A DNA stretch of 64,000 bases from Nitrospira sp. (GTDB lineage: Bacteria > Nitrospirota > Nitrospiria > Nitrospirales > Nitrospiraceae): NCBI GenBank assembly GCA_019636835.1, contig JAHBWU010000004.1, positions 1-64,000 of the forward strand, in the 5' to 3' direction. The notes under the pieces were generated by a model. That model saw only the letters and a list, made by a program, of their open reading frames with translations, did no database searches and had not been told where the DNA came from. Positions 1-64,000 of this stretch are shown here, piece by piece. Every line of letters begins with the position of its first letter. The first letter of the stretch is position 1. Both the position numbers and the translations under genes were made by a program.

Positions 1-235
1 CGCTAGCGGGTGATCCTGAACCACCCGTCTCAGGTGGTCTCATTGGAGGTTGTTGCTGAACAGGCGTGAATGCGGGCGCTGGAGGATTGTTGGATTCGGC
101 AAGGGCGACTTGGCAAAGTTGCGGGCGGTCGACTTCGCTAGCGTCTGACGGCGGAACGAATAGCAATCCACCTGCGGCAATCAATAAAAGCGTTGATCGC
201 CGATTGGTATGTCGCCCGCTTTGCAGAGCCCCCAT
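1..235 (-). CDS. Exported protein of unknown function, N-terminal part only
   Basis: An ATG at 235 on the minus strand opens a frame that stays open to the window edge (78 codons). It starts MGALQSGRHTNRRST, followed by a hydrophobic stretch LLLIAAGGLLFV and a small-residue cleavage region (PPSDASEV), which is a typical Sec signal peptide. The mature part is Pro/Gln-rich (NNPPAPAFTPVQQQ). A GAGG sits 8 nt upstream of the ATG. The protein is cut by the window end, so domain content and function are unknown. The opposite-strand frame at 66-296 is a shadow of it. Confidence 0.6.
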   Translation of the reverse strand, partial: MGALQSGRHTNRRSTLLLIAAGGLLFVPPSDASEVDRPQLCQVALAESNNPPAPAFTPVQQQPPMRPPETGGSGSPAS

Positions 236-789
236 ATCCGCATCCTCAGTTGCCGCGTGGTGGCTTGCAGGAAACCAACTCCAGCATGCGCGATAGTAGT
301 GTGACTTGCTTGTGTTGACGACCTATGACTACCTATTGTTGACTGTAACCCGTCATCCCACGCCTGTCATCCGCACTTCGTGCGAAGTCACTCTCGACTG
401 GTGATTGTCGTGCTGAGACCGGTTAAGAGAAACGAAGCACGCGGAGGGAGAATACCGCTAGGAGAGAGATTAAGATATGACACCAATGTCTAGGGAAATA
501 TGGTTACCAATGTAGATACATTGGGCTCTATTACAAGAAGTAACCATTTGCATTGTCCCCGCCTTGAAGCGCGTTCATGGAAGGACCGTCGAGATATCAC
601 AGGCTCTCACCGAAATATTGACGAGGCATATCCTTCAGCGCAAGCATGAACACCTCAAGTCTGTATTCTATGCAGCCTGATTCGAAGACAGCAGAGAGAC
701 GCGGTGGCAACGTGGTAGCAGAAGGGCCTTATGCACAGAATCCGCAGACCGGAACCAATCTGCAACTGCCTGAACTTCCGTGGGAAGTA
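236..789. other. Intergenic stretch, no convincing gene
   Basis: No frame here has a good start with a ribosome binding site and protein-like composition. It would carry the promoter of the truncated exported gene (1-235) and the region downstream of tRNA-Thr. The visible structure is a small hairpin at 372-384 (CGCAC-TTC-GTGCG) and a perfect palindrome at 507-524, listed separately. Confidence 0.5.
507..524. promoter_or_regulatory. Perfect 18-bp palindrome, possible operator
   Basis: CCAATGTA-GA-TACATTGG is a perfect inverted repeat with 8-bp arms. A related half-site ACCAATGTCTAGGG lies about 25 bp upstream. Symmetry and size fit a dimeric regulator site, but nothing identifies the regulator or a target promoter. 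Confidence 0.25.
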
Positions 790-865
790 TGGAGCCGGCG
801 ACCCGGATTGAACGGGCGACCTGCGGTTTACGAAACCGCTGCTCTACCAACTGAGCTACGCCGGC
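790..865 (-). tRNA. tRNA-Thr (anticodon CGT)
   Basis: The minus strand folds as a 76-nt tRNA. The acceptor stem is GCCGGCG/CGCCGGC with discriminator U and an encoded CCA. The D arm contains AGCTCAGTTGGTAGAGC, the anticodon stem is GCGGT/ACCGC around loop TTCGTAA, which gives anticodon CGU, and the T arm contains GTTCAATCC. The anticodon reads ACG, hence threonine. A plus-strand frame running through this region (646-942) is not a gene. Confidence 0.95.
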
Positions 866-1205
866 ACCTTGGTGAGACAGAAGGAAGATTGGGTGAGGCC
901 TTGTCCGGCATGATAACGGCCACCGGCGAGCACTGTCAATGAAGGAGCCTGGGCAGGCACAGGTAAAACATGGCGGGCTGTTTCCTGAGAAAAGCGAACG
1001 ACGCCTTTCAGAACATCAATGATCGAATGGGATGATACCTTTTCCACGTGTGGCCACGTGCGCGTCGTCTTGCTCTGTGCCATCTGCTCTGGAACAGCGC
1101 ACCCGGCGAACCGTGAGTCACACCTTTCCCCAGGACATGGTCACAAGGCAATTTTATCCATCGCCTTGTGACCATGAGCTTGAAAGAGTTGCCAGGGCAG
1201 CTTGA
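866..1205. other. Intergenic stretch upstream of tRNA-Thr
   Basis: Expected to hold the tRNA-Thr promoter and leader. A 75-codon minus-strand frame (856-1083) runs into the tRNA 5' end, lacks a ribosome binding site and shows no recognisable domain, so it was not called. Confidence 0.4.
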
Positions 1206-1304
1206 TTAGCCCTTGTAACCCGTATTCATCAGCGCCCAGATGATAATTGCGAGAACGAAACCGCCTAGGATGAAGTACATAACGATATCTGCTTTGCCGG
1301 GCAT
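1206..1304 (-). CDS. 32-residue single-pass membrane miniprotein
   Basis: The frame is MPGKADIVMYFILGGFVL, then AIIIWALMNTGYKG and a TAA stop. It is preceded by a near-consensus AAAGGAGGT 5 nt before the ATG. One transmembrane helix (about residues 8-26) is followed by a short polar tail. The size and shape resemble small accessory subunits of membrane oxidases (CydX or CcoQ-like), and the locus lies a few kb from a respiratory cluster, but there is no sequence proof of that role. A longer overlapping frame at 1141-1329 uses the same DNA in another phase and is rejected. Confidence 0.65.
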   Translation of the reverse strand: MPGKADIVMYFILGGFVLAIIIWALMNTGYKG

Positions 1305-1380
1305 GTTGACCTCCTTTACATGCATTCAATAACCCACCGTAGGATCTGCGCCCCTCCCTTCTTGGTCAGGGTCGACGGAG

Positions 1381-1707
1381 TTATGCTGTACGAAGCTCGC
1401 GAGTTAAGAAAAGCGGAGGAGGATGGAAGACCGATGTAATAAAAACCGGACGATGAACATTGGGGGACAACTCGGTGTGGAACAAAGGCCGGCTTTCAGT
1501 CCCTAGTCCAGGTACCCTGGGTGGCAGCGCGAAACCTTCTAAAGTCGGTTCGATAACCATATCGGAAGCATTGAGCAGACTAAACAGGGTGATCGGCATC
1601 CCAAGCATCTGCGCGAGGACGCACACACAGAGGAAAAGCATTATACAGACCACCAACGTGCATGACCCATCGAACTTGGTACTGCCATTCGATTGATGTA
1701 GATGCAT
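1381..1707 (-). CDS. Possible small exported or membrane protein, unknown
   Basis: Starting at the ATG at 1707 the frame gives about 108 residues: a polar start (MHLHQSNGSTKFDG), a strongly hydrophobic Cys-rich segment (TLVVCIMLFLCVCVLAQML) that could be a signal or membrane anchor, then a Pro-rich tail. The frame is open further upstream (to 1905), but that part is Arg-rich and looks non-coding. No strong ribosome binding site is visible (a GGAG lies about 12 nt upstream). No family recognised; may be spurious. Confidence 0.4.
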   Translation of the reverse strand: MHLHQSNGSTKFDGSCTLVVCIMLFLCVCVLAQMLGMPITLFSLLNASDMVIEPTLEGFALPPRVPGLGTESRPLFHTELSPNVHRPVFITSVFHPPPLFLTRELRTA

Positions 1708-1917
1708 AAGATACGATAGTCTCCGCTTGTCCAAAGATGCAATGGCGGTTCCACCTTTGCGTGAGGCTCTCCTGGAGTCGCCATGGAAAGCAGCTCTATC
1801 GGCGCCCCCCTTACATCGCGGAACAGTTCGGCGAAAACTGACCGCGTCACAGGTTGCTGCCGTGCGCCAGGACACAGACGGAGGACGATCGGCAGTGCAG
1901 ACCAACAGGGTCAGACG

Positions 1918-3939
1918 CTACGGCCCGATCCGCCTCGGATCGGGGGCCGGTCCTGATGCGTCGGTGGGAAGATTTGGTTGTTTCGGCATCGGGACCGGTT
2001 TTGGGTTATTGCCTCGAGCCATCGGATATATTCGCACCATGCCTTCCCGTCCGATTCCTGGAACACAGAGTGCCTCTTGTTTGTTCCCGAATTGTTCACG
2101 AGCCACACGCGCCGCCTCACCCCGAGCATAGTTACAGAGTTCACCGGCGATGACCGTCCCGTCTCGATCCACATCGGCAACACCTTGCAACCCTCTGAGA
2201 AGATGGTACGTGAACAGTCCGTGCTTGCCTTCGTCATACGCATGGGCTTCCTGCAGGTTTCGATTACCGACCATCCACATCTCCACATCTTTTCTTGCTT
2301 CACTGACAGACGATTCCCAGGCCGGCGATGGGATGTCGGCAAGAACGGCACCCGGAGAGGGATCCATCGAGACGTCGAACATCAGAATAGCGCGTCGGAT
2401 CGGAAGTCGGTAGAGAACCTCCTGTAGTCGGACGAGGGAATAGAGCTGCCTTGCCTCGGAGGGTGTCCCATCATACGGCACGAGTGAGATCGCGCCGGTC
2501 CCGGGCTCTACCAGCGCTCGTCCGGCAAAAAACACATAGACCACGGTCTCCCGGTCCACCTTCTTTCGAAGCCATCGCTCAAACGTGTCTTCCAAATCTC
2601 GTACGAGAGCCTGTCGGTCGAGCAAGATCCGTATGCGCTCGCCTGGAACACCGCCGATGATGCGCAAATATTCGGCCATGACTTCCGCATCATGGCGAGC
2701 ATATTTGACCGCCGGCACCTCTCCGTCACGAAAAGTCCCGACGCCGATCGAAATAATGACGGCTTTCGGTTGAGTAAACGCCGCCAGAAAATTCGGCATG
2801 TTGTCGACATCCGGAACCAACGCCGGATCGATGACTCTTGGTTTAGCCTCAAAACTAAATACTTTAGACGGGGGAACGGATGTCACCGGGCTGTTGGTTT
2901 GCAAGTTCAAGGTCAATTCTCCCTGAAGGTATTCTTGGGATCCCGTGACCCGTTGTGTGATCGAGGTGTGTTTGATCTCTCCCGGTTGAAGTGTGCCGAT
3001 TTGGATTTCCGTGGGAAATACCGCGGCCAACTCGGCTTTTCCTTCAGCAGTGACCGTCACGTCTTTTGCTTCTCCCATCCCCTCGTTCTTTACTTCGATT
3101 TCGATCGTGAGGGATTCATCCGGCTGAAGGAATTGGTCCTGATTTTCATCCCGGATGATGGCGCGAAAACTCAGTTGCGCCGGCTTAAGCGGCACGGTTG
3201 AAGCGACCGACAGTTGCTGCGACGCCGTCTCGCCCACTGCAGGAAGCGACGTGACGGCTTCTGTTGTCGGCGCCGCCGCAGATGGGCGTGGACCTGCCGC
3301 CATCGGAACCGATGTGCCTTTTTGAGCGGCATATTCTCGAATCTGTACCGATTGCGCAGTCTGTTGAGCCAACCCCTCAATTGCCGAATCGATGGCATCC
3401 TGAACAATCGGCTCCAAGCCCACTACCTGACAGGACTGTTCGCCGACCGCCACCATGCCATGGCCGGTACCTTCAACCTTCTTACTGAAGAGTAACGTTC
3501 CATCCCTAGCCAAGAACACCATTTCAATTCCGACCGTCGCCGCCGCCGGATAGGTTCCTTGCGTTTGCTTTGGCACGGCAAGTTCGATCCGCCTCAGTCC
3601 TACCCCGACCTCAACCACGCCATCGGATGCGAGGGGTTCATCAGGTTGGCTCTGGGCCGTGACCGCGGTAAAGACTCCCGTCAACTTCTTGGGGACGGAG
3701 CCGACAAGCGCGTCGGCCAGAGCAAATGATCTCGCCTCGCCGCACCCGTCCTGGTATGGCACCTCAGCCGTGGTCACGCTGGGCGAGAACCAGATCACCG
3801 GCGTCAAGGGAATCGGCTGGGAACTGACCGGCTCCTGCTCGCGCTTGAGCAGGGAACAGCTGATACCAGCCAGGACAAGTGCCAGCACAACACAGAAGGA
3901 AATGAGACGACGGTACGGCGGGAAATGGACGACCGGCAT
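1918..3939 (-). CDS. Caspase-fold (peptidase C14-like) lipoprotein, catalytically dead
   Basis: About 673 residues from the ATG at 3939 (a GTG at 3954 is the alternative). An N-terminal signal with lipobox LAGISC (Cys28) predicts an outer- or inner-membrane lipoprotein. The middle part (about 225-370) has a CARDB/Ig-like beta domain with the phrase DENQDQFLQPDESLTIEIEV. From about 390 the region is caspase-like: AVIISIGVGTFRDGEVPAVKYARHDA matches the opening strand and helix of C14 domains in two stretches. The catalytic His position reads FAGRALV (Arg474 instead of the usual GHG), and the Cys position reads FDVSMDP (Ser524 instead of DAC). Both catalytic residues are lost, so a binding or scaffold role is more likely than proteolysis. 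It is divergent from ubiA. Confidence 0.75.
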   Translation of the reverse strand: MPVVHFPPYRRLISFCVVLALVLAGISCSLLKREQEPVSSQPIPLTPVIWFSPSVTTAEVPYQDGCGEARSFALADALVGSVPKKLTGVFTAVTAQSQPDEPLASDGVVEVGVGLRRIELAVPKQTQGTYPAAATVGIEMVFLARDGTLLFSKKVEGTGHGMVAVGEQSCQVVGLEPIVQDAIDSAIEGLAQQTAQSVQIREYAAQKGTSVPMAAGPRPSAAAPTTEAVTSLPAVGETASQQLSVASTVPLKPAQLSFRAIIRDENQDQFLQPDESLTIEIEVKNEGMGEAKDVTVTAEGKAELAAVFPTEIQIGTLQPGEIKHTSITQRVTGSQEYLQGELTLNLQTNSPVTSVPPSKVFSFEAKPRVIDPALVPDVDNMPNFLAAFTQPKAVIISIGVGTFRDGEVPAVKYARHDAEVMAEYLRIIGGVPGERIRILLDRQALVRDLEDTFERWLRKKVDRETVVYVFFAGRALVEPGTGAISLVPYDGTPSEARQLYSLVRLQEVLYRLPIRRAILMFDVSMDPSPGAVLADIPSPAWESSVSEARKDVEMWMVGNRNLQEAHAYDEGKHGLFTYHLLRGLQGVADVDRDGTVIAGELCNYARGEAARVAREQFGNKQEALCVPGIGREGMVRIYPMARGNNPKPVPMPKQPNLPTDASGPAPDPRRIGP

Positions 3940-4039
3940 TTGGAGCTTGTTCACCTTTTGGTTATACCGAAATTCGCACCCGGGTCACAACCGGGGAAGA
4001 CGCATTGACAGCCTGTTTCCCCTGGGCTAAGGTCGCGTC

Positions 4040-4930
4040 ATGCCCAGTCCGGCATTGTCATCTTCGGCTTCCTCGGGAGTTCCTTGGTCTGCTCTTGCCC
4101 GATTGATCAGGCTGCCGAATCAGACCGGTACCTATCTCTTACTCCTACCTACGATGTGGGGGCTGGTACTGGCAGCCCGGGGAATTCCTCCACCTCATCT
4201 ATTAGCCATTTTCATCGGTGGATCGTTCTTAATGCGGAGCGCGGGAGTGATCATGAACGATCTGGCGGATCAATCGTTTGACCGGCAGGTTACTCGTACC
4301 AAAATTCGTCCCTTGGCCTCAGGTGAGTTATCGCGACACCATGCGATGATGCTGCTCAGCGCGCTCCTTGTCATGGCGGCAAGTCTCCTGTTTTTCCTTC
4401 GGCCGATCGTAACTTGGCTCGCCCCGGTCGCGGCCTTTCTCGCAGCCCTCTACCCCTACTCCAAACGGTGGATCCACATCCCGCAAGCCATGCTTGGCAT
4501 CGCGTTCGGCTGGGGAACCGTCATGGCCTGGGCAGCAGTACGGGGACAATTGGAGGCGCCGGTGTGGTGTCTCTTTGGAGCAACCGCCGCCTGGGCCGTA
4601 GCCTATGACACGATCTACGCGATCCAGGATCAGGAGGACGATCGCCGCATCGGGGTTAAGTCGGCCGCCCTATACTTCGGGTCTTCCGTTCACCTAGGAG
4701 TGGGCTTGGCGTTCGGTCTCATGCTGGCCTTCTTGACCACGGCCGGCTGGCTCGCTCAGCTAGGATGGCCCTATTACGCGACGCTCTTGGGCGTGGCGAT
4801 ATTTTTTCTGATCCAGACCGATCAGTTACGAAGACCGATTACACCGACGCACGCATTCGACATGTTCCGGAATCACGTATGGGTCGGTGTCGCGATACTC
4901 GCCGGACTCCTCGCAGGCGTCCTGGCCTAA
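4040..4930 (+). CDS. ubiA: 4-hydroxybenzoate polyprenyltransferase-type UbiA family protein
   Basis: 296 residues, the normal UbiA length, with about eight membrane helices. Both Asp-rich Mg-diphosphate motifs are present: NDLADQSFDRQVTRTKIRPL near residue 73 and DTIYAIQDQEDDRRIGVKS near residue 190. The family transfers a polyprenyl chain to an aromatic acceptor in the cytoplasmic membrane; the sequence most resembles the 4-hydroxybenzoate enzymes of ubiquinone synthesis. Nitrospira are generally thought to use menaquinone or related quinones, so the substrate is open. The start is supported by AAGG 8 nt upstream. Its stop lies directly before an inverted-repeat element. Confidence 0.85.
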   Translation: MPSPALSSSASSGVPWSALARLIRLPNQTGTYLLLLPTMWGLVLAARGIPPPHLLAIFIGGSFLMRSAGVIMNDLADQSFDRQVTRTKIRPLASGELSRHHAMMLLSALLVMAASLLFFLRPIVTWLAPVAAFLAALYPYSKRWIHIPQAMLGIAFGWGTVMAWAAVRGQLEAPVWCLFGATAAWAVAYDTIYAIQDQEDDRRIGVKSAALYFGSSVHLGVGLAFGLMLAFLTTAGWLAQLGWPYYATLLGVAIFFLIQTDQLRRPITPTHAFDMFRNHVWVGVAILAGLLAGVLA

Positions 4931-5052
4931 CAGGATGCTGAAAAAGTCCGCCAGCGGCGTTCTCGCCTCACTCAGAGGCTCAACGTACCGAAGCGTACGC
5001 CTCGCCACTTCGCTCGCTGCGGCCTTGCCGGACAGCCTTTTTGAGCATCCTG
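4931..5052. repeat. 122-bp inverted-repeat element, copy 1 (MITE/REP-like)
   Basis: Begins CAGGATGCTGAAAAAG and ends CTTTTTGAGCATCCTG. The ends are inverted repeats of each other with 15 of 16 matches. An internal small palindrome (CGTACCGAAGCGTACG) lies in the middle. A second copy of 139 bp is at 7769-7907 with the same ends and shared internal text such as AGAGGCTCAACGTAC. It sits between the convergent ends of ubiA and a cytochrome gene, where its A/T-flanked stem could also stop transcription from both sides. No transposase is inside. Confidence 0.8.
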
Positions 5053-5128
5053 AAGTTATTCTGACGTTAGCACTGTACGAACAATTTCAGCTATATTGCC
5101 GGCATCAAACGAATTTTGATGCATCCTG

Positions 5129-6154
5129 CTAAGGTTTTTCAACCGGCTTTTCTACGACAGGTTCTGCTTTGGGAGCGCGTAACGTGGCCACATACGCGGT
5201 CACAGCCTTTGCGTCCGCATCATTCAGCCCCAATGCCGGCATGCGTGTTGCCGAATCCATGGCTTGCGGATTCTTCAGCCAGCGATAGATCCAGGTTGCG
5301 TTCAGCCGAAATCCCGCTCGATCCAGGGCCGGGCCGATCTTGCCACCCTCACCGGCAAGATTGTGGCAACCGTTGCAGCCATACTTATTTTCGTAGAGTA
5401 TCTTCCCGCGATCGACCAATTTTGCAGCTTCCGCGGGTTTGACGGTCAGATCAGGCCTTGGAATGCTGACGCCTCTGCCCGGTCTGGTGGAGAAGTTGTT
5501 CAGCGCCACCTGTGCCGCATCCATCTCTTTCTTGGCTTGCACCATTGCCGCTTGTTCGGCCTCATAGGCGGATTCATCCACCTCCACATCTTTTTTCAAC
5601 TGCTCACTCTTCTGCTCCGCTTCATCACTGGCTTTTTTCTCTGCCGCTTCATAAGCCTGCTTGGCCTGTTCAAACTTGGCCTGAGCGGCTTTCAGCCCTT
5701 CTTCAAGCGACGTCTTGCGCGCCGCGACATTAAACTCCATCTTCATCCCGTGCAACGTGCGCACGTGCCCGACGATCGCCCAAATTTCGTCCTCAGAGAG
5801 CGTATATTTGAATGTCGGCATCGTCGGAACCGCGAAGTCGTCGTCCCCGATCGGATCGCCACCCTCTTCGCTGGTGTCCAACATGTCGCGTGAAATTGTA
5901 CTGAAGAGCTCCTCGTCTTTGAACGTGCCCATTTCGGATTTGTTGGACAAATCTTTCGGTTTCGGATCCGGCATAGACGACCAATTAAACCCTTCGTTTT
6001 GCTTCCCGTTTTGACCGTGACAGTCACTGCAATAGTGCGTATAGAGCTCGTGCCCCCGCTTCTCTTGCTCGGTCGCGCACCCGCCTGTGATCAAGGCCGC
6101 GCCTCCCACTATGCCGACCACCAATCCAAAGACACCCAGCCGTGCCGCCTTCAT
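5129..6154 (-). CDS. Diheme c-type cytochrome lipoprotein
   Basis: About 341 residues from ATG 6154; the frame is open further upstream but runs into the preceding gene. The signal peptide ends in a lipobox (ITGGC), so the protein is membrane-anchored in the periplasm. Two cytochrome c domains each carry one CxxCH: CSDCH near the N terminus and CNGCH in the C-terminal third. A long charged Ala/Glu/Lys-rich coiled-coil segment (about 135-215, AQAKFEQAKQAYEAAEKK) separates them, which is unusual. Methionines for axial ligation are available (MPTF, MPALG). It is the last gene of the respiratory locus, 2 nt after the heme-b protein. Likely electron-transfer partner; exact donor unknown. Confidence 0.85.
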   Translation of the reverse strand: MKAARLGVFGLVVGIVGGAALITGGCATEQEKRGHELYTHYCSDCHGQNGKQNEGFNWSSMPDPKPKDLSNKSEMGTFKDEELFSTISRDMLDTSEEGGDPIGDDDFAVPTMPTFKYTLSEDEIWAIVGHVRTLHGMKMEFNVAARKTSLEEGLKAAQAKFEQAKQAYEAAEKKASDEAEQKSEQLKKDVEVDESAYEAEQAAMVQAKKEMDAAQVALNNFSTRPGRGVSIPRPDLTVKPAEAAKLVDRGKILYENKYGCNGCHNLAGEGGKIGPALDRAGFRLNATWIYRWLKNPQAMDSATRMPALGLNDADAKAVTAYVATLRAPKAEPVVEKPVEKP

Positions 6155-6156
6155 GC

Positions 6157-6984
6157 TCACTGCCCTTTCTTGAGTTTTCTGATCAGGACAAACTGAAACC
6201 CCAAGGCCAATGCAGCGGCTATCGCCGCGTACATATAGCTGGAATAGTCCGGTGGTGCATCGGCCCGGAAATACCACCAAGAGGAGACGGCTTTTTGAGA
6301 TCCCTTTTCGACCAACTCACCCGCGGCATCTTTTCGTCCGTCCCATACCGCAAAGGCGATACTGATGAATTCGCCCGGCGTAATTTGAACATCCTCTTCC
6401 GGATGGTCGGTCGAGAGATTTCTGGAAAAGACCACTTTCCAGGTCCCGTTTGAATAGACGCCTTTTGCGTTCACATCTTGATGCGATTGCGGCTTCAATG
6501 TGCCGAAGCCTTTTGCGCTCATATCGACGGCCTTGCCTGCCTTGTTTTTCCAGAACCAAATATTAACCGGCCCACCTTCGACCTGCAGCATCGGTTGCCC
6601 ATGGGCAAAATGCGCCTTCTTATCCCCGACCATGAATTCGAGCGCCGCCCCGTCGTCCTGATCCTGAGTAGGATCGGCATATTCCAGAAGAAATACGACC
6701 TGTTTCCCGTCGTGTAAAGCCCGTACGCCCACATCCTTGACAGTAACTTCCTGAATGCGGTTCGGCCAATGGACTTGCGGCGACATTGGAAACGATGCAG
6801 GGGGCGCACTGCTCCAGGCGGCAGCATTCGGATCGTCAAGGGGTAGCCCCCCGGTCACGAGCGTGGCCCGAACCGATACACTCTCCTGTGCAAAAGTGAG
6901 AGATGCGCCGCCGATGATCAGACTTGCTATCACTGCCGACCCACAGCTGAGAATCTGCTTCATCATTGGACTCGCCGGTTTCAT
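6157..6984 (-). CDS. Heme-b-binding gamma-like subunit (ethylbenzene dehydrogenase/NxrC-like)
   Basis: 275 residues with a signal peptide (cleavage near LTFAQES), a beta-sandwich-type domain and one C-terminal membrane helix (YMYAAIAAALALGFQFVLI) followed by RKLKK. The pattern of conserved pieces (VRATLVTGGLPLDDPNAAAW, VKDVGVRALHDGKQVVFLLE, DVNAKGVYSNGTWKVVFSR, ISIAFAVWDG) fits the heme b domain of DMSO-reductase-family gamma subunits, the family proposed for NxrC in Nitrospira. Here there is no molybdoenzyme beside it, so it probably serves the quinone/cytochrome complex encoded in the same operon. Start has GAGG 5 nt upstream. Confidence 0.75.
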   Translation of the reverse strand: MKPASPMMKQILSCGSAVIASLIIGGASLTFAQESVSVRATLVTGGLPLDDPNAAAWSSAPPASFPMSPQVHWPNRIQEVTVKDVGVRALHDGKQVVFLLEYADPTQDQDDGAALEFMVGDKKAHFAHGQPMLQVEGGPVNIWFWKNKAGKAVDMSAKGFGTLKPQSHQDVNAKGVYSNGTWKVVFSRNLSTDHPEEDVQITPGEFISIAFAVWDGRKDAAGELVEKGSQKAVSSWWYFRADAPPDYSSYMYAAIAAALALGFQFVLIRKLKKGQ

Positions 6985-7037
6985 GCTGGCCTCGTTTTTC
7001 CTACATAACTAAATCCGTCCACGCTGTTCCTCTCCCG

Positions 7038-7754
7038 TTACTCCCATGTCCGTGGGGATTGATGGGCTCCGTCGTATTCGCCCATGATGATCTTCCAAAT
7101 CCATTCGTCCGGTAATTCCACTTCCCAACGAGGCATGGCGGACTTCCATGGCGCACCTTCTATCGGAAGGCCGACTCCGCCCTTCTTGATACGCCAGAAC
7201 AGATAGCTTTCTTGTAACATTGCAATGGTCGTTGGATCGGCAAAATTAGCGGGTGCCGGGATGAAACCACGAGCGGCCGGGCCCTTGCCGTCAAAGTTCC
7301 CACCATGACAGGGCGAGCAAAAGGCCGCATAGAACCCCTTCCCTTGCATGATATTTTCCGGAGTCTTGGGAACAGGGTTCGAGAGACCGGTATATTCTCC
7401 GGGCGGCGCGGGGTGAATCGTCCGGCTTTCCGTCGGCGGGAGATCGCTGGTTGCAGTACTGCCGTAAGTCTGCCACCCGACCAGGAGGGGAAACAAAATG
7501 AGCACCCCGTAGCGTAGGGCTTGCAGGCCTCCGATCTTCTCTCCGGTCAGAAACCGCTGCATCGGTTCCCAAAAGGCATCTTTGGACTCTCCGCTCAATG
7601 TCTCGTAGATGACGATGCCGGACGCAGTCAGGAGGAGATAGAGGAAAATCAGGCTGGAGGGAAGGGGCGCCGAGCCTGGTATGTAGGGCAGCACGAACTT
7701 CAGGAACAGATACATGCCTACCATGAGTATGATCGGTTTACCTAACGCGCCCAT
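7038..7754 (-). CDS. Membrane-anchored monoheme cytochrome c
   Basis: 238 residues: three N-terminal membrane segments (about 8-25, 33-50, 82-98), then a periplasmic class I cytochrome c domain with CSPCH (in FCSPCHGGNFDGKGPAARGF) and a late Met ligand candidate (AMPRW). ATG at 7754 has GGGAGG 5 nt upstream. The domain resembles the subunit III type of multi-cytochrome membrane complexes and the 164-residue lipoprotein at the 5' end of the locus, which shares the pattern YLFWRI/VWFWRI. Part of the respiratory operon, separated from the gene before it by repeat copy 2. Confidence 0.85.
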   Translation of the reverse strand: MGALGKPIILMVGMYLFLKFVLPYIPGSAPLPSSLIFLYLLLTASGIVIYETLSGESKDAFWEPMQRFLTGEKIGGLQALRYGVLILFPLLVGWQTYGSTATSDLPPTESRTIHPAPPGEYTGLSNPVPKTPENIMQGKGFYAAFCSPCHGGNFDGKGPAARGFIPAPANFADPTTIAMLQESYLFWRIKKGGVGLPIEGAPWKSAMPRWEVELPDEWIWKIIMGEYDGAHQSPRTWE

Positions 7755-7768
7755 ACGTTCCTCCCTAG

Positions 7769-7907
7769 CAGGATGTTGAAAAAGTCCTCCAGCTGCGTTC
7801 TCACATCGCGCAGAGGCTCAACGTACAACAAAAAGTACGCTTCGCCTCTTTGCCCGTTGCGGTCTTGCTGGAAGGCCATTTCGAACATCTTGACTTTGAA
7901 CATCCTG
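7769..7907. repeat. 139-bp inverted-repeat element, copy 2 (MITE/REP-like)
   Basis: Begins CAGGATGTTGAAAAAG and ends TTTGAACATCCTG; the outer nine bases are inverted repeats. The interior matches copy 1 (4931-5052) in order: AAAAAGTCC, CAGCTGCGTTCTC, AGAGGCTCAACGTAC, GTACGCTTCGCCTC, TGCGGTCTTGC. It is inserted in the 160-bp gap between two cytochrome genes of the same operon without breaking either frame. Confidence 0.8.
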
Positions 7908-7916
7908 ACAATGTGC

Positions 7917-8543
7917 TCATTGATTCCGTGATGCATCAGCGACCAACGAAGATTCTGCTGCCTTGACCGGAGCCGACGGCGCTTTGCCTGGGATTTCGAG
8001 ATCCGTCACGCTGATGGAGACCGGCTCGCCGCTCATCTGCTGCAGAAACGCGATGACGGCCAATATTTCATTCTTCGAGAGTCCGATCGGATCTTTATTG
8101 ATCGCCGGCATCGTTGCTGGATATTCTTTCGGCAGCCCTCCATGTCGATAATCCTGATACACGAAGGCCTGAGGATCCGTCAGGCTTTCATAGAGGAACT
8201 CCCTGCTTAACTTGGCGCCGATTCCTTTTAAATCCGGGCAACGGGCGGATTCGCTGGGGCCGATGGAATGGCACAGGGCACATTGGCCTTTGCTGAAGAA
8301 TACCGTCTGTCCGATCGCCGCGATGTCGGTCGGGGTTTTGATGCTCGCGATGTCGATTTTTTCCTCTGCCGGAGGTAGAGACGCCATCTGCGGTACGGCG
8401 AGCGACATGAGCGAAAACAACCCCAGCACGATGGCGACGAACCCCGTGACCCTGACAAACGTGGCCTTGATGAAGAGGAGGATCAGAATCCCGATCCCGA
8501 CGATTGACAGTGCGATCAATTGTAGTTGTGCGACTTCACTCAT
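7917..8543 (-). CDS. Membrane-anchored monoheme cytochrome c
   Basis: 208 residues. Two N-terminal membrane helices (about 8-25 and 31-53) tether a cytochrome c domain with CALCH and a downstream Met candidate (ATMPAIN). The C-terminal tail is Ala/Pro/Ser-rich and ends 10 nt before repeat copy 2, so the element may have altered the last codons. The gene follows the bd-like subunit gene (8601-10460) and presumably donates or accepts electrons in that complex. Confidence 0.85.
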   Translation of the reverse strand: MSEVAQLQLIALSIVGIGILILLFIKATFVRVTGFVAIVLGLFSLMSLAVPQMASLPPAEEKIDIASIKTPTDIAAIGQTVFFSKGQCALCHSIGPSESARCPDLKGIGAKLSREFLYESLTDPQAFVYQDYRHGGLPKEYPATMPAINKDPIGLSKNEILAVIAFLQQMSGEPVSISVTDLEIPGKAPSAPVKAAESSLVADASRNQ

Positions 8544-8600
8544 GGTTCCCCAACTCGTAAGGATGTCGTTTCTCGTCTGTTTGATTCATGCGGCTCTCAC

Positions 8601-10460
8601 CTAGCCCTGTGGCCGTTCCTCCGGCGCCCCTCCGGCCAGCGCCGGAATGCCATGCGGCAGTTCACCTTTCCCTGACGCAGCAGTCGCTTTGTACTTATCG
8701 CCCATCGTGGCGACCCAGAAGATAAACGCCACGAGGATGCAGAAGAAAAACGTACAGAAGGCCATAATCAATGACGCGCTGCCGAGGGCCGGCGAATAGG
8801 CATAGGGCGACGAATCACGCATCACGCCGTACACATGCCAATGCACGCGGGACGAAGATCGCGCGTATCCCATCAACGTCATGAGGAGGATGACCATGAC
8901 GGCATTGAGGACCAGCGCATATCCTGCGCGTGGAGGCATACTGCCCCAGACCATCTCTGTCGTCGTCCTGGCGCTCTTGAGCAACAGCGCCGTCAATGGC
9001 GTGATGGTCAAAATGACAAAGATGACGATCAGCACCTGGGATGTGGAGAAATAATTGATGCGCACGATTGCCGGCACGAAGTACCCCCAGACACCAAGGA
9101 CGATAACGGCGAGGCTGGCCAGCACCAACACTGCGCCCATGACGGCTTTTCCAAGTTTGGCCCACCCGGCTGTATCTTGCTTCCCTGCCCGCCAATACAT
9201 AACGAAGCTCATGAAGGTAATGAGGATCATGAGGTTCGACACCGTCATTTTGGCCGACATGACGCCCAGGACGCCCAATAACGGGTGATGGGCCCCTCCC
9301 ATTTTCTGGGCCTCTTCGATGCTGGCGACGAGCGAGTGCGGCGTCATCCAGACAGCGAGACAGAGCAGGAGGCTGACCAGCATCATCAACATGGCCCGTC
9401 GATACTTTCCCTCCGATCCGGGAATTCGATAGGTGATCCCCAACCAGAAGTAATAATTCGAACCGAGGAAGAGGACTCCAATCAACATGGCTTGGATGAT
9501 GAAGAGCCAGGACAGGAACCCTCCCATCAACGTGATGCCCATCTGCTGGTTGTATTGGTAAATTTCCCGCATGAGCCAATAGCCGGCAAACGGCAGGGCC
9601 AACAGGCCGAACACGCCGATGAAGTTGCCGACATAGCCCATCCAATCGTAATGTTCTCGATCTTCGGGATTCTTGACCGACAAGTACCGGACTCCGGCAT
9701 AGGCTCCGCAGATATACCCTCCGAGCACAACGTTGGCGATGAGCCGATGGACGTTGATCGGCCACCACGTCGGATTCCACGTTGCAGCCCAGGCCCGCTC
9801 AAAAGCCGTGCCTTCGGAAATGACGACTGGACTGGACTGGAAGGTCGCCCAAGCATTAGGCACAATCATGATGAATAAGGCGAAAAAGTTCAGCAGGAAC
9901 CCCAGAAATATGTGCAACGTTTTCTTATTGCCATCCTGCATCGCGTCCCACCCGTACCAATACAGATAGAGCGTGGCGGTTTCGAGCAGGAACAGAAGGC
10001 AGTAGACTAAAAAGGACGGGAAGAAGACATCCGTCAAATAATTCATGAGTTTGGGGTAGAACGCCACCAAGAGAAACAGGAGAATGCCGCCGAAGAGCGC
10101 GGTGGTCGCATAAGCCGAGGTCAGAAGCTTGGTAAACTCCTTCGCGAGCTTGTCGTAACGCTGTTCGCCTCCCCTCCATGCAATGACTTCGCACAGCCAC
10201 GCGAAGATCGGCACACCTAAAACGAACCCGGCGAGAAGAAGGTGCAGCTGCGCGACGATCCAGATGAGATTCCGACTGCCGATGTAGGGGATATCACGAT
10301 ATTCGGTGGGGCCGGCTGTTGCTCCTTCCGCTGCGAAACCGATCGAAGGAAGGGCAAGCCAACCAACCGTCAACAAGAGACCTGCGAGCCATCCGCCGTG
10401 ACCACCGACGGCCCGGAGAGCCCGTTGAATTGTTCCGACCCCCTGTTGTATGGCACTCAC
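8601..10460 (-). CDS. Cytochrome bd-like oxidase subunit I homologue (copy A)
   Basis: About 619 residues from a GTG at 10460 (AGG 7 nt upstream); the frame is open to 10619 but that part is Arg-rich and overlaps the preceding gene. After an N-terminal hydrophobic segment (LLTVGWLALPSIGFAAE), some 13-14 membrane helices follow. Two His resemble CydA heme ligands: AQLHLLLAGFVLGVPIF and INVHRLIANVVLGGY. The usual CydA quinol-loop motif GRQPW is not seen, which speaks against a standard quinol oxidase. A paralogue (14429-16138) lies in the same operon. Likely part of a Rieske/cyt b-linked supercomplex; whether it reduces oxygen is not decided by sequence. Confidence 0.75.
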   Translation of the reverse strand: MSAIQQGVGTIQRALRAVGGHGGWLAGLLLTVGWLALPSIGFAAEGATAGPTEYRDIPYIGSRNLIWIVAQLHLLLAGFVLGVPIFAWLCEVIAWRGGEQRYDKLAKEFTKLLTSAYATTALFGGILLFLLVAFYPKLMNYLTDVFFPSFLVYCLLFLLETATLYLYWYGWDAMQDGNKKTLHIFLGFLLNFFALFIMIVPNAWATFQSSPVVISEGTAFERAWAATWNPTWWPINVHRLIANVVLGGYICGAYAGVRYLSVKNPEDREHYDWMGYVGNFIGVFGLLALPFAGYWLMREIYQYNQQMGITLMGGFLSWLFIIQAMLIGVLFLGSNYYFWLGITYRIPGSEGKYRRAMLMMLVSLLLCLAVWMTPHSLVASIEEAQKMGGAHHPLLGVLGVMSAKMTVSNLMILITFMSFVMYWRAGKQDTAGWAKLGKAVMGAVLVLASLAVIVLGVWGYFVPAIVRINYFSTSQVLIVIFVILTITPLTALLLKSARTTTEMVWGSMPPRAGYALVLNAVMVILLMTLMGYARSSSRVHWHVYGVMRDSSPYAYSPALGSASLIMAFCTFFFCILVAFIFWVATMGDKYKATAASGKGELPHGIPALAGGAPEERPQG

Positions 10461-10476
10461 CTCATCACCTCGCAAA

Positions 10477-11481
10477 TTACGGTTTCGTATCGGCAGAGGA
10501 TTCCTTGGCTGGCCCGCTTTCGGCCTTTCCCTTGCCCTTTTCCTTCTGACCTTTTGTATCTGCCTTTTGCCGTTCCATCGCCTCAACTTGTGCCGCAAGC
10601 GACGCAATCCGCTGCGCATTCTTGCTCAAAGATTCTGCCGGTTTGAACGCCGGCTCAACTTGCGCCTCGGGCTTCTTACAGCAATCATGTGGAAGCGGAG
10701 TCGTCACGGGAAGGATGGTCCAAAACACGAGCGACAGAACCACGCCCACTCCAGCCAATGACGCCAACAACAACCCTTGGTCGGTCGGCACACGCATCAA
10801 ATCCCAGCGGGTAATGAGCCCTTGATAGTTTTCGGACGCCGGACGAGAGTTTTCGGCCATGCGCCGAATGATTTGTCCAAGCATGGATATCCCGATGAGC
10901 GCCAGGACGAGCAAAACCGCCGACGAGATGGACCCCCAGATCGTGAGCTCGAGACCGATTCGTTCCGCGATCGGAAGACCGGTGTCGAAGAGATGCCTCA
11001 TGCTGTCCATTTCAGCCATCGAGTGCGAGGCGGTAATGGCGATCTCCGTGACATGGCTGACGATCCACCAAAGGAGCGGAAGAAAGAACGTCCCAATGAG
11101 CGCCGCTCTCCACCAGATCGCAAAACCAAGCCCATCGTGAGGTGGCTCTTTCCGAAGTCGTTCAAGGAAGAACGTTCGCCCAACTAACCCCAGCGCCCAG
11201 ATGTCGACCGGGATGGACATTCCGAAGATGAGCGGCAGACCGATCCCTTCACCGAAGTGCGTCTCAAAGACGGCCATGATGATGGGAGCGGCGAAAACCG
11301 TGACGGGACTGGCAAACAGCATTAAAAAGGCAAGACCGAACCTTCCTTCGAAATGCACCAATCCCATCGTCATGGCAAGAACGGCAAACACTGCTTTAAT
11401 GGGAATGCCGGTCCAACAGGCGGCCCAGAGGATGCCGAACCCTATCTTCGTTGGAGACATCGATTCGCGTTCTTCAGCCAT
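10477..11481 (-). CDS. Multi-pass membrane protein of the respiratory locus, unknown
   Basis: 334 residues from ATG 11481, with about seven membrane helices in the first 250 residues and a soluble Lys/Glu/Ala-rich C-terminal tail (about 280-334). The pair CCKKPE follows the last helix. No family recognised. It lies 18 nt after the cytochrome b gene and 16 nt before the bd-like subunit, so it is very likely a structural subunit of the same complex. No CxxCH or clear heme-ligand pair is visible. Confidence 0.7.
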   Translation of the reverse strand: MAEERESMSPTKIGFGILWAACWTGIPIKAVFAVLAMTMGLVHFEGRFGLAFLMLFASPVTVFAAPIIMAVFETHFGEGIGLPLIFGMSIPVDIWALGLVGRTFFLERLRKEPPHDGLGFAIWWRAALIGTFFLPLLWWIVSHVTEIAITASHSMAEMDSMRHLFDTGLPIAERIGLELTIWGSISSAVLLVLALIGISMLGQIIRRMAENSRPASENYQGLITRWDLMRVPTDQGLLLASLAGVGVVLSLVFWTILPVTTPLPHDCCKKPEAQVEPAFKPAESLSKNAQRIASLAAQVEAMERQKADTKGQKEKGKGKAESGPAKESSADTKP

Positions 11482-11499
11482 AAGCCACGTGTGCCAGGA

Positions 11500-12627
11500 T
11501 CAGTCCAGGAACTCTCGGTTAATCACCGATGCAACCGTGAACAAGACGATCACCACCATGATGGCAATCCAGCTGATGAGAGCGATCGGTCGTTTGAAAA
11601 TATTACGCTCGGGATCCTTGTCGATGAACGGGAGTGCGACGAGCAACACCATGAAGGCGACCGGCAACGCCACGGCGCCCAAAAATTGACCGAACTCGCC
11701 GGCGAATAGTTTCAACCGAAGCAGCTGGAAGTAGAATAGAAAATACCATTCCGGTTCTGGATGGTAGTCCCCCGGGTCCGGCGCCGCTTCATCCAATAAA
11801 ACGACCGGCTCCCAGAGGGCCAATGCGCAGATACTCACGAAAACAAACGCCATCCCGACCATGTCTTTCCAAATTTGACGGGGAAAAAAATAATCGGTCT
11901 TCGCTTTGATCTCCTCCACCGTACCGGTGAAGGGTCCTGCCGGAGCGGCTACGCGAAACAGGAACAAATGCAGTCCGGCCAGCGCCATGAGTGCCGCCGG
12001 AAGAATCATCACATGGAGGACGAAAAATCGGCTCAAGGTCATCTGCCCGGGAGTCGGCCCGCCCTTCAGAAATCTGGCTATGAAATCACCGACAATGGGA
12101 GTCTTATCCAAGATTTCGACACCCACGGTCGTTGCCCAGAACGCCCGTTGGTCCCAGGGCAAAAGGTAACCGGTAAAGCCGAATGTGATCACAATACCGA
12201 ACAGAGCCAGACCGACTAGCCAGAGTAACTCTCGCGGTTTTTTATAGGCGCCCCAGAGAAACACCTGCGACATGTGCGCGACGACACAGACGACCATGGC
12301 GCTGGATCCCCAGAAATGATAACCCAGAAGGAACCACCCATAATCGACATCGTGAATGATATATTGCGTGCTGGCATACGCATGGTCGGCTGTCGGCACG
12401 TAATAGAACATGAGCAAGATGCCGGTCAGTGCCTGCATGGCGAAGATGAACAACAAGATGGATCCGAACACGTAGGCCCAACGGGAGCCGCCGGGAATCG
12501 GCTCATTGAGCATCTTGGCCTGCATCTCCTTGAGACCGACACGTTCGTCAAGGAACGCCACGAGCTTTTCGATCGCGCTGGGCTGATGATCGGGAATTAC
12601 TGTCGATGATGATTGCTTGCTATCCAT
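11500..12627 (-). CDS. Cytochrome b of a bc1/b6f-type complex
   Basis: About 375 residues from ATG 12627 (a TTG at 12642 would overlap the Rieske stop as TTGA). Heme-ligand His pairs are seen in two helices: HFWGSSAMVVCVVAH (13 residues between) and HVMILPAALMALAGLH (14 between, the spacing known from cytochrome b6). The Qo-site motif PEWY is present in EPEWYFLFYF. The fused length combines the four-helix b6 core with a C-terminal subunit IV-like part. Together with the Rieske gene just upstream it forms the quinol:cytochrome c oxidoreductase core; in a nitrite oxidiser it could also run in reverse to reduce quinone. Confidence 0.9.
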   Translation of the reverse strand: MDSKQSSSTVIPDHQPSAIEKLVAFLDERVGLKEMQAKMLNEPIPGGSRWAYVFGSILLFIFAMQALTGILLMFYYVPTADHAYASTQYIIHDVDYGWFLLGYHFWGSSAMVVCVVAHMSQVFLWGAYKKPRELLWLVGLALFGIVITFGFTGYLLPWDQRAFWATTVGVEILDKTPIVGDFIARFLKGGPTPGQMTLSRFFVLHVMILPAALMALAGLHLFLFRVAAPAGPFTGTVEEIKAKTDYFFPRQIWKDMVGMAFVFVSICALALWEPVVLLDEAAPDPGDYHPEPEWYFLFYFQLLRLKLFAGEFGQFLGAVALPVAFMVLLVALPFIDKDPERNIFKRPIALISWIAIMVVIVLFTVASVINREFLD

Positions 12628-12638
12628 GCCGCCAGCTT

Positions 12639-13574
12639 TCAAATGATCCGGATTTGCGATTTCGTACCGGCCTTGAACTCCATGTCGATGATCTCCACGT
12701 CTCCCGCTGCAGAAACCCTCACGGGTAATGCGTCAAGAGCGCGCGGGGCAGGACCATCGAGTACTTTCCCGGCTGCATCGTAGATGCTGAGGTGGCAAGG
12801 GCAGAGAAACACTTGTCCGAGTGTTTTGTGCTGCCGCCACTTGAATGCGCAGCCTAAATGGGGGCACTTACCGGAGAACGCCACGTAGGGGATGTCTTTC
12901 TTGTTGGTCCAGAGCATCTTTCCCTTGGCGTCTCGAAACTCCATGTCCTTGTCATGATAGACTTTCTCGAGAAGCTCGGGAGTCGCTCGGAGGATCCAGA
13001 CGTTTTTATCGACTTCGCTCTCCGGCATATAGACTTCTTTGACCTTTTTTTTGTACTTGAACTGCACGCCGACGTCCTCCTGCTTGATCTTGCTGACATT
13101 TCCCACGTTCAGCCAGTGGTTGTCAAAATCCGCATACATCGGCTTCATCAGAAAGCGGAGGATGGGATAGGCGACGGGGAGGCCGATCAAGAACCCAATG
13201 ACATGCGTGAAATTCATGAAAAACGTGCGGCGTTTGACGTTCTTTTCCAGATCGGGCAGCGGCACCAACACTTCGCCGGGCGTCACATGGAGATTATCTT
13301 CAAGGTGTGAGATTTCCACTTCATGCGTGGTGACATAATCTTCCCGCTTGAAGGGAGGCAACGCGAGGATGTCCGTTGACGGCGCGCGCAACTGCACGAC
13401 GTCGTCCGTCACAGTCTGGACATGGCCCATGGCGACTTGTCGCTCACCGCTCCCATTCATGGACACCACGATATGGCTGATCTCGTGGGAAAGCGGATCG
13501 AGCACGACTTTCGTGACTTCGCCGATGTCGAGGTCGGTGCAACGGACCTTGGATTTCAGCTTCGGTTGCAGCAT
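12639..13574 (-). CDS. Rieske iron-sulfur protein with N-terminal PRC-barrel-like domain
   Basis: 311 residues. The C-terminal part has both Rieske cluster boxes, CPHLGCAF and CPCHLSIYD, which bind the 2Fe-2S centre. One membrane helix lies near residues 117-140 (FMNFTHVIGFLIGLPVAYPI). Unusually, an N-terminal domain of about 80 residues precedes the helix and resembles a PRC barrel (DIGEVTKVVLDPLSHEISHI, then VVSMNGSGERQVAMGHV). Normal Rieske proteins start with the anchor. The start codon overlaps the stop of the cytochrome c gene by 1 nt. Acts with cytochrome b as the high-potential electron acceptor. Confidence 0.9.
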   Translation of the reverse strand: MLQPKLKSKVRCTDLDIGEVTKVVLDPLSHEISHIVVSMNGSGERQVAMGHVQTVTDDVVQLRAPSTDILALPPFKREDYVTTHEVEISHLEDNLHVTPGEVLVPLPDLEKNVKRRTFFMNFTHVIGFLIGLPVAYPILRFLMKPMYADFDNHWLNVGNVSKIKQEDVGVQFKYKKKVKEVYMPESEVDKNVWILRATPELLEKVYHDKDMEFRDAKGKMLWTNKKDIPYVAFSGKCPHLGCAFKWRQHKTLGQVFLCPCHLSIYDAAGKVLDGPAPRALDALPVRVSAAGDVEIIDMEFKAGTKSQIRII

Positions 13575-14389
13575 TAGTTTTTCTTGATCGGCTTGGGGGT
13601 ATTCACCGAAGCATTCTTGAAGGTGCCCAGCCAGGCGGCGAGAGCTTGCATTTCCTTGGGATCCATAAGGTCTTTAAACTTGTTGGGCATGATGCCCTTC
13701 TGCCATTCCTTCTCATATCCCTCGGCCATAAAACTCTTGGGATCCTCGATCTTCTGTTGAATTTCCTCAACCGTCAACAGCGAGCCGATGTTATCCAACT
13801 CGGGACCTCGCTTCTTTCCACCCTCGCCCCTCAACTTGTGGCAGTTGTAACATTCCTGCAGTTGCCACTGTTCTTCTCCGACCTTCATGACATCGCCTGA
13901 CGCACTACCCCCACCGGCTGCTGCAGAAGGTTTATCCCCAGCTGGAGGCGTCGCGGTTGCAGTCGCAGCCTGACCTCCACCGATCCCCTTTAGCCGCTCC
14001 TCAAGCGCTTTGACCTGTGCATCGAGAGCCTTGGCCCGAGCGATCAGTTCCTCTGCCTTCCCCTGTGCTGACTGCTTTCGCTCCTTATCGAGCAGTTTGC
14101 CGATCTTTGCCTTTTCATCTTCGGGATCAAACTGCGGCAAGAGAGACGCGCCCGCGATGCAGACGGTGATCAAAAGAATCCAGAATGCGGTGACCGCAAA
14201 AACGGACTTCCCACCACTCATGGTTCCGATCGGCTTCGCATCAAGCAGCATGAAGACGATCGCCCCGATCAATGCGACGATGAAGAACAACACTTGGAAT
14301 GAGACCGGCAGCTCCTGCGAATGTCCGACGACGACAAGAGCGCCACCGACCACCAACCCAATGCCTAGCTTTTTAAATATATTCCCCAT
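13574..14389 (-). CDS. Membrane-anchored monoheme cytochrome c
   Basis: 271 residues. Three hydrophobic helices occupy the first 85 or so residues, followed by a charged coiled-coil segment (EKAKIGKLLDKERKQSAQGK onward), a low-complexity Ala/Gly/Thr linker (about 140-170), and a C-terminal cytochrome c domain with CYNCH and IMPNKF as the Met ligand candidate. Its stop overlaps the Rieske start (TAATG), which implies translational coupling. By position it may play the cytochrome c1 or f role of the complex, although it lacks homology to those proteins. Confidence 0.85.
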   Translation of the reverse strand: MGNIFKKLGIGLVVGGALVVVGHSQELPVSFQVLFFIVALIGAIVFMLLDAKPIGTMSGGKSVFAVTAFWILLITVCIAGASLLPQFDPEDEKAKIGKLLDKERKQSAQGKAEELIARAKALDAQVKALEERLKGIGGGQAATATATPPAGDKPSAAAGGGSASGDVMKVGEEQWQLQECYNCHKLRGEGGKKRGPELDNIGSLLTVEEIQQKIEDPKSFMAEGYEKEWQKGIMPNKFKDLMDPKEMQALAAWLGTFKNASVNTPKPIKKN

Positions 14390-14428
14390 ACGAATTCTCG
14401 TTGCCTCAGGACGTGCTCCACACTGTGA

Positions 14429-16138
14429 TTACTTGGCCGCGATCGGGACGGGACTCCCCTCCGGCTCTCGTACCCTTGCGACGGAAGGCCGAAGCGCTAC
14501 CAGCGCAGCCACGCTGACGATGCCGATAAACACGACGGTAATCGCCGTAATCCACCAAACCGAATACGAGAGCGTCGGAGTAAACGACTCGGCACTGAGG
14601 TCCGACACCAAACTGTAGACATGGAAGTATTTCTTGAGCAACGACCGCACGGCCCCCATCAACCCCATGATCCACGTGGAAGTGAATGCCAGAAAAATCA
14701 ACACAAATTGTGCTGCGAAGTCGATTTTTCCCCAGAGGATCGTGCCCTGCTTGATGGTTCGGTTATACAAGACATAATTGACGACCGTCACATACACCAA
14801 CGTCAAGATGGCGGAAAGCTTAGCCGGCATCGACGACAGATAGTCCCACCCTTCCGGCAGTTTCATTTCATCGGGCATATCGGTGCCGGTGGCCACGAAA
14901 CCGGCAGGCGTGAGCCAGACAGCATCGCTGATGAGCATGATGATAAAGCCGATCTTGATGACGGTCCGTGCGGAAACGGTCTTGGGAATGAACCGCCCAA
15001 ACAGGAACGGCGACAACACAAGAGGCAGGAGGAACGCCAATGACATTGGATCGGGAATCCAAAACTTATCCATCACCCACATCGTAGCAGGGAGCAACAC
15101 GATTAGGACGATAGGGGCCAAGATGGTCATCCGAACATTGTCGGCCCCTTCAATTCGTTTGACACTGAGCCAGCTATAATAGTTGATGCCCAGGAACAGC
15201 AGCCCAATCATTATGCCTTGCGTTTCAAAAAACATGGAAAGCTGATCGGCCATCATGTACGGGCAGAATGAAAAATCGTAATCGCACATTTCATACGCCA
15301 ACAAAAGCCCCGTGAACGGCTGCAGGAGCGACCCACCCACTGCGATCCAGATGGCGGCGAAGCCCATCCAATCGTAGTAGGCCCTCTCCTCCTGCGTCTT
15401 CGACCCCATGTACATGTAGGCGGCGATCAGCCCGGTGATAAACCCACCGAATGCCACGTTCCCATCGATTCGGTGGAGACTCAGGGGGAACCAACTTTGA
15501 TTCGCAATTTTATCCCACAAGGTTGCCGCCGCGATGAAGTCTTGCGGCGAAACTCCTTCGGCCTTCGGCGGTGTGTTCATGAACGACGTGGGGCCGTTGA
15601 TCACGAACAAGATGAGCAGACAGACAAGATTCAAGAGCACACCAAGAACAATATGACGCCCTTTCTTTTCACCCTTCCAGACATCCCAGGTGTAGAGGTA
15701 GGCATACATGAGGATGGTCTCAGTGATAAACAACGCGGGGTACAATATTGCGAACACCACATAAAACTGATTGATGAACGAGGTCGTGAACTGCGGGTAG
15801 GCGGCGAGAAGGACGAAAATAAACAAGCCGCCCGTCACCGCCGTCATACTGAAGAGGATGACCGTCACCTTGGTGACCTCTTTAGCCAGGCGATCATACC
15901 GTGGGTCCTGCTTGCGGTAACCCAACCATTCTGAAATGACGACAAAGATCGGCGCACCGAGGATGAAGGCGGCAAATAAGATATGGAGTTGGGCGACGAT
16001 CCAGACAGCCGTCCGATTGCCTGTGTACGGAAACTCCACCGTAGACGCCCCAACCTCCTGGGCATAGACACTGGTGGCAGCCACAGAGAGCGAGAACAAT
16101 ACAACGAGAGACAGGAGACCGCTCGACAGTTTTTTCAC
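14429..16138 (-). CDS. Cytochrome bd-like oxidase subunit I homologue (copy B)
   Basis: 569 residues from a GTG at 16138 (GAGG just upstream). A signal-like segment ends VYAQE, then about 13 membrane helices follow. Heme-ligand-like His residues are in AQLHILFAAFILGAPIF and LHRIDGNVAFGGFITG, the same positions as in copy A, and the two proteins share many short stretches (RYDRLAKE, YDWMG). The canonical GRQPW quinol loop is absent. First large gene of the respiratory operon after a small cytochrome. Confidence 0.75.
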   Translation of the reverse strand: MKKLSSGLLSLVVLFSLSVAATSVYAQEVGASTVEFPYTGNRTAVWIVAQLHILFAAFILGAPIFVVISEWLGYRKQDPRYDRLAKEVTKVTVILFSMTAVTGGLFIFVLLAAYPQFTTSFINQFYVVFAILYPALFITETILMYAYLYTWDVWKGEKKGRHIVLGVLLNLVCLLILFVINGPTSFMNTPPKAEGVSPQDFIAAATLWDKIANQSWFPLSLHRIDGNVAFGGFITGLIAAYMYMGSKTQEERAYYDWMGFAAIWIAVGGSLLQPFTGLLLAYEMCDYDFSFCPYMMADQLSMFFETQGIMIGLLFLGINYYSWLSVKRIEGADNVRMTILAPIVLIVLLPATMWVMDKFWIPDPMSLAFLLPLVLSPFLFGRFIPKTVSARTVIKIGFIIMLISDAVWLTPAGFVATGTDMPDEMKLPEGWDYLSSMPAKLSAILTLVYVTVVNYVLYNRTIKQGTILWGKIDFAAQFVLIFLAFTSTWIMGLMGAVRSLLKKYFHVYSLVSDLSAESFTPTLSYSVWWITAITVVFIGIVSVAALVALRPSVARVREPEGSPVPIAAK

Positions 16139-16168
16139 GATGCCTCGATGCCCCCCTCTTCCTTATGT

Positions 16169-16660
16169 TTACTTATTGCCGGCATCAACCCACTGCTTCT
16201 TCTCTTCATTCCAAGTCTTTCCCGACAGTCCAAAATTCCGCTCATAGAGCACCAGTTTCCATCGATCCTCATCTGAAAGCTTGCTCTTCCAGCCTTTCAT
16301 CTTGGTATTCGGCACTCCTTCCGAAATACGCCAAAACCAGACGGAGTCCGAGTAGAGCTTCATCCGCTCAGGGTTTCGAAAATCCGTGGCACCTGCCTTG
16401 ACCGGCTTCCCGTCTTTCCCGTGGCAGCTGGCACAGTTGACGTCGGGATTTGTCTCGCCGAGGAACAGCTTACGCCCCTCTTCCAGCTTCTGGGCATCTC
16501 CCCACCAATCTGCCGGCATGTGCTTGTCGGCATATTCAGCTGGAGCCGGCGGTGGTGGCACGATCGGCCCTTCTCCACCCTGCTCTCCGCAACTCAACAG
16601 CCCGAGACTCATGACCAACACAGCTTGAATAGAACCTATCCTCATGTTCATTGCGATCAT
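16169..16660 (-). CDS. Monoheme cytochrome c lipoprotein
   Basis: About 163 residues. A short signal with lipobox LLSCG is followed by a Pro-rich linker (PIVPPPPAPAEY) and one cytochrome c domain with CASCH; MKGWKSKLSDEDRWKL follows the domain pattern of membrane-complex cytochromes, with M-K-G as axial Met candidate. Several closely spaced starts exist (GTG 16663, ATG 16660, 16651, 16645); none has a strong ribosome binding site. First gene of the respiratory locus in transcription order. Confidence 0.85.
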   Translation of the reverse strand: MIAMNMRIGSIQAVLVMSLGLLSCGEQGGEGPIVPPPPAPAEYADKHMPADWWGDAQKLEEGRKLFLGETNPDVNCASCHGKDGKPVKAGATDFRNPERMKLYSDSVWFWRISEGVPNTKMKGWKSKLSDEDRWKLVLYERNFGLSGKTWNEEKKQWVDAGNK

Positions 16661-16719
16661 CACTCTGCCATTGAGAACTTTTCATCGAGACTGTAGCAGG
16701 CCGAGAACGGGACAGACAA

Positions 16720-16771
16720 CAAACAAAAAAAACGCTTCTGCTGAGGTGTCACCACCTCTAACAAAAGCGTT
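16720..16771 (-). terminator. Rho-independent terminator of the 16872-17489 gene
   Basis: On the minus strand AACGCTT/AAGCGTT (outer) and GAGGTG/CACCTC (inner) arms form a hairpin at 16731-16771 followed by TTTTTTTTGTTTGTT. It lies about 100 bp after the stop at 16872 and before the respiratory operon, so the operon has its own promoter near 16660-16720. Confidence 0.7.
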
Positions 16772-16871
16772 CCACTACACCCTTCTCGACAGCTCTGCAC
16801 AACGGCCTTCGCCTCACCCATCGCCCGATTCGGCAAGGCACCCCGCAGCCCCTAAGGCCCGTCATCGGCGA

Positions 16872-17489
16872 TTATGTTTTTCTTTGTCTCTGCGATTTTC
16901 CCTTGCCCCGTTCCTGCTTCCGCTGAGAACGGACAAGCTTCATCCCGATTATGGTCCCAGCTGCTGCGACCATCGCTCCGCCCCCCCACCAAAGCCAGAC
17001 GGGAGGACCACTCGCATCGCAACCGGTTCCAAAGTTAACCTTGATCTTTCGTTCACTTTCAAGATCTTTCGGATCGAATTCGACTTTAAGATTTTGCTGC
17101 TCCCCCCTTGCCTCTACCAGCAGGGGATCGCCAAGATTGTCGTTGTGCAGATGAAACGTCGCCTTGTAGTAGCCGTCTCCATCCGTCCGTACGACCTGAC
17201 CGTATGAAATCTTGGTGTCCTTGACGAGCACATCTGTATTCGAAACCCCATTCCCGTCCTGTCCACAAACATACCCCTCCACCATGAAGCGATGGTCCGC
17301 TTCATGTGTGGCTCGAGCCACGGGTGGGAACATAACATTCATCACGAGACAGCAAGCTAGGATAAACAGTCCTGCTGGACTTCGGCCGCCAAGCTTCGAA
17401 CTAGCTCGCTGACTCGTCGCTCGCTCCTTCGGAGAAGTGCACGCTGCATGACACGAGCGCGCTACATTTAGGGCAGGGGTTTCTAGCAC
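16872..17489 (-). CDS. Exported protein with a carboxypeptidase-regulatory-like domain, C-terminal anchor
   Basis: 205 residues from a GTG at 17489; no in-frame ATG occurs before the hydrophobic signal (LFILACCLVMNVMF), so the long N-terminal lead may be real or the start misplaced. The mature part opens with VEGYVCGQDGNGVSNTDVLV and includes DGDGYYKATFHLHNDNLGDP, which has the look of a transthyretin/CarboxypepD_reg beta sandwich. A membrane helix follows (VWLWWGGGAMVAAAGTII) and then a basic tail rich in Arg, Lys and Gln. Function unknown. Terminator at 16720-16771. Confidence 0.6.
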   Translation of the reverse strand: MLETPALNVARSCHAACTSPKERATSQRASSKLGGRSPAGLFILACCLVMNVMFPPVARATHEADHRFMVEGYVCGQDGNGVSNTDVLVKDTKISYGQVVRTDGDGYYKATFHLHNDNLGDPLLVEARGEQQNLKVEFDPKDLESERKIKVNFGTGCDASGPPVWLWWGGGAMVAAAGTIIGMKLVRSQRKQERGKGKSQRQRKT

Positions 17490-17593
17490 AGCATTCCGTC
17501 TTTGTCAACGAAAAGGCAGGCTCTTTTGGGGAGCCCTATGCGAGTTGAGAAGCAAGTTCGTTAGGATTGAAAACTCATTGATAGGAAAAGGCT

Positions 17594-17986
17594 TTAAAGG
17601 TACCCTCGCGTGCGCGCAGATGCTTCAACCTCTGCGGCTTCCGCACGACGTTCGGACTCTTTTTTTGACACCCACGCTTCCCACGATTTTCCATTCGCCG
17701 TATCTTCCCCGGTGAACGCAATCGTGACGATGTCGTGGTACGGAATGTGTCGTGGATCAGGACTGTCGGAAGGAAACATGTCAAGATACGAATCACCGGC
17801 GTCTACTTGACGATTGAAGAGATAGCCGATGACAGATTCGCCGGACTTTAACGTCAAGGTGACATCTCCCCGGTAGTCGAACGCGAGTTCAACGGCCTCT
17901 GCTGTTTCGGCCGGCGAGACAGGTTTGAATACTCGCCCTTCTGGTGAACCAGTGAGAGCTGCTGCATGATTCTTCGTATCGGTCAT
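17594..17986 (-). CDS. Conserved-looking small soluble protein of unknown function
   Basis: About 130 residues from ATG 17986 (ATG 18004 and 18025 are alternatives). Beta-rich centre with VELAFDYRGDVTLTLKSGES and VIGYLFNRQV, then PYHDIVTIAFTGEDTANG and an acidic/basic helical tail. No family recognised. It follows hpnH by about 70 nt on the same strand and so may share its transcript, which hints at a role near hopanoid synthesis but does not prove it. Confidence 0.6.
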   Translation of the reverse strand: MTDTKNHAAALTGSPEGRVFKPVSPAETAEAVELAFDYRGDVTLTLKSGESVIGYLFNRQVDAGDSYLDMFPSDSPDPRHIPYHDIVTIAFTGEDTANGKSWEAWVSKKESERRAEAAEVEASARTRGYL

Positions 17987-18057
17987 TGGAGATCCGTCAA
18001 TCATGACACGTCGACCGACATCCATGATCGTCGATCGACGTGTGATGTATAGTGAAA

Positions 18058-19074
18058 TTACCGTGAGGTAGGCAAGAGGGTCAATTTGGCTGTCCGAGCA
18101 AATCCGGAGACGGTGCTAAAGGTATCTTCGACAGCCGAAGCCTCATAGCCGCAATGCACCATGCAATCGGCGCATTTCTCGTTTCGGCCGGTGCCGTACT
18201 TCTCCCACTCCGTCAACTCCATCAGTTCCTGGAACGTTTTGACATATCCCTCTTGGAGCAAGTAGCAGGGCTTCTGCCATCCAAACACGTTATAGGTCGG
18301 ATTGCCCCAAGGGGTGCATTGGTACTCACGCCGCCCCATCAAGAAGTCCAAAAACAGCGGCGATTGATTGAACTCCCAACCAGCCTTGGGACGAGCAAGG
18401 ATCTTTGAGAAGAGTTCCTGAGTTCGCGTCCGCTTCAAGAAATGTTGCTGATCGGGCGCCTTTTGATAGCTATACCCGGGTGAGATCGTCATGCCTTCGA
18501 CGCCGAGCGCCATCATTTCATCGAAAAACTTTCTGACCCGTTCAGGATTTGCATCATCGAATAACGTGGTGTTGGTCGTCACCCGATGACCGCGCTTGAC
18601 CGCCGCTTTGATCGCCTTGACCGCCACGTCATAGACTCCATCGCGGCAGACGGCCAAATCGTGCTCGTCCTTGAGCCCGTCCATATGGACGCTGAAGGTC
18701 AGGTACTTCGAAGGTTGATACTCGTCCAGCTTCCGCTCCAAGAGAATGGCGTTCGTACAGAGATAGATGTATTTCTTTCGATCCACCAAGCCCTGGACGA
18801 TTTTCGCGATTTCAGGATGAATGAGCGGCTCCCCTCCGGGAATGCTCACCATGGGCGCTCCGCATTCTTCCGCCGCCGCCCAGCATTGTTCCGGCGTCAA
18901 CCGCTTGTCGAGGACATGATCGGGATACTGGATCTTTCCACAACCCGCGCAGGCCAGGTTGCACCGAAAGAGCGGCTCGAGCATCAGGACCAAGGGATAT
19001 CGTTTCACTCCCTTCAGCTTCTGGGAGAGCACGTACGTCGCGACTGTATACATCTGGGAAATCGGAACAGCCAT
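18058..19074 (-). CDS. hpnH: Adenosyl-hopene forming radical SAM protein HpnH
   Basis: 338 residues, the full family length. Radical SAM cluster motif CNLACAGC (Cys38, Cys42, Cys45), followed by the SAM-binding GGEP (SIPGGEPLIH). The C-terminal region has the Cys set typical of HpnH (QCTPWGNPTYN, KPCYLL, CADCMVHCGYE). HpnH adds 5'-deoxyadenosine to diploptene to start extended hopanoid side chains. Start has AGGAG 6 nt upstream. It is not in the shc/hpnG operon 10 kb away but belongs to the same pathway. Confidence 0.92.
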   Translation of the reverse strand: MAVPISQMYTVATYVLSQKLKGVKRYPLVLMLEPLFRCNLACAGCGKIQYPDHVLDKRLTPEQCWAAAEECGAPMVSIPGGEPLIHPEIAKIVQGLVDRKKYIYLCTNAILLERKLDEYQPSKYLTFSVHMDGLKDEHDLAVCRDGVYDVAVKAIKAAVKRGHRVTTNTTLFDDANPERVRKFFDEMMALGVEGMTISPGYSYQKAPDQQHFLKRTRTQELFSKILARPKAGWEFNQSPLFLDFLMGRREYQCTPWGNPTYNVFGWQKPCYLLQEGYVKTFQELMELTEWEKYGTGRNEKCADCMVHCGYEASAVEDTFSTVSGFARTAKLTLLPTSR

Positions 19075-19491
19075 TCCGTTCTCCTATTCGCTTTGTGTTA
19101 TTTTGCGACCCTTGTGTATATGGACAGCTGTGAGATACAGCCGTTCTGAAGGCGCAAGAATGGTCGGAATTCTAACATCCTGCTCGGAACTCGTCAATTT
19201 CGAAAGTCTAAATCAAGAGGTGGCGTGCATCTACTTGTCTCAGTATCAGGTTTCTGCTACCGTCAGGCTGATCTACGTCCGGCCAATCCCAGCATTCTTC
19301 GCTGAGGCAGCTATGAGACGTATCCCTCTCCCGTCTCGCCATCTTCTCTGGTCTACCAGCTGTTCCAATGACAATGGACAATCGCGCGGATTATGGTGCG
19401 CGACGCCCAGTGGTCTAACAGGCCGTGGTGAACGCATCATCCATTCTGGAATATCCAAGCCATCCATCCTCTTATCAAAGGAGGGCGTATC
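19075..19491. other. Divergent intergenic region between hpnH and a heme protein gene
   Basis: 417 bp between two genes that read away from each other, so at least two promoters must lie here. No supported small gene, tRNA or strong inverted repeat was seen. Confidence 0.4.
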
Positions 19492-20073
19492 ATGATGATG
19501 AAAAGTCTGGTGCTGGGAATTGCATCACTATTTCTTCTTGCGTTCGTCTATTTGGGAATCTCGGCCGGCGCCAAGGATGCCGGGGGCATTCCTGCTGAGA
19601 AAGTGGCGGATATGTTGCATTCCGTCATCGAGTCAAACCGCACGTTTTATACGCAGCATGTTGTAGAGCGGATGCAAGCGAAAGGCGCTGCCGTAGCATC
19701 GGAGAATTGGCGCTCCGAAAAGACCTTACCCCTTCCAGCCCAATTCTTACAGGAAAGCGCTCGTCTATCGGTCAATTCGAAGGCGAAGGTCGGCTATAAA
19801 CTCATCAGTCTCTGGCCCATCAACAAGCAGAACGGGGCCAAATCCCAAGCTGAACAGAGGGGCCTGATGGCAACCCAACAGAACCCGGACCGTCCGTACA
19901 CGGAAGTGGTCATGAACGGAGCGGACTCCTATCTTCTGGCCATCTATGCCGATAGAGCAGTGTCTCAAGCCTGCATCGGGTGCCACAACTCTCATCAGGA
20001 CAGTCCGAGAAACGACTTCAAGCAGAATGAGGTGATGGGCGCCGTCATGATCATGATCCCGCTGAGCCTGTAG
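19492..20073 (+). CDS. Exported DUF3365 (Tll0287-like) heme-binding protein
   Basis: 193 residues with an N-terminal signal or anchor (LVLGIASLFLLAFVYLGI). The domain ends with CIGCHNSH, a CxxCH c-type heme site. Strong AAGGAGG 8 nt before ATG 19492. Its paralogue at 60499-61092 matches along the whole length (LPLPAQFLQ, NPDRP/KPDRP, IYADRAVS/IYSDRAVS). This family is known as a periplasmic heme or redox sensor domain, often attached to kinases. Here it is a free-standing protein with no kinase beside it. Confidence 0.8.
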   Translation: MMMKSLVLGIASLFLLAFVYLGISAGAKDAGGIPAEKVADMLHSVIESNRTFYTQHVVERMQAKGAAVASENWRSEKTLPLPAQFLQESARLSVNSKAKVGYKLISLWPINKQNGAKSQAEQRGLMATQQNPDRPYTEVVMNGADSYLLAIYADRAVSQACIGCHNSHQDSPRNDFKQNEVMGAVMIMIPLSL

Positions 20074-20122
20074 TGGTAAGCGCAAGCGAGGCATCTGAGA
20101 AACAGAAGACTTGAGGGTTTAT

Positions 20123-20163
20123 CCGCGCGCACCAGTCATAATAAAACGCTAAATAGCGCGCGG
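20123..20163. repeat. Inverted repeat, 8-bp GC arms
   Basis: CCGCGCGC at 20123-20130 pairs perfectly with GCGCGCGG at 20156-20163 around a 25-nt AT-rich loop. It lies about 50 bp after the stop of the heme protein gene. There is no following U-run, so it is not a classical terminator; role unknown. Confidence 0.35.
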
Positions 20164-20252
20164 GTCAACCCAAGGTTGGTATGGAGGTGTCTATCCGACG
20201 CCAGCAGTTTCGATAATACGACAATGAGGCGGCGGCACGCGCAAGCGAGGTT

Positions 20253-20327
20253 TGGAGGCGCCGAGCGGGTTCGAACCGCTGCATCGCAGTTTTGCAGACT
20301 GCTCCCTTACCACTTGGGTACGGCGCC
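20253..20327 (-). tRNA. tRNA-Cys (anticodon GCA)
   Basis: The minus strand forms a 75-nt tRNA: acceptor GGCGCCG/CGGCGCC, discriminator U (the known cysteine identity base), encoded CCA, anticodon stem GCAGT/ACTGC around loop CTGCAAA, T arm with GGTTCGAACCC. Anticodon GCA reads Cys codons. Confidence 0.95.
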
Positions 20328-20403
20328 TCGGAAGGCGGCATTATAGTCGCTTCTTTTTCTAGAACTCAACACAAAGCCAATCGGAAATTCCCGGACATAC
20401 AGC

Positions 20404-21750
20404 CTATATCTCACTGGCCATGCGAGAAGAGCCGGAGCGCATTTTCTCTGAATACCGGCCTGGATAGCTCCACTCGCCCCTGCTGCTGAGAAGTAATCCA
20501 TACAGGATCAGCATTGCGATCCCGAGATGATGGAAACTCTTCAGCGCTTCCCATCTGGCTGATCCCACGACTTCATAATTCAGGACCATGGTCAGCACAA
20601 TGTACAGGGCCAGCATAATGTATCCCGTACGGGTTAACTCTCCGTTCAATCTTGCCGCCGCCGATACGACCACAAACGCCGCCGGTATCATCCACACCAA
20701 ATGCTGATCCCATGTGATGGGTGAAAAGAACAGGGCCAAGAGCAAGGTTCCGGCAAAATCCCTGGCCCAGGTCGGATCGCCTGGACCTTCAAACTTCCGT
20801 CGAGTGGACCATGCGAAGAGTCCCAATAGGGCCAAGCCCGCAATCCCAACGATCAGCATCGCGGCTCCTGACGGCAAATCCAATACAGGCCTGTATCCCG
20901 GATCCACTTGCCGTAAGCGATGGTCCGGCGGGTACGTGACCAAGTACCGAAGCATGGTATGACGGAGTGAAAGGTTGGCCTTCTGAAGTTCATTTTCTTG
21001 GCGGCCCTCAGCCTGCCGATCAAACACGGATAACACCGCGTTCCTGGTCCATTCCGTGTGATGATCCCACCAACTCGTGGGGCCCATGTACAGGATGGGC
21101 AGTACGATCCAAAAGACGGTCGCGAGCACTGTGTATGACGCCAACCGCCACTGCCGCTTCCAAAGAAACAGCACCACAAAGAGTGCGGGAGTGATTTTCA
21201 GTGTAATGGCGAAGCCAAGAATGGTCGCGCCGAGCCGTTCTCTGCCTGCCCAGATGGCGTAGATCGCGCAAGTGAGAATGCCCAAGAGAATCAGGTGCGG
21301 CCCACCGTCGTCGAGATCATTCAAGATGAATTGGAGCGTCAGCGCTCCCGCGCCCACGCCGACCAATAGCCGGCTCCACGCACTTGAGCTTGATGCGCCG
21401 CACAGCATGCGGTGGAACAGTATGATTGTGATGACCAGGCATCCGACCGCGACGGCATACCGTAGGGCCAAGCTCGGGTTTCTCTCCAGGACCAGCAAGG
21501 GAGCGAAATAGATCCCGGTGGTCGGCAAATACATGTAGCAATAGTCGTTGGCGTAGAGATATTCGCCGGAGAGAAAGCGCCTTCCGATCTCGCGATGGAT
21601 ATCGATGTCACGGAAGTGAAACGACCGTCCGAAAGAGATGATGTAGCCGTGCACCAGCGCCGCGATCACGAGGCCGGCCTTCACCAGCCGTGCAAAGAGA
21701 GCGGACCTGATGAATTCATTGACGCGGTGAATGATCGGCTTTGATTCCAT
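20404..21750 (-). CDS. GT87-like (DUF2029) polytopic mannosyl/arabinosyl-type glycosyltransferase
   Basis: 448 residues with about ten membrane helices. The first periplasmic loop carries FRDIDIHREIGRRFLSGEYL and YMYLPTTGIYFAPLL, which match the pattern of GT87 family enzymes (Asp in the first loop, then YxPxxY-like). LNDLDDGGPHLILLGILT and the late SPITWDQHLVWM are also family-typical. Such enzymes move sugars from polyprenyl-phosphate donors on the outer face of the membrane. Acceptor unknown; proximity to hopanoid genes suggests a possible glycolipid role as inference. Downstream neighbour of ispG. Confidence 0.75.
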   Translation of the reverse strand: MESKPIIHRVNEFIRSALFARLVKAGLVIAALVHGYIISFGRSFHFRDIDIHREIGRRFLSGEYLYANDYCYMYLPTTGIYFAPLLVLERNPSLALRYAVAVGCLVITIILFHRMLCGASSSSAWSRLLVGVGAGALTLQFILNDLDDGGPHLILLGILTCAIYAIWAGRERLGATILGFAITLKITPALFVVLFLWKRQWRLASYTVLATVFWIVLPILYMGPTSWWDHHTEWTRNAVLSVFDRQAEGRQENELQKANLSLRHTMLRYLVTYPPDHRLRQVDPGYRPVLDLPSGAAMLIVGIAGLALLGLFAWSTRRKFEGPGDPTWARDFAGTLLLALFFSPITWDQHLVWMIPAAFVVVSAAARLNGELTRTGYIMLALYIVLTMVLNYEVVGSARWEALKSFHHLGIAMLILYGLLLSSRGEWSYPGRYSEKMRSGSSRMASEI

Positions 21751-21858
21751 GGCTCAGAGGCACACATACATGACGCTGTGAAAGTGCGTCAATCGTTTTG
21801 TGGTGCGAGGGGCGTGCAGCTCAGTGAAGCAGCGGGAGAGTCGTTGTCGGCATGGCAC

Positions 21859-23043
21859 CTACCGATGAGGCAAGACCGGGATTTCTCTGCCGAGGGTCGA
21901 AGGCTGATCCGACTGAGGTTCCAGCGATTCCCAGCCGTTTGAAGGGACAGATGCTATCGTTTCGCCGTTGCTTTCCGATTCTTTTTCCTTAGCCAACAAT
22001 TCCACTTCCTGAATCAGGGTATCCATCAATTCTTCCATCGGGACCTTTCGGACCAACTTGCCTTTCTTGAATAAAATACCCTTCCCCTCGCCGCCGGCGA
22101 TTCCGATGTCGGCTTCTTTTCCTTCCCCAATCCCGTTCACCACACACCCGAGCACCGACACGTTCAACGGGGTCTTGATGTGGCCGAGCTTCTTTTCCAA
22201 CTCGTTCGCCATCCGGACGACGTCGATCTCGACACGTCCACATGTCGGGCACGCGATGACATTAATGCCCCGATGGCGTAATTCGAGTGACTTGAGGATT
22301 TCAAACCCGACCTTGACTTCATCGACGGGGTCCGCCGCCAACGACACGCGCAACGTGTCCCCGATTCCCTGCGAAAGCAAGTACCCAAGGCCGATGGAAG
22401 ACTTCACCGCCCCGGTCATGGCCGTCCCTGCTTCTGTAATCCCAATATGCAGAGGATAATCGGACTGATGGGCAAAGAGCCAATAGGCATCGATGGCATG
22501 ATGCACGTCCGAGGCCTTGAGCGACACCTTCAGGTTGGTAAATCCGACGTCTTCAAGGGCACGCACGGCATTGAGCGCCGACTCTGCCAGCGCTTCTGGA
22601 GAAGGCCATCCGTACTTCTCCAACAACGGCCGCTCGAGCGACCCTCCATTGACCCCGACGCGAAGCGGAATCCCTCGCTCATTCACGGCCTTAATGACTT
22701 CTTCCACTTTCCACCAAGCACCGATATTGCCGGGATTGATACGGACACAGTCGACGACTTGCGCAGCCTTCAAGGCAAGCCGATGATCGAAGTGAATATC
22801 GGCAATCAGCGGCACCGTCATCGCCGCTTTGATTTGCGGGAGGACTTGGGCAGCCTCCTCGTCCGGAACGGCCACGCGGATGATTTCGCAGCCGGCGGCT
22901 TCAAGCTGGTGAATCTGCGCGACTGTCGCGGCCACATCGCGTGTGTCCGTCGAACACATGGATTGCACGGACACCGGAGCATCGCCCCCAACCTTCACCT
23001 TGCCGACCGTAATCTGCCGAGTTTTTCGCCTGGTTATATGCAT
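21859..23043 (-). CDS. ispG: 4-hydroxy-3-methylbut-2-en-1-yl diphosphate synthase IspG (GcpE)
   Basis: 394 residues. Opens with VGGDAPVSVQSMCSTDTRD, the GcpE TIM-barrel start. The 4Fe-4S ligands are in CPTCGRVEIDVV and GCVVNGIGEGKEADIG. Converts MEcPP to HMBPP in the MEP pathway using reduced ferredoxin or flavodoxin. The C-terminal 40 residues beyond the usual end are low-complexity. Lies 34 bp after dxs in the same direction, so the two are probably co-transcribed; ispH is elsewhere in the window (37225). Confidence 0.95.
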   Translation of the reverse strand: MHITRRKTRQITVGKVKVGGDAPVSVQSMCSTDTRDVAATVAQIHQLEAAGCEIIRVAVPDEEAAQVLPQIKAAMTVPLIADIHFDHRLALKAAQVVDCVRINPGNIGAWWKVEEVIKAVNERGIPLRVGVNGGSLERPLLEKYGWPSPEALAESALNAVRALEDVGFTNLKVSLKASDVHHAIDAYWLFAHQSDYPLHIGITEAGTAMTGAVKSSIGLGYLLSQGIGDTLRVSLAADPVDEVKVGFEILKSLELRHRGINVIACPTCGRVEIDVVRMANELEKKLGHIKTPLNVSVLGCVVNGIGEGKEADIGIAGGEGKGILFKKGKLVRKVPMEELMDTLIQEVELLAKEKESESNGETIASVPSNGWESLEPQSDQPSTLGREIPVLPHR

Positions 23044-23077
23044 CTGACGTAACTCTCTTACCCCTTACGCTTCCCGA

Positions 23078-25021
23078 TCAGCTCCCCTGTTCGTCTCCAT
23101 GTGGATGGCCGACCAGCGCCGCACCTGTAAACTGTGATTTTACGGCTGGTGCTTTGCCGATCAATTCCTTCACGCTTTGATAGATCCCTTCAGCCGTCAA
23201 ACCATACCGTTCCCGCAACAAATCCTGTGGCCCCTGCTCGATGTACCAATCGGGCAAGCCCAGGACCTTCGTCCTCACGTCCGATACCCCGGCTTCCGAG
23301 AGGGTTTCCAGCACGGCGGAACCAAACCCGCCGATCTTGCATCCTTCTTCTACCGTCACAACATAGCGCACCCGCTTCGCCACATCGACAATCAGTTCGT
23401 GATCAAGTGGCTTGACGAATCGTCCATTCACGACCGCCGTGGAAACCCCTTCCTTACCGAGTCGTTCGGCGGCTTCGACGGCCTGCCATACCGAGACACC
23501 GATCGCGATGATGGCCACATCAGTCCCATCTTTGAGCAACTCACCTTTTCCCACCGGCAAGGCTTGGGGAACCGCATCCATCTTCACACCGAGACTCACC
23601 CCACGCGGATATCGCACCGAAATCGGCCCGTTGAATTCCAGGCAGGTTTTCACCATATGCTGCAGCTCATTTTCATCTTTGGGAGCCATGACGACCATAT
23701 TGGGAACGTGCCGCAGATAGGCATAGTCGAAGGCCCCATGATGCGTCGTCCCGTCCTCCGCAACAAGCCCTCCGCGATCAATGCAGAAGGTCACCGGAAG
23801 ATTCTGGGTGGCGACATCGTGCACGACTTGATCATAGGCGCGCTGCAGGAAGGTCGCATACATCGCCACGACCGGCTTCATGCCCTGCGCGGCGAGCCCT
23901 GCTGCAAACGTCACCGCATGCTGCTCGGCGATGCCGACATCGTAGAGACGATCCGGGAATTCTTTTTCGAATGTTGTCAGCCCCGTTCCTTCGCACATGG
24001 CTGCCGTGATGGCCACGACACGTTTATCTTCACGAGCCAACTTAACGAGGGCATCCATGGCGATCGCCGTGTAGGACGGGCGCGCGGCTTTTTTGGCCGG
24101 TGCGCCGGTCGACCGAACGAACGGAGGGCACGCATGGAACCATACCGGATTCTTCATGGCCGGTTCGTAGCCGAGCCCCTTCTTCGTGATGACATGAAGC
24201 AGAACCGGCCCCTTCATCTTCAGCACATTCTCAATCGTCGGAAGGAGATGCTCAAAGTTGTGGCCGTCGATGGGCCCGCTGTATTGAAATCCGAGTTCTT
24301 CAAAGAGCAATCCCGGTAAAATCACGCCTTTGGCGAGCTCTTCGGCCCGGCGGGCGAGCTTCTGCATGTCGGAACCGATGTGAGGAATCTTGCCCAAGAG
24401 CTGGCCGGTCTCTTCACGCATTTTCCCGTAGAACTCACCCGTGATGGTCCGACTCAGATAGGCGGAAATAGCCCCGACGTTTTTCGAGATCGACATTTGG
24501 TTGTCGTTCAAAATCACGAGAAAATCTTTTCCGAGCCCCCCGGCATGATGCAGTCCTTCCAGCGTCATCCCCGCCGTCATGGCGCCGTCACCGACGACAC
24601 AGATTACTTTGTGTTTTTGCTTCAACTGCTCTCTGGCTTCGACCATGCCGAAGGCGGCCGACACACCGGTCCCCGCATGGCCGGCGTTGAAGGTATCGTA
24701 TTCACTCTCTTCCCGCTTACAAAATCCACTCAATCCACCGTATTGCCGAAGCGTATGGAATTGCTCACGCCGACCGGTGAGGAGTTTGTGCGTGTACGAT
24801 TGATTGCTGGTATCCCAGACGATTTTGTCGGTCGGTGTATCCAGGAGATATTGCAAGGCGACCGTGAGCTCAACGACGCCTAAATTCGAGGCCAAGTGTC
24901 CACCCACATTCGAAACGGCTCCGATAATCTGTTCACGAATCTCCCGGCACAATCCCGGAAATTTGTCGGGAGACAACCGCTTCAGATCAGCAGGATTATG
25001 GATCGTCTTGAGTATGGCCAT
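23078..25021 (-). CDS. dxs: 1-deoxy-D-xylulose-5-phosphate synthase Dxs
   Basis: About 647 residues from ATG 25021 (AAGGAG 7 nt upstream; the frame is open further but lacks protein character). Thiamine diphosphate motif VVGDGAMTAGMTLEGLHHAG with LNDNQMSIS downstream; transketolase-like central domain with EQHAVTFAAGLAAQGMKP; C-terminal domain intact. Condenses pyruvate and glyceraldehyde 3-phosphate, the first step of the MEP isoprenoid route. It is followed by ispG and sits after the hopanoid/Mla gene set on the same strand, so isoprenoid supply and hopanoid synthesis are physically linked. Confidence 0.96.
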   Translation of the reverse strand: MAILKTIHNPADLKRLSPDKFPGLCREIREQIIGAVSNVGGHLASNLGVVELTVALQYLLDTPTDKIVWDTSNQSYTHKLLTGRREQFHTLRQYGGLSGFCKREESEYDTFNAGHAGTGVSAAFGMVEAREQLKQKHKVICVVGDGAMTAGMTLEGLHHAGGLGKDFLVILNDNQMSISKNVGAISAYLSRTITGEFYGKMREETGQLLGKIPHIGSDMQKLARRAEELAKGVILPGLLFEELGFQYSGPIDGHNFEHLLPTIENVLKMKGPVLLHVITKKGLGYEPAMKNPVWFHACPPFVRSTGAPAKKAARPSYTAIAMDALVKLAREDKRVVAITAAMCEGTGLTTFEKEFPDRLYDVGIAEQHAVTFAAGLAAQGMKPVVAMYATFLQRAYDQVVHDVATQNLPVTFCIDRGGLVAEDGTTHHGAFDYAYLRHVPNMVVMAPKDENELQHMVKTCLEFNGPISVRYPRGVSLGVKMDAVPQALPVGKGELLKDGTDVAIIAIGVSVWQAVEAAERLGKEGVSTAVVNGRFVKPLDHELIVDVAKRVRYVVTVEEGCKIGGFGSAVLETLSEAGVSDVRTKVLGLPDWYIEQGPQDLLRERYGLTAEGIYQSVKELIGKAPAVKSQFTGAALVGHPHGDEQGS

Positions 25022-25228
25022 AGATGGTCTCCTTCGTTCGCCCCCGTCAGTAATGTGACCTACACACAACCATCACCACCGTTCCTTCGGGTGCCAAATT
25101 TTGTGGAGTTTCACACAAGAACCATATGATGTCAAGCACTTATGAACATGTCCTGCTGGGATGCCTCTCTCTTGGCTTGTGATAAAGAGTCCAAGATTGT
25201 CCGATTGGCGTGGTCACTGGATGGTCGG

Positions 25229-26437
25229 TTAATAAGGAAAATCGAGCCCGGCAAAAATAGCTCCCCCTTCTTTACTGAACCCGTAATCGATCCGACCCAC
25301 GACATTGGGCCGGATGATCCCTCTAAATCCAACGCCCGGTGTAATGCGATAGTCCTTGAAGCTCACATTCTTGAACGAGTTGAACACTTGTCCGGTATCG
25401 ATGAACGGTGCAATCTCGAAGTCCGCTATGACCCCGGCCAGGCGCGTTCGCAGTATATGAATCCGTTCCTCAATACTGAAGGCAATCAGCTGCTTATCGA
25501 TGTACCGATCGACGCCAAACCCGCGCAGATTGTTCTGTCCGCCCAACGAGCTCTGTTCATAAAACGGAACGTCCGAGCCGAGCGTGGCTTGCAGATCACC
25601 GCGAATCACCAAAATCGCCCGCTTGGATTCACTCGCGAACATCTTTTTGATCTCAAGGCCATACCTGGAATACAGGGGGTCGGCGCCTCGATGGAAATTG
25701 TAATTGAGCTCGGCATAGGCCGTGACCGCCATCCCATCCGTTGGGGTCACCAGGTTATTCCGTGTGTCATAGTGGAAGCTGATCCTCTGGCCCAAAACCG
25801 TCGCTCCTCCCACGCCCGGAGCATCGGGGAAAATATCCCCTGAAAAGGGAAGCTCCGTGGCGCCCTGTTGGATCGACTGCATGTGTAGCAATCGCTGGCT
25901 GACCGCAATTTGCGTAACCTCGTTCGCATAGACACCGAATTTCCAGTTCAACCTCGTCTCAGATGCCGTGTAGTTGCTTTCATTACCCTCGATAGTGGTC
26001 GGACCAAGCCCGAAAAAACGAACCGTGGCATTCTTAAAATGCATGGCGCTGAACCCAATGCTATACCGACCATTACTGAAACCCGGGTCGACATAGCTCA
26101 ACAGGAATTTCCGCTCGATTCGTTCCGTCCAGGATGCGATGCCCCGCAGCTCCTTTCCACCGGGCTCATAGCGAAACAGATTGACGGTTCCACGGGTGCC
26201 TACGATCGAATTGTAGACCACCATCGGCGCGACCAAGTACTTGAGATCCCCATCCGGTCCGGTGATAAGAGCCGGTACGATCATCCCGACATCATTGCCG
26301 TCGTTCTTGCTGGAACTGACGGCGGGAATCGGGAACAACCGCACATCGGCGCGAGCGCAGCTGAGCGCAATGGGACACAGCCCCCAAAGCAGCAGGAGCG
26401 CGGCACTGACAGCAAGGCTACGCATACACGTACTCAT
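25229..26437 (-). CDS. Omp85-family outer-membrane beta-barrel without visible POTRA domains
   Basis: About 403 residues from ATG 26437. Signal peptide (MRSLAVSAALLLLWGLCPIA) followed directly by alternating beta-strand sequence. The Omp85 signature GGQNNLRGFG lies near residue 300 and the chain ends in a terminal aromatic strand (GLDFPY), as barrel proteins do. BamA and TamA have several N-terminal POTRA domains, which do not fit in the available length. The gene follows mlaC by 17 bp, so it may be an outer-membrane exit point for lipids moved by the Mla-like system (inference). Confidence 0.75.
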   Translation of the reverse strand: MSTCMRSLAVSAALLLLWGLCPIALSCARADVRLFPIPAVSSSKNDGNDVGMIVPALITGPDGDLKYLVAPMVVYNSIVGTRGTVNLFRYEPGGKELRGIASWTERIERKFLLSYVDPGFSNGRYSIGFSAMHFKNATVRFFGLGPTTIEGNESNYTASETRLNWKFGVYANEVTQIAVSQRLLHMQSIQQGATELPFSGDIFPDAPGVGGATVLGQRISFHYDTRNNLVTPTDGMAVTAYAELNYNFHRGADPLYSRYGLEIKKMFASESKRAILVIRGDLQATLGSDVPFYEQSSLGGQNNLRGFGVDRYIDKQLIAFSIEERIHILRTRLAGVIADFEIAPFIDTGQVFNSFKNVSFKDYRITPGVGFRGIIRPNVVGRIDYGFSKEGGAIFAGLDFPY

Positions 26438-26453
26438 GATTCCGCAAACGACG

Positions 26454-27095
26454 TTATGGCGCCTTGAGCTTGTCGGATTTTTTGCGGAGCTGATCGACGA
26501 GATCCGAATAGGAAGCGGCACTCAGAATCTTCTTAAACTGCCCGCGATAGTTGTTCACCAGACTGACCCCGTCCACGACGACGTCATAGACCCGCCAATC
26601 ATCCGCCCTATTGATCAAGCGATAATCGAGTGGGATCTCCGTCTTTCCTGAAAGCACTTTGGTCCTGACTTCCGCATACTCTTTCTCCGTTCGTTCATTC
26701 AAATACTGCACCCCTTCACCGGAATAGGTTTCGATCTTGTCCGCATACGAATTTGTCAGTAACCTCCGAAAGAGGTCGACAAATTCCTGTTTCTGCTGAT
26801 CCGTCAGCTGATTCCAGGGAGCCCCAAGCGCCCGCCTGGACATTTCCGCATAGTCAAATCGAGCCGCCACCACTTTCTCAAGCAGGAGTCGGCGCTCCTC
26901 GGCTTTTTCCGGTTGCTTGAGTTCCTTTTCCCGTACGATACGGAGCACTTCGTCGATCGTCGTCTTCATGGAGTCGGTAGGAGGTCCCGCGTACGCGGGT
27001 ACCGCCGCCATTCCAATGCAGATGACTATCATGAGCACCGCGAACCACGAGCTGCCGGTTTTCCATCCATTCCAAGTATTTCTCATCGGTATCAT
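26454..27095 (-). CDS. mlaC: MlaC-family periplasmic phospholipid-binding protein
   Basis: About 213 residues with a signal peptide (cleavage near VPAYAGPP). Family features: TIDEVLRIVREKELKQPEKA, FDYAEMSRRALGAPWNQLT, then EIPLDYRLINRADDWRVYDV and VVDGVSLVNNYRGQF. MlaC shuttles lipids between the inner-membrane MlaFEDB complex and the outer membrane. Starts GTG 27098, ATG 27095 and ATG 27086 are possible; GAGG lies before 27095. Fourth gene of the mlaE-F-D-C run. Confidence 0.9.
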   Translation of the reverse strand: MIPMRNTWNGWKTGSSWFAVLMIVICIGMAAVPAYAGPPTDSMKTTIDEVLRIVREKELKQPEKAEERRLLLEKVVAARFDYAEMSRRALGAPWNQLTDQQKQEFVDLFRRLLTNSYADKIETYSGEGVQYLNERTEKEYAEVRTKVLSGKTEIPLDYRLINRADDWRVYDVVVDGVSLVNNYRGQFKKILSAASYSDLVDQLRKKSDKLKAP

Positions 27096-27157
27096 CACGC
27101 CTCTCTCTCTACGTCAATCACACTGGTCTTCCCGTTACACGTGACAGATAGGTCCGG

Positions 27158-27601
27158 TTAGTTGACCTTCCCGTGGACGTACTGACTCACCAACTCCTCA
27201 AGGTCAAGGCCTGATTCCGTATCACGAATCGTGTCGCCCGGCTTCAAAGGGTCTCCCCCTCCCCCCGGCGAGAGCGCAAGATATTTTTCTCCGATGATCC
27301 CTCGAGTCTTGATCGAAGCGATGGTATCGGAAAAGAGCTTCGTCCCATTCTGAACCGCCAGCCTCACCATCGCCCGATCCTCTTTCAGATTGATTCTCTT
27401 AACTCGGCCCACTTCAACGCCGGCAACTTCCACAGCTGCACCGGCTTTCAGCCCTGTGGCTGAATTGAACAGAGCATCCACTTCGTAGACATCTCCACCG
27501 ATCAGTTCCAACTTACCGAGTTTAATCGACAGATAGCCCAAACAGACTATCCCGACCAGCACGAACACGCCGACGATCAATTCGAGTTTGCTTTTCTCCA
27601 T
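27158..27601 (-). CDS. mlaD: MlaD/MCE-domain lipid transport protein
   Basis: 147 residues: one N-terminal membrane helix (LELIVGVFVLVGIVCLGYLS) and a single MCE domain (YEVDALFNSATGLKAGAAV, GVEVGRVKRI). The C-terminal VKTRGIIGEKYLALSPG-like segment reads IKTRGIIGEKYLALSPGG here. MlaD forms a hexameric ring on the MlaE permease. GAGGAG 6 nt before the ATG; 11 bp after mlaF. Confidence 0.93.
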   Translation of the reverse strand: MEKSKLELIVGVFVLVGIVCLGYLSIKLGKLELIGGDVYEVDALFNSATGLKAGAAVEVAGVEVGRVKRINLKEDRAMVRLAVQNGTKLFSDTIASIKTRGIIGEKYLALSPGGGGDPLKPGDTIRDTESGLDLEELVSQYVHGKVN

Positions 27602-27612
27602 CCTGGACTCCT

Positions 27613-28371
27613 CTAGCCTCCGGTGGACGCGGCACGCAGCGGCTCCGTCCCGCCGACTGAGATGAATTCCCTGATTTCAGGATCGGTCGTCCGTTGTAAT
27701 TCGGCCGGCTCCGCCATCGCGGCTATTTTTCCGCCTTTCAACATCGCGACATAATCCGAAATCCAGAATATCTCAGGAATTTGATGACTCACCATCACGG
27801 CGGTAAACCCGAACTTCCGCTGCATGCTCGTAATAAGGTCATGAATCGATTTAGCCATGAGCGGATCGAGACCCGTCGTGGGTTCATCGAAGAGAATAAT
27901 TTCCGGTTGCATCACCAACGCACGTGCCAGACCGACGCGTTTCCGCATGCCCCCGCTGAGTTCCGCGGGGAACTTGTGTCCCATCCCGGCCAGGCCCACT
28001 TGATCCAACTTCTCCTCGACACGGTCGGTCACATCCGAGCCTTTCATTCTGAGTCTTTCTCTGAGCGGAAACGCCACGTTTTCAAAGACCGTCAGCGAGT
28101 CGAACAGCGCCGCCCCCTGAAACAACATCGCGAACCGCTTGCGCACTTCGTTGAGTGCACGGCCGTGGAGCCGGGATATTTCCACTCCATCGACCCACAC
28201 TTGTCCGGAATCAGGTTGGAGGAGCCCGATCATATGCTTCAGCAGTACGCTCTTGCCTTCACCACTTCGACCGATGATCGTCGTGAGCTTCCCTTCAGGG
28301 ACGACGAGATCAATGCCCCGCAAGACCGGCTGACCTCCCAACGTCTTCGTCACACCCACGAGCTTCAGCAT
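27613..28371 (-). CDS. mlaF: MlaF-type ABC transporter ATPase
   Basis: 252 residues. Walker A GRSGEGKSVLLKH (with the Glu typical of MlaF in place of a Gly), Q-loop MLFQGAALFDSLTVFENVAF, signature LSGGMRKRVGLARA, Walker B EIILFDEPTTGLDP and H-loop MVSHQIPE. Powers lipid transport by the MlaE permease. 2 bp after mlaE; no MlaB (STAS) gene is seen nearby. Confidence 0.95.
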   Translation of the reverse strand: MLKLVGVTKTLGGQPVLRGIDLVVPEGKLTTIIGRSGEGKSVLLKHMIGLLQPDSGQVWVDGVEISRLHGRALNEVRKRFAMLFQGAALFDSLTVFENVAFPLRERLRMKGSDVTDRVEEKLDQVGLAGMGHKFPAELSGGMRKRVGLARALVMQPEIILFDEPTTGLDPLMAKSIHDLITSMQRKFGFTAVMVSHQIPEIFWISDYVAMLKGGKIAAMAEPAELQRTTDPEIREFISVGGTEPLRAASTGG

Positions 28372-28373
28372 GA

Positions 28374-29141
28374 TTACAACAACAATGACGTCAGAAAATA
28401 GTCCCAGATGAGAATCAAGACCGATGACAACACGACCGCCTCCGTCGTGGCGGTGCCGAGCCCTTCGGCACTCATCTTGGTGTAAAAGCCCTTATAGCAA
28501 CAGACCCAGCTCACGATCAGTCCAAAACTAATGGATTTGAGAATGCCGCCATAGACGTCTTTCCACTCGACTGCGGCCTCGATGGAATTCCAGTACGAAC
28601 CGGCGTTGACGCCGAGGAGATCCACTCCGACAAGATGACCGCCGTAGATGCCTACCACGTCGAAGATAGCGACCAGCAGGGGAACGCCGATTAAACCCGC
28701 TACGAGTTTCGGCGCAATCAGGTATTGGAGCGGATTGACGGCCATGGTATCCAGCGCGTCGATCTGTTCCGTGATTCGCATGATGCCGATCTCCGCCGTG
28801 ATAGCGGAACCGGCGCGCGCCGTTACCATGAGCGCAGCCAAGACCGGACCCAACTCGCGAATCATGCTGAGCGCCACTGCTGAACCTAACAGCCCTTCAG
28901 ATCCGAATTTTCGCAGCGTATAGTAGCCTTGCAACGCCAGCACCATCCCGGTGAATGCAGCCGTCAGCACGACAACGAACGTCGACTTGTAGCCGATGAA
29001 GTGGAGTTGCTTGACGATTTGCATGCCCCGCAACGGCGGACGCGCCAGCCAGGCGAAGGACGACACCACGAAGATCAGCATCCGGCCCATTTCCGCCACA
29101 TAGGTAAGAGCCCATCGGCCTATGAGTTGAAGTAGCGTCAT
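28374..29141 (-). CDS. mlaE: MlaE-type ABC permease
   Basis: About 255 residues from ATG 29141; a TTG at 29147 would overlap the hpnG stop as TTGA. Five to six membrane helices with the family motifs FIGYKSTFVVVLTAAFTGMV, SMIRELGPVLAALMVTARAG and GSAITAEIGIMRITEQIDAL. Membrane core of the lipid ABC system. Directly downstream of hpnG, which suggests that hopanoids are one of the transported lipids (inference). Confidence 0.93.
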   Translation of the reverse strand: MTLLQLIGRWALTYVAEMGRMLIFVVSSFAWLARPPLRGMQIVKQLHFIGYKSTFVVVLTAAFTGMVLALQGYYTLRKFGSEGLLGSAVALSMIRELGPVLAALMVTARAGSAITAEIGIMRITEQIDALDTMAVNPLQYLIAPKLVAGLIGVPLLVAIFDVVGIYGGHLVGVDLLGVNAGSYWNSIEAAVEWKDVYGGILKSISFGLIVSWVCCYKGFYTKMSAEGLGTATTEAVVLSSVLILIWDYFLTSLLL

Positions 29142-29143
29142 CG

Positions 29144-29968
29144 TCAAGTCGGCGAGAGTTCTTTCTTCTGCGGATCGGTCGCCATCGCCGCCGCATAACT
29201 ACGGAAAAAGGCCGTCAATGCCTCCGCTGCGACCAGACTCTGTCGGCGAAGCCGGCCCAAGCCTAAGAGGCATGAAGGGGCAGTCAAGACAGTACCGATC
29301 CCTTTGAGCCACCCAGTGGGCCTGAGAAATAGATTGAAGTCAAGCGGAAGATCTTCGTCCAGAAGATCCGAAACGGATCGGATGATCACAAAGGGAACCT
29401 GCGCCCGTTGCGCTTGGGCAGCCAAGGCTGAACTTTCCATGTCGAGGCCGATGGCCTGAGTGCTCAGCGCAAACCTTCGCTTCTCTGTAGCACTGCCGAT
29501 CACGCGATCGGTCGAGACAAACCGCCCCATGTGCTCAGGCGGCACCAGAGTCTCGACAAACGTCAGGACGAGATCCCGCTCATCACCTGGGACATGGAAA
29601 ACTTCCGACGGCTCGTCGTGCTCTCCTCGATACGCCACGTCGCGACCTACCAAGAGCGTTCCAATGTCCGCTGCGATGAGCGCACAGGCAAACCCTGTCG
29701 ACACCATGAGGTTGAACGACTCGTTGTCCAGCAGTTGGGCGGCGCTTCGCCCTGCCTTTTCAAGACCAACGCCGGTTTGAGCAAGCCAATATTCTCTGTC
29801 GCCTACGGTGCGCACGAAAACGGTGAGGCTCCCGACTCGACGTTCAACGCCAGGAGGGAATGCCGACCGCACCGCACCCATTTCCCATGGAGTGGCGGCA
29901 AAAACGGCAATTCGTTTAGGCGGCACAGTACCAGGTGAGTGCTTAGAAAGAGAACCGGCGGGAGTCAA
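29144..29968 (-). CDS. hpnG: Hopanoid-associated nucleoside phosphorylase HpnG
   Basis: 274 residues, probably starting at TTG 29968, which overlaps the shc stop as TTGA; a GTG at 29926 is the alternative. Purine-nucleoside-phosphorylase fold: KRIAVFAATPWEMGAV, then LMVSTGFACALIAADIGTLL, and the nucleoside-site motif GLDMESSALAAQA followed by FVIIRSVSD. HpnG removes adenine from adenosylhopane to give ribosylhopane, the step after HpnH. Lies between shc and mlaE. Confidence 0.88.
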   Translation of the reverse strand: MTPAGSLSKHSPGTVPPKRIAVFAATPWEMGAVRSAFPPGVERRVGSLTVFVRTVGDREYWLAQTGVGLEKAGRSAAQLLDNESFNLMVSTGFACALIAADIGTLLVGRDVAYRGEHDEPSEVFHVPGDERDLVLTFVETLVPPEHMGRFVSTDRVIGSATEKRRFALSTQAIGLDMESSALAAQAQRAQVPFVIIRSVSDLLDEDLPLDFNLFLRPTGWLKGIGTVLTAPSCLLGLGRLRRQSLVAAEALTAFFRSYAAAMATDPQKKELSPT

Positions 29969-32148
29969 TGCTCGGACCGATACACGTCAGTTCCTTGAAT
30001 GTGATGACGAAGTTCGTCGGCCCGCATCTTCCCGCGGGAACGAAGGTTACGGTACATCGCCAGGGCCCACAGCGGGAAATACTGGCAATACCAGTGATAC
30101 CGAAGATAAAACACGCGCGGAAATCCCGTCCCGGTATGACTAATTTCCTCCCACGCTCCGTCTTTCAGTTGTCGGCGAAGAAGAAATTGCACCCCCCGCG
30201 CGACGCTGAAGGAATCAGTCGCTCCGGCCGACATCAGAGCCATCAACGCCCATGCTGTCTGCGAGGGCATACTCTCCCCTTTACCGTGATGCTCCAAATC
30301 GTCCTTATAAGAGAGACAGGACTCACCCCACCCGCCGTCAGGATTCTGTTTCGATTCCAGCCAGGCAACCGCCCGGCGAATAGAAGGCGCCGAGAGATCT
30401 TCACCGATGGCTCTGAGCCCAGCTAAGACGGACCAGGTCCCATAGATGTAATTGACGCCCCAGCGTCCGTACCAACTGCCGTCTTCCTCCTGCTCTTTCT
30501 TCAGAAAGGCCAAGGCCGGTCCAGCGGCCGGATGAGTTTTGTCATATCCTAATGCGCCGAGCATCTCAAGGCATCGCCCGGCTAGATCGGAGGTACTGGG
30601 GTCCAAGAGCGCTTTATGATCGGCAAAGGGTATATAGTTGAAAACGATTCGATTGTTGTCCTTATCGTAGGCGCCCCAGCCACCATCGGATCCCTGCATC
30701 GCCAAGACCCATCGCATCCCGCGACGAATGGACTCGTTCAGCTCGCCCTCATGACCCGGGATCTTCAATTTGGAAAGCGCCATGATGACCACGGCGGAAT
30801 CGTCAACATCCGGATACAATTCATTCTCAAACTGGAAGTACCATCCACCCGGTTCCGCATTCGGCGAAGAGACAATCCAGTCACCCACAGCCTTGGTTTG
30901 CCTAGACATGAGATACCGGCCCGCCTTTTGGAGCGCAGGATGATCCTGCGGCACCCCCGCCTCAACTAGAGCGTTCACGAGCAACGCGGTATCCCAAATG
31001 GGAGAAAAACAGGGCTGGAGATGGAGCGTGGAAACGATCTCACCGTCGATCATGGCGGAATCGTAGACTTCCAACTCTTCGATCTCGCGAAGTGCTTTGA
31101 CGACGAGGGGATCATCGGCATCATACCCTAAGCATTCAAGCGCCATGATGGAGTTGGCCATGGCCGGATAGATGGCACCGAGCCCTCCGGACCCTTTGAG
31201 ATGATCCACCATCCAACAGGCTGCTTTATGCAGGGCTTTTTCCCGCAACGCCCGCATGGGCATCCGGTCGTATAGTTTCAACATGGCATCCAATGCCACG
31301 AAAAAGTTATGCGGGGTGAACCACGCCTGATCCTTATTGAATGGAGGGTATTTCCAATAGCGAACCTCTTCGCGCGGGATCGGGTATAACTCGTCGATGC
31401 CTTGTTCACGTGGAATACGGCAGACGGGACGGTGCGCGAATACGATGAGCAAGGGAATGAGCACGGCCCGGGACCAATACGAGATCGCATAGATACTGAA
31501 GTAGAACTTCTTCGGCAACAACATCAGTTCGACGGGCATATGGGGCACGCCTTCCCAATCGTACTGATCGAACAAGGCCAGAGTGATTTTGGTAAACACG
31601 TTGGCTTGCAGGACACCGCCCATCGCCAAGATCCGTTCTTTGGCTCGAACCATAAACGGTTCGTCCGCCGACACGCCGCTTAATTTGAGTGCAAAATATG
31701 CCTTGACCGATGCGCTGATCTCCGTCGGACCACCGTAATAGATCGGCCATCCGCCGTCGGATAGTTGCGTCGCTTGGAGATATCGGACAGCCTTCGCCTC
31801 TCGATCGGGATCGACCCGATCGAGGAACCGACGCAGCATCAAGTATTCGGATGTCAGCGTGGTGTCTGCCTCCAGCTCAGCAACCCAGTACCCTTCGGCA
31901 TGTTGACGGCTGAAAAACCACGATTGACTCCGCCTAATCGCGTCATCAACCGCATCGGGTTGGCTGACGGCATGGCCGATGGGCCGTCGAGCAGCGGAAG
32001 AATCCAATGAAGGCAGGACAACCGGTTTGTCCGAAACCAACCGAAGCGAAGCAATAGGGGTAAACTCCGTAGCTGAGTCGAGTCGCCCCTGACCGGTCGA
32101 GAGCAGGCTGTCAGAGAGGCGGTTGAATAACGCCTTTATAATGTTCAT
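29965..32148 (-). CDS. shc: Squalene-hopene cyclase
   Basis: 727 residues. The catalytic DxDD motif is intact as DVDDS (Asp447, Asp449, Asp450). Several QW repeats are visible (QLSDGGWPIYYGG, QGSDGGWGAYDKDNN, QNPDGGWGESC, QLKDGAWEE). It cyclises squalene to hopene/diplopterol on the inner membrane. A longer-than-usual N-terminal extension of about 65 residues precedes the first conserved block. First gene of a run shc-hpnG-mlaEFDC-Omp85. No squalene synthase genes (hpnCDE) are in the window. Confidence 0.96.
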   Translation of the reverse strand: MNIIKALFNRLSDSLLSTGQGRLDSATEFTPIASLRLVSDKPVVLPSLDSSAARRPIGHAVSQPDAVDDAIRRSQSWFFSRQHAEGYWVAELEADTTLTSEYLMLRRFLDRVDPDREAKAVRYLQATQLSDGGWPIYYGGPTEISASVKAYFALKLSGVSADEPFMVRAKERILAMGGVLQANVFTKITLALFDQYDWEGVPHMPVELMLLPKKFYFSIYAISYWSRAVLIPLLIVFAHRPVCRIPREQGIDELYPIPREEVRYWKYPPFNKDQAWFTPHNFFVALDAMLKLYDRMPMRALREKALHKAACWMVDHLKGSGGLGAIYPAMANSIMALECLGYDADDPLVVKALREIEELEVYDSAMIDGEIVSTLHLQPCFSPIWDTALLVNALVEAGVPQDHPALQKAGRYLMSRQTKAVGDWIVSSPNAEPGGWYFQFENELYPDVDDSAVVIMALSKLKIPGHEGELNESIRRGMRWVLAMQGSDGGWGAYDKDNNRIVFNYIPFADHKALLDPSTSDLAGRCLEMLGALGYDKTHPAAGPALAFLKKEQEEDGSWYGRWGVNYIYGTWSVLAGLRAIGEDLSAPSIRRAVAWLESKQNPDGGWGESCLSYKDDLEHHGKGESMPSQTAWALMALMSAGATDSFSVARGVQFLLRRQLKDGAWEEISHTGTGFPRVFYLRYHWYCQYFPLWALAMYRNLRSRGKMRADELRHHIQGTDVYRSEH

Positions 32149-32569
32149 GAATGGTTAGGACTCAAAAGAGACAACTGCGGCAGGTGAAAGGCCGACATCT
32201 TAATAAAGGGTCTCCCTTCGTAAACCTTTCCAACACTCCCTTGAATACGGTAAGGCTTATAACAAACGATTGGAGTCGAGTCAAGCGAAGGTGCTGAGAA
32301 GTGCCTGAAGTATATAAATATTTTATCGGTGTATGTGATCGTGAACATCCGTTCAACAGTATCTATGACTGAGCGTCGTGACACCTTTTGCCTTGTCGAT
32401 TGAAGTGGAGAACCGAGTGCCGTTGTCTTCTATGCAGATCCTTGGTTTCAAGACGACGATGTATTTAATTCATGGGCGGAGGATGGGAAAAGATGGAGTC
32501 GTGGAGCAGGTGAGTACGACACAGGATACAAGATAAGAAGGGAAAAGAGTAACTCAGACAGGAAACAGG
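32149..32569. other. Intergenic region upstream of shc
   Basis: 421 bp that should carry the promoter of the shc-mla operon and the 3' end of the small membrane-protein gene. Visibly more AT-rich around 32250-32350. No gene or strong hairpin seen. Confidence 0.4.
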
Positions 32570-32827
32570 TTACCGCATCAAAAGAACAACGAGAGCGATG
32601 AAGCTCCAGAGCGTGACCGACAGGCGCAGCCCATTGACAATACCCCTGGAAGGCCCCAACGGATCCTCATCCAGCTCCTTCTGCCGCTCGTCCCGCGTCA
32701 CACGCAATCGTCCCTCTTCGGCTTTGCTGGTGGGCATGAGCAGTGCTTCCAAAGTCACTTGCGCAAGGACGAGATTAGCAATCGATTGTGGATGTGATTG
32801 TCTATCCGGGATTTGCGAAAGCGCCAT
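32570..32827 (-). CDS. Small C-tail-anchored membrane protein, unknown
   Basis: 85 residues with a strong GAGGAG 6 nt before ATG 32827. The N-terminal 60 residues are polar and charged (SKAEEGRLRVTRDERQKELD), and one C-terminal membrane helix follows (LSVTLWSFIALVVLLM). No family recognised. Monocistronic, in a gene-poor stretch between shc and smc. Confidence 0.6.
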   Translation of the reverse strand: MALSQIPDRQSHPQSIANLVLAQVTLEALLMPTSKAEEGRLRVTRDERQKELDEDPLGPSRGIVNGLRLSVTLWSFIALVVLLMR

Positions 32828-33353
32828 GATCGCTCCTCATTCGTGTAGGTTGTGAAGCGGTCGTACACTCTTGTAGAGCAACTACGATACCGTGGGTCAT
32901 TTGCTTCTCCTAGCAAATCCACCTTTCCGGACTGCATATTTCCAGATTGGGAGCAAATGGGACCAGGACACAAGTTATTGATGAATATCACTTCCTTTCT
33001 CTAGAAGCATCCGCACCCAACTAAGTGGCAAGCCGCCTGTCCCTATTACACACCACACAGCAACTCTTTCCAGATCGCTGGAGCATTTTTCGGCATGGAA
33101 TTGGGCCACTTTTGCACAGTAGTGAATCAACCCATCTACTACACAAATTGGCACCGCGGAGGCAAAGAGGCTACTTCTGTGATCGAAAAGCTTAGTCCGT
33201 CAAACCCATTCCGAAACGGGTCTAACCAGGGTGGTAGAGAAAGGCGTGGGAACTCCCCATCATCACGTTGCTCAAGAGTGTGTAACGCTGGATAGAATCA
33301 AGCCAAAGCCTGGCTTGAAGACAGGCTTATGATCAAATTCTGAAGGCAGCCTA
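32828..33353. other. Intergenic region between smc and a small membrane-protein gene
   Basis: 526 bp without a supported gene. A perfect 8-bp hairpin TCAAGCCA-AAGCC-TGGCTTGA at 33298-33318 lies 36 bp after the smc stop and may end the smc transcript, although no U-run follows. Confidence 0.4.
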
Positions 33354-36300
33354 CTAGGCCGGCTGTAGATCGCCGAGCCTGACCGACACCAGTTTGGATA
33401 CCCCAGGCTCTTCCATCGTGACGCCAAAGAGGGAGTCGGCGATGCTCATCGTCCGCTTATTGTGCGTGATAACGAGGAATTGCGCGTTCTGCGCCAACTC
33501 CTTCAAGACTCCTGTAAACCGTCCGATGTTTTCCTCATCCAGCGGGGCGTCAATTTCATCCAACAGACAGAACGGCGTCGGCCTGATCAAAAAACTCGCA
33601 AACAACAGCGCCATCGCCGTGAGCGTCTTTTCTCCTCCCGATAGCATAGTGATGCTCTTCAGCCGTTTGCCGGGTGGTTGGGCCACAATTTCAATGCCTG
33701 GTTCCTGATTGCCGACTGGTTCGCCGTTATCCGGAAGCGGTTCATCGACCAACAGCAGCTCGGCCCGTCCGCCAGGGAAGAATTGGCCGAAGACCTCGGT
33801 GAATTTCCGCTGTAATTCCTCATACGTGGCCGCGAACATCTCCTTCGTCGTCCGGTGAATCCGCTGAATAATCTCCTTAAGCGACGCGATCGAGTTCGAG
33901 AGGTCCTGTTCCTGGGCAGTTAAGAATGTGTGGCGTTCCTCCAGCTCCTGGTGCTCGCTGATCGCGGCTAAGTTGATCGGCCCCATACGATCCAATCGGT
34001 CACGGAGTTTCTGCAACTGCTCTTTCAACTCGACGTCCGAACGGTGCTCGGTTTCCTGTACAGCCGCGGCGTCAGCCTCGCTCATCGGTTCGCTCGATGT
34101 CATCGGATTCTCGACCAGCGTGAGAGGATTCAACTGATAGGTCCCCGACAACGTTCCTTCTACAGTCCCCAATTGCGTGCGAATTTCCGCTCGGCGAACC
34201 TCAACCGTCATTCGAGCATCTCGAATGATAGACATTCCTCGTCGCAACTCCTCCAGACCGGATTCAAGCGTTTGGCTCACCATTATCTGTTGCGCCTGTC
34301 GCTCCTGAGCGGCGACTAATTCTCCCTTCACCCGCCCTGCGGTTACGCCAAGTTCTTGGCAGAGGACTTCCTGACGGGCTTGCTCTGCCTGGCTCTGTTC
34401 AATGAGCCCATTCAGACCGTTCAGATGCTCACCCAACGCACGACGCCGGTCTTCCGTCTCCTGAATCTGTTGTGTCACCCGAGCCCGATTCAGTTGCTCA
34501 TGTTCCCGTTTGGCTCGCAACCCTTCCGCAATCAGCTTTGCCTCCGTCACGCGTTCCTGATGCGTTCTCATATTTTGATCGAGCAGCCCCAGTCGCTCGC
34601 GCACTCTCCCCAGCATCGTTTCCTGTCCGTTCTTCTCAGCGAACCACTGGCCCAATTGGGCCTGGACCGAGTGCGATTCTTGCTCCAACCGCTGACCTTC
34701 GCTGATACCTTCCTGGATCTCCGTCTCCATCCCGGTGAGTCGATGGTCAAGATCGTTCAGCACATGCTGAAGTTTTTCTTCATCCTTGCGCAGCGACAGA
34801 TTCTGCATTTCAGCGTCACGAAGCGCATCTCCGAGCTCGCGGTCCCGCTGGGTGAGCGACTGAATCTGGGCAAACACCATGTCTCGTTGTTGCTTGCTCT
34901 GATCGAGCTCCGTCACAAGCGAGCGGCGTTTGGCTTCGAGATCGATCACCTCTCGTCGGCGTTCGAGCAAACCCGGCGTGCCTTGAACTTGACCACCCGT
35001 CACGATGCCGGATGCATCCACCACTTCGCCATCCAGAGTCACCAGGATGGGACCGTTCGGAGCGCTCCACGCATGTTGCTCCCACAACTGCATCGCCTGG
35101 TCCAATGATCGAACAATGACGACGCGATCGAACAGCGCATCGCGAGCCGCCGTTCGGGCGGCATCGGTTTGGACTAGATCCACAGCGAGCCCGACGACGC
35201 CCGGCTGCGCTGCTATCGACGGCCACCAGTCATGGGCACGTCCGCCTTCCCATCGCGGGCGCTGCGGAATAAAACTGCCCCGCCCCAGCGCCTCCTCTTG
35301 GAGAAAACGGATCAACCGCCGCCCGACGGACGGTTCATCCACAAACCACCCACGAACACGTTCCCCCAACACCGTCTCAACCGCCCGTTCCATCCCCGAC
35401 GGAATCACCAGCCATTCGGCCACCGCATCCCGCACTCCATCACACGACTTCAAGGCGGGACCTTGCTGGGCCCCTTGCGGACCGTACCCCATCTCCTCAC
35501 GAACCACACTCTGCAACGCCTCAAGACGCGAATCCACCCCGGCCAGCTCTTCCGAACGTCGTAAGATCACCTGATCCAACGACTGGAGACCGCCGGTAGC
35601 TTGGGCGGCCTCTTCTTGCACGGTTCGTCGTTCCGTCCGTAGTTGCGAGACAAGGCGATCCGCCTCTCCATATTCCTTGCGCAAGGTTTCATGGCGATCG
35701 ATCGACGCTTCACGTTGACTCCGCAGTTCGTCTCGCTCCGACGACAAGCGAGTTCCACGGCCCGCAAGATCTTCCATTCGCTTGGCCAATTGCGAGATGC
35801 CTTGTTCGGTATTCGCGACGAGAACAGTCAGTTGCAGGACGTCTTGTCGCCCTCGTTCCTCCTCCGCGACGGCCGCAACCCGTTGGTGGAGCAAGCGCGT
35901 CATCTCCTCCTCGAGTTCCCCGAGAGCCCGATCCCGAATCGTCATCTCCTCCTCGATCGCCGTCAATGACGACTCGATGGTTTGAAGCGCGGCGGCCAGA
36001 TTCTCTTGTGATCTGACCAGTTCTTCCAGTTCAGCCGATTCCTGTACCTGTTGTTGGCCGAACAAGAGCCCTCGGTTTCGTTCGACCTCCGCCGCCGTCA
36101 GCGCATGGGCCTGCTGTTGTTCGACCGCCGCCAGCTCCTCACGAATCTTCCCGATGGAATCGGCGGTCGCAATTGCATCAAGGCGAGCCTGTTCGAGATC
36201 GGTGGTGAGCCGAGCCTGTTCTGCTGTCTTCTCAGATTCTTGTTGATCCAGGTTCAAAACCTCAGTCTCCGCCTCCTGCAAGGCCTGTCGCAATACTCTG

Positions 36301-37034
36301 AATTCCCTGGTCAACAATGTCACTTCGATTCCACGCGCTTCCCCCTGCAACGTCTGAAAGGTGCGCGCCTGGCGAGCTTGGCGTTCCAACGAATTGAGCT
36401 GCTTCTTGACCTCCGCCACGATGTCTCGGACACGGAGAAGATTCTGCTGCGTTGCTTCCAGCTTCCGCAGCGCCTCAGCCTTTTGTTTCTTATACCGAAC
36501 GATACCGGCGGTCTCCTCGATGAGCTCGCGCCGATCTTGCGGCGACGCATTCAAAATCTGATCGATCTGGCCCTGAGCGATGACGGTGTGCCCTTTACTC
36601 CCCGCCCGCGTGTCGAGCAACAAGCTACGAATATCTTTTAACCGGCACTGAATCTTGTTGATGAGATACTCGCTCTCGCCGTTGCGATACAAACGACGGG
36701 TAATCATCATCTCTTGTGCTTCAGTCAGCTCGTTCGGAAGTCCCGAGCCTCCATCCAGTTTCATCATCGCCGGATCAAGCCCGCCAATCACCAACGACAC
36801 CTCGGCCATCCCTAAAGGCTTTCGGAGTTCGGTGCCGTTAAAAATGACATCCTCCATCTTTTCGCTTCTGAGCGTCTTGGTGCTTTGCTCGCCCAACACC
36901 CACAGGATGGCATCGACGACATTGCTCTTTCCGCTCCCATTCGGCCCGACGATCGCGGTGACTCCCTCGGGAAATTCGATCTTGGCCTCAGCGAACGACT
37001 TGAAACCCAACATGTTCAACGATTTCAAATGCAT
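33354..37034 (-). CDS. smc: Chromosome segregation ATPase SMC
   Basis: 1226 residues with complete SMC layout. Head: Walker A GPNGSGKSNVVDAILW (from residue 30). Two long coiled coils flank a hinge at about 520-670 (WLVIPSGMERAVETVLGER, then VDASGIVTGGQVQGTPGLLE). C-terminal head: signature LSGGEKTLTAMALLFASFL, Walker B FCLLDEIDAPLDEENI and D-loop. Condenses and segregates chromosomes, normally with ScpA/ScpB, which are not in the window. Short hydrophilic insert EPLPDNGEPVGNQEPG before the signature. Confidence 0.96.
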   Translation of the reverse strand: MHLKSLNMLGFKSFAEAKIEFPEGVTAIVGPNGSGKSNVVDAILWVLGEQSTKTLRSEKMEDVIFNGTELRKPLGMAEVSLVIGGLDPAMMKLDGGSGLPNELTEAQEMMITRRLYRNGESEYLINKIQCRLKDIRSLLLDTRAGSKGHTVIAQGQIDQILNASPQDRRELIEETAGIVRYKKQKAEALRKLEATQQNLLRVRDIVAEVKKQLNSLERQARQARTFQTLQGEARGIEVTLLTREFRVLRQALQEAETEVLNLDQQESEKTAEQARLTTDLEQARLDAIATADSIGKIREELAAVEQQQAHALTAAEVERNRGLLFGQQQVQESAELEELVRSQENLAAALQTIESSLTAIEEEMTIRDRALGELEEEMTRLLHQRVAAVAEEERGRQDVLQLTVLVANTEQGISQLAKRMEDLAGRGTRLSSERDELRSQREASIDRHETLRKEYGEADRLVSQLRTERRTVQEEAAQATGGLQSLDQVILRRSEELAGVDSRLEALQSVVREEMGYGPQGAQQGPALKSCDGVRDAVAEWLVIPSGMERAVETVLGERVRGWFVDEPSVGRRLIRFLQEEALGRGSFIPQRPRWEGGRAHDWWPSIAAQPGVVGLAVDLVQTDAARTAARDALFDRVVIVRSLDQAMQLWEQHAWSAPNGPILVTLDGEVVDASGIVTGGQVQGTPGLLERRREVIDLEAKRRSLVTELDQSKQQRDMVFAQIQSLTQRDRELGDALRDAEMQNLSLRKDEEKLQHVLNDLDHRLTGMETEIQEGISEGQRLEQESHSVQAQLGQWFAEKNGQETMLGRVRERLGLLDQNMRTHQERVTEAKLIAEGLRAKREHEQLNRARVTQQIQETEDRRRALGEHLNGLNGLIEQSQAEQARQEVLCQELGVTAGRVKGELVAAQERQAQQIMVSQTLESGLEELRRGMSIIRDARMTVEVRRAEIRTQLGTVEGTLSGTYQLNPLTLVENPMTSSEPMSEADAAAVQETEHRSDVELKEQLQKLRDRLDRMGPINLAAISEHQELEERHTFLTAQEQDLSNSIASLKEIIQRIHRTTKEMFAATYEELQRKFTEVFGQFFPGGRAELLLVDEPLPDNGEPVGNQEPGIEIVAQPPGKRLKSITMLSGGEKTLTAMALLFASFLIRPTPFCLLDEIDAPLDEENIGRFTGVLKELAQNAQFLVITHNKRTMSIADSLFGVTMEEPGVSKLVSVRLGDLQPA

Positions 37035-37157
37035 TAGGTCACCCTAAATTACGCACACACGCAGCGTTATCTCTGAGAATTACCAAACGATGGTCCTTGT
37101 ACCACAAGGGTTTTGAGAAATCAAAAACAAACCACATTGTGTAGTGTAATAACTTAT

Positions 37158-37182
37158 ATGGCCCTACAATATATAGGGCCAT
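37158..37182. terminator. Perfect 9-bp hairpin after ispH
   Basis: ATGGCCCTA-CAATATA-TAGGGCCAT. It lies 43 bp beyond the ispH stop (minus strand) and about 125 bp before the smc start. The minus-strand tail ATAAGTTATT is only weakly U-rich. It may end ispH transcription or regulate smc. Confidence 0.4.
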
Positions 37183-37224
37183 TGATAGGGTCATTTGGGG
37201 AATATACGAGGATGGCAACGCCAG

Positions 37225-38187
37225 CTAGCCGGCGATGCTGCCGACCGGCTTCTTCGACGATTCTATCTGGACGAGTTCCTTTGGCAGGAGAAATTCAACG
37301 TCTTCCTCGATCACCGTGAGTTCTTCAACATCGGACGGTTCCGACGCCCTCAGAAATGCGACCACTTCCGTGACCAGAATTTCCGGAGCAGAAGCACCGG
37401 CGGCAATCCCGACTGCCTTGGCTCCTTGCAGCCACGCCGGATCGATGTCGGCGGCTGAATCGATGAGATAAGAAGGAATCCCGCACTGCTCTCCCAGTTC
37501 GCGTAGACGATTGGAATTGGAGCTGTTCGGCGACCCGATGACTAGAATGACATCTACCAAGCGGGACAATTCTTTGACGGCATTCTGTCGGTTTTGCGTC
37601 GCATAGCAGATATCTTCCTGATGCGGACCCTTGATATTCGGAAACCGCTGATGCAGCGCGCCGACGATGTCCCGACATTCATCCACGCTCAGCGTCGTCT
37701 GTGTGACATACGAAAGATTGACCGTGTTCTCCACTTTCAGCTCTTCGACATCTTTGACCGACGACACCAAGTGAAACTTGTCGGGGATCTGACCCAGCGT
37801 CCCGATCACTTCCGGGTGGCCGGCGTGACCGATGAGGATCAAATCGTATCCTTGTGTATAATCGCGGTTGACTTCGTTATGGACTTTGATCACCAGCGGG
37901 CAGGTCGCGTCGATCACATGGAGACGACGCTGATTCGCCTCTTCCCAGACCGACTTCGCCACGCCGTGTGCGCTGAAGATCACAACAGACCCTTCCGGGA
38001 CTTCGTTCAACTCCTCCACGAAGACCGCGCCCTTTTGCCGGAGCGAATTCACGACATGGCGGCTATGGACGATCTCGTGACGAACATAAATGGGTGCGCC
38101 GTATTTCTTAAGAGACAAGTCCACGATATCGATCGCCCGATCGACACCGGCACAAAATCCACGGGGATTGGCAAGATAGATTTTCAT
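37225..38187 (-). CDS. ispH: 4-hydroxy-3-methylbut-2-enyl diphosphate reductase IspH (LytB)
   Basis: 320 residues. FeS-ligand Cys residues occur in [23 protein letters not shown] and ICYATQNRQ. Conserved [26 protein letters not shown] and [13 protein letters not shown] are present. Final step of the MEP pathway, giving IPP and DMAPP. With dxs and ispG, three of the MEP enzymes are in this window. Confidence 0.96.
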
Positions 38188-38513
38188 AGTCGTCGTAGCT
38201 CCTTCGACCAGGCTCTACAAGGTCGTGCTGTCAGTGAGGCTCACGATACGTCAGATTAACCGACTCCGTCAACAGAATTGCCTCGTAGAAGTCCGAACAT
38301 CGATCATTGATGTGAGGTTAAAAGGTCCGGTAACCAACGCCCGTCGTACAGAATGTGCTGGAGTTATCGTTCAATACTTCAATACAAGGATCGCCAAACC
38401 CAAAAAGACCAAATTGAAAAATTAGACGATCTGCCATCGGAGTCCTTGCTCGTCTGATACAGGCTTGTTATGTTGCGGGTCGGTCGGACGGTACAAATTC
38501 TTAGGAGGTCATT
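38188..38513. other. Divergent intergenic region, ispH / basic protein
   Basis: 326 bp between genes read in opposite directions; must contain promoters for both. No gene, RNA or clear inverted repeat seen. The ribosome binding site TAGGAGGTCATT at its end belongs to the basic protein. Confidence 0.4.
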
Positions 38514-38798
38514 ATGAAAAAGACATCTGCTGAAAAAGTTGCCGCTGCTGGAAAGCAGCTTGTGCGAAAGGGAAAGGCTCTTCGAGGCAAGGCAGGCGCA
38601 ACGGCTCGTCAACTTAAGAAAACCGTTGCTGATACCGTGTCCACATCGCGCCGTCGGCTCAAGAAAGGGATCAAGACGGCGAAGTCCTCACCCACCAGTC
38701 GTCAGGCAAGGAAAGTCGGCAAAGCCGTCGGCACCTTTCTGGGCCAGGCCATCGGCCGTGCCGAACGGATAGTTACACGAGTGGTGAAGAAGAAATAG
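38514..38798 (+). CDS. Small Lys/Arg/Ala-rich histone-like protein
   Basis: 94 residues with AGGAGG 5 nt before ATG. Very basic from end to end (KGKALRGKAGATARQLKKTV, RRRLKKGIKTAKS, VTRVVKKK) with almost no acidic residues in the C-terminal two thirds. The composition resembles histone H1-like nucleoid proteins of several bacteria. A weakly amphipathic helix (GKAVGTFLGQAIGRAE) lies near the C terminus. Role in DNA binding is inferred only from charge. Confidence 0.65.
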   Translation: MKKTSAEKVAAAGKQLVRKGKALRGKAGATARQLKKTVADTVSTSRRRLKKGIKTAKSSPTSRQARKVGKAVGTFLGQAIGRAERIVTRVVKKK

Positions 38799-38899
38799 CC
38801 GGGAGCGGGGCATTTCCAGGAATCTGCCGAGGCTTCATATCCTAGTGGCAACTGAAACGCTTCGCTCTTTGTTTCCTTTGGTCAAAGGAGGTGCCACAG

Positions 38900-39283
38900 A
38901 TGGCTCAGCGACCTTTTCAAACTGGAGCGGTCGTCAATCTGAGTGATGGAGAAAGTACCAAGGAAACCGTCATCGTGACCGTTCCCAGAAAGAAACGATT
39001 CCACACCCAATATCTCGGTATCAATGGTTTCGGACACCAGAATCAACCACTCTTCTACGCCGTTCACGTGATGACACGCTCCAGAGTCGGCATCTATCCC
39101 ATTGCGCCCACCGGCATTTCTGGGATAGAGGAACCAGAATTCCCGGCGAGGTTTTTCGGAAGCCAGGTGGCAATTCTCTACGCAGATCCCCAGTCCGACC
39201 TCATCTTCTCGGTCGCGCGCAAGGATACGACGGGCAATGTACGGGTATTCATCGATGTCTGCGGGCTTCTCGTGGACGTTTGA
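38900..39283 (+). CDS. Small soluble beta-rich protein, unknown
   Basis: 127 residues; AAAGGAGG 8 nt before ATG 38900 fixes the start. No signal peptide. Content is mostly strand-like: QTGAVVNLSDGESTKETVIV, FGHQNQPLFYAVHVMTRSRV, SQVAILYADPQSDLIFSVAR. No family recognised. Follows the basic protein by about 100 bp in the same direction. Confidence 0.6.
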   Translation: MAQRPFQTGAVVNLSDGESTKETVIVTVPRKKRFHTQYLGINGFGHQNQPLFYAVHVMTRSRVGIYPIAPTGISGIEEPEFPARFFGSQVAILYADPQSDLIFSVARKDTTGNVRVFIDVCGLLVDV

Positions 39284-39357
39284 GCGGGAGAAGTAAGCTG
39301 ACTGCCGGATGAAAATCCCCAATGACCGGTAACCGCTGACAAGGACATTGTTTTTGT

Positions 39358-40383
39358 ATGAACACAACGCCAAACCCCTCTTCCATTTTGCAGACCGCCT
39401 TTGGTTTTTGGGGCTCCAAGGTCTTGCTCACGGCCGTCGAGGTCGGCCTATTCACAAAACTTGCCGGTCGCCGTCTTACCGGGACTGAGTTGGGCAAGGA
39501 ATTGCAATTCCACCCCCGCGCGAATCCCGACTTTTTTGACGCCCTCGTGGCGATGAAGTTTCTCGACCGCGATGGTGACGGCTCCCAGGCCAAGTATTTC
39601 AACACACCAGACGGCGCCATGTTCCTCGATGCGGAGAGTCCGCGATACATCGGGGGAATTTTGGTGATGCTCAATGCAAGGCTGTTCAAATTTTGGAACG
39701 ATCTACCCGAAGCGTTGCGGACGGGGCGGCCGCAAAACGAGGTGACGCACGGACAGAAGGGGATGTTTGAGGAGCTCTATTCGGATCTCCCCAGGTTGGA
39801 ACAATTTATGGGTGCGATGATCGGCGCCTCGCGCATCAATTTCGAAGCGTTCGCAGAGAAGTTTGACTTCTCGAACTTCCGGACCCTCTGCGACGTCGGC
39901 GGCGCGACCGGTCTGCTCAGCATTGAAGTCGCGAAACGGAACCCTCATCTCACGTGCACCAGCTTCGACCTGCCGGTCGTCGAACCGATCGCGAAGAAAC
40001 ATATCGTCGCCGCCGGCTTAGAGCGTCGCGTGAGCACGGCAGCCGGCGACTTCTTCAAGAACCGGCTACCGAAAGCCGATATCGTCACGATGGGCATGAT
40101 CCTGCATGACTGGAATCTGGAGAAAAAGATGCACCTGATCCGATCAGCGTACGATGCGTTGCCGCCAGGCGGCGCACTGGTGGCCATCGAAGCGTTGATC
40201 GATGATGCCCGTCGTGAGAACGTGCAAGGGCTGCTGATGTCGCTCAACATGCTCATCGAATTCGGCGATGCGTTCGATTATTCCGGCGCCGACTTCCGCC
40301 GGTGGTGTGGCGAGGTCGGCTTCACACGATTCGAGACCATTCATCTGGCCGGGTCTTCAAGCGCGGCGGTGGCGTATAAATAA
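39358..40383 (+). CDS. SAM-dependent O-methyltransferase (acetylserotonin-OMT-like)
   Basis: 341 residues. N-terminal winged-helix dimerisation domain (FGFWGSKVLLTAVEVGLFTK, then YFNTPDGAMFLD) and C-terminal class I fold with the SAM motif TLCDVGGATGLLSIEVAKRN. The usual acidic end of strand 2 is SFDLPVV, and the catalytic His context is MILHDWNLEKKMHLI. Family members methylate hydroxyl groups of small aromatic compounds or antibiotics/pigments. Substrate unknown; no biosynthetic neighbours. Confidence 0.85.
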   Translation: MNTTPNPSSILQTAFGFWGSKVLLTAVEVGLFTKLAGRRLTGTELGKELQFHPRANPDFFDALVAMKFLDRDGDGSQAKYFNTPDGAMFLDAESPRYIGGILVMLNARLFKFWNDLPEALRTGRPQNEVTHGQKGMFEELYSDLPRLEQFMGAMIGASRINFEAFAEKFDFSNFRTLCDVGGATGLLSIEVAKRNPHLTCTSFDLPVVEPIAKKHIVAAGLERRVSTAAGDFFKNRLPKADIVTMGMILHDWNLEKKMHLIRSAYDALPPGGALVAIEALIDDARRENVQGLLMSLNMLIEFGDAFDYSGADFRRWCGEVGFTRFETIHLAGSSSAAVAYK

Positions 40384-40465
40384 CCTCTTGTCGTGGGAAA
40401 CGGGGTTGGAAAACTTGTCCCGGTTCGGTTGACTCTCTCTCTCCTCCCCCGTACGCTGAAGTGCT

Positions 40466-41176
40466 ATGGGCTTCACCAATAACAAGAAAATTCTCATCGT
40501 TGAAGACGAGCAGGATATTCTGCAACTCGTCAAGCACTATTTGGAGAAAGAGGGATTTCGACCTGTCACAGCGACAAGCGGACTCGAAGCCTTGAAGAAA
40601 GTCAAAGAGGACAAACCCGATCTGGTCGTCCTCGATCTGATGTTGCCTGAAATGGATGGGCTCGAAGTCTGCAAACGCCTCCGCTCCGTTTCCGAAACCG
40701 CCATGCTCCCCATCCTCATGCTGACGGCGAAAGCCGAAGAGTCGGACACGATTGTCGGTCTTGAGTTGGGCGCCGATGATTATGTGACCAAGCCGTTCAG
40801 CCCCAAGGCACTGGTCGCCCGCGTGAAAGCCCTGCTGCGTCGAGTCGAACGCGCACCTTCTTCTGAGCCTGATCTGTACCGGTATGGTACGCTCACGATG
40901 AATCTGGGCCGGCATGAGGTCAGCCTCGGTATACAAGAGGTGCCCTTGACGGCGAAGGAATTCGGTCTGCTTGAACACCTCCTTCGGCATCGCGGTCGCG
41001 TATTGACCAGAGAAGTTCTGCTCAATGCCGTGTGGGGCTACGATTACTACGGCACGACCAGAACGGTCGACGTGCACATCCGCCGGTTGAAACAGAAGCT
41101 GCCGCTTCTCGAAGAGGCCATCGTGTCTGTAAAATCATTGGGATATAAACTTAAAGATCTCGACGTGTCAGGATGA
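40466..41176 (+). CDS. phoB: OmpR/PhoB-family response regulator
   Basis: 236 residues. Receiver domain with phosphoacceptor Asp57 (LVVLDLMLPEMDG), acidic pair Glu13/Asp14 and Lys in DDYVTKPFSP. C-terminal winged-helix DNA-binding domain ends RTVDVHIRRLKQKL. The stop overlaps the start of the kinase gene by 4 nt. Placement beside a sensor kinase and opposite a pit phosphate transporter with its DUF47 partner supports a phosphate-response role. Confidence 0.85.
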   Translation: MGFTNNKKILIVEDEQDILQLVKHYLEKEGFRPVTATSGLEALKKVKEDKPDLVVLDLMLPEMDGLEVCKRLRSVSETAMLPILMLTAKAEESDTIVGLELGADDYVTKPFSPKALVARVKALLRRVERAPSSEPDLYRYGTLTMNLGRHEVSLGIQEVPLTAKEFGLLEHLLRHRGRVLTREVLLNAVWGYDYYGTTRTVDVHIRRLKQKLPLLEEAIVSVKSLGYKLKDLDVSG

Positions 41177-43032
41177 CCTGGTCGATTCGTTGGAAAGTGG
41201 CGTTCGGTACGCTCGTGGCGGTCGCCTGTGGGTTGCTGATTGCCGGTGTGATGACGGTTCAATCCCTCGAACAGCGCTACCTCACGCAATTCGGTGATGC
41301 GCTGGAGGCAAAAACCAAGCTTGTCGAATACGGCTTTCAACCGCTGTTTCACTCATCTGCTTCACATCCGACCTCTTCCTCCTTGCAAGAGACGGCGCGC
41401 GACCTCGGCAACCGAGCCTCTGCCCGTGTGACGCTGGTTGCCGCGGACGGAACTGTGCTCGCGGATAGCGCCGTACGAGATGCCGACTTGTCCGCCGTTG
41501 AGAATCACAAGTCTCGGCCCGAAATCCAACAGACCCTTTCCGCAGGACATGGAGGGGACATCCGCCCTAGCCACACGACCGGTGAACGGACGGTGTATCG
41601 CGCCATCCTCATGCAGCCATCACAGGTTGCATCGCCGCTCGTGGTGCGCGTCGGCCTTCCGATGTTCGTCCTGGATCATGAGATCGCTGAACTGCAGCAA
41701 CGGCTCTTTCTCGCGCTCGGAGTCGCCTTCCTCGTCGCCCTGACGCTGAGCGTCTGGCTGGCTCACAGCATCACCAAACCCCTTTCGGACATCGCGTCGG
41801 CCGCCCGCCAATTCAGTTCCGGCAACCAGACATTTCACGTCAGAACGACCGCGCAAGATGAAGTCGGCCTCCTGGCCTCGACGCTCAATCACATGGCGGA
41901 GCAGCTTCACGCCAAGATCGATGAACTCTCGGAAGACCGTGCCCAGCTGCTTGCCGTGCTGACCTCGATGGTCGAAGGCGTGATGGTGTTGGACTCTCGC
42001 GGCCACGTGTTGCAGATCAATCCCGCCTTGGAACGCATGTTCGGCATCTCCCGCGTGGAGGCTCGGGGACGACCCTGCGCCGAACTCTTCCGTCATCAAC
42101 AGCTCAACGACCTGGTGACGGCCATTTTACGATCGTGCACACATCATCAGGATGAAATTGTGCTGCCGCTGAGCGGGCGATGCCTTCAGATTGAAGCCGC
42201 CCCTGCAGGAGGTGAACGGGACAACGAGGCCAGTGTGGTATTGGTATTCCACGATATTACCGAGTTGCGACGCCTGGAAAAGATACGGAAAGACTTCGTG
42301 GCGAACGTCTCTCATGAGCTTCGAACCCCACTCACTTCGATCAAGGGCTACGTCGAAGCGCTGCTTGACGGCGCCAAAGACGATCCCTCCGCCTCTATGA
42401 AATTCTTGGAAATCATCCTCAAGCAAAGCGATCGGCTGAATCTCATCATTGAAGATTTGCTCGAACTGTCGAAAATCGAATCAGGCGGTGTCTCGTTAAA
42501 GGAAGAACCGCTGGAACTGCGTTCCGTCATCGACCGGACGTTGTCGATGATCACACCGATCGCCGATAAAAATCGTCACCGGCTCGTCACAGTGGTCGAT
42601 CCATCGCTCCCTCCGGTGGCGGGTGATGAAGACCGGCTCGTGCAAGTCTTGACCAATCTCCTCGATAACGCCATCAAATATACCCCGGCGGGGGGGACCA
42701 TTACGGTCAGCGGCACGCTCGCTCCCCTGATCGAGCGTGCCGATCCGCCGATCAAAGCGATCGAGCTCAGCGTCGCCGATACCGGAATCGGTATTCCCGA
42801 AGAGGACCGGCCTCGTGTCTTCGAACGGTTTTACCGCGTCGACAAAGCCCGTTCACGAGAGTTGGGAGGGACAGGACTCGGACTGGCGATCGTAAAGCAT
42901 ATCGTTGAGGGGCACGGAGGACAGGTGTGGGTCGAAGCAAATCATCCTCAAGGGAGTCGATTCGTGGTCCGTCTTCCACTCAGTACCACAGCCCGAAGCC
43001 TCCATCACATGAACGAAGCAAGCAGGGCATAG
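41173..43032 (+). CDS. phoR: PhoR-type transmembrane sensor histidine kinase
   Basis: 619 residues. Two membrane helices bracket a periplasmic domain of about 150 residues (first helix near 9-28; second FLALGVAFLVALTLSVWLA). HAMP, then PAS (LTSMVEGVMVLDSRGHVLQI), HisKA with His381 in VANVSHELRTPLTSIKG, and HATPase with DNAIKYTPAG and GTGLGLAIVKHIVEGHGG. It pairs with the upstream regulator (ATGA overlap). Its last 28 bp overlap, tail to tail, the end of the pit gene on the other strand. Confidence 0.88.
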   Translation: MTWSIRWKVAFGTLVAVACGLLIAGVMTVQSLEQRYLTQFGDALEAKTKLVEYGFQPLFHSSASHPTSSSLQETARDLGNRASARVTLVAADGTVLADSAVRDADLSAVENHKSRPEIQQTLSAGHGGDIRPSHTTGERTVYRAILMQPSQVASPLVVRVGLPMFVLDHEIAELQQRLFLALGVAFLVALTLSVWLAHSITKPLSDIASAARQFSSGNQTFHVRTTAQDEVGLLASTLNHMAEQLHAKIDELSEDRAQLLAVLTSMVEGVMVLDSRGHVLQINPALERMFGISRVEARGRPCAELFRHQQLNDLVTAILRSCTHHQDEIVLPLSGRCLQIEAAPAGGERDNEASVVLVFHDITELRRLEKIRKDFVANVSHELRTPLTSIKGYVEALLDGAKDDPSASMKFLEIILKQSDRLNLIIEDLLELSKIESGGVSLKEEPLELRSVIDRTLSMITPIADKNRHRLVTVVDPSLPPVAGDEDRLVQVLTNLLDNAIKYTPAGGTITVSGTLAPLIERADPPIKAIELSVADTGIGIPEEDRPRVFERFYRVDKARSRELGGTGLGLAIVKHIVEGHGGQVWVEANHPQGSRFVVRLPLSTTARSLHHMNEASRA

Positions 43033-43997
43033 ACACCCGCTCCCAACAGCGCGGCGCCGGGTAATGTAAATACCCAAGCCGAGAAGATTTTGCTCGTCAC
43101 TCCCCATCGAACCGCGGACAGACGCTTGGTCGATCCAACGCCTAAGATCGCTGAAGTGATGGTGTGGGTCGTGCTGACCGGAAGACCGAAGTGCGCGGTG
43201 AACAGCAAAACCGAAGCCGCTGCCGTCTCAGCGCAGAATCCATGAACCGGTTCAAGCTTCACCATCTTCATCCCCATGGTCCGGATAATCCGCCAACCGC
43301 CGACTGTTGTTCCGAGCCCCATCGCCAACGCGCAGGCCACGATTACCCACGTCGGCACTTCGGTCGACGTCAAGTGGCCGGACGCCACGAGGGCAAGTGT
43401 GATGACACCCATCACTTTCTGAGCATCGTTCGCCCCATGGCTGAATGCCATGAAGCTGGCCGAAATGATCTGAAGTCGACTGAATATCTTTGTCGCAACA
43501 CCCCGATGAACCCGAAAAAAGGCCCAGCTGACCAGGACCATCAGGAGAAATCCTATCCCGAACCCCAAAAGGGGGGAAAGAATCATGGCTTCGAGAACCT
43601 TCCGCAGACCATTGAACTGAACCACTGCCCAGCCGCCGTGGGCCACCGCCGAGCCGACGAGTGCACCGATCAGCGCGTGAGACGAACTGGTCGGCAGTCC
43701 CAGCATCAGCGTGAGAAAATTCCAGAGAATCGCCCCGCCCATCGCTCCGGCGACCACCGTGTTCGTGATCACGTCGGGAAAGACGATGCCTCCACCGATC
43801 ATTTTCGCCACGGCCGTCGAAAAGAAGGCTCCGGCGACATTCAACACTCCGGCCAACAGCACCGCGGCGATGGGGCTTAACACACGGGTGGAAACGACCG
43901 TCGCCACGGCATTGGCGCAATCATGCCACCCATTTGAAAAGTCGAACAGGAGCGCCAACACCACCGTCACAAGAAGTATGCCGCTGAGTTCAGTCAT
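43005..43997 (-). CDS. pit: PiT-family inorganic phosphate permease
   Basis: 330 residues with about nine to ten membrane helices and the two PiT signature repeats: DFSNGWHDCANAVATVVSTR near the N terminus and FSHGANDAQKVMGVITLALV in the middle. Transports metal-phosphate by ion symport. Followed upstream on the same strand by the DUF47 gene (44094), a common pair. Convergent with phoR. Confidence 0.93.
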   Translation of the reverse strand: MTELSGILLVTVVLALLFDFSNGWHDCANAVATVVSTRVLSPIAAVLLAGVLNVAGAFFSTAVAKMIGGGIVFPDVITNTVVAGAMGGAILWNFLTLMLGLPTSSSHALIGALVGSAVAHGGWAVVQFNGLRKVLEAMILSPLLGFGIGFLLMVLVSWAFFRVHRGVATKIFSRLQIISASFMAFSHGANDAQKVMGVITLALVASGHLTSTEVPTWVIVACALAMGLGTTVGGWRIIRTMGMKMVKLEPVHGFCAETAAASVLLFTAHFGLPVSTTHTITSAILGVGSTKRLSAVRWGVTSKIFSAWVFTLPGAALLGAGVYALLASFM

Positions 43998-44093
43998 GGT
44001 TCGATTGAAATACTACTGGCCTATCTGACGACCATTCGCGCGGAGGGCTTGAGGAGACATAAACGTCGTGGCCGGGGGTCCATTCATGGACGA

Positions 44094-44714
44094 CTAGGTC
44101 TGCTTGAGCACAATGCGCTCGATCACGTTGGCGACATCCTCACACCGATCGGTCCCTTCCTCGAAGGTTTCATAAATCTCTTTCCACTTGATGACGGCGA
44201 TCGGATTCGTCTCGTTCTCAAACAACTCTGAAATGGCATCGCGCGACACACGATCAGCTTCGTTCTCCAGGCTATTCACCTGCACACTGTATTCCTTCAC
44301 TTCCTCATGGGACATGGCGATATGATCGACCCCACGGCCCACCGCGACGGACGCTCGATAGAGAATATCGGCCAGCCGAATCGCGCTCTCGGTCGGCTGC
44401 GCGAGCTTGTAGATGGCGAACCGCTCCGCCACCGCTTCCACCGCGTCGAGAATATCATCCAATGCGCTGGCCAGATCGTGGATATCTTCACGGTCAAGAG
44501 GAGTCAGAAAGGTCTGATTGAGGCGCAAGGCGATGTCGTGCGTAATCCCGTCTCCGACATGTTCCACGTCCCTGATTCGCTGGATCTTCTGCTGAACGTT
44601 CGTATAATCCTCCATCAGCTCCTTGAGCAGACGGCTGCCCTCAATGACATTGTGGGCCGCTTGTTTGAACATCTCAAAAAACGCTTCTTCTTTGGGAAGC
44701 AGGCCGAAAATCAT
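44094..44714 (-). CDS. DUF47/PhoU-like Pit accessory protein
   Basis: 206 residues, fully helical and charged: FFEMFKQAAHNVIEGSRLL, IRDVEHVGDGITHDIALRLN, PLDREDIHDLASALDDILDA. The conserved E/D pattern is that of the PhoU-like metal-binding bundle. Such proteins accompany PiT transporters and probably regulate them. GGAG about 8 nt before the ATG; about 95 bp before pit. Confidence 0.92.
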   Translation of the reverse strand: MIFGLLPKEEAFFEMFKQAAHNVIEGSRLLKELMEDYTNVQQKIQRIRDVEHVGDGITHDIALRLNQTFLTPLDREDIHDLASALDDILDAVEAVAERFAIYKLAQPTESAIRLADILYRASVAVGRGVDHIAMSHEEVKEYSVQVNSLENEADRVSRDAISELFENETNPIAVIKWKEIYETFEEGTDRCEDVANVIERIVLKQT

Positions 44715-44787
44715 CTCTCACACTCCTGCTGCACATGCATGCGTCGATGATGAGCGACGGGACGAGCATCGCGTTCGATCCACGTCT

Positions 44788-45780
44788 TTACCATCGTACG
44801 AGCCCCGTTGCCCAAGTCAGTCCACCGCCGAAACTGCCGAGCAGAACCAGATCACCCGGTGAGATGTTCCCGCCGCGAACCGCGTCATCGAGCGCGATCG
44901 GAAGAGACGCTGAAGAGGTGTTGCCATAGCGTTCGATCACTGATGCCAATCTGCTTCGGTCGATACCCAAGCGATCGGCAACGTGAGACAAGATTCGACC
45001 GTTCGCTTGGTGGAGGACAACCTGTTTGAGATCTCCTGGACAGATGCCGAATTCTTTCACGATCTCCAGCACGGCCTGTTCAATCCGGCGAACGGCTATC
45101 CGAAAGAGCGAGGCTCCCTGCATGCGAAGCGTATGCTCCTGATTGCGCAATCCGTCGGATGACAAGGGCGTCCGTGATCCTCCGACCGGGACTCGAATGA
45201 GTCCATGGTGTGACCCATCGGCATACAACTTGATCCCAAGAATTCCTCGCCACTCAGGGCTTCGGTCCTCTTCCCCCCGTAGGATGACGGCTCCAGCCCC
45301 GTCACCGAACAACAGCGCCGTCGCTTCATCCTGAAGGTCGAGCGATCGAGACTTGACCTCAGAGGCCACAATAAGACAGGTCTTGGCCTGTCCGCTCTGA
45401 ATCATGGCCTGTGCCATTGAAAGCCCGTATAAGAATCCCGAGCAGGAGGCAGACACATCGAATGCCCCCACTTGTCTACATCCCAATCCTCGTTGGACCG
45501 AGCAGGCTGTTGAAGGAAACGCCATGTCAGGAGAGGTCGTGGAAAGAATGATGGCATCGATGGAAGAAGCCGCGCAATCCGCGGCATCAAGTGCCCGGCG
45601 TCCCGCCACAATGGCCATATCGGAAGACGCCTCGTGATCTTCAGCCCAACGACGGGTTCGAATACCGGTCAGCCGTTGGATTCGCGCTGGGGACAGTCTC
45701 AATTTAGGAGCTATCTCTTCGTTGGGTACGACCCGGGAAGGGAGATAACTCCCTGTTCCAATGACCCTTACTCGAATCAT
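44788..45780 (-). CDS. fabH: 3-oxoacyl-ACP synthase III FabH
   Basis: About 330 residues from ATG 45780. Catalytic triad: Cys113 (FDVSASCSGFLYG), His (VVLHQANGRIL) and Asn (RYGNTSSASLP). The GFGGGLTW-type C terminus is present as GSFGGGLTWATG. Starts fatty acid synthesis by condensing an acyl-CoA with malonyl-ACP. It stands alone here, without other fab genes. Divergent from bamD; the 153-bp gap holds both promoters. Confidence 0.9.
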   Translation of the reverse strand: MIRVRVIGTGSYLPSRVVPNEEIAPKLRLSPARIQRLTGIRTRRWAEDHEASSDMAIVAGRRALDAADCAASSIDAIILSTTSPDMAFPSTACSVQRGLGCRQVGAFDVSASCSGFLYGLSMAQAMIQSGQAKTCLIVASEVKSRSLDLQDEATALLFGDGAGAVILRGEEDRSPEWRGILGIKLYADGSHHGLIRVPVGGSRTPLSSDGLRNQEHTLRMQGASLFRIAVRRIEQAVLEIVKEFGICPGDLKQVVLHQANGRILSHVADRLGIDRSRLASVIERYGNTSSASLPIALDDAVRGGNISPGDLVLLGSFGGGLTWATGLVRW

Positions 45781-45933
45781 GTCCCTAACCACATCATCTA
45801 GACGAACAAAATTGTGCGTACGCCCAACGTGGGCCGCGATTATAGGGAGCATGAGGGGGTAGGTCAACTAAAGTGCCCGCAAACCGCCGGTGTCATTGCT
45901 TTTTGCCCATATCCTTGCTATCTCTATATCCCA

Positions 45934-46899
45934 ATGCATCCTCGATCCATTCGAATCAGTTCCAGTCCGTTATCAAGATCATCAGGCTTATGCCTGGCGA
46001 CGTGGCTCGGCGTTGGCTCGTTGTTCATGGTTTCATGCTCTGGCGATTTCTCGCCCGGCGACGTGCGAAGCGGGATCAAGAAAGCTCTGAGTGGCACCGA
46101 CGAGCAAATTTTTCTGGGAGATACGGTTGAAAACCACTACCACCCCAACGTCATCATGAAGCGGGGGGAGGCGTATTTTGAGAAAGAAGAGTATGCGGAG
46201 GCATTAGTCGAGTATAAACACTTCATGGAACTCCATCATAATCACGTTCTGGCCCCGTACGCGGCATTTAGGATCGGTGAAATTCATTTTAAGATGGCGA
46301 GAACCATCGATCGTGACCCTGAACCGATGCAAAAGGCCATTGCGGCATTTGAGCAGATGAGAAAAGAATTTTCCGGCAGCCGCTATGATAACCAAGCTCA
46401 GCAAAAACTCGAGGAATGCCACGATTGGATGGCTCAGATGCATCTCTTCGTGGGACAATTCTATTACCGACGAGGCTCCTACCTGGCTGCCACGCATCGG
46501 TTCCAGCAAATCTTAAAAAATTATCCTGATAAGCCCGCCGCCGCCGAAGCCTTGTACTCCCTCGCTAAGGCTCACCATGAAATGGGAGCCGACGATTGGG
46601 CAAGGGAGGATCTAATCGTATTGGCGGAAAAATATCCGAACAGTACGACCTCCGAGGCTGGAAAGAGCTTGCTGGAGAAAATCGGCGGGGCCCAACCAAA
46701 TACGCTCCTTGCTCAGAAGTCGGAATCGGTCCCCCTTTCCGACGCCGGCCCAGGGATGGTCCGAAGCAATCGGCCGGCCGCTAGTCCATCGGCAATCGGA
46801 ACGCTCGGCATTCCTCCGTCGCTCGAGTCATTCGGCGCTTCCGCTGCCACCACGCTGGGACAAGGCTTTACACCCTGCCGTCTTGGCGCTTGGTGCTAA
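45934..46899 (+). CDS. bamD: Outer-membrane assembly lipoprotein BamD, with C-terminal extension
   Basis: About 321 residues from ATG 45934. Signal with lipobox FMVSC. Five TPR-like units: GEAYFEKEEYAEALVEYKHF, APYAAFRIGEIHFKMARTID, QKAIAAFEQMRKEFSGSRYD, GSYLAATHRFQQILKNYPDK, EALYSLAKAHHEMG. BamD binds BamA on the periplasmic face of the outer membrane. The usual length is about 240-260; here a Ser/Pro/Gly-rich tail of roughly 65 residues follows the last repeat. Confidence 0.85.
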   Translation: MHPRSIRISSSPLSRSSGLCLATWLGVGSLFMVSCSGDFSPGDVRSGIKKALSGTDEQIFLGDTVENHYHPNVIMKRGEAYFEKEEYAEALVEYKHFMELHHNHVLAPYAAFRIGEIHFKMARTIDRDPEPMQKAIAAFEQMRKEFSGSRYDNQAQQKLEECHDWMAQMHLFVGQFYYRRGSYLAATHRFQQILKNYPDKPAAAEALYSLAKAHHEMGADDWAREDLIVLAEKYPNSTTSEAGKSLLEKIGGAQPNTLLAQKSESVPLSDAGPGMVRSNRPAASPSAIGTLGIPPSLESFGASAATTLGQGFTPCRLGAWC

Positions 46900-47026
46900 C
46901 CTCTCAATTAGCTGTCAGCACATAGACAGCCTAAAATTCCAAAAAATGGATTGAGGTGCTGGGTTTCAGCGCAATCTCGTTCGGCTGGAGGAGACTGGTT
47001 ACTGAAAGTTTATTGTGGATGACCGT

Positions 47027-47773
47027 CTACTGGCCTAGATACCAGCCGATCCCGTATCGCTCTAAAAAACTTGTCACCATGGTGAGCGAATTGGCGTAAA
47101 TCATCACGCCGACGAGGACCAGCATGACGCCACTCACGGTCGAAACGCCCCACAGATAGGCTCGCACTTCTTTGAAATAGGCGAGGAACCGATCGACGCC
47201 CAATGCCGTGAGGAACAGCGGCAGGCCCAACCCGAACGAATAAAATGCCAGCAACACGATTCCATTAAGAAGAGAGTCGGTCGTACTGGCATAGAGGAGA
47301 ATGGACCCCAACACCGGCCCGACACAGGGAGTCCAACCGGCGGCGAACGCGACACCGATCAAGAACGACCCCAGATACCCTGCCGGCCTATTGCGAAACT
47401 GGAACCGATGCTCCATTTTTAAGAACTTTAGGTTCAGAATCCCGAGCAGATACAGCCCGAACACGATAATCAACACGCCACCAATGCGGCGAATCAGGTC
47501 TTGATGGGAGATCAGGAGCTGGCCGAAAAAGCTGGCCGAGGCGCCGAACGCAATGAAGACCGATGAAAATCCCAGAATAAACAACAACGAGTTCAAGACG
47601 ATCGCCTTCTTGAACTTCACCCGTTCGGATGCGTCCGTCAGTTGCTCAACCGACAGGCCGGTAATGTAGGAAATATAGCTCGGCACCAACGGCAGCACGC
47701 ATGGCGACACAAACGAAAGAAGCCCCGCCGAAAAGGCGGCAATGAGCGAAATCTGTGGGATGGATTGTGTCAT
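47027..47773 (-). CDS. ccdA: CcdA-type membrane thiol-disulfide transporter
   Basis: 248 residues, six membrane helices. The two redox Cys are in LSFVSPCVLPLVPSY (helix 1) and AAGWTPCVGPVLGS (helix 4). CcdA carries electrons from cytoplasmic thioredoxin to periplasmic thioredoxin-like proteins for cytochrome c maturation. The adjacent thioredoxin-like gene (2 bp upstream) is the likely partner, which fits the many c-type cytochromes in the window. Confidence 0.93.
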   Translation of the reverse strand: MTQSIPQISLIAAFSAGLLSFVSPCVLPLVPSYISYITGLSVEQLTDASERVKFKKAIVLNSLLFILGFSSVFIAFGASASFFGQLLISHQDLIRRIGGVLIIVFGLYLLGILNLKFLKMEHRFQFRNRPAGYLGSFLIGVAFAAGWTPCVGPVLGSILLYASTTDSLLNGIVLLAFYSFGLGLPLFLTALGVDRFLAYFKEVRAYLWGVSTVSGVMLVLVGVMIYANSLTMVTSFLERYGIGWYLGQ

Positions 47774-47775
47774 GG

Positions 47776-48330
47776 CTACGACTTCATCAGTTCATGAATC
47801 AAGTCACGAGCCTCCGGTGAGTCCCAATCACGTGCACCGAAAATCTTTTGTCGCACGATACCCCGACGATCGACCATGAACGTGATCGGGATCGTTCGAG
47901 CGCCGTACGCCAAGCCCACGCGATATTCCGAGTCATGAAGAATGGGAAAGGTGAACCCCATTTCTCGCTGGAACGGACGGGTGACCGCCGCACCCTGTGG
48001 ATCCGTCGACACCGCCAGGATCTCGAACTCCCTTCGCGGCAACGTTCTATACAGCTGTTCCATCGCCGGCATCTCGACACGGCACGGCCCGCACCAGGTC
48101 GCCCAGAAATTGAGTAGGACGACTTTCCCCCTAAGCTGAGACAAGGTCATGACATTGCCGGTCAGGTCGCGCAGCGTGAAATTCGGCGCTTCGTCACCGA
48201 CTTGAACGACACCTCGTTCGAAACCCGGCCGCTTCTTTAATTGGGGTGATTCTGCTTCGGAGAAAGATGCCGTGCACAACGTCCCAACCACCATGAATAG
48301 ACAAACCAAAGCCGCTCGATGAAGTTTCAT
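47776..48330 (-). CDS. ResA/TlpA-like periplasmic thioredoxin
   Basis: About 184 residues from ATG 48330. Signal peptide (LVCLFMVVGTLCTASFSEA). Thioredoxin fold of the AhpC/TSA-Redoxin type: VGDEAPNFTLRDLTGNVMTL, active site FWATWCGPCRVEMP, cis-Pro region RTIPITFMVD. Expected to reduce apocytochrome c Cys pairs with electrons from CcdA. Co-transcribed with ccdA. Confidence 0.92.
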   Translation of the reverse strand: MKLHRAALVCLFMVVGTLCTASFSEAESPQLKKRPGFERGVVQVGDEAPNFTLRDLTGNVMTLSQLRGKVVLLNFWATWCGPCRVEMPAMEQLYRTLPRREFEILAVSTDPQGAAVTRPFQREMGFTFPILHDSEYRVGLAYGARTIPITFMVDRRGIVRQKIFGARDWDSPEARDLIHELMKS

Positions 48331-48644
48331 GCCAATACACAGATGGACACAATCTTCGCCTGCCATCAAAATAGCCGGAGCCGCTACGATCCAGCTCTCT
48401 TATTCAGCTATCGACAGATGCCCTTGCAGCGAAGGATATGTTACAAGTCCGCAAAAACCTGAGTCAAGCAAACGGCGAGTGATAAATCTCTTCCCCCTAC
48501 AATCGAAGTGATGGACAAAGCCGATTGATCTCTCTAGAATTGCCGAGGTTTGTGCGTGGTTTGTCAATCGGCACCACTCGTCACATCCACCATCAGCAGA
48601 CATTGCAACGCTGGTATTCCATAACCTGAACCCACGAGGGGCAT
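48331..48644. other. Divergent region between the thioredoxin gene and metK
   Basis: 314 bp with promoters for both sides expected. I looked for a SAM riboswitch before metK (SAM-I, SAM-II type P1/P2 pairings) and saw none. The metK ribosome binding site GAGGGG lies at the end. Confidence 0.4.
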
Positions 48645-49793
48645 ATGCGAGACAATTTCTTGTTTACTTCAGAGTCGGTCACTGAAGGACACCCGGATAA
48701 AATCGCCGATCAGATTTCCGACGGCATCTTGGACGCCATCATTGCTCAGGATAAATATTCCCGCGTCGCCTGCGAAACGATCCTGACCACCGGTATCGCT
48801 TTTGTGGCGGGAGAAATTTCCACCAAGGCCTATGTCGAAATACCGGACATTATCAGAGATGTCATCAAAGACGTCGGCTACTGCGATGCATCGTGGGGAT
48901 TCGACTTTCATACCTGCTCGGTACTCACCGCCATTCACCAGCAGTCCGGCGATATCGCGATGGGGGTGGATTCCGGAGGTGCCGGCGATCAGGGCTTGAT
49001 GTTCGGCTACGCCACCAATGAGACGGATGAGCTCATGCCGATGCCGCTCGTCTTGGCTCACCGGCTGACCAAGCGTCTGGCAGAGGTGCGCAAAAAGAAC
49101 ATTCTGAAGTGGGTGCGGCCGGACGGAAAATCCCAAGTGACGGTCGAATACAAAAACGGCAAGCCCGTGCGGATCGATACGATCGTCGTCTCCACGCAAC
49201 ACAGCCCTGAGGTGACCAACAAGCAGATTGAGCGCGACATCATGGAAAAAGTCATCAAGCCCGTGATGCCCAAGGGTCTCTATGATCCAACCGGCGTCAA
49301 ACATCACATCAACCCGACGGGTCGATTCGTGGTCGGTGGTCCAATGGGCGACACAGGCCTCACAGGCCGCAAGATTATCGTCGACACCTATGGTGGCCAT
49401 GGCAGCCACGGAGGCGGTGCCTTTTCGGGCAAGGATCCCACAAAGGTGGACCGATCCGCCTCCTATATGGCCCGCTATATTGCCAAAAATCTCGTGGCCG
49501 CCGACTTGGCCGACAAGTGCGAAGTGCAGCTGGCCTATGCGATCGGGGTCGCCGATCCCGTGTCCGTACTCGTCGACACCAAGGGCACAGAAAAAGTGTC
49601 GGTCGATATTCTCGACAAACTCGTGCGCAAGCATTTCCCTTTGACTCCCCGGGGCATCATCGATCATCTCAAGCTCCGGCGGCCGATTTTCCGCAAGACG
49701 GCGGCGTACGGACACTTCGGACGCAACGAGCCTGAGTTCACATGGGAAAAAACCGATAAGACGAAGGCCTTGCGCAAGGACGCCGGCCTGTAA
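48645..49793 (+). CDS. metK: S-adenosylmethionine synthetase MetK
   Basis: 382 residues. Motifs: [18 protein letters not shown], the ATP-site [12 protein letters not shown], and the P-loop [19 protein letters not shown]. Makes SAM from Met and ATP. Followed by a strong terminator and then ahcY, so the two SAM-cycle genes are neighbours but probably separate transcripts. Confidence 0.97.
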
Positions 49794-49817
49794 GTGTCCG
49801 GAACGTAGAACGTCGGC

Positions 49818-49852
49818 AAAGGGGGACGGGTTCTCCACCCGTCCCCCTTTTC
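49818..49852 (+). terminator. Rho-independent terminator after metK
   Basis: GGGGGACGGGT-TCTCC-ACCCGTCCCCC followed by TTTT; 11 perfect GC-rich base pairs, flanked by AAA on the 5' side and TTTT on the 3' side. 25 bp after the metK stop. Confidence 0.9.
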
Positions 49853-49907
49853 ATGATGGCGCATGAGAACCATTAACCACTGACGGATGTCGATGAGCAT
49901 TTCTTAG

Positions 49908-51179
<1,272 letters not shown>

Positions 51180-51339
51180 CGGCGGGCCTGAGACTCGCTG
51201 TCGCTCCCAAGCTCTCGGAATGACCCTTCCGGCTTTCTGCGATGCGAACCTTCTGGAATTCCTTCATCTGCGGTCGCTTCGACAGCGACCGCAGTCCTTC
51301 AGTCAGTTCCAGCTTTCACATCTCCGGCGGCTCGGTGGG

Positions 51340-51386
51340 TCCCCATTCCTTCGCTAAGGTCGCTCCAGAAAGTCTCAGGCCCACCT
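51340..51386. repeat. 47-bp direct repeat, copy A (flanks the dioxygenase gene)
   Basis: TCCCCATTCCTTCGCTAAGG onward to CCCACCT. Matches 39 of 47 positions with copy B at 52759-52805; the shared core is AAGGTCGCT-n-CAGAA. The two copies bracket the dioxygenase gene. Confidence 0.7.
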
Positions 51387-51450
51387 GGGAGAAGAGCGAA
51401 GAAAGAGACGGCACTTGCGCGCCGCACCTGCGGAGGAGAGAAAAAGAATA

Positions 51451-51482
51451 GGCCGCCTGAGAAGGCGGCCTTTTTGTTTTTG
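51451..51482 (+). terminator. Rho-independent terminator between ahcY and the dioxygenase gene
   Basis: GGCCGCC-TGAGAA-GGCGGCC followed by TTTTTGTTTTT. The stem is perfect. The hairpin is 270 bp after ahcY and 53 bp before the dioxygenase start. Confidence 0.88.
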
Positions 51483-51534
51483 AGGCCGATTGCAATCCTG
51501 TCGAGGAATGGTAGAGTGTGGGCAAGGAGTCTCC

Positions 51535-52737
51535 GTGAAGTCCTCAATACCCCAGCCGTTGTCGCTTGAAGATTTTGACATCTCTCCTGAGCGAGGATTC
51601 CTGCCGTCGGATCCTTGCGAAACTCTGCCCGACTGTCCGGTGCTGAACCATCTGAGCCGTGAGATGCCGAAGCTGCTGAGCACGCGCCAGGTCCGGCAGT
51701 TTATCGACGAACAACCATCGTTGCTCCCATCCACTCCATCGAGTTGGCATGAGGCGGAATATCGAGCGGCAATGCGGATTCTTTCATTCGCCGGGCATGC
51801 CTACGTCTGGGAAACGCCGGGGCAACCGGCCGTCAAGCTCCCCTCCCACCTCGCAAGGCCTTGGTACGAGATAGCTCAGAAGCTCGGCCGTCCACCGGTA
51901 CTTTCCTACGCCTCCTATGCGCTGGACAACTGGCGCAGGCTTGACGGAACAAAACACATTCAGCTCGACAACATCGTGCTGCTGCAAAATTTTCTCGGTG
52001 GGCTGGATGAAGAGTGGTTCGTCGTCGTTCACATCCAGATCGAGCGACAGGCTGGTCCTGGCTTGGAAGGCCTGCTGCGAGCGATTAACGGAGCCTCGAA
52101 AGGAAAGAACGATGCGGTTTTATTGGGGCTACAAGACTTGGCGTCAGCACAAACCACCATGCGGGACACGTTGCTCCGCATGAAGGAGCGCTGCGACCCC
52201 TATGTGTATTACACCCGCGTGCGACCCTACATTCACGGTTGGAAGAATAGTCCGTCCCTGCCCGACGGTCTCATCTATGACCACGTCGAAGCCTATGCGC
52301 TACAGCCGCAACAGTTTCGTGGCGAGACCGGGGCGCAGAGCTCAATTGTTCCTTGTCTGGACGCAGGACTAGGCATTCGTCATGCACCTGACCCTTTGAC
52401 GGTGTACTTACAAGAAATGCGGGAGTATATGCCACCCCGCCACCGCGCCTTTCTTCAGGCATTAGAGAACCAGACTGATAGCCAAGGACGCGCCGTCCTT
52501 TCCGGCTATATCCATGATCGCAGGCAGAGTCACGCTGAACTATGGTCAGCCTATTGTGCTTGCGTTAGCCTGCTGGCACAGTTCCGGGAGATCCACATCG
52601 GCTATGCTGACAGCTACATCAATCGCCAGCATCAGACGAGTGCAACCAATCCCACGGCGGTAGGCACCGGCGGCACCCCATTCATGACATATCTACAAAA
52701 ACATCTGGACGAAACAAAACAAGCCATTGCGGTCTAG
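51535..52737 (+). CDS. Indoleamine/tryptophan 2,3-dioxygenase (IDO family)
   Basis: 400 residues from GTG 51535, chosen because AAGGAG lies 5 nt upstream. Matches animal and fungal IDO along the chain: LPSHLARPWYEIAQKLGRPP, VLSYASYALDNWRR, FRGETGAQSSIVPCLDAGLG, the proximal heme-ligand region YMPPRHRAFLQALE (His303, equivalent to His346 of human IDO1), and the C-terminal loop AVGTGGTPFMTYLQ. The predicted reaction is Trp (or another indole) plus O2 to N-formylkynurenine. IDO-type enzymes are uncommon in bacteria, which usually carry TDO (KynA). A formamidase-like cyclase lies at 54551. Bracketed by a direct repeat, consistent with acquisition. Confidence 0.88.
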   Translation: MKSSIPQPLSLEDFDISPERGFLPSDPCETLPDCPVLNHLSREMPKLLSTRQVRQFIDEQPSLLPSTPSSWHEAEYRAAMRILSFAGHAYVWETPGQPAVKLPSHLARPWYEIAQKLGRPPVLSYASYALDNWRRLDGTKHIQLDNIVLLQNFLGGLDEEWFVVVHIQIERQAGPGLEGLLRAINGASKGKNDAVLLGLQDLASAQTTMRDTLLRMKERCDPYVYYTRVRPYIHGWKNSPSLPDGLIYDHVEAYALQPQQFRGETGAQSSIVPCLDAGLGIRHAPDPLTVYLQEMREYMPPRHRAFLQALENQTDSQGRAVLSGYIHDRRQSHAELWSAYCACVSLLAQFREIHIGYADSYINRQHQTSATNPTAVGTGGTPFMTYLQKHLDETKQAIAV

Positions 52738-52758
52738 CCCCACTCGCGCGTCTGTGTA

Positions 52759-52805
52759 TCCCCATTCCCCCGCCAAGGTCGCTTCAGAATGCTTCAAGCC
52801 CACCT
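52759..52805. repeat. 47-bp direct repeat, copy B (flanks the dioxygenase gene)
   Basis: TCCCCATTCCCCCGCCAAGG onward to CCCACCT, 39 of 47 identical to copy A at 51340-51386. Starts 21 bp after the dioxygenase stop. Same orientation as copy A. Confidence 0.7.
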
Positions 52806-52990
52806 ATGAAAAAGTGTACCCTAGCATGGTTGAGAGCACTGTAAGATGAAGAAATGGCCCTCTTCAGAGGTGCTCAACACCAAGTGCCCTGACAAGATTC
52901 TTCTTGTTTGATCTTCATTCCTCACCACGGTATCCTCAGCCTCGTTTCAATCCCGCGCAACGTCAAAAACTCGTGTTAGTTCATTGAGCT

Positions 52991-53947
52991 ATGGCCAAGA
53001 AATCGAGAAAAGAGTCGGTTGATGCGATAGTTTTCTGTAAGGATGAGATCGACCGCATGCTTAAGAACTCTCAGACAAAAGCCATAATGCCAGTTATCAC
53101 CAGTGGCTTGCTACGTGAGTTTCTAACCACAGGCAAGCAGCTATTCACTGATTCTGAAATCGAAGCGGCCTACAAGGCAGCTGTTAAAGAATTGAAAGAA
53201 TTTCTTGGCCATGACGTATATATCGGCGGGAAATACTACGACGCTTATGGAAGTCGAATGTCTCGCTATGGTGTCCTGAAATCAGTCGGGCACCTAAGAT
53301 ACAAGCTATTGCCTCCTTACATAGATGTCGCAAAAACCATTCTTGATTGGATTCCGTTGCGAATTGAACAACACATAACAAGCCGTCTTGGAGTTGTTCC
53401 ATCGCTTCATGATGTGGGAACTCGCACGGCACTGGCTGCTGACATGTCCCGATTTCTGAACTTAATTCGCGAGCAGATCAGCAAAACGCCGGCCAATTTT
53501 GAGATTTTTAGTTTCGCCGTGTTGAAAGTTCACTTGGAAAAATTTGCTTGCAAGATCTATCGAGATACACGCACTGCTGCCCATGATCAAGGAGTTGATC
53601 TCTCAACCAATTTTGGCGTGGTTTACCAAGTTAAAAAACTTCGTATCCACACCGAACTAGAAGCCGCACAGGTATATGGTGAACTAAAGCGCAACTTCGA
53701 TAACGAGCGGATTCAGAACGGCAATGTCGTTCTGGTTATTGACGATGTCTCAAAAGAAATGAAGAAGTACCTAGTCGATATGAAGGTCCAACTCCTTAAG
53801 AAAGAGGATGTCGTAAAACTTGCCTTGAACTTTGATGATCAAGAAGACAGACAGAAGGTTTTACGAATTGTATACGAGGAATTCCGACGAGAGTATTCAA
53901 GCCGGATATTTTGTGAAGGGGATATCCAGCCAGCCATTGGGCATTAG
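52991..53947 (+). CDS. Predicted type II restriction endonuclease (PD-(D/E)XK, HaeII-like)
   Basis: 318 residues, all soluble. The likely nuclease centre is GVDLSTNFGVVYQVKKL, giving Asp203 followed ten residues later by Gln213-Val-Lys215, a D-x10-(E/Q)xK arrangement. Preceding YRDTRTAAHDQG and following RRNFDNERI-like charged text fit the HaeII restriction-enzyme family as I remember it; this needs a profile search. Base composition is clearly more AT-rich than neighbours, suggesting transfer. No DNA methyltransferase gene lies nearby. Converges with the next gene, sharing 4 nt of stop codons. Confidence 0.5.
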   Translation: MAKKSRKESVDAIVFCKDEIDRMLKNSQTKAIMPVITSGLLREFLTTGKQLFTDSEIEAAYKAAVKELKEFLGHDVYIGGKYYDAYGSRMSRYGVLKSVGHLRYKLLPPYIDVAKTILDWIPLRIEQHITSRLGVVPSLHDVGTRTALAADMSRFLNLIREQISKTPANFEIFSFAVLKVHLEKFACKIYRDTRTAAHDQGVDLSTNFGVVYQVKKLRIHTELEAAQVYGELKRNFDNERIQNGNVVLVIDDVSKEMKKYLVDMKVQLLKKEDVVKLALNFDDQEDRQKVLRIVYEEFRREYSSRIFCEGDIQPAIGH

Positions 53948-54237
53948 GGAAGCTCTACCTGCCCCACCAAATTCTCGGCCTTGCGAATAGCCTTTTCTTC
54001 AGACGAAAATCGCTCTTCATACTTCGTGGTGAAGTCAATGGGGTAGTTTCCCTCGATCACGCTAGTTGTCGCGCCACCCATCCCGTCAGCCTCAACTACG
54101 ACTATTTCATCTTCGAGTGAGCGAAGCGGTGACGAATAAACTACTGCACCCGGAGAACTGATCGCTAACTGACGGCGGATTGAGTCGATTTCACTCTGGA
54201 GACGACGGAGGCGCCGTAACTCTTGATATCGTTTCAT
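53944..54237 (-). CDS. Small coiled-coil protein of unknown function
   Basis: About 97 residues from ATG 54237 (GAGGTC 4-5 nt upstream). An N-terminal basic helix (MKRYQELRRLRRLQSEIDSI) likely forms a coiled coil; the rest is mixed acidic (SLEDEIVVVEADGMGG). The stop overlaps the nuclease stop in opposite orientation (TTAG). No family recognised. It could be a partner or regulator of the nuclease, but convergent orientation argues against a simple operon. Confidence 0.5.
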   Translation of the reverse strand: MKRYQELRRLRRLQSEIDSIRRQLAISSPGAVVYSSPLRSLEDEIVVVEADGMGGATTSVIEGNYPIDFTTKYEERFSSEEKAIRKAENLVGQVELP

Positions 54238-54550
54238 TTTTGACCTCGACAATCTTGTTCAAGAAGATTATCCATGGCGTTATATCGCCCGTTAAAATCC
54301 TGCTCTGGATCATCTCATGCCAGCCTCATACGCGGGTGTGAGTCACAAGTCAATCCCTTGTAACAAGGGATTCGATGAGCCGTTATGAATCTTCTGGGAT
54401 TTAAAAGCTGGTTCATCAACATGCTTTCTCTGGTCTGAGAATCCCGTCGATAAGGAAAAGTCCAATGGCCAAAAGTTGTCCCCTCGTCGTGGTAGGCACC
54501 GACCTCGCCGGATCACAGAAGCGAGCGACCAGTCTGTAGATGGGCAGAAG
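54238..54550. other. Intergenic region, nothing recognised
   Basis: 313 bp upstream of the coiled-coil gene and downstream of the cyclase gene (both minus). A minus-strand frame 54343-54597 overlaps the cyclase 3' end and has no support. No clear terminator or RNA. Confidence 0.35.
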
Positions 54551-55375
54551 TTAGGGTAAAACGACCGCGATGATCCGCAGTGGGCCACCAGTCCCACCGG
54601 CGATTTTCATGGGCAGCGCGATGACGTCAAAGCCGCGGGCCGGCAGGTCATGCAGATTGGAGAGATTCTCGAACACCGGCACGTTATGTGATAGCAGCGC
54701 GACGTGTGTTTCGAACTTGGTCGATTGGCCATAGTCGATTGAGGCAGTATCGATCCCCACGGCTTTCACCCGCCGTTCACGCACCAGCCAAGCTGCCGCT
54801 TCCGGATGCAGCCCAGGAAAATGCAACGCGCGTACACCCTCCTGCCCTCTCACTTCTGTTCCCAAATAGTCCTTCCGACCTGGCCAGAATCTGGCATAGC
54901 CCGTACTCAACAGGACGATGGCGTGGTCCTGAATTCGGCCATGCTCGGATTCCCACCGTTCGAGATCAGAAGTAGTCACGCGGTAATCCCGATCGCGAGC
55001 GCACTGCTCAACGATATCGATTCTGACACCGGCTCCGGTTAGGCGCTCGATTGGAATCTGATCCACCGTCTGCTTTCCTTTTGAAAAGTGGATCGGCGCA
55101 TCAATGTGCGTACCGCCATGCTCGGGCATCTCCACACGATTGGACGCATAGTAGTACCCACCCGGCGTATCCTCGGCATGCTGAACTGTAAGCTTAAAAT
55201 CCTGTTCCGTGGGCCAAACAATCGTGTCTGATCCGAATGAATGAGTCAGATCAACGACCCGCGACTGTTCCCAAGCAAAAAGATTGCGCTGAGGACTAGC
55301 AGAAGAACACCCCACGGTCGCGATCAGGTACATGACCGTGATAAGCACCCCTATCGTGAGAGTCGGCGTCTTCAT
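54551..55375 (-). CDS. Exported cyclase / kynurenine formamidase-like metalloenzyme
   Basis: About 274 residues from ATG 55375 (several upstream starts possible). Lipobox-like signal end IATVGCSS. The metal site of the cyclase/KynB family is intact: EHGGTHIDAPIHF, with the early VDLTHSFGSDTIVWP strand and late GIDTASIDYGQSTKFETH. KynB hydrolyses N-formylkynurenine to kynurenine; related enzymes act on isatin and other amides. The lipoprotein-type signal would place it outside the cytoplasm, unlike standard KynB, which weakens a simple coupling with the dioxygenase at 51535. Confidence 0.75.
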   Translation of the reverse strand: MKTPTLTIGVLITVMYLIATVGCSSASPQRNLFAWEQSRVVDLTHSFGSDTIVWPTEQDFKLTVQHAEDTPGGYYYASNRVEMPEHGGTHIDAPIHFSKGKQTVDQIPIERLTGAGVRIDIVEQCARDRDYRVTTSDLERWESEHGRIQDHAIVLLSTGYARFWPGRKDYLGTEVRGQEGVRALHFPGLHPEAAAWLVRERRVKAVGIDTASIDYGQSTKFETHVALLSHNVPVFENLSNLHDLPARGFDVIALPMKIAGGTGGPLRIIAVVLP

Positions 55376-55536
55376 AAGAGATAACCCCGTTCTAAACATT
55401 TCCGATCCGATCTCGAAGACTGCAACGCAGTAGCATCGTTGCTCTTTTTCCATCACCCTCCTCAGTCTCGGATCGAACGGATGCGCGGTGAGGTTCGCGC
55501 CATAGCGGGAATTGCTAAATCTGCAGGCAAGAGATA

Positions 55537-55587
55537 TTGGGTGCGACGGCATTGCGACGGGAGTCGCAGCATTACAGTCGCACCCAA
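55537..55587. repeat. Nested double inverted repeat (51 bp)
   Basis: Outer arms TTGGGTGCGAC (55537-55547) and GTCGCACCCAA (55577-55587) pair over 11 bp without mismatch. Inside, TGCGAC (55553-55558) pairs with GTCGCA (55563-55568) around GGGA. The pentamer GCGAC or its complement recurs four times. It lies in the 299-bp gap between the cyclase start and the glutaredoxin stop; no U-run follows on either strand. Confidence 0.6.
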
Positions 55588-55674
55588 GAGAAAAGAATGA
55601 AGTTCGTCACCCGTCTGGATTCAACGCATGATGGCGCAACCGAGTCGCGCACCGTTCGCCAGCCGAGACTCCCT

Positions 55675-55998
55675 CTACTTCCCGAATGCTTTTTTCAGCA
55701 GCGGTTCGATCTCGCCCTTGGCGGCCATCGGGTCGAGGATGTCGGTATCTCCGTAGAAGGTGCCGCCGATAAACACCTTAGGAAGCGTCGGCCAATTGGT
55801 CATCTTCGTGAGCGCTTCACGCTTCGCCGGCTGCGACAGAACATCGATGAGTTCGTAGGGGTACCCATACTTGTCGAAGAACTGCATGGTTTCCCTGGTG
55901 AACCCGCACATCGGCATGGTTTTCGTTCCCTTGCCGTAAATCAAAATTTTATGGGCCTTCACTTCCTTCTGGATTTCCTCTTCGATCTGGTCGGCCAT
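55675..55998 (-). CDS. grxD: Monothiol glutaredoxin (Grx4/GrxD family)
   Basis: 107 residues, full length. Active site MPMCGFTRET where the family usually has CGFS, so Ser is replaced by Thr. Other conserved parts: KILIYGKGTKTMP, WPTLPKVFIGGTFYGDTDI. Binds and delivers 2Fe-2S clusters with glutathione or a similar thiol. GAGGAG directly before the ATG. BolA gene 9 bp upstream makes the classic Grx-BolA pair. Confidence 0.92.
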   Translation of the reverse strand: MADQIEEEIQKEVKAHKILIYGKGTKTMPMCGFTRETMQFFDKYGYPYELIDVLSQPAKREALTKMTNWPTLPKVFIGGTFYGDTDILDPMAAKGEIEPLLKKAFGK

Positions 55999-56007
55999 GG
56001 TCTCCTC

Positions 56008-56247
56008 CTATGCCTCATCTCTGGTGCGCGCAGTTAGCTCGAGCGCGTGGATACGTCCGTCCTTCATCGGCACGTCTAAGGCTTGATAGATCATTCGATG
56101 CCGGTCTAAGGGGTTTTTCCCATGAAACCCGTCTGAGACGATCACCACCTTGAGGTGGTCCATCGTTCCCGTACGGTCACTCACCGTCACGACGGCGTCC
56201 GGCAGAAGCTTGCGAATATAGTCGGTCAGTACATCGGATGTAATCAT
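56008..56247 (-). CDS. bolA: BolA family protein
   Basis: About 79 residues from ATG 56247 (GTG 56256 is less likely). Conserved BolA text: VSDRTGTMDHLKVVIVSDGF and RHRMIYQALDVPMKDGRIHA, with the His that binds the cluster. Works with the monothiol glutaredoxin in iron-sulfur cluster handling. The pair probably serves the many FeS proteins of the organism. Confidence 0.93.
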   Translation of the reverse strand: MITSDVLTDYIRKLLPDAVVTVSDRTGTMDHLKVVIVSDGFHGKNPLDRHRMIYQALDVPMKDGRIHALELTARTRDEA

Positions 56248-56490
56248 GGGCTCCACTCTCCTAGCTTTTTCAATACCCTAGCCGAAATTCGCTCTGAAAC
56301 GCAACGTGCATTCTATCGGTGGTTTTCAGCATAGTGGTGGTGCATTTGAGCCAGTACCTGCAGAAACGACCGACTCGGAGGGACCAAGCCATTGAAAATT
56401 TTCATGGTCACCTTCGTCCTGTTTCGGCATCGGCCTTGCCAATAGTAGATAGCAAAACATATCACCACCCTATTTACCAAGGAGGTCGCC

Positions 56491-56925
56491 ATGAGCGAAT
56501 TCAAGTCCGGATTTTTCGTTGGAGGTGAAAGCACCAATGGTCGAGTGCTGATCGTCGATGACGAACCCGACATTCGCAAGGTCGTCCGAATGACTTTGCA
56601 GAAAGCCGGTTACGATGTCCTTGAGGCAGAGAATGGAGAGAAAGCCATTGAAGTCATCAACTCGGGTGAAAATAGGCTGCTCCTTGACGTCATTATCTGC
56701 GACATCCGGATGCCGAAAGTGAACGGTATCGAAGCAATTGCCTACTTTCGCCAGCACTATCCGCGTGTGCCGTTGATCGTTCTGACCGGATTCCCGGACA
56801 CAGACATGGCTACATCGTTACTGAGACAGGGAGTAGTGGACTATCTCGTCAAGCCGGTCGAAGGCGAAAAACTGAAAGCCTCTGTCGCTCGTGCCATGGA
56901 ACAACGTGAATTGGCGCATCTATGA
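56491..56925 (+). CDS. Single-domain response regulator (CheY-like)
   Basis: 144 residues. Receiver with phosphoacceptor Asp71 (DVIICDIRMPKVNG), acidic pair in VLIVDDEPDIRK, Lys in DYLVKPVEG. No output domain follows; the first 17 residues are a polar lead. AAGGAGG 7 nt before the ATG. The stop overlaps the start of the next kinase gene (ATGATG). First gene of a four-gene signalling module that reads kinase, kinase, heme protein after it. Confidence 0.92.
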   Translation: MSEFKSGFFVGGESTNGRVLIVDDEPDIRKVVRMTLQKAGYDVLEAENGEKAIEVINSGENRLLLDVIICDIRMPKVNGIEAIAYFRQHYPRVPLIVLTGFPDTDMATSLLRQGVVDYLVKPVEGEKLKASVARAMEQRELAHL

Positions 56926-58058
56926 TGGACTGGATGACATCACAGGGGAAGGGCATGGCGGCCACCTCTCCTACCAACGCCCACCCAGGGATCGAAATCG
57001 AGCAGACACCCACCCCGCGTCCAATGAGAGTGGCCATTGTCGGCGCGGGCCGGGGAGGCACCGCACTGCTCGATGTGCTCCATCAGATCGGCACCATTGA
57101 GATCGTCGGCATTACCGACAAGGATCCCTTGGCACCAGGACTCCACCGGGCTCGGGAAATCAACGTGACGATCTATGACCGAGTCGCCGATCTGATCAAG
57201 AGCCCAGGGCTCAATCTTGTGATGGATGTCACCGGTGATCCTGCGATGGTGCCGGTGCTCCATGAGCTGATTTCGGCAGACGCTGACATTATCAGTGGAC
57301 AGGCTTGGCGATTTCTCTGGACACTCGTACAGCATGAATCGACATTGCAAAGCGAGTTGCTCCATGCGGAGAAACTCGCCGGAATCGGTTCGTTTGCGGC
57401 GGGTATCGCCCACGACATGAACAATCCGCTTCAGCTGATTCTCGGCTTGGCGGAAAATCTGACTGACGAAAAAGACCTCGATGCCGTACATGCTCAAGCG
57501 CGGGACATCATCGATGCCGTCAAGCGCACGTCAGCCATTTGTCGAGATCTCACCTCCTACTCACGCCGCACATCCTTACGGCAAGACTGCCTGGTCCACG
57601 TCAACGGCAAGCTGGATGAAGCCCTCAAGATCGCCCGCTACGCCGTGGCGCTTCAAGACATCGACGTTCGCAAGCTCTATCAGCCTGACGTCGCCGTGAA
57701 GGGAAACCCCGATGAACTCCTCCACGTGTTCGTCAATCTCATTACGAATGCCGTTCAGGCCATGGAGCACCACGGCACGTTGACGCTGGAAACCTCAGCT
57801 GAGGCCGGCACGACACAAGTCCGTGTTTCGGACACCGGCTGCGGCATGGCCCCGGAGGTGCAAAACCGGATTTTCGAACCCTTTTTCACCACGAAGCCCC
57901 CAGGAAAAGGAACGGGATTGGGCTTATACAACATCAAAAATGTCATCCATCGCATGAATGGCTCCATCGGGGTCGCCAGCCACATCGGTCGTGGCTCAAC
58001 CTTCACTCTCACCTTTCACGATGAGTACGTGGCCGATGAAAGAACAACTCAATCATGA
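56922..58058 (+). CDS. Soluble histidine kinase with N-terminal Rossmann (NAD(P)-binding type) domain
   Basis: 378 residues without membrane segments. Residues 36-140 form a Rossmann-type domain: MRVAIVGAGRGGTALLDVLH with the GxGxxG dinucleotide loop (41-46), acidic end of strand 2 in VGITDKDP, then LNLVMDVTGDPAMVPVLHE, like homoserine or aspartate dehydrogenases but without their catalytic half. It is followed by HisKA with His164 (GIAHDMNNPLQLILG) and HATPase (FVNLITNAVQAM, DTGCGMAPE, GTGLGLYNI). The sensor logically reads NAD(P)(H) or another nucleotide. Overlaps both neighbours by ATGA-type junctions. Confidence 0.85.
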   Translation: MMDWMTSQGKGMAATSPTNAHPGIEIEQTPTPRPMRVAIVGAGRGGTALLDVLHQIGTIEIVGITDKDPLAPGLHRAREINVTIYDRVADLIKSPGLNLVMDVTGDPAMVPVLHELISADADIISGQAWRFLWTLVQHESTLQSELLHAEKLAGIGSFAAGIAHDMNNPLQLILGLAENLTDEKDLDAVHAQARDIIDAVKRTSAICRDLTSYSRRTSLRQDCLVHVNGKLDEALKIARYAVALQDIDVRKLYQPDVAVKGNPDELLHVFVNLITNAVQAMEHHGTLTLETSAEAGTTQVRVSDTGCGMAPEVQNRIFEPFFTTKPPGKGTGLGLYNIKNVIHRMNGSIGVASHIGRGSTFTLTFHDEYVADERTTQS

Positions 58059-60550
58059 CTGAACATCCGACATCCTCTCCGCTCGACACACGATGGGGAC
58101 TCAAAACCAAAATCATCCTCTCCATGCTGCTCGTCGGTCTCATCCCGCTCGTCGTCGGCTTGGGCATGGCATTCTGGCAGGGGTCTCAAGAAATCCGTGA
58201 AGTCAGCGGCGAAAGCTTCGAAGCGCTGGCAACTGAAGCCGCCCGCAAACTCGATCTCCTGCTCGCTGAAGAAATCGCCCACACGGCACGCATCGCGAAT
58301 GATCCGATGCTCATTCGAGAACTGGAACATCGGCGTGATACACGGGGTGTTGCCAAGGGTCCCATCACAGCCCCCTCGGACTTAGAACGGCGTTGGATGA
58401 CACGAGACCGGACGGCGATCAAATCCGTCATGGAGAACCCATTCAGCGCCTTGCTCCACGAATACTTTACCGGCGTCCATAGCGCCCCGGGACAGTTGCT
58501 TCCGCACGTCGTTCGCTCTTCGACGAAGATGCTGTTCTTGACCGATGTACAGGGTACGCTGGTCGCGACCATGACCGAACATCCCGCTTTTCGCCACAAC
58601 GAGACTCGGTGGTGGCAAAGCGCCTTCAACAAAGCGGTGGGCAGACTCTACATCGAAGATATTCGTTTCGATGACCAGGTGAACGCCTATGTATTCACCA
58701 TTTCACTCCCCGTCATGGACAGCCTCCGGTATGAAGTCGTCGGGATACTTCACCGTGTGATCGACGCCAAAGAGTTCTTTTCGCCTTCGACCCACGTCAT
58801 TCGATTCGGGAAAACCGGTCATGTCATGTTGATCGATGCCAACGGCATCGTCATCAGCTGCCCGCTTCTTCCGACCGGCGTCCCGTTGTCCGATCGGAAT
58901 TTAATCCCGCTCGTTACGCCGCAGCATCCTGGGTGGGTGCAGGCATCGAGCGATGGTCATGGTGGACAGGACACCTCCGTGATCGGCTTCTCCCCTCTCC
59001 ACGAGACAAGCCGAGCGACCACCGGCTCCGACGGTACTCGGTCATGGCACACGTTCGTGTGGCAATCGTCCGATGAACTCTTCGCGCCGATTCAGCATCT
59101 GTTCACCTGGGTCACGGTGTTCGGAGCCGTCGCCTTAGTCCTGCTGGCCTCGCTGGGATATCTCGCCGCCGGCCGCATCGTGACGCCCGTACGACAACTG
59201 CAACAGGCTGCGCAGGCCATCGCACGTGGTGAACTGCGGACACCGATTCAGATCAACACCGGTGACGAATTAGAAGACTTGGCGGAAGAGTTTAATCGGA
59301 TGAACAGTCAACTGAAAGCTGCATTCGCCGGACTGACCGACCAAGTCAAGTTGAAGACCCAAGAGGTCCAGGTCCTCCAGCAGTCCACGGATCAGATCTT
59401 GGACGCCGTTCCCACCCCCATTCTCCTGATCGATGCTCATGAAGTCGTACGCTACATCAATCAGGCGGCCCGTGAATCCTTCAAGGTCCAGGAGCCGATG
59501 GCGGGAGCGTCGCTGTTCACGATTCTTCCTCTCGACCCAGCCGTTCAGAAACAGCTTCAATCAGAGTTCCGAACGAACGGCGATACGCCGTTCGCCGCAA
59601 CCGATATCGAGCGTGAGACGGTACCGAGGGACCCCCTTATGCCTAGTGTAGATAAAGAATCGGCCGGTCATCGTGCCGAACTTCACATCGGATCCCGTAT
59701 CTATCGGTACCAATGGTTCCGATTACCCGTGAGACCAGGGGAAGAAGACAGTATCGGACTGGTGCTTCGAGACTCTACTGACGAGAGCCGGCTGCAAGAC
59801 CAACTGGTTCAAGCGGAGAAAACGGGCAGCCTCGGCGTGCTAACCGCCGGAATCGGCCACGAACTCAACAATCCCCTGTTCGGGATCATCGGACTGGGAG
59901 AAATGATTCAGGATGAACAGGACTTGGAGCATATCAAGAGCTGCGCCCGAGACATTGTGACTCATGGTCGTCGCATGGCGACCATCATTCGAGATTTTAC
60001 CGGTGTGACCAACCGCGAGGCCTCCGACAAGCCGATGCCGGTGTATCTAGAGCAGGAACTGGATCAGGCGTTGGCCTCGGCACAAACCACCGTGGAGATG
60101 AAGAATATCGTGATCCACAAGACCTATGCGGGCAATACGCCCGTGTTGGCATTCCCGGATCAACTCCGGCAAGCGTTGGTGAATCTTGTGACCAATGCAG
60201 CCCAAGCCATGCAAGGTACCGGCACACTCACGCTGACGACGCTCGTGTCGGACCATACCGTGACCGCGACGATCGCTGATACCGGTCCCGGCATATCAAA
60301 ACAATACTTAAGCAAGATATTTGACCCGTTTTTTACGACGAAGGGACAGGGGGAAGGTTCCGGTCTTGGACTCACGGTCGCGAGGCGGATTCTCCGAAAG
60401 TTCGGGGGCGATCTTCGGATCGAGAGCGTCGAGGGCCGCGGTACAGCTTGCATCGTCACTCTCCCGACCAATTCCCCCATGTCTTCTGAAGGAGGCCCAT
60501 GGACAGCCGCCGCTGCGCATTCCGAGCCGCAACCATCGCATTCTTCTTAG
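58055..60550 (+). CDS. Transmembrane sensor histidine kinase, dCache-HAMP-PAS-HisKA-HATPase
   Basis: 831 residues. First membrane helix about 19-42 (KIILSMLLVGLIPLVVGLGM), large periplasmic region of some 300 residues with double-Cache character (FVVRSSTKMLFLTDVQG-like text and GKTGHVMLIDANGIVISCP), second helix (VFGAVALVLLASLGYLAAG), HAMP (IVTPVRQLQQAAQAIARGE), PAS near 460-560, HisKA with His602 (GIGHELNNPLFGIIG), HATPase (VNLVTNAAQAMQGT, GSGLGLTVAR). Its last 52 bp overlap the heme protein gene. Class of kinase resembles the preceding one (NNPL motif). Confidence 0.88.
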   Translation: MTEHPTSSPLDTRWGLKTKIILSMLLVGLIPLVVGLGMAFWQGSQEIREVSGESFEALATEAARKLDLLLAEEIAHTARIANDPMLIRELEHRRDTRGVAKGPITAPSDLERRWMTRDRTAIKSVMENPFSALLHEYFTGVHSAPGQLLPHVVRSSTKMLFLTDVQGTLVATMTEHPAFRHNETRWWQSAFNKAVGRLYIEDIRFDDQVNAYVFTISLPVMDSLRYEVVGILHRVIDAKEFFSPSTHVIRFGKTGHVMLIDANGIVISCPLLPTGVPLSDRNLIPLVTPQHPGWVQASSDGHGGQDTSVIGFSPLHETSRATTGSDGTRSWHTFVWQSSDELFAPIQHLFTWVTVFGAVALVLLASLGYLAAGRIVTPVRQLQQAAQAIARGELRTPIQINTGDELEDLAEEFNRMNSQLKAAFAGLTDQVKLKTQEVQVLQQSTDQILDAVPTPILLIDAHEVVRYINQAARESFKVQEPMAGASLFTILPLDPAVQKQLQSEFRTNGDTPFAATDIERETVPRDPLMPSVDKESAGHRAELHIGSRIYRYQWFRLPVRPGEEDSIGLVLRDSTDESRLQDQLVQAEKTGSLGVLTAGIGHELNNPLFGIIGLGEMIQDEQDLEHIKSCARDIVTHGRRMATIIRDFTGVTNREASDKPMPVYLEQELDQALASAQTTVEMKNIVIHKTYAGNTPVLAFPDQLRQALVNLVTNAAQAMQGTGTLTLTTLVSDHTVTATIADTGPGISKQYLSKIFDPFFTTKGQGEGSGLGLTVARRILRKFGGDLRIESVEGRGTACIVTLPTNSPMSSEGGPWTAAAAHSEPQPSHSS

Positions 60551-61092
60551 GCGGACTCTGGATCGGGATTCCGTTTCCATCCGCCAAGGAAAGCCCAGGT
60601 CTTGTCGGCATTGCTCCGGAGAGAGTTGCCGACTATGTCCATGCCGTCCTTGAGGCCGATCGATCGATTTACACAACGCAGGTGGTCAATCGCATGCAGG
60701 AGAAAGGCATTGTCGCGGCGGCGGAACATTGGGAGCAGGATAACGCTCTCCCCCTTCCTGCCCAATTTCTTCAGCATTCCGGACGGTTGGTAGCCGAGAG
60801 TGGACGAGGCATCCGGTACAGATTGATCGGACTTTCCCCGATTTATCAACGCAACGCTCCCGCCACCGAATTCGAACGAAAGGCCCTGACCGAGCTACAA
60901 CGGAAGCCGGATCGGCCGGTCACCGGAATTGTGTCGAGCGGCAAGAAGCAGTACTTCCAAGCCATCTATTCAGACCGGGCTGTCTCTTCAGCCTGCGTCG
61001 CCTGTCACAACAGTCATCCGTTGAGCCCGAAGCAGGATTTCAAGTTGAACGATGTGATGGGTGGGATCGCGATTACGATTCCTCTGGAGTAG
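60499..61092 (+). CDS. Exported DUF3365 (Tll0287-like) heme-binding protein, kinase-linked
   Basis: 197 residues. Strong AAGGAGGCCC before ATG 60499, which lies inside the end of the kinase gene (52-bp overlap), so the two are translationally linked. Signal-like segment (FRAATIAFFLGGLWIGI). Heme site CVACHNSH near the C terminus. Paralogue of 19492-20073. By location a periplasmic redox or ligand sensor that could feed the adjacent kinase; this is inference. Confidence 0.85.
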   Translation: MDSRRCAFRAATIAFFLGGLWIGIPFPSAKESPGLVGIAPERVADYVHAVLEADRSIYTTQVVNRMQEKGIVAAAEHWEQDNALPLPAQFLQHSGRLVAESGRGIRYRLIGLSPIYQRNAPATEFERKALTELQRKPDRPVTGIVSSGKKQYFQAIYSDRAVSSACVACHNSHPLSPKQDFKLNDVMGGIAITIPLE

Positions 61093-61508
61093 CAGGACGC
61101 AATGCGTCACTGGACGTCTTGGATATCGAGACTGGCATGGAGGCAGACCATCAGCGATAAAGATATAGGTGAAATCTTGAAAGGACTGATTCATCCTTGT
61201 CTGGGTCTTGAGCGTACAGAGTTCGAAGCTATTGGCCGGGATACCACTCGGATGGGCGGGATCGGCATAGGTGCTGGAGGTCACCACGCCATTGCAATAG
61301 GTGAGGAGCGATCTACCATGTGACATCCCGATCAACGCCGGGGAAGATATGGTCGATGACGATGGGAATCGTCAAACCTTCTTAAAGTGCCTGGGAAAGG
61401 TCGTTCACCGTACAGCTAGAAAGAAGTTGCAGATATGCTGAGGGCTGCACGACGGCGACCGTCGTCAGCCGAGGAGTAAACAAGCCCTGATACAAGACCT
61501 GTCCCTGC
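61093..61508. other. Intergenic stretch between the signalling module and RHS remnants
   Basis: 416 bp. Frames 61102-61323 (+) and 60988-61335 (-) show no protein character. The minus-strand sequence near 61382-61508 follows the displaced RHS end and probably is non-coding remnant. Confidence 0.4.
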
Positions 61509-61811
61509 TCACTCAATAATACGGGATTCATAGCAGTAGAAATCGGTGCTGTAGTCGAACTCCTTACCAGTGTACTTGTAGGGCACATCAACCGCCGGGG
61601 TCGTGAAACTCTGATTCGTGCGGGGACCGCCAAAGGGAGAATAGGTGAGCGCCTGGGCCTTGGCCCCCGTGCTGGTCGTGATCACACTGGCATTGCCCAG
61701 ATGGGCCCCATGCCAGTAGTGCGTGGCGCCGTTACTGGCGACCGTGGCGACTCGAGTGTTGTCTCTCCAGATGAACCGGCTGCAACGAGTCGTGGATTCA
61801 GTTGAACTCAA
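61509..61811 (-). pseudogene. Displaced duplicate of an RHS core end (orphan tip remnant)
   Basis: About 100 codons that repeat the RHS core end at 63272-63560 nearly word for word: CSRFIWRDNTRVATVA, HYWHGAHL, then TTSTGAKAQALTYSPFGGP, SFTTPAVDVPYKYTGKEF. After DYSTDFYCYESR it changes to a short unrelated end (IIE, stop). The start is an arbitrary TTG with no ribosome binding site. Such partial core copies downstream of toxin/immunity genes are typical of RHS loci that swap toxin tips by recombination. Confidence 0.8.
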
Positions 61812-61934
61812 AAAAGACTCCCGGTACGTTTTCCTATCGTAGTGCGGGATGATAGTGGCGGGCTAAGAATCAGACAGTTTGACGAATAGAGCCCACTCGC
61901 CATTCAGAACTGTCACATTAGCGGTCTGGCTCCT

Positions 61935-62299
61935 TCAGCACATTGCGTTCCTGGCCTTTCGCCAGTGCTCGATCCCTTCTGTCGTGCTGACAAACCAAAC
62001 CACATCGCCAATGGTGGGTTCTTGCCCTAACTCGTTCCAGTCATGCTCAATTTCTTGACGATCTGGTCGGTGAGCAGATCCCAGGAGCCAAATCCCGAAC
62101 CACCTCGTCTCGGGAATCCCGCCTGAATTAAGTTGTTTTCGAGCACAGCTTTTATTGTCTCTAGAGCAATATGCTGAACCTCCTTGGGAGAAGCATGCGC
62201 GTTCAAGTCTTCAACATCCCGAATCACCTCCCAAAGTCCTGTATAGTCGTCATTACAACTAAGCAGAATACTTCTCTCAAGATTTGTCAGGATTGACAA
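61935..62299 (-). pseudogene. Putative RHS-linked immunity-type gene, frameshifted
   Basis: The frame 62027-62299 gives 90 residues (LLSCNDDYTGLWEVIRDVED, AGFPRRGGSGFGSWDLL) and stops early in KKLSMTGTS. Shifting one base at the AAA run near 62053 restores a continuous reading: KKIEHDWNELGQEPTIGDVV then WFVSTTEGIEHWRKARNAMC and a stop at 61935. The restored second half looks like genuine protein, so the gene was about 120 residues and now carries a one-base deletion, or the sequence has an error there. Function unknown; by position a second immunity or associated protein. Confidence 0.6.
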
Positions 62300-62324
62300 T
62301 CCTTACCTGTGAATTACCTAAGTA

Positions 62325-62546
62325 TCACGGCTTCCTAATTGCGGCAAGGATTCGACCATCGCTTGTGTCAATCATTTCACAGACAACATCATCGCCAGGT
62401 TCAAATTGCCAAGAATCGATTTCCCGATCATATGGCTGGCTAATGATATGGTAGACATTTGTATGCAAGTGTTGAGCGAGCACAGGACGCCAGACTTGGA
62501 CTGCTTCATTGAGTAAGCCAACGTAGATCTGAATAGTTTGGCTCAT
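62325..62546 (-). CDS. Putative immunity protein to the RHS toxin tip
   Basis: 73 residues. ATG 62546 overlaps the toxin stop (ATGA), the usual layout of toxin and immunity gene. Sequence: IYVGLLNEAVQVWRPVLAQH, then a beta-rich rest (WQFEPGDDVVCEMIDTSDG) ending AAIRKP. No family named from memory. Moderately acidic, as expected for a protein that covers a basic nuclease. Confidence 0.6.
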   Translation of the reverse strand: MSQTIQIYVGLLNEAVQVWRPVLAQHLHTNVYHIISQPYDREIDSWQFEPGDDVVCEMIDTSDGRILAAIRKP

Positions 62547-63019
62547 GGCAGATCTCCACTACCCGGACCATACTTAAATCCCGGACCACCCACGTGGATC
62601 ACTTCACGTGTTACGTTATCAATAACAACTGACTGACCAGTTGTTGGATTAACATACCGCGTGGCTGGATTACCAGTTGCCTTGTTTATAGCCGGAACTT
62701 GTCTGCCTGATTTTACTGCTTCTTTGATTGCCTTAGGAGTCCAACCACGAGGGCCCATTTGCTTGGCAATTTTGGGACTGATTTTTAATGATTTGTCCAG
62801 TTCCTTGATAGCCTCAAGGCTGACCTTTCCAGTCGGCCCAGCACCGAGTCCCCCCACGGGGTTGATGCCGAGCGAAAGCAGTAATGCTGGAAGAATCTCG
62901 CCTCGATAGAGCATGTTCGCCAGTTGTTGCTGAAACGCCAGATTCCTCGATCCGAACGGTCCAGGCACATATAATTCCGGGCCGAACGGTCCAATCGGAT
63001 ATCCTGGGGGTGGCGTCAC
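62543..63019 (-). CDS. RHS C-terminal toxin tip, possible colicin E5-like ribonuclease
   Basis: 158 codons from a GTG at 63019, but probably the 3' end of a longer rhs gene rather than a free gene: upstream in the same frame, DNA reads proline-rich linker text before a TAG at 63035. It starts TPPPGYPIGPFGPELY, then a helical part and the tip GPRGWTPKAIKEAVKSGRQ, ATRYVNPTTGQSVVIDNVTR, EVIHVGGPGFKYG. The tip resembles proteins annotated as colicin E5-related ribonucleases, which cut tRNA anticodons; recalled, not searched. Immunity gene overlaps its stop. Confidence 0.55.
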   Translation of the reverse strand: MTPPPGYPIGPFGPELYVPGPFGSRNLAFQQQLANMLYRGEILPALLLSLGINPVGGLGAGPTGKVSLEAIKELDKSLKISPKIAKQMGPRGWTPKAIKEAVKSGRQVPAINKATGNPATRYVNPTTGQSVVIDNVTREVIHVGGPGFKYGPGSGDLP

Positions 63020-63271
63020 GATAATAGGAGGCAGCTACACGTCAACGTCTGGCCCAGGCCAGGGGGGGGGAGGAGGCAGGGCGGCGGACAGCCATAAGTG
63101 CTCTTTCTCCTTCCAGGCATACCTGGGCGCGATCCGAAACCGGTCGGGTCGGTGTAGTTCGGCGGACTGTTCCGGACATAACTGCTTAGCGGTTGAGATC
63201 TTGTGGATTCGGCGGATCGGGCACGAGCGTATCCGTTGAAGCCGGCCGAACCACGGATCATAGTACGCGAT
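63020..63271 (-). pseudogene. Frameshifted RHS segment between core and toxin tip
   Basis: The normal text of an RHS repeat end appears here in pieces in three different frames: YYYESR and YYDPWFGR near 63260-63285, then TLVPDPPNPQDLNR, then SYVRNSPPNYTDPTGFGS, then WPGPDVDV before a TAG at 63035. At least three indels plus one stop separate the core from the tip. A run of nine G at 63062-63070 lies among them. Either the rhs gene is decayed or this stretch has sequence errors. Confidence 0.7.
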
Positions 63272-64000
63272 TCATAGTAGTAGGAAGTCGGTGCTGTAGT
63301 CGAACTCCTTACCAGTGTACTTGTAGGGCACATCAACCGCCGGGGTCGTGAAACTCTGATTCGTGCGGGGACCGCCAAAGGGAGAATAGGTGAGCGCCTG
63401 GGCCTTGGCCCCCGTGCTGGTCGTGATCACACTGGAGCTGTCGAGATGATCCCCGTGCCAATAGTGCGTGGTCCCGTTTGTGGCGACCGTGGCAACTCGA
63501 GTGTTGTCTCCCCAGATGAACCGGCTGCAACTCGTCGTGGATCCGGTTGTATCACATTCATAGAACTTGTTGATGTAACGCGTCGTCGTGGTCCCCACGA
63601 TCTTCTTCACGCGGCTGCCCTCGCCGTCATAGACGAAGGTGGAGTTGATGGTTGTACTGCCAAACGTGGTCACGGCGCTCGTCAAGCGATTGTCGACGTT
63701 AAACGTCGTACTGGAGCTGTAATCGCCGAGCGTACTCGTGATGCCGGTCTGATTGCCATTGTTGTCGTAGCTGTACTGATAGGGGCCGGCGACCTGAACG
63801 GCATGAGGCCGCACGACGCCTGCGCCGCTGGAGGGATAGGTAAAGGTGCCTCCCGTGAGTTGACTGTTCGCCAGGATATTGCCGATCTGGTTATAGCCAT
63901 AGGTAATCGTGTCTGTCGCGCCTCCCGTCCCATAGGGACCCGTGGCCGTGGTCAAGCGATCCAGCGCATCGTAGCCGAAGTCTTGATTCCCGTTAATCGG
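63272..64000 (-). CDS. RHS/YD-repeat protein, C-terminal part of core (runs off the window)
   Basis: Open on the minus strand from the window edge to 63272 (about 242 codons). YD-repeat text is clear: FGYDALDRLTTATGPYGTGG, ITYGYNQIGNILANSQL, YQYSYDNNGNQTGITS, FNVDNRLTSAVTTFG, then FVYDGEGSRVKKIVGTTTTR, and the conserved core end FGGPRTNQSF...YKYTGKEFDYSTDF. The frame then shifts and stops (FLLL) where YYYESRYYDP is expected. RHS proteins form a shell around a C-terminal toxin used against competitors. Upstream part is outside the window. Confidence 0.85.
   Translation of the reverse strand, partial: PINGNQDFGYDALDRLTTATGPYGTGGATDTITYGYNQIGNILANSQLTGGTFTYPSSGAGVVRPHAVQVAGPYQYSYDNNGNQTGITSTLGDYSSSTTFNVDNRLTSAVTTFGSTTINSTFVYDGEGSRVKKIVGTTTTRYINKFYECDTTGSTTSCSRFIWGDNTRVATVATNGTTHYWHGDHLDSSSVITTSTGAKAQALTYSPFGGPRTNQSFTTPAVDVPYKYTGKEFDYSTDFLLL

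Follow-up and report, generated by a model that had tools for sequence, protein, structure and literature searches.

The window analysed here is a stretch of 64,000 nucleotides from a Nitrospira sp. assembly (contig JAHBWU010000004.1, positions 1 to 64,000 of the forward strand). The open reading frames confirm the four-gene series that an earlier note had described at 56491-61092 on the plus strand, with overlaps of 4, 4 and 52 bp, encoding a receiver, two histidine kinases and a heme protein. Together with two upstream elements, the features of the locus are as follows.

56335-56353, plus strand: conserved block TGGTGGTGCATTTGAGCCA, ~90 bp upstream of the promoter, which from its position may be an enhancer (UAS)
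56425-56440, plus strand: candidate sigma-54-type -24/-12 promoter CGGCATCGGCCTTGCC, from footprinting; the window copy matches 8/12 of the consensus
56491-56925, plus strand: RR, single-domain response regulator, 144 aa (Pfam Response_reg, 1.2e-29)
56922-58058, plus strand: RosHK, soluble HisKA histidine kinase with an N-terminal Rossmann domain, 378 aa (Pfam HisKA and HATPase_c)
57003-57395, plus strand: Rossmann input domain of RosHK, predicted to be of the NAD(H) type (AF2 pLDDT 93; Foldseek and VIA matches)
58055-60550, plus strand: CacheHK, membrane histidine kinase with the order dCache-HAMP-PAS-HisKA-HATPase, 831 aa (Pfam; two hydrophobic segments)
60499-61092, plus strand: Tll0287-like (DUF3365, sCache_heme) secreted CxxCH protein, 197 aa (PF11845, 6.7e-19)

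Good Shine-Dalgarno sequences precede RR (AAGGAGG) and the heme protein (GAAGGAGG); none was seen at the starts of RosHK and CacheHK, both of which overlap the upstream stop, and translation of the two kinases is therefore likely to be coupled to that of the upstream gene. No terminator-like site was found on the plus strand inside the operon. Genes for BolA and a monothiol-type glutaredoxin (55675-56256, minus strand) lie divergently upstream, an arrangement seen throughout the family, and close to the start of BolA a TACCCTAGCC-like stretch is invariant. On the other side, a Rhs/YD-repeat-like coding sequence with repeated segments (61300-64000, minus strand) separates the module from a permease/bactofilin/PBP1 block, which is ~7.7 kb away here and directly adjoins the module in relatives.

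The receiver consists of a single Response_reg domain spanning residues 19-132, and Pfam thus bears out the earlier claim that it has no output domain. Its acidic pair, phospho-Asp, Thr and Lys are present in all members of the family that are not fused to another domain. Mean amino-acid identity of RR within the genus is 94%, compared with 45% at fourfold sites (by a simple method), and lies above that of the kinases (70-75%) and of the heme protein (78%). A constraint so much stronger than that on either kinase fits a hub that has to match several partners, as far as sequence conservation can indicate.

Both kinases match HisKA and HATPase_c above the Pfam cut-offs (3e-10 and 7e-26 for RosHK, 4.7e-9 and 3.9e-25 for CacheHK) and pass the HisKA two-component kinase test, with the His in HisKA and the N, G1, F and G2 boxes in HATPase_c. 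H164, the N-box, DTG, FFTTK and GTGLGL are invariant among 24 RosHKs, and the same kinase motifs can be read directly in CacheHK. The latter also contains a HAMP domain (1.8e-14), a dCache_1 match below cut-off (1.4e-9), in which the amino-acid-binding motif looks incomplete when read by eye, and a weak PAS match. Judged by hydrophobicity, RosHK is soluble, while CacheHK, with hydrophobic segments at about residues 15-43 and 345-379, is a membrane protein with a large periplasmic part, in agreement with the earlier suggestion that one kinase is cytoplasmic and the other faces outside.

The N-terminal domain of RosHK, modelled alone on 40 relatives with AF2 (hence the pLDDT listed above), matches NAD-dependent dehydrogenases in Foldseek and VIA (1nvm, GenD2-NAD, inositol dehydrogenases; Z 10-12) as well as Rex (3wg9; Z 9.9, rmsd 2.1 over 91 residues in VIA). 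Within RosHK, GxGxGG and D66 are invariant, and in the model the conserved residues cluster at the strand ends facing the cofactor. Together with GxGxGG, the acidic residue retained where beta2 ends speaks for NAD(H) rather than NADP(H). By structure and motif, RosHK is thus predicted to sense nucleotides through an NAD(H)-type Rossmann fold. A single long helix (residues 126-182) runs in the AF2 model from this domain into the phospho-accepting (DHp) helix.

The assignment does not make RosHK a member of either of the families that it resembles. Like the Rex NADH/NAD+ repressors, it would use a Rossmann NAD-binding fold for sensing, with no catalytic domain attached; unlike them, it has no winged-helix DNA-binding domain (none in Pfam, and the model shows no structure for residues 1-30), and its Rossmann domain is coupled to a histidine kinase, or in homologues to a receiver or a sigma-54 activator, so that it works like Rex at most. 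Gfo/Idh/MocA proteins and acylating aldehyde dehydrogenases provide the closest structural and weak sequence matches, but the substrate domain is absent: ~105 residues of Rossmann fold are followed by the signalling helix, and HisKA takes the place of the C-terminal substrate domain of Gfo/Idh/MocA proteins. In the window protein, the GFO_IDH_MocA match (0.0013) is below the curated cut-off, as is every other Pfam NAD family. Apparently, this is an undescribed, Rex-like input domain.

The earlier note had recognised the Rossmann domain in the kinase, and missed both its mobility and its fusion to the receiver. The domain was found in 184 of 296 Nitrospirota genomes and also outside the phylum. 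Its partners include HisKA kinases, HisKA_3 kinases followed by a LuxR-type regulator, and a GAF hybrid kinase with GGDEF in Mariprofundaceae (L153). One such HisKA_3 kinase is a second Rossmann kinase of the source genome (L082:4756-5859, own contig C100), which overlaps its LuxR-type response regulator gene and has homologues in nearly all Nitrospirales genomes searched. The domain is also seen at the N-terminus of sigma-54 activators from Alkalihalobacterium (Bacillota; L166:5956-8055) and a Rokubacterium (L154:3489-4196).

In eight genomes from at least three groups, the Rossmann domain is inserted in alpha4 of the orthologous receiver itself (L071:8239-9030; L317-L321; L149:1705-2631; L296:3100-3882, where a run of N follows the Rossmann part and the receiver C-terminus lies outside what was seen). 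The shared insertion point makes a single ancestral fusion event likely, and its location within the orthologous receiver provides a direct link between RR and the Rossmann parts. Fused receivers always lack two residues just after the phospho-Asp. Tentatively, and at odds that we would put a little short of even, we propose that the Rossmann domain represents a new family of input domains that read NAD(H), used by HisKA, HisKA_3 and hybrid kinases and by sigma-54 activators, and that it can also act on a receiver directly: in three genera it sits in alpha4 of the same receiver that it would otherwise control by way of a kinase, and there control by ligand would replace phosphotransfer.

A rather doubtful but serious alternative is that NAD(H) is not what the domain senses: its ligand could be some other nucleotide or a metabolite such as a CoA ester, or the domain could now serve for dimerisation. 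A common fold is in itself no proof of a ligand, the Pfam matches are weak and mixed (including DapB_N and CoA_binding in relatives), and acylating aldehyde dehydrogenases, which use both NAD and CoA, are among the best structural matches. However, across several phyla, the kinases, the receivers and the sigma-54 activators retain the glycine motif, an acidic residue (D/E) where beta2 ends and a DVTG segment, and a mere dimerisation domain would have no need of them.

The last gene of the operon matches the Tll0287-like family above the Pfam cut-off and passes the combined test of PF11845 and CxxCH, the latter motif being present in all 17 module heme proteins. With its one hydrophobic segment at the N-terminus, the protein is predicted to lie outside the cytoplasm, where it had been placed before. 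A search of PDB sequences with it gave no match. Five further Tll0287-type CxxCH proteins are encoded in the genome (window 19492-20073; contigs C107, C34, C38 and C81), also devoid of the axial Cys. Indeed, an alignment of the 17 module members with these five paralogues contains no third Cys after the signal region, which rules out the Tll0287 redox subtype with Cys/His heme for the module protein; as the paralogues share it, the absence is not special to the module.

The sCache_heme family has been described in a 2026 preprint (PMC12889525), in which NO binding is stable in members that are fused to signalling domains, a stable ferrous NO complex with slow release being shown there for a member other than the module protein, and in which stand-alone members look like redox proteins with an axial Cys and are assigned redox rather than sensor roles. 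The module protein fits neither of these classes cleanly, because it stands alone and yet lacks the axial Cys. It resembles Tll0287 and other sCache_heme proteins (PMC12889525) in its PF11845 match, CxxCH, secretion and stand-alone form, and differs from Tll0287 in the missing axial Cys and in being the last gene of a two-kinase operon. An open distal site, and hence sensing of NO or of redox state, is plausible from these sequence features.

The module protein could instead be an ordinary periplasmic electron carrier that is merely co-transcribed and makes no contact with CacheHK, a reading that we regard as somewhat improbable, though a real contender. The genome has six Tll0287 paralogues, redox roles have been assigned to stand-alone members (PMC12889525), and RR and kinases occur without the heme protein in three loci (L298, L282, L284), the first of which has RR, RosHK and CacheHK with no heme protein nearby. 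Against this, the heme gene directly follows CacheHK, and overlaps it, in almost every complete module of the two families, and the heme protein is more conserved than either kinase.

Periplasmic proteins that work with a membrane kinase are familiar from TorT-TorS, LuxP-LuxQ and ChvE-VirA. As in those systems, the gene for a secreted protein here accompanies that for a membrane kinase with a domain in the periplasm; unlike them, the partner is a c-type heme protein, and from the genes alone it is a candidate partner.

Three independent lines of comparison point alike to one receiver for both kinases: the relationship of the two cores within the genome, their relationship across families, and the neighbours of the receiver clade. 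Among the 30 HisKA kinases of the genome, the cores of RosHK and CacheHK are sisters (support 100/99), and when other families are added, RosHKs and CacheHKs still fall into a joint clade (100/99), with the CacheHKs in one subclade and the RosHKs in several; by these trees, the two kinases derive from one ancestor. At the DHp specificity positions, which we presume can be transferred from work on EnvZ, RosHK and CacheHK are identical in 4/6, compared with at most 3 for any other kinase, by a simple method. The RR clade is monophyletic (99/96) against 29 other receivers of the same genome, the best-scoring ones among the 109 receiver matches. Members of this clade stand beside RosHK alone in four loci (L072, L074-L076), beside CacheHK alone in three (L282, L283, L284) and beside both kinases in other lineages; on this comparison, the receiver stayed while the neighbouring sensor kinases changed between lineages.

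Because the kinase cores are sisters, the specificity positions agree and the same RR clade occurs beside either kinase, the two very probably share RR as their single receiver. The earlier note had named a preference of each kinase for unrelated receivers as speaking against its reading; in the neighbourhoods compared, neither adjoins an unrelated receiver. Its proposal that both kinases feed one receiver is supported by these comparisons; the word shuttle is not, as a phosphorelay of that kind requires an HPt and the module has none. Seven HPt matches lie elsewhere in the genome, so a phosphorelay through one of them is possible.

Several kinases acting on one single-domain receiver are known from DivJ/PleC-DivK in Caulobacter and KinA-E/Spo0F in Bacillus. 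The module is like these systems in pairing a single-domain receiver with more than one HisKA kinase, here by comparative evidence, and in an output that would proceed by contact or relay. It is unlike them in that the kinases are sister genes in the receiver's own operon, that no DivL/CckA- or Spo0B/Spo0A-like partner belongs to the module, and that the sensor domains differ.

An unlikely alternative is that CacheHK mainly serves an NtrC-type activator, with RR as a phosphate sink or specificity brake, or that the kinases divide kinase and phosphatase roles as DivJ and PleC do on DivK. The order in L282 and L283, where RR and CacheHK are followed by an NtrC-type activator (a sigma-54 enhancer-binding protein) with an intact receiver, would suit the first version, and the H-[DE]xxN motif of both kinases is compatible with phosphatase activity. 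But in L284 no receiver other than RR is seen next to CacheHK, the Nitrospira operon contains no activator, and the Nitrospira orthologue of the activator (58%; contig C69:39181-40500 of the source genome) has a degenerate receiver that has lost the normal phospho-Asp motif.

A search of gene neighbourhoods for the four families together showed their order to be conserved in Nitrospira, in other genera and in a second family, as the earlier note's view of the genes as one module had supposed. The order RR-RosHK-CacheHK-Tll on a single strand was found at 31 loci in 30 same-genus genomes, many of the compared genomes being metagenome assemblies; relatives of the source genome include N. moscoviensis and N. 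defluvii. Among same-genus loci, the Tll gene is missing only in L048, at a contig end, and one Nitrospira genome (L077) has lost RosHK, CacheHK and Tll for the most part and retains the receiver. The overlaps of 4 bp between RR, RosHK and CacheHK are kept across Nitrospira loci, and the last overlap of 52 bp, which is 49 or 55 bp in some loci and 34 bp in one, persists at 60-90% protein identity. The same order recurs in other genera of the family (L286-L291), and the four genes are together in ten loci of the second family (L069, L070, L073, L140, L141, L143, L145, L146, L150, L151) and in four further ones (L292-L295).

Within Nitrospira, the flanks are conserved as well, with BolA and glutaredoxin upstream and permease-like, bactofilin-like and PBP1-like genes downstream, as they would be if unrelated regulators had met in an operon by chance and were kept by general genus-level synteny, but that account is scarcely credible, since the second family keeps the module intact without any of these flanks and RosHK and CacheHK are sisters; chance grouping or genus-level synteny alone was rejected on this ground. 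The module was also rejected as a marker of nitrite oxidation, as it does not track the NXR-like enzyme (proxy TIGR03479, below cut-off in all genomes): the genomes with a fused receiver keep this enzyme, and the orthologous CacheHK is absent from those searched.

The operon is predicted to have a conserved sigma-54-type promoter, which the earlier note had missed. A core GGCAY-N5-TTGC lies 55-120 bp before RR in 41/43 Nitrospiraceae-type loci, compared with 0.1 expected from background, and agreement with the consensus rises from 8/12 in the window copy to 11/12 in N. defluvii and 12/12 in L291 (TGGCACGCCCATTGCT). The site is visible by phylogenetic footprinting only: a search of the whole window for the sigma-54 consensus with one mismatch failed to find it, and a sigma-70 promoter scan of the region gave nothing. 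No sigma-54 site was found upstream of RR in the second family. The block at 56335-56353 recurs in most same-genus loci, 156-188 bp before the RR start, a typical enhancer distance that makes it a possible UAS; a regulon search found no exact second site for it in the genome.

The C69 orthologue of the NtrC-type activator is the best lead to an output and points to nitrite or NO; from its gene context it is a lead, nothing more. It follows NirK-like, truncated globin and cytochrome genes (L314:4729-8507), the NirK-like gene matching TIGR02376 at 4e-61, below cut-off. This NirK/globin cluster is common to a close relative (L315) and not shared with another Nitrospira (L316).

On the evidence of sequence and predicted structure, the most likely reading is that two kinases control RR, RosHK on behalf of NAD(H) and CacheHK on behalf of the periplasm together with the heme protein. 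As a whole, we explain the operon as a Nitrospirales signalling hub with two inputs and one receiver, and assign this a probability of roughly 60%. RosHK would read the cytoplasm by binding NAD(H) in its Rossmann domain, and ligand-dependent movement of that domain would reach the phospho-accepting His directly along one helix, with neither a HAMP nor a PAS domain intervening. CacheHK would be the reader of the periplasm: either a small ligand would bind to its dCache domain, or that domain would be modulated by the heme protein translated along with it, which in turn may sense redox state or NO. Both kinases would phosphorylate the same RR and, given the H-[DE]xxN motif in each, may also remove the phosphate again, such that RR~P would integrate the two inputs and act by protein contact.

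The module is apparently a variant of multi-kinase two-component systems with a Rex-like input domain. Among open papers, where absence is weak evidence, we found none on the module or on a Rossmann domain, a histidine kinase and NADH sensing in combination; if the prediction is true, NADH sensing by histidine kinases via a Rex-like domain would apparently be new. Similarly, the receiver that carries a Rossmann domain within it would be an example from nature of a receiver gated by ligand, of use for understanding and engineering two-component switches, and the loci at which partners were swapped amount to a clean experiment of nature on the way in which two kinases came to share RR. Nitrospira are the main nitrite oxidisers of freshwater, soil and water treatment, and their adjustment to redox state, nitrite or NO has been little described. 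With a conserved operon in which RR apparently unites a sensor of the NAD(H) type in the cytoplasm and a heme-linked one in the periplasm, they offer a defined, testable regulator.
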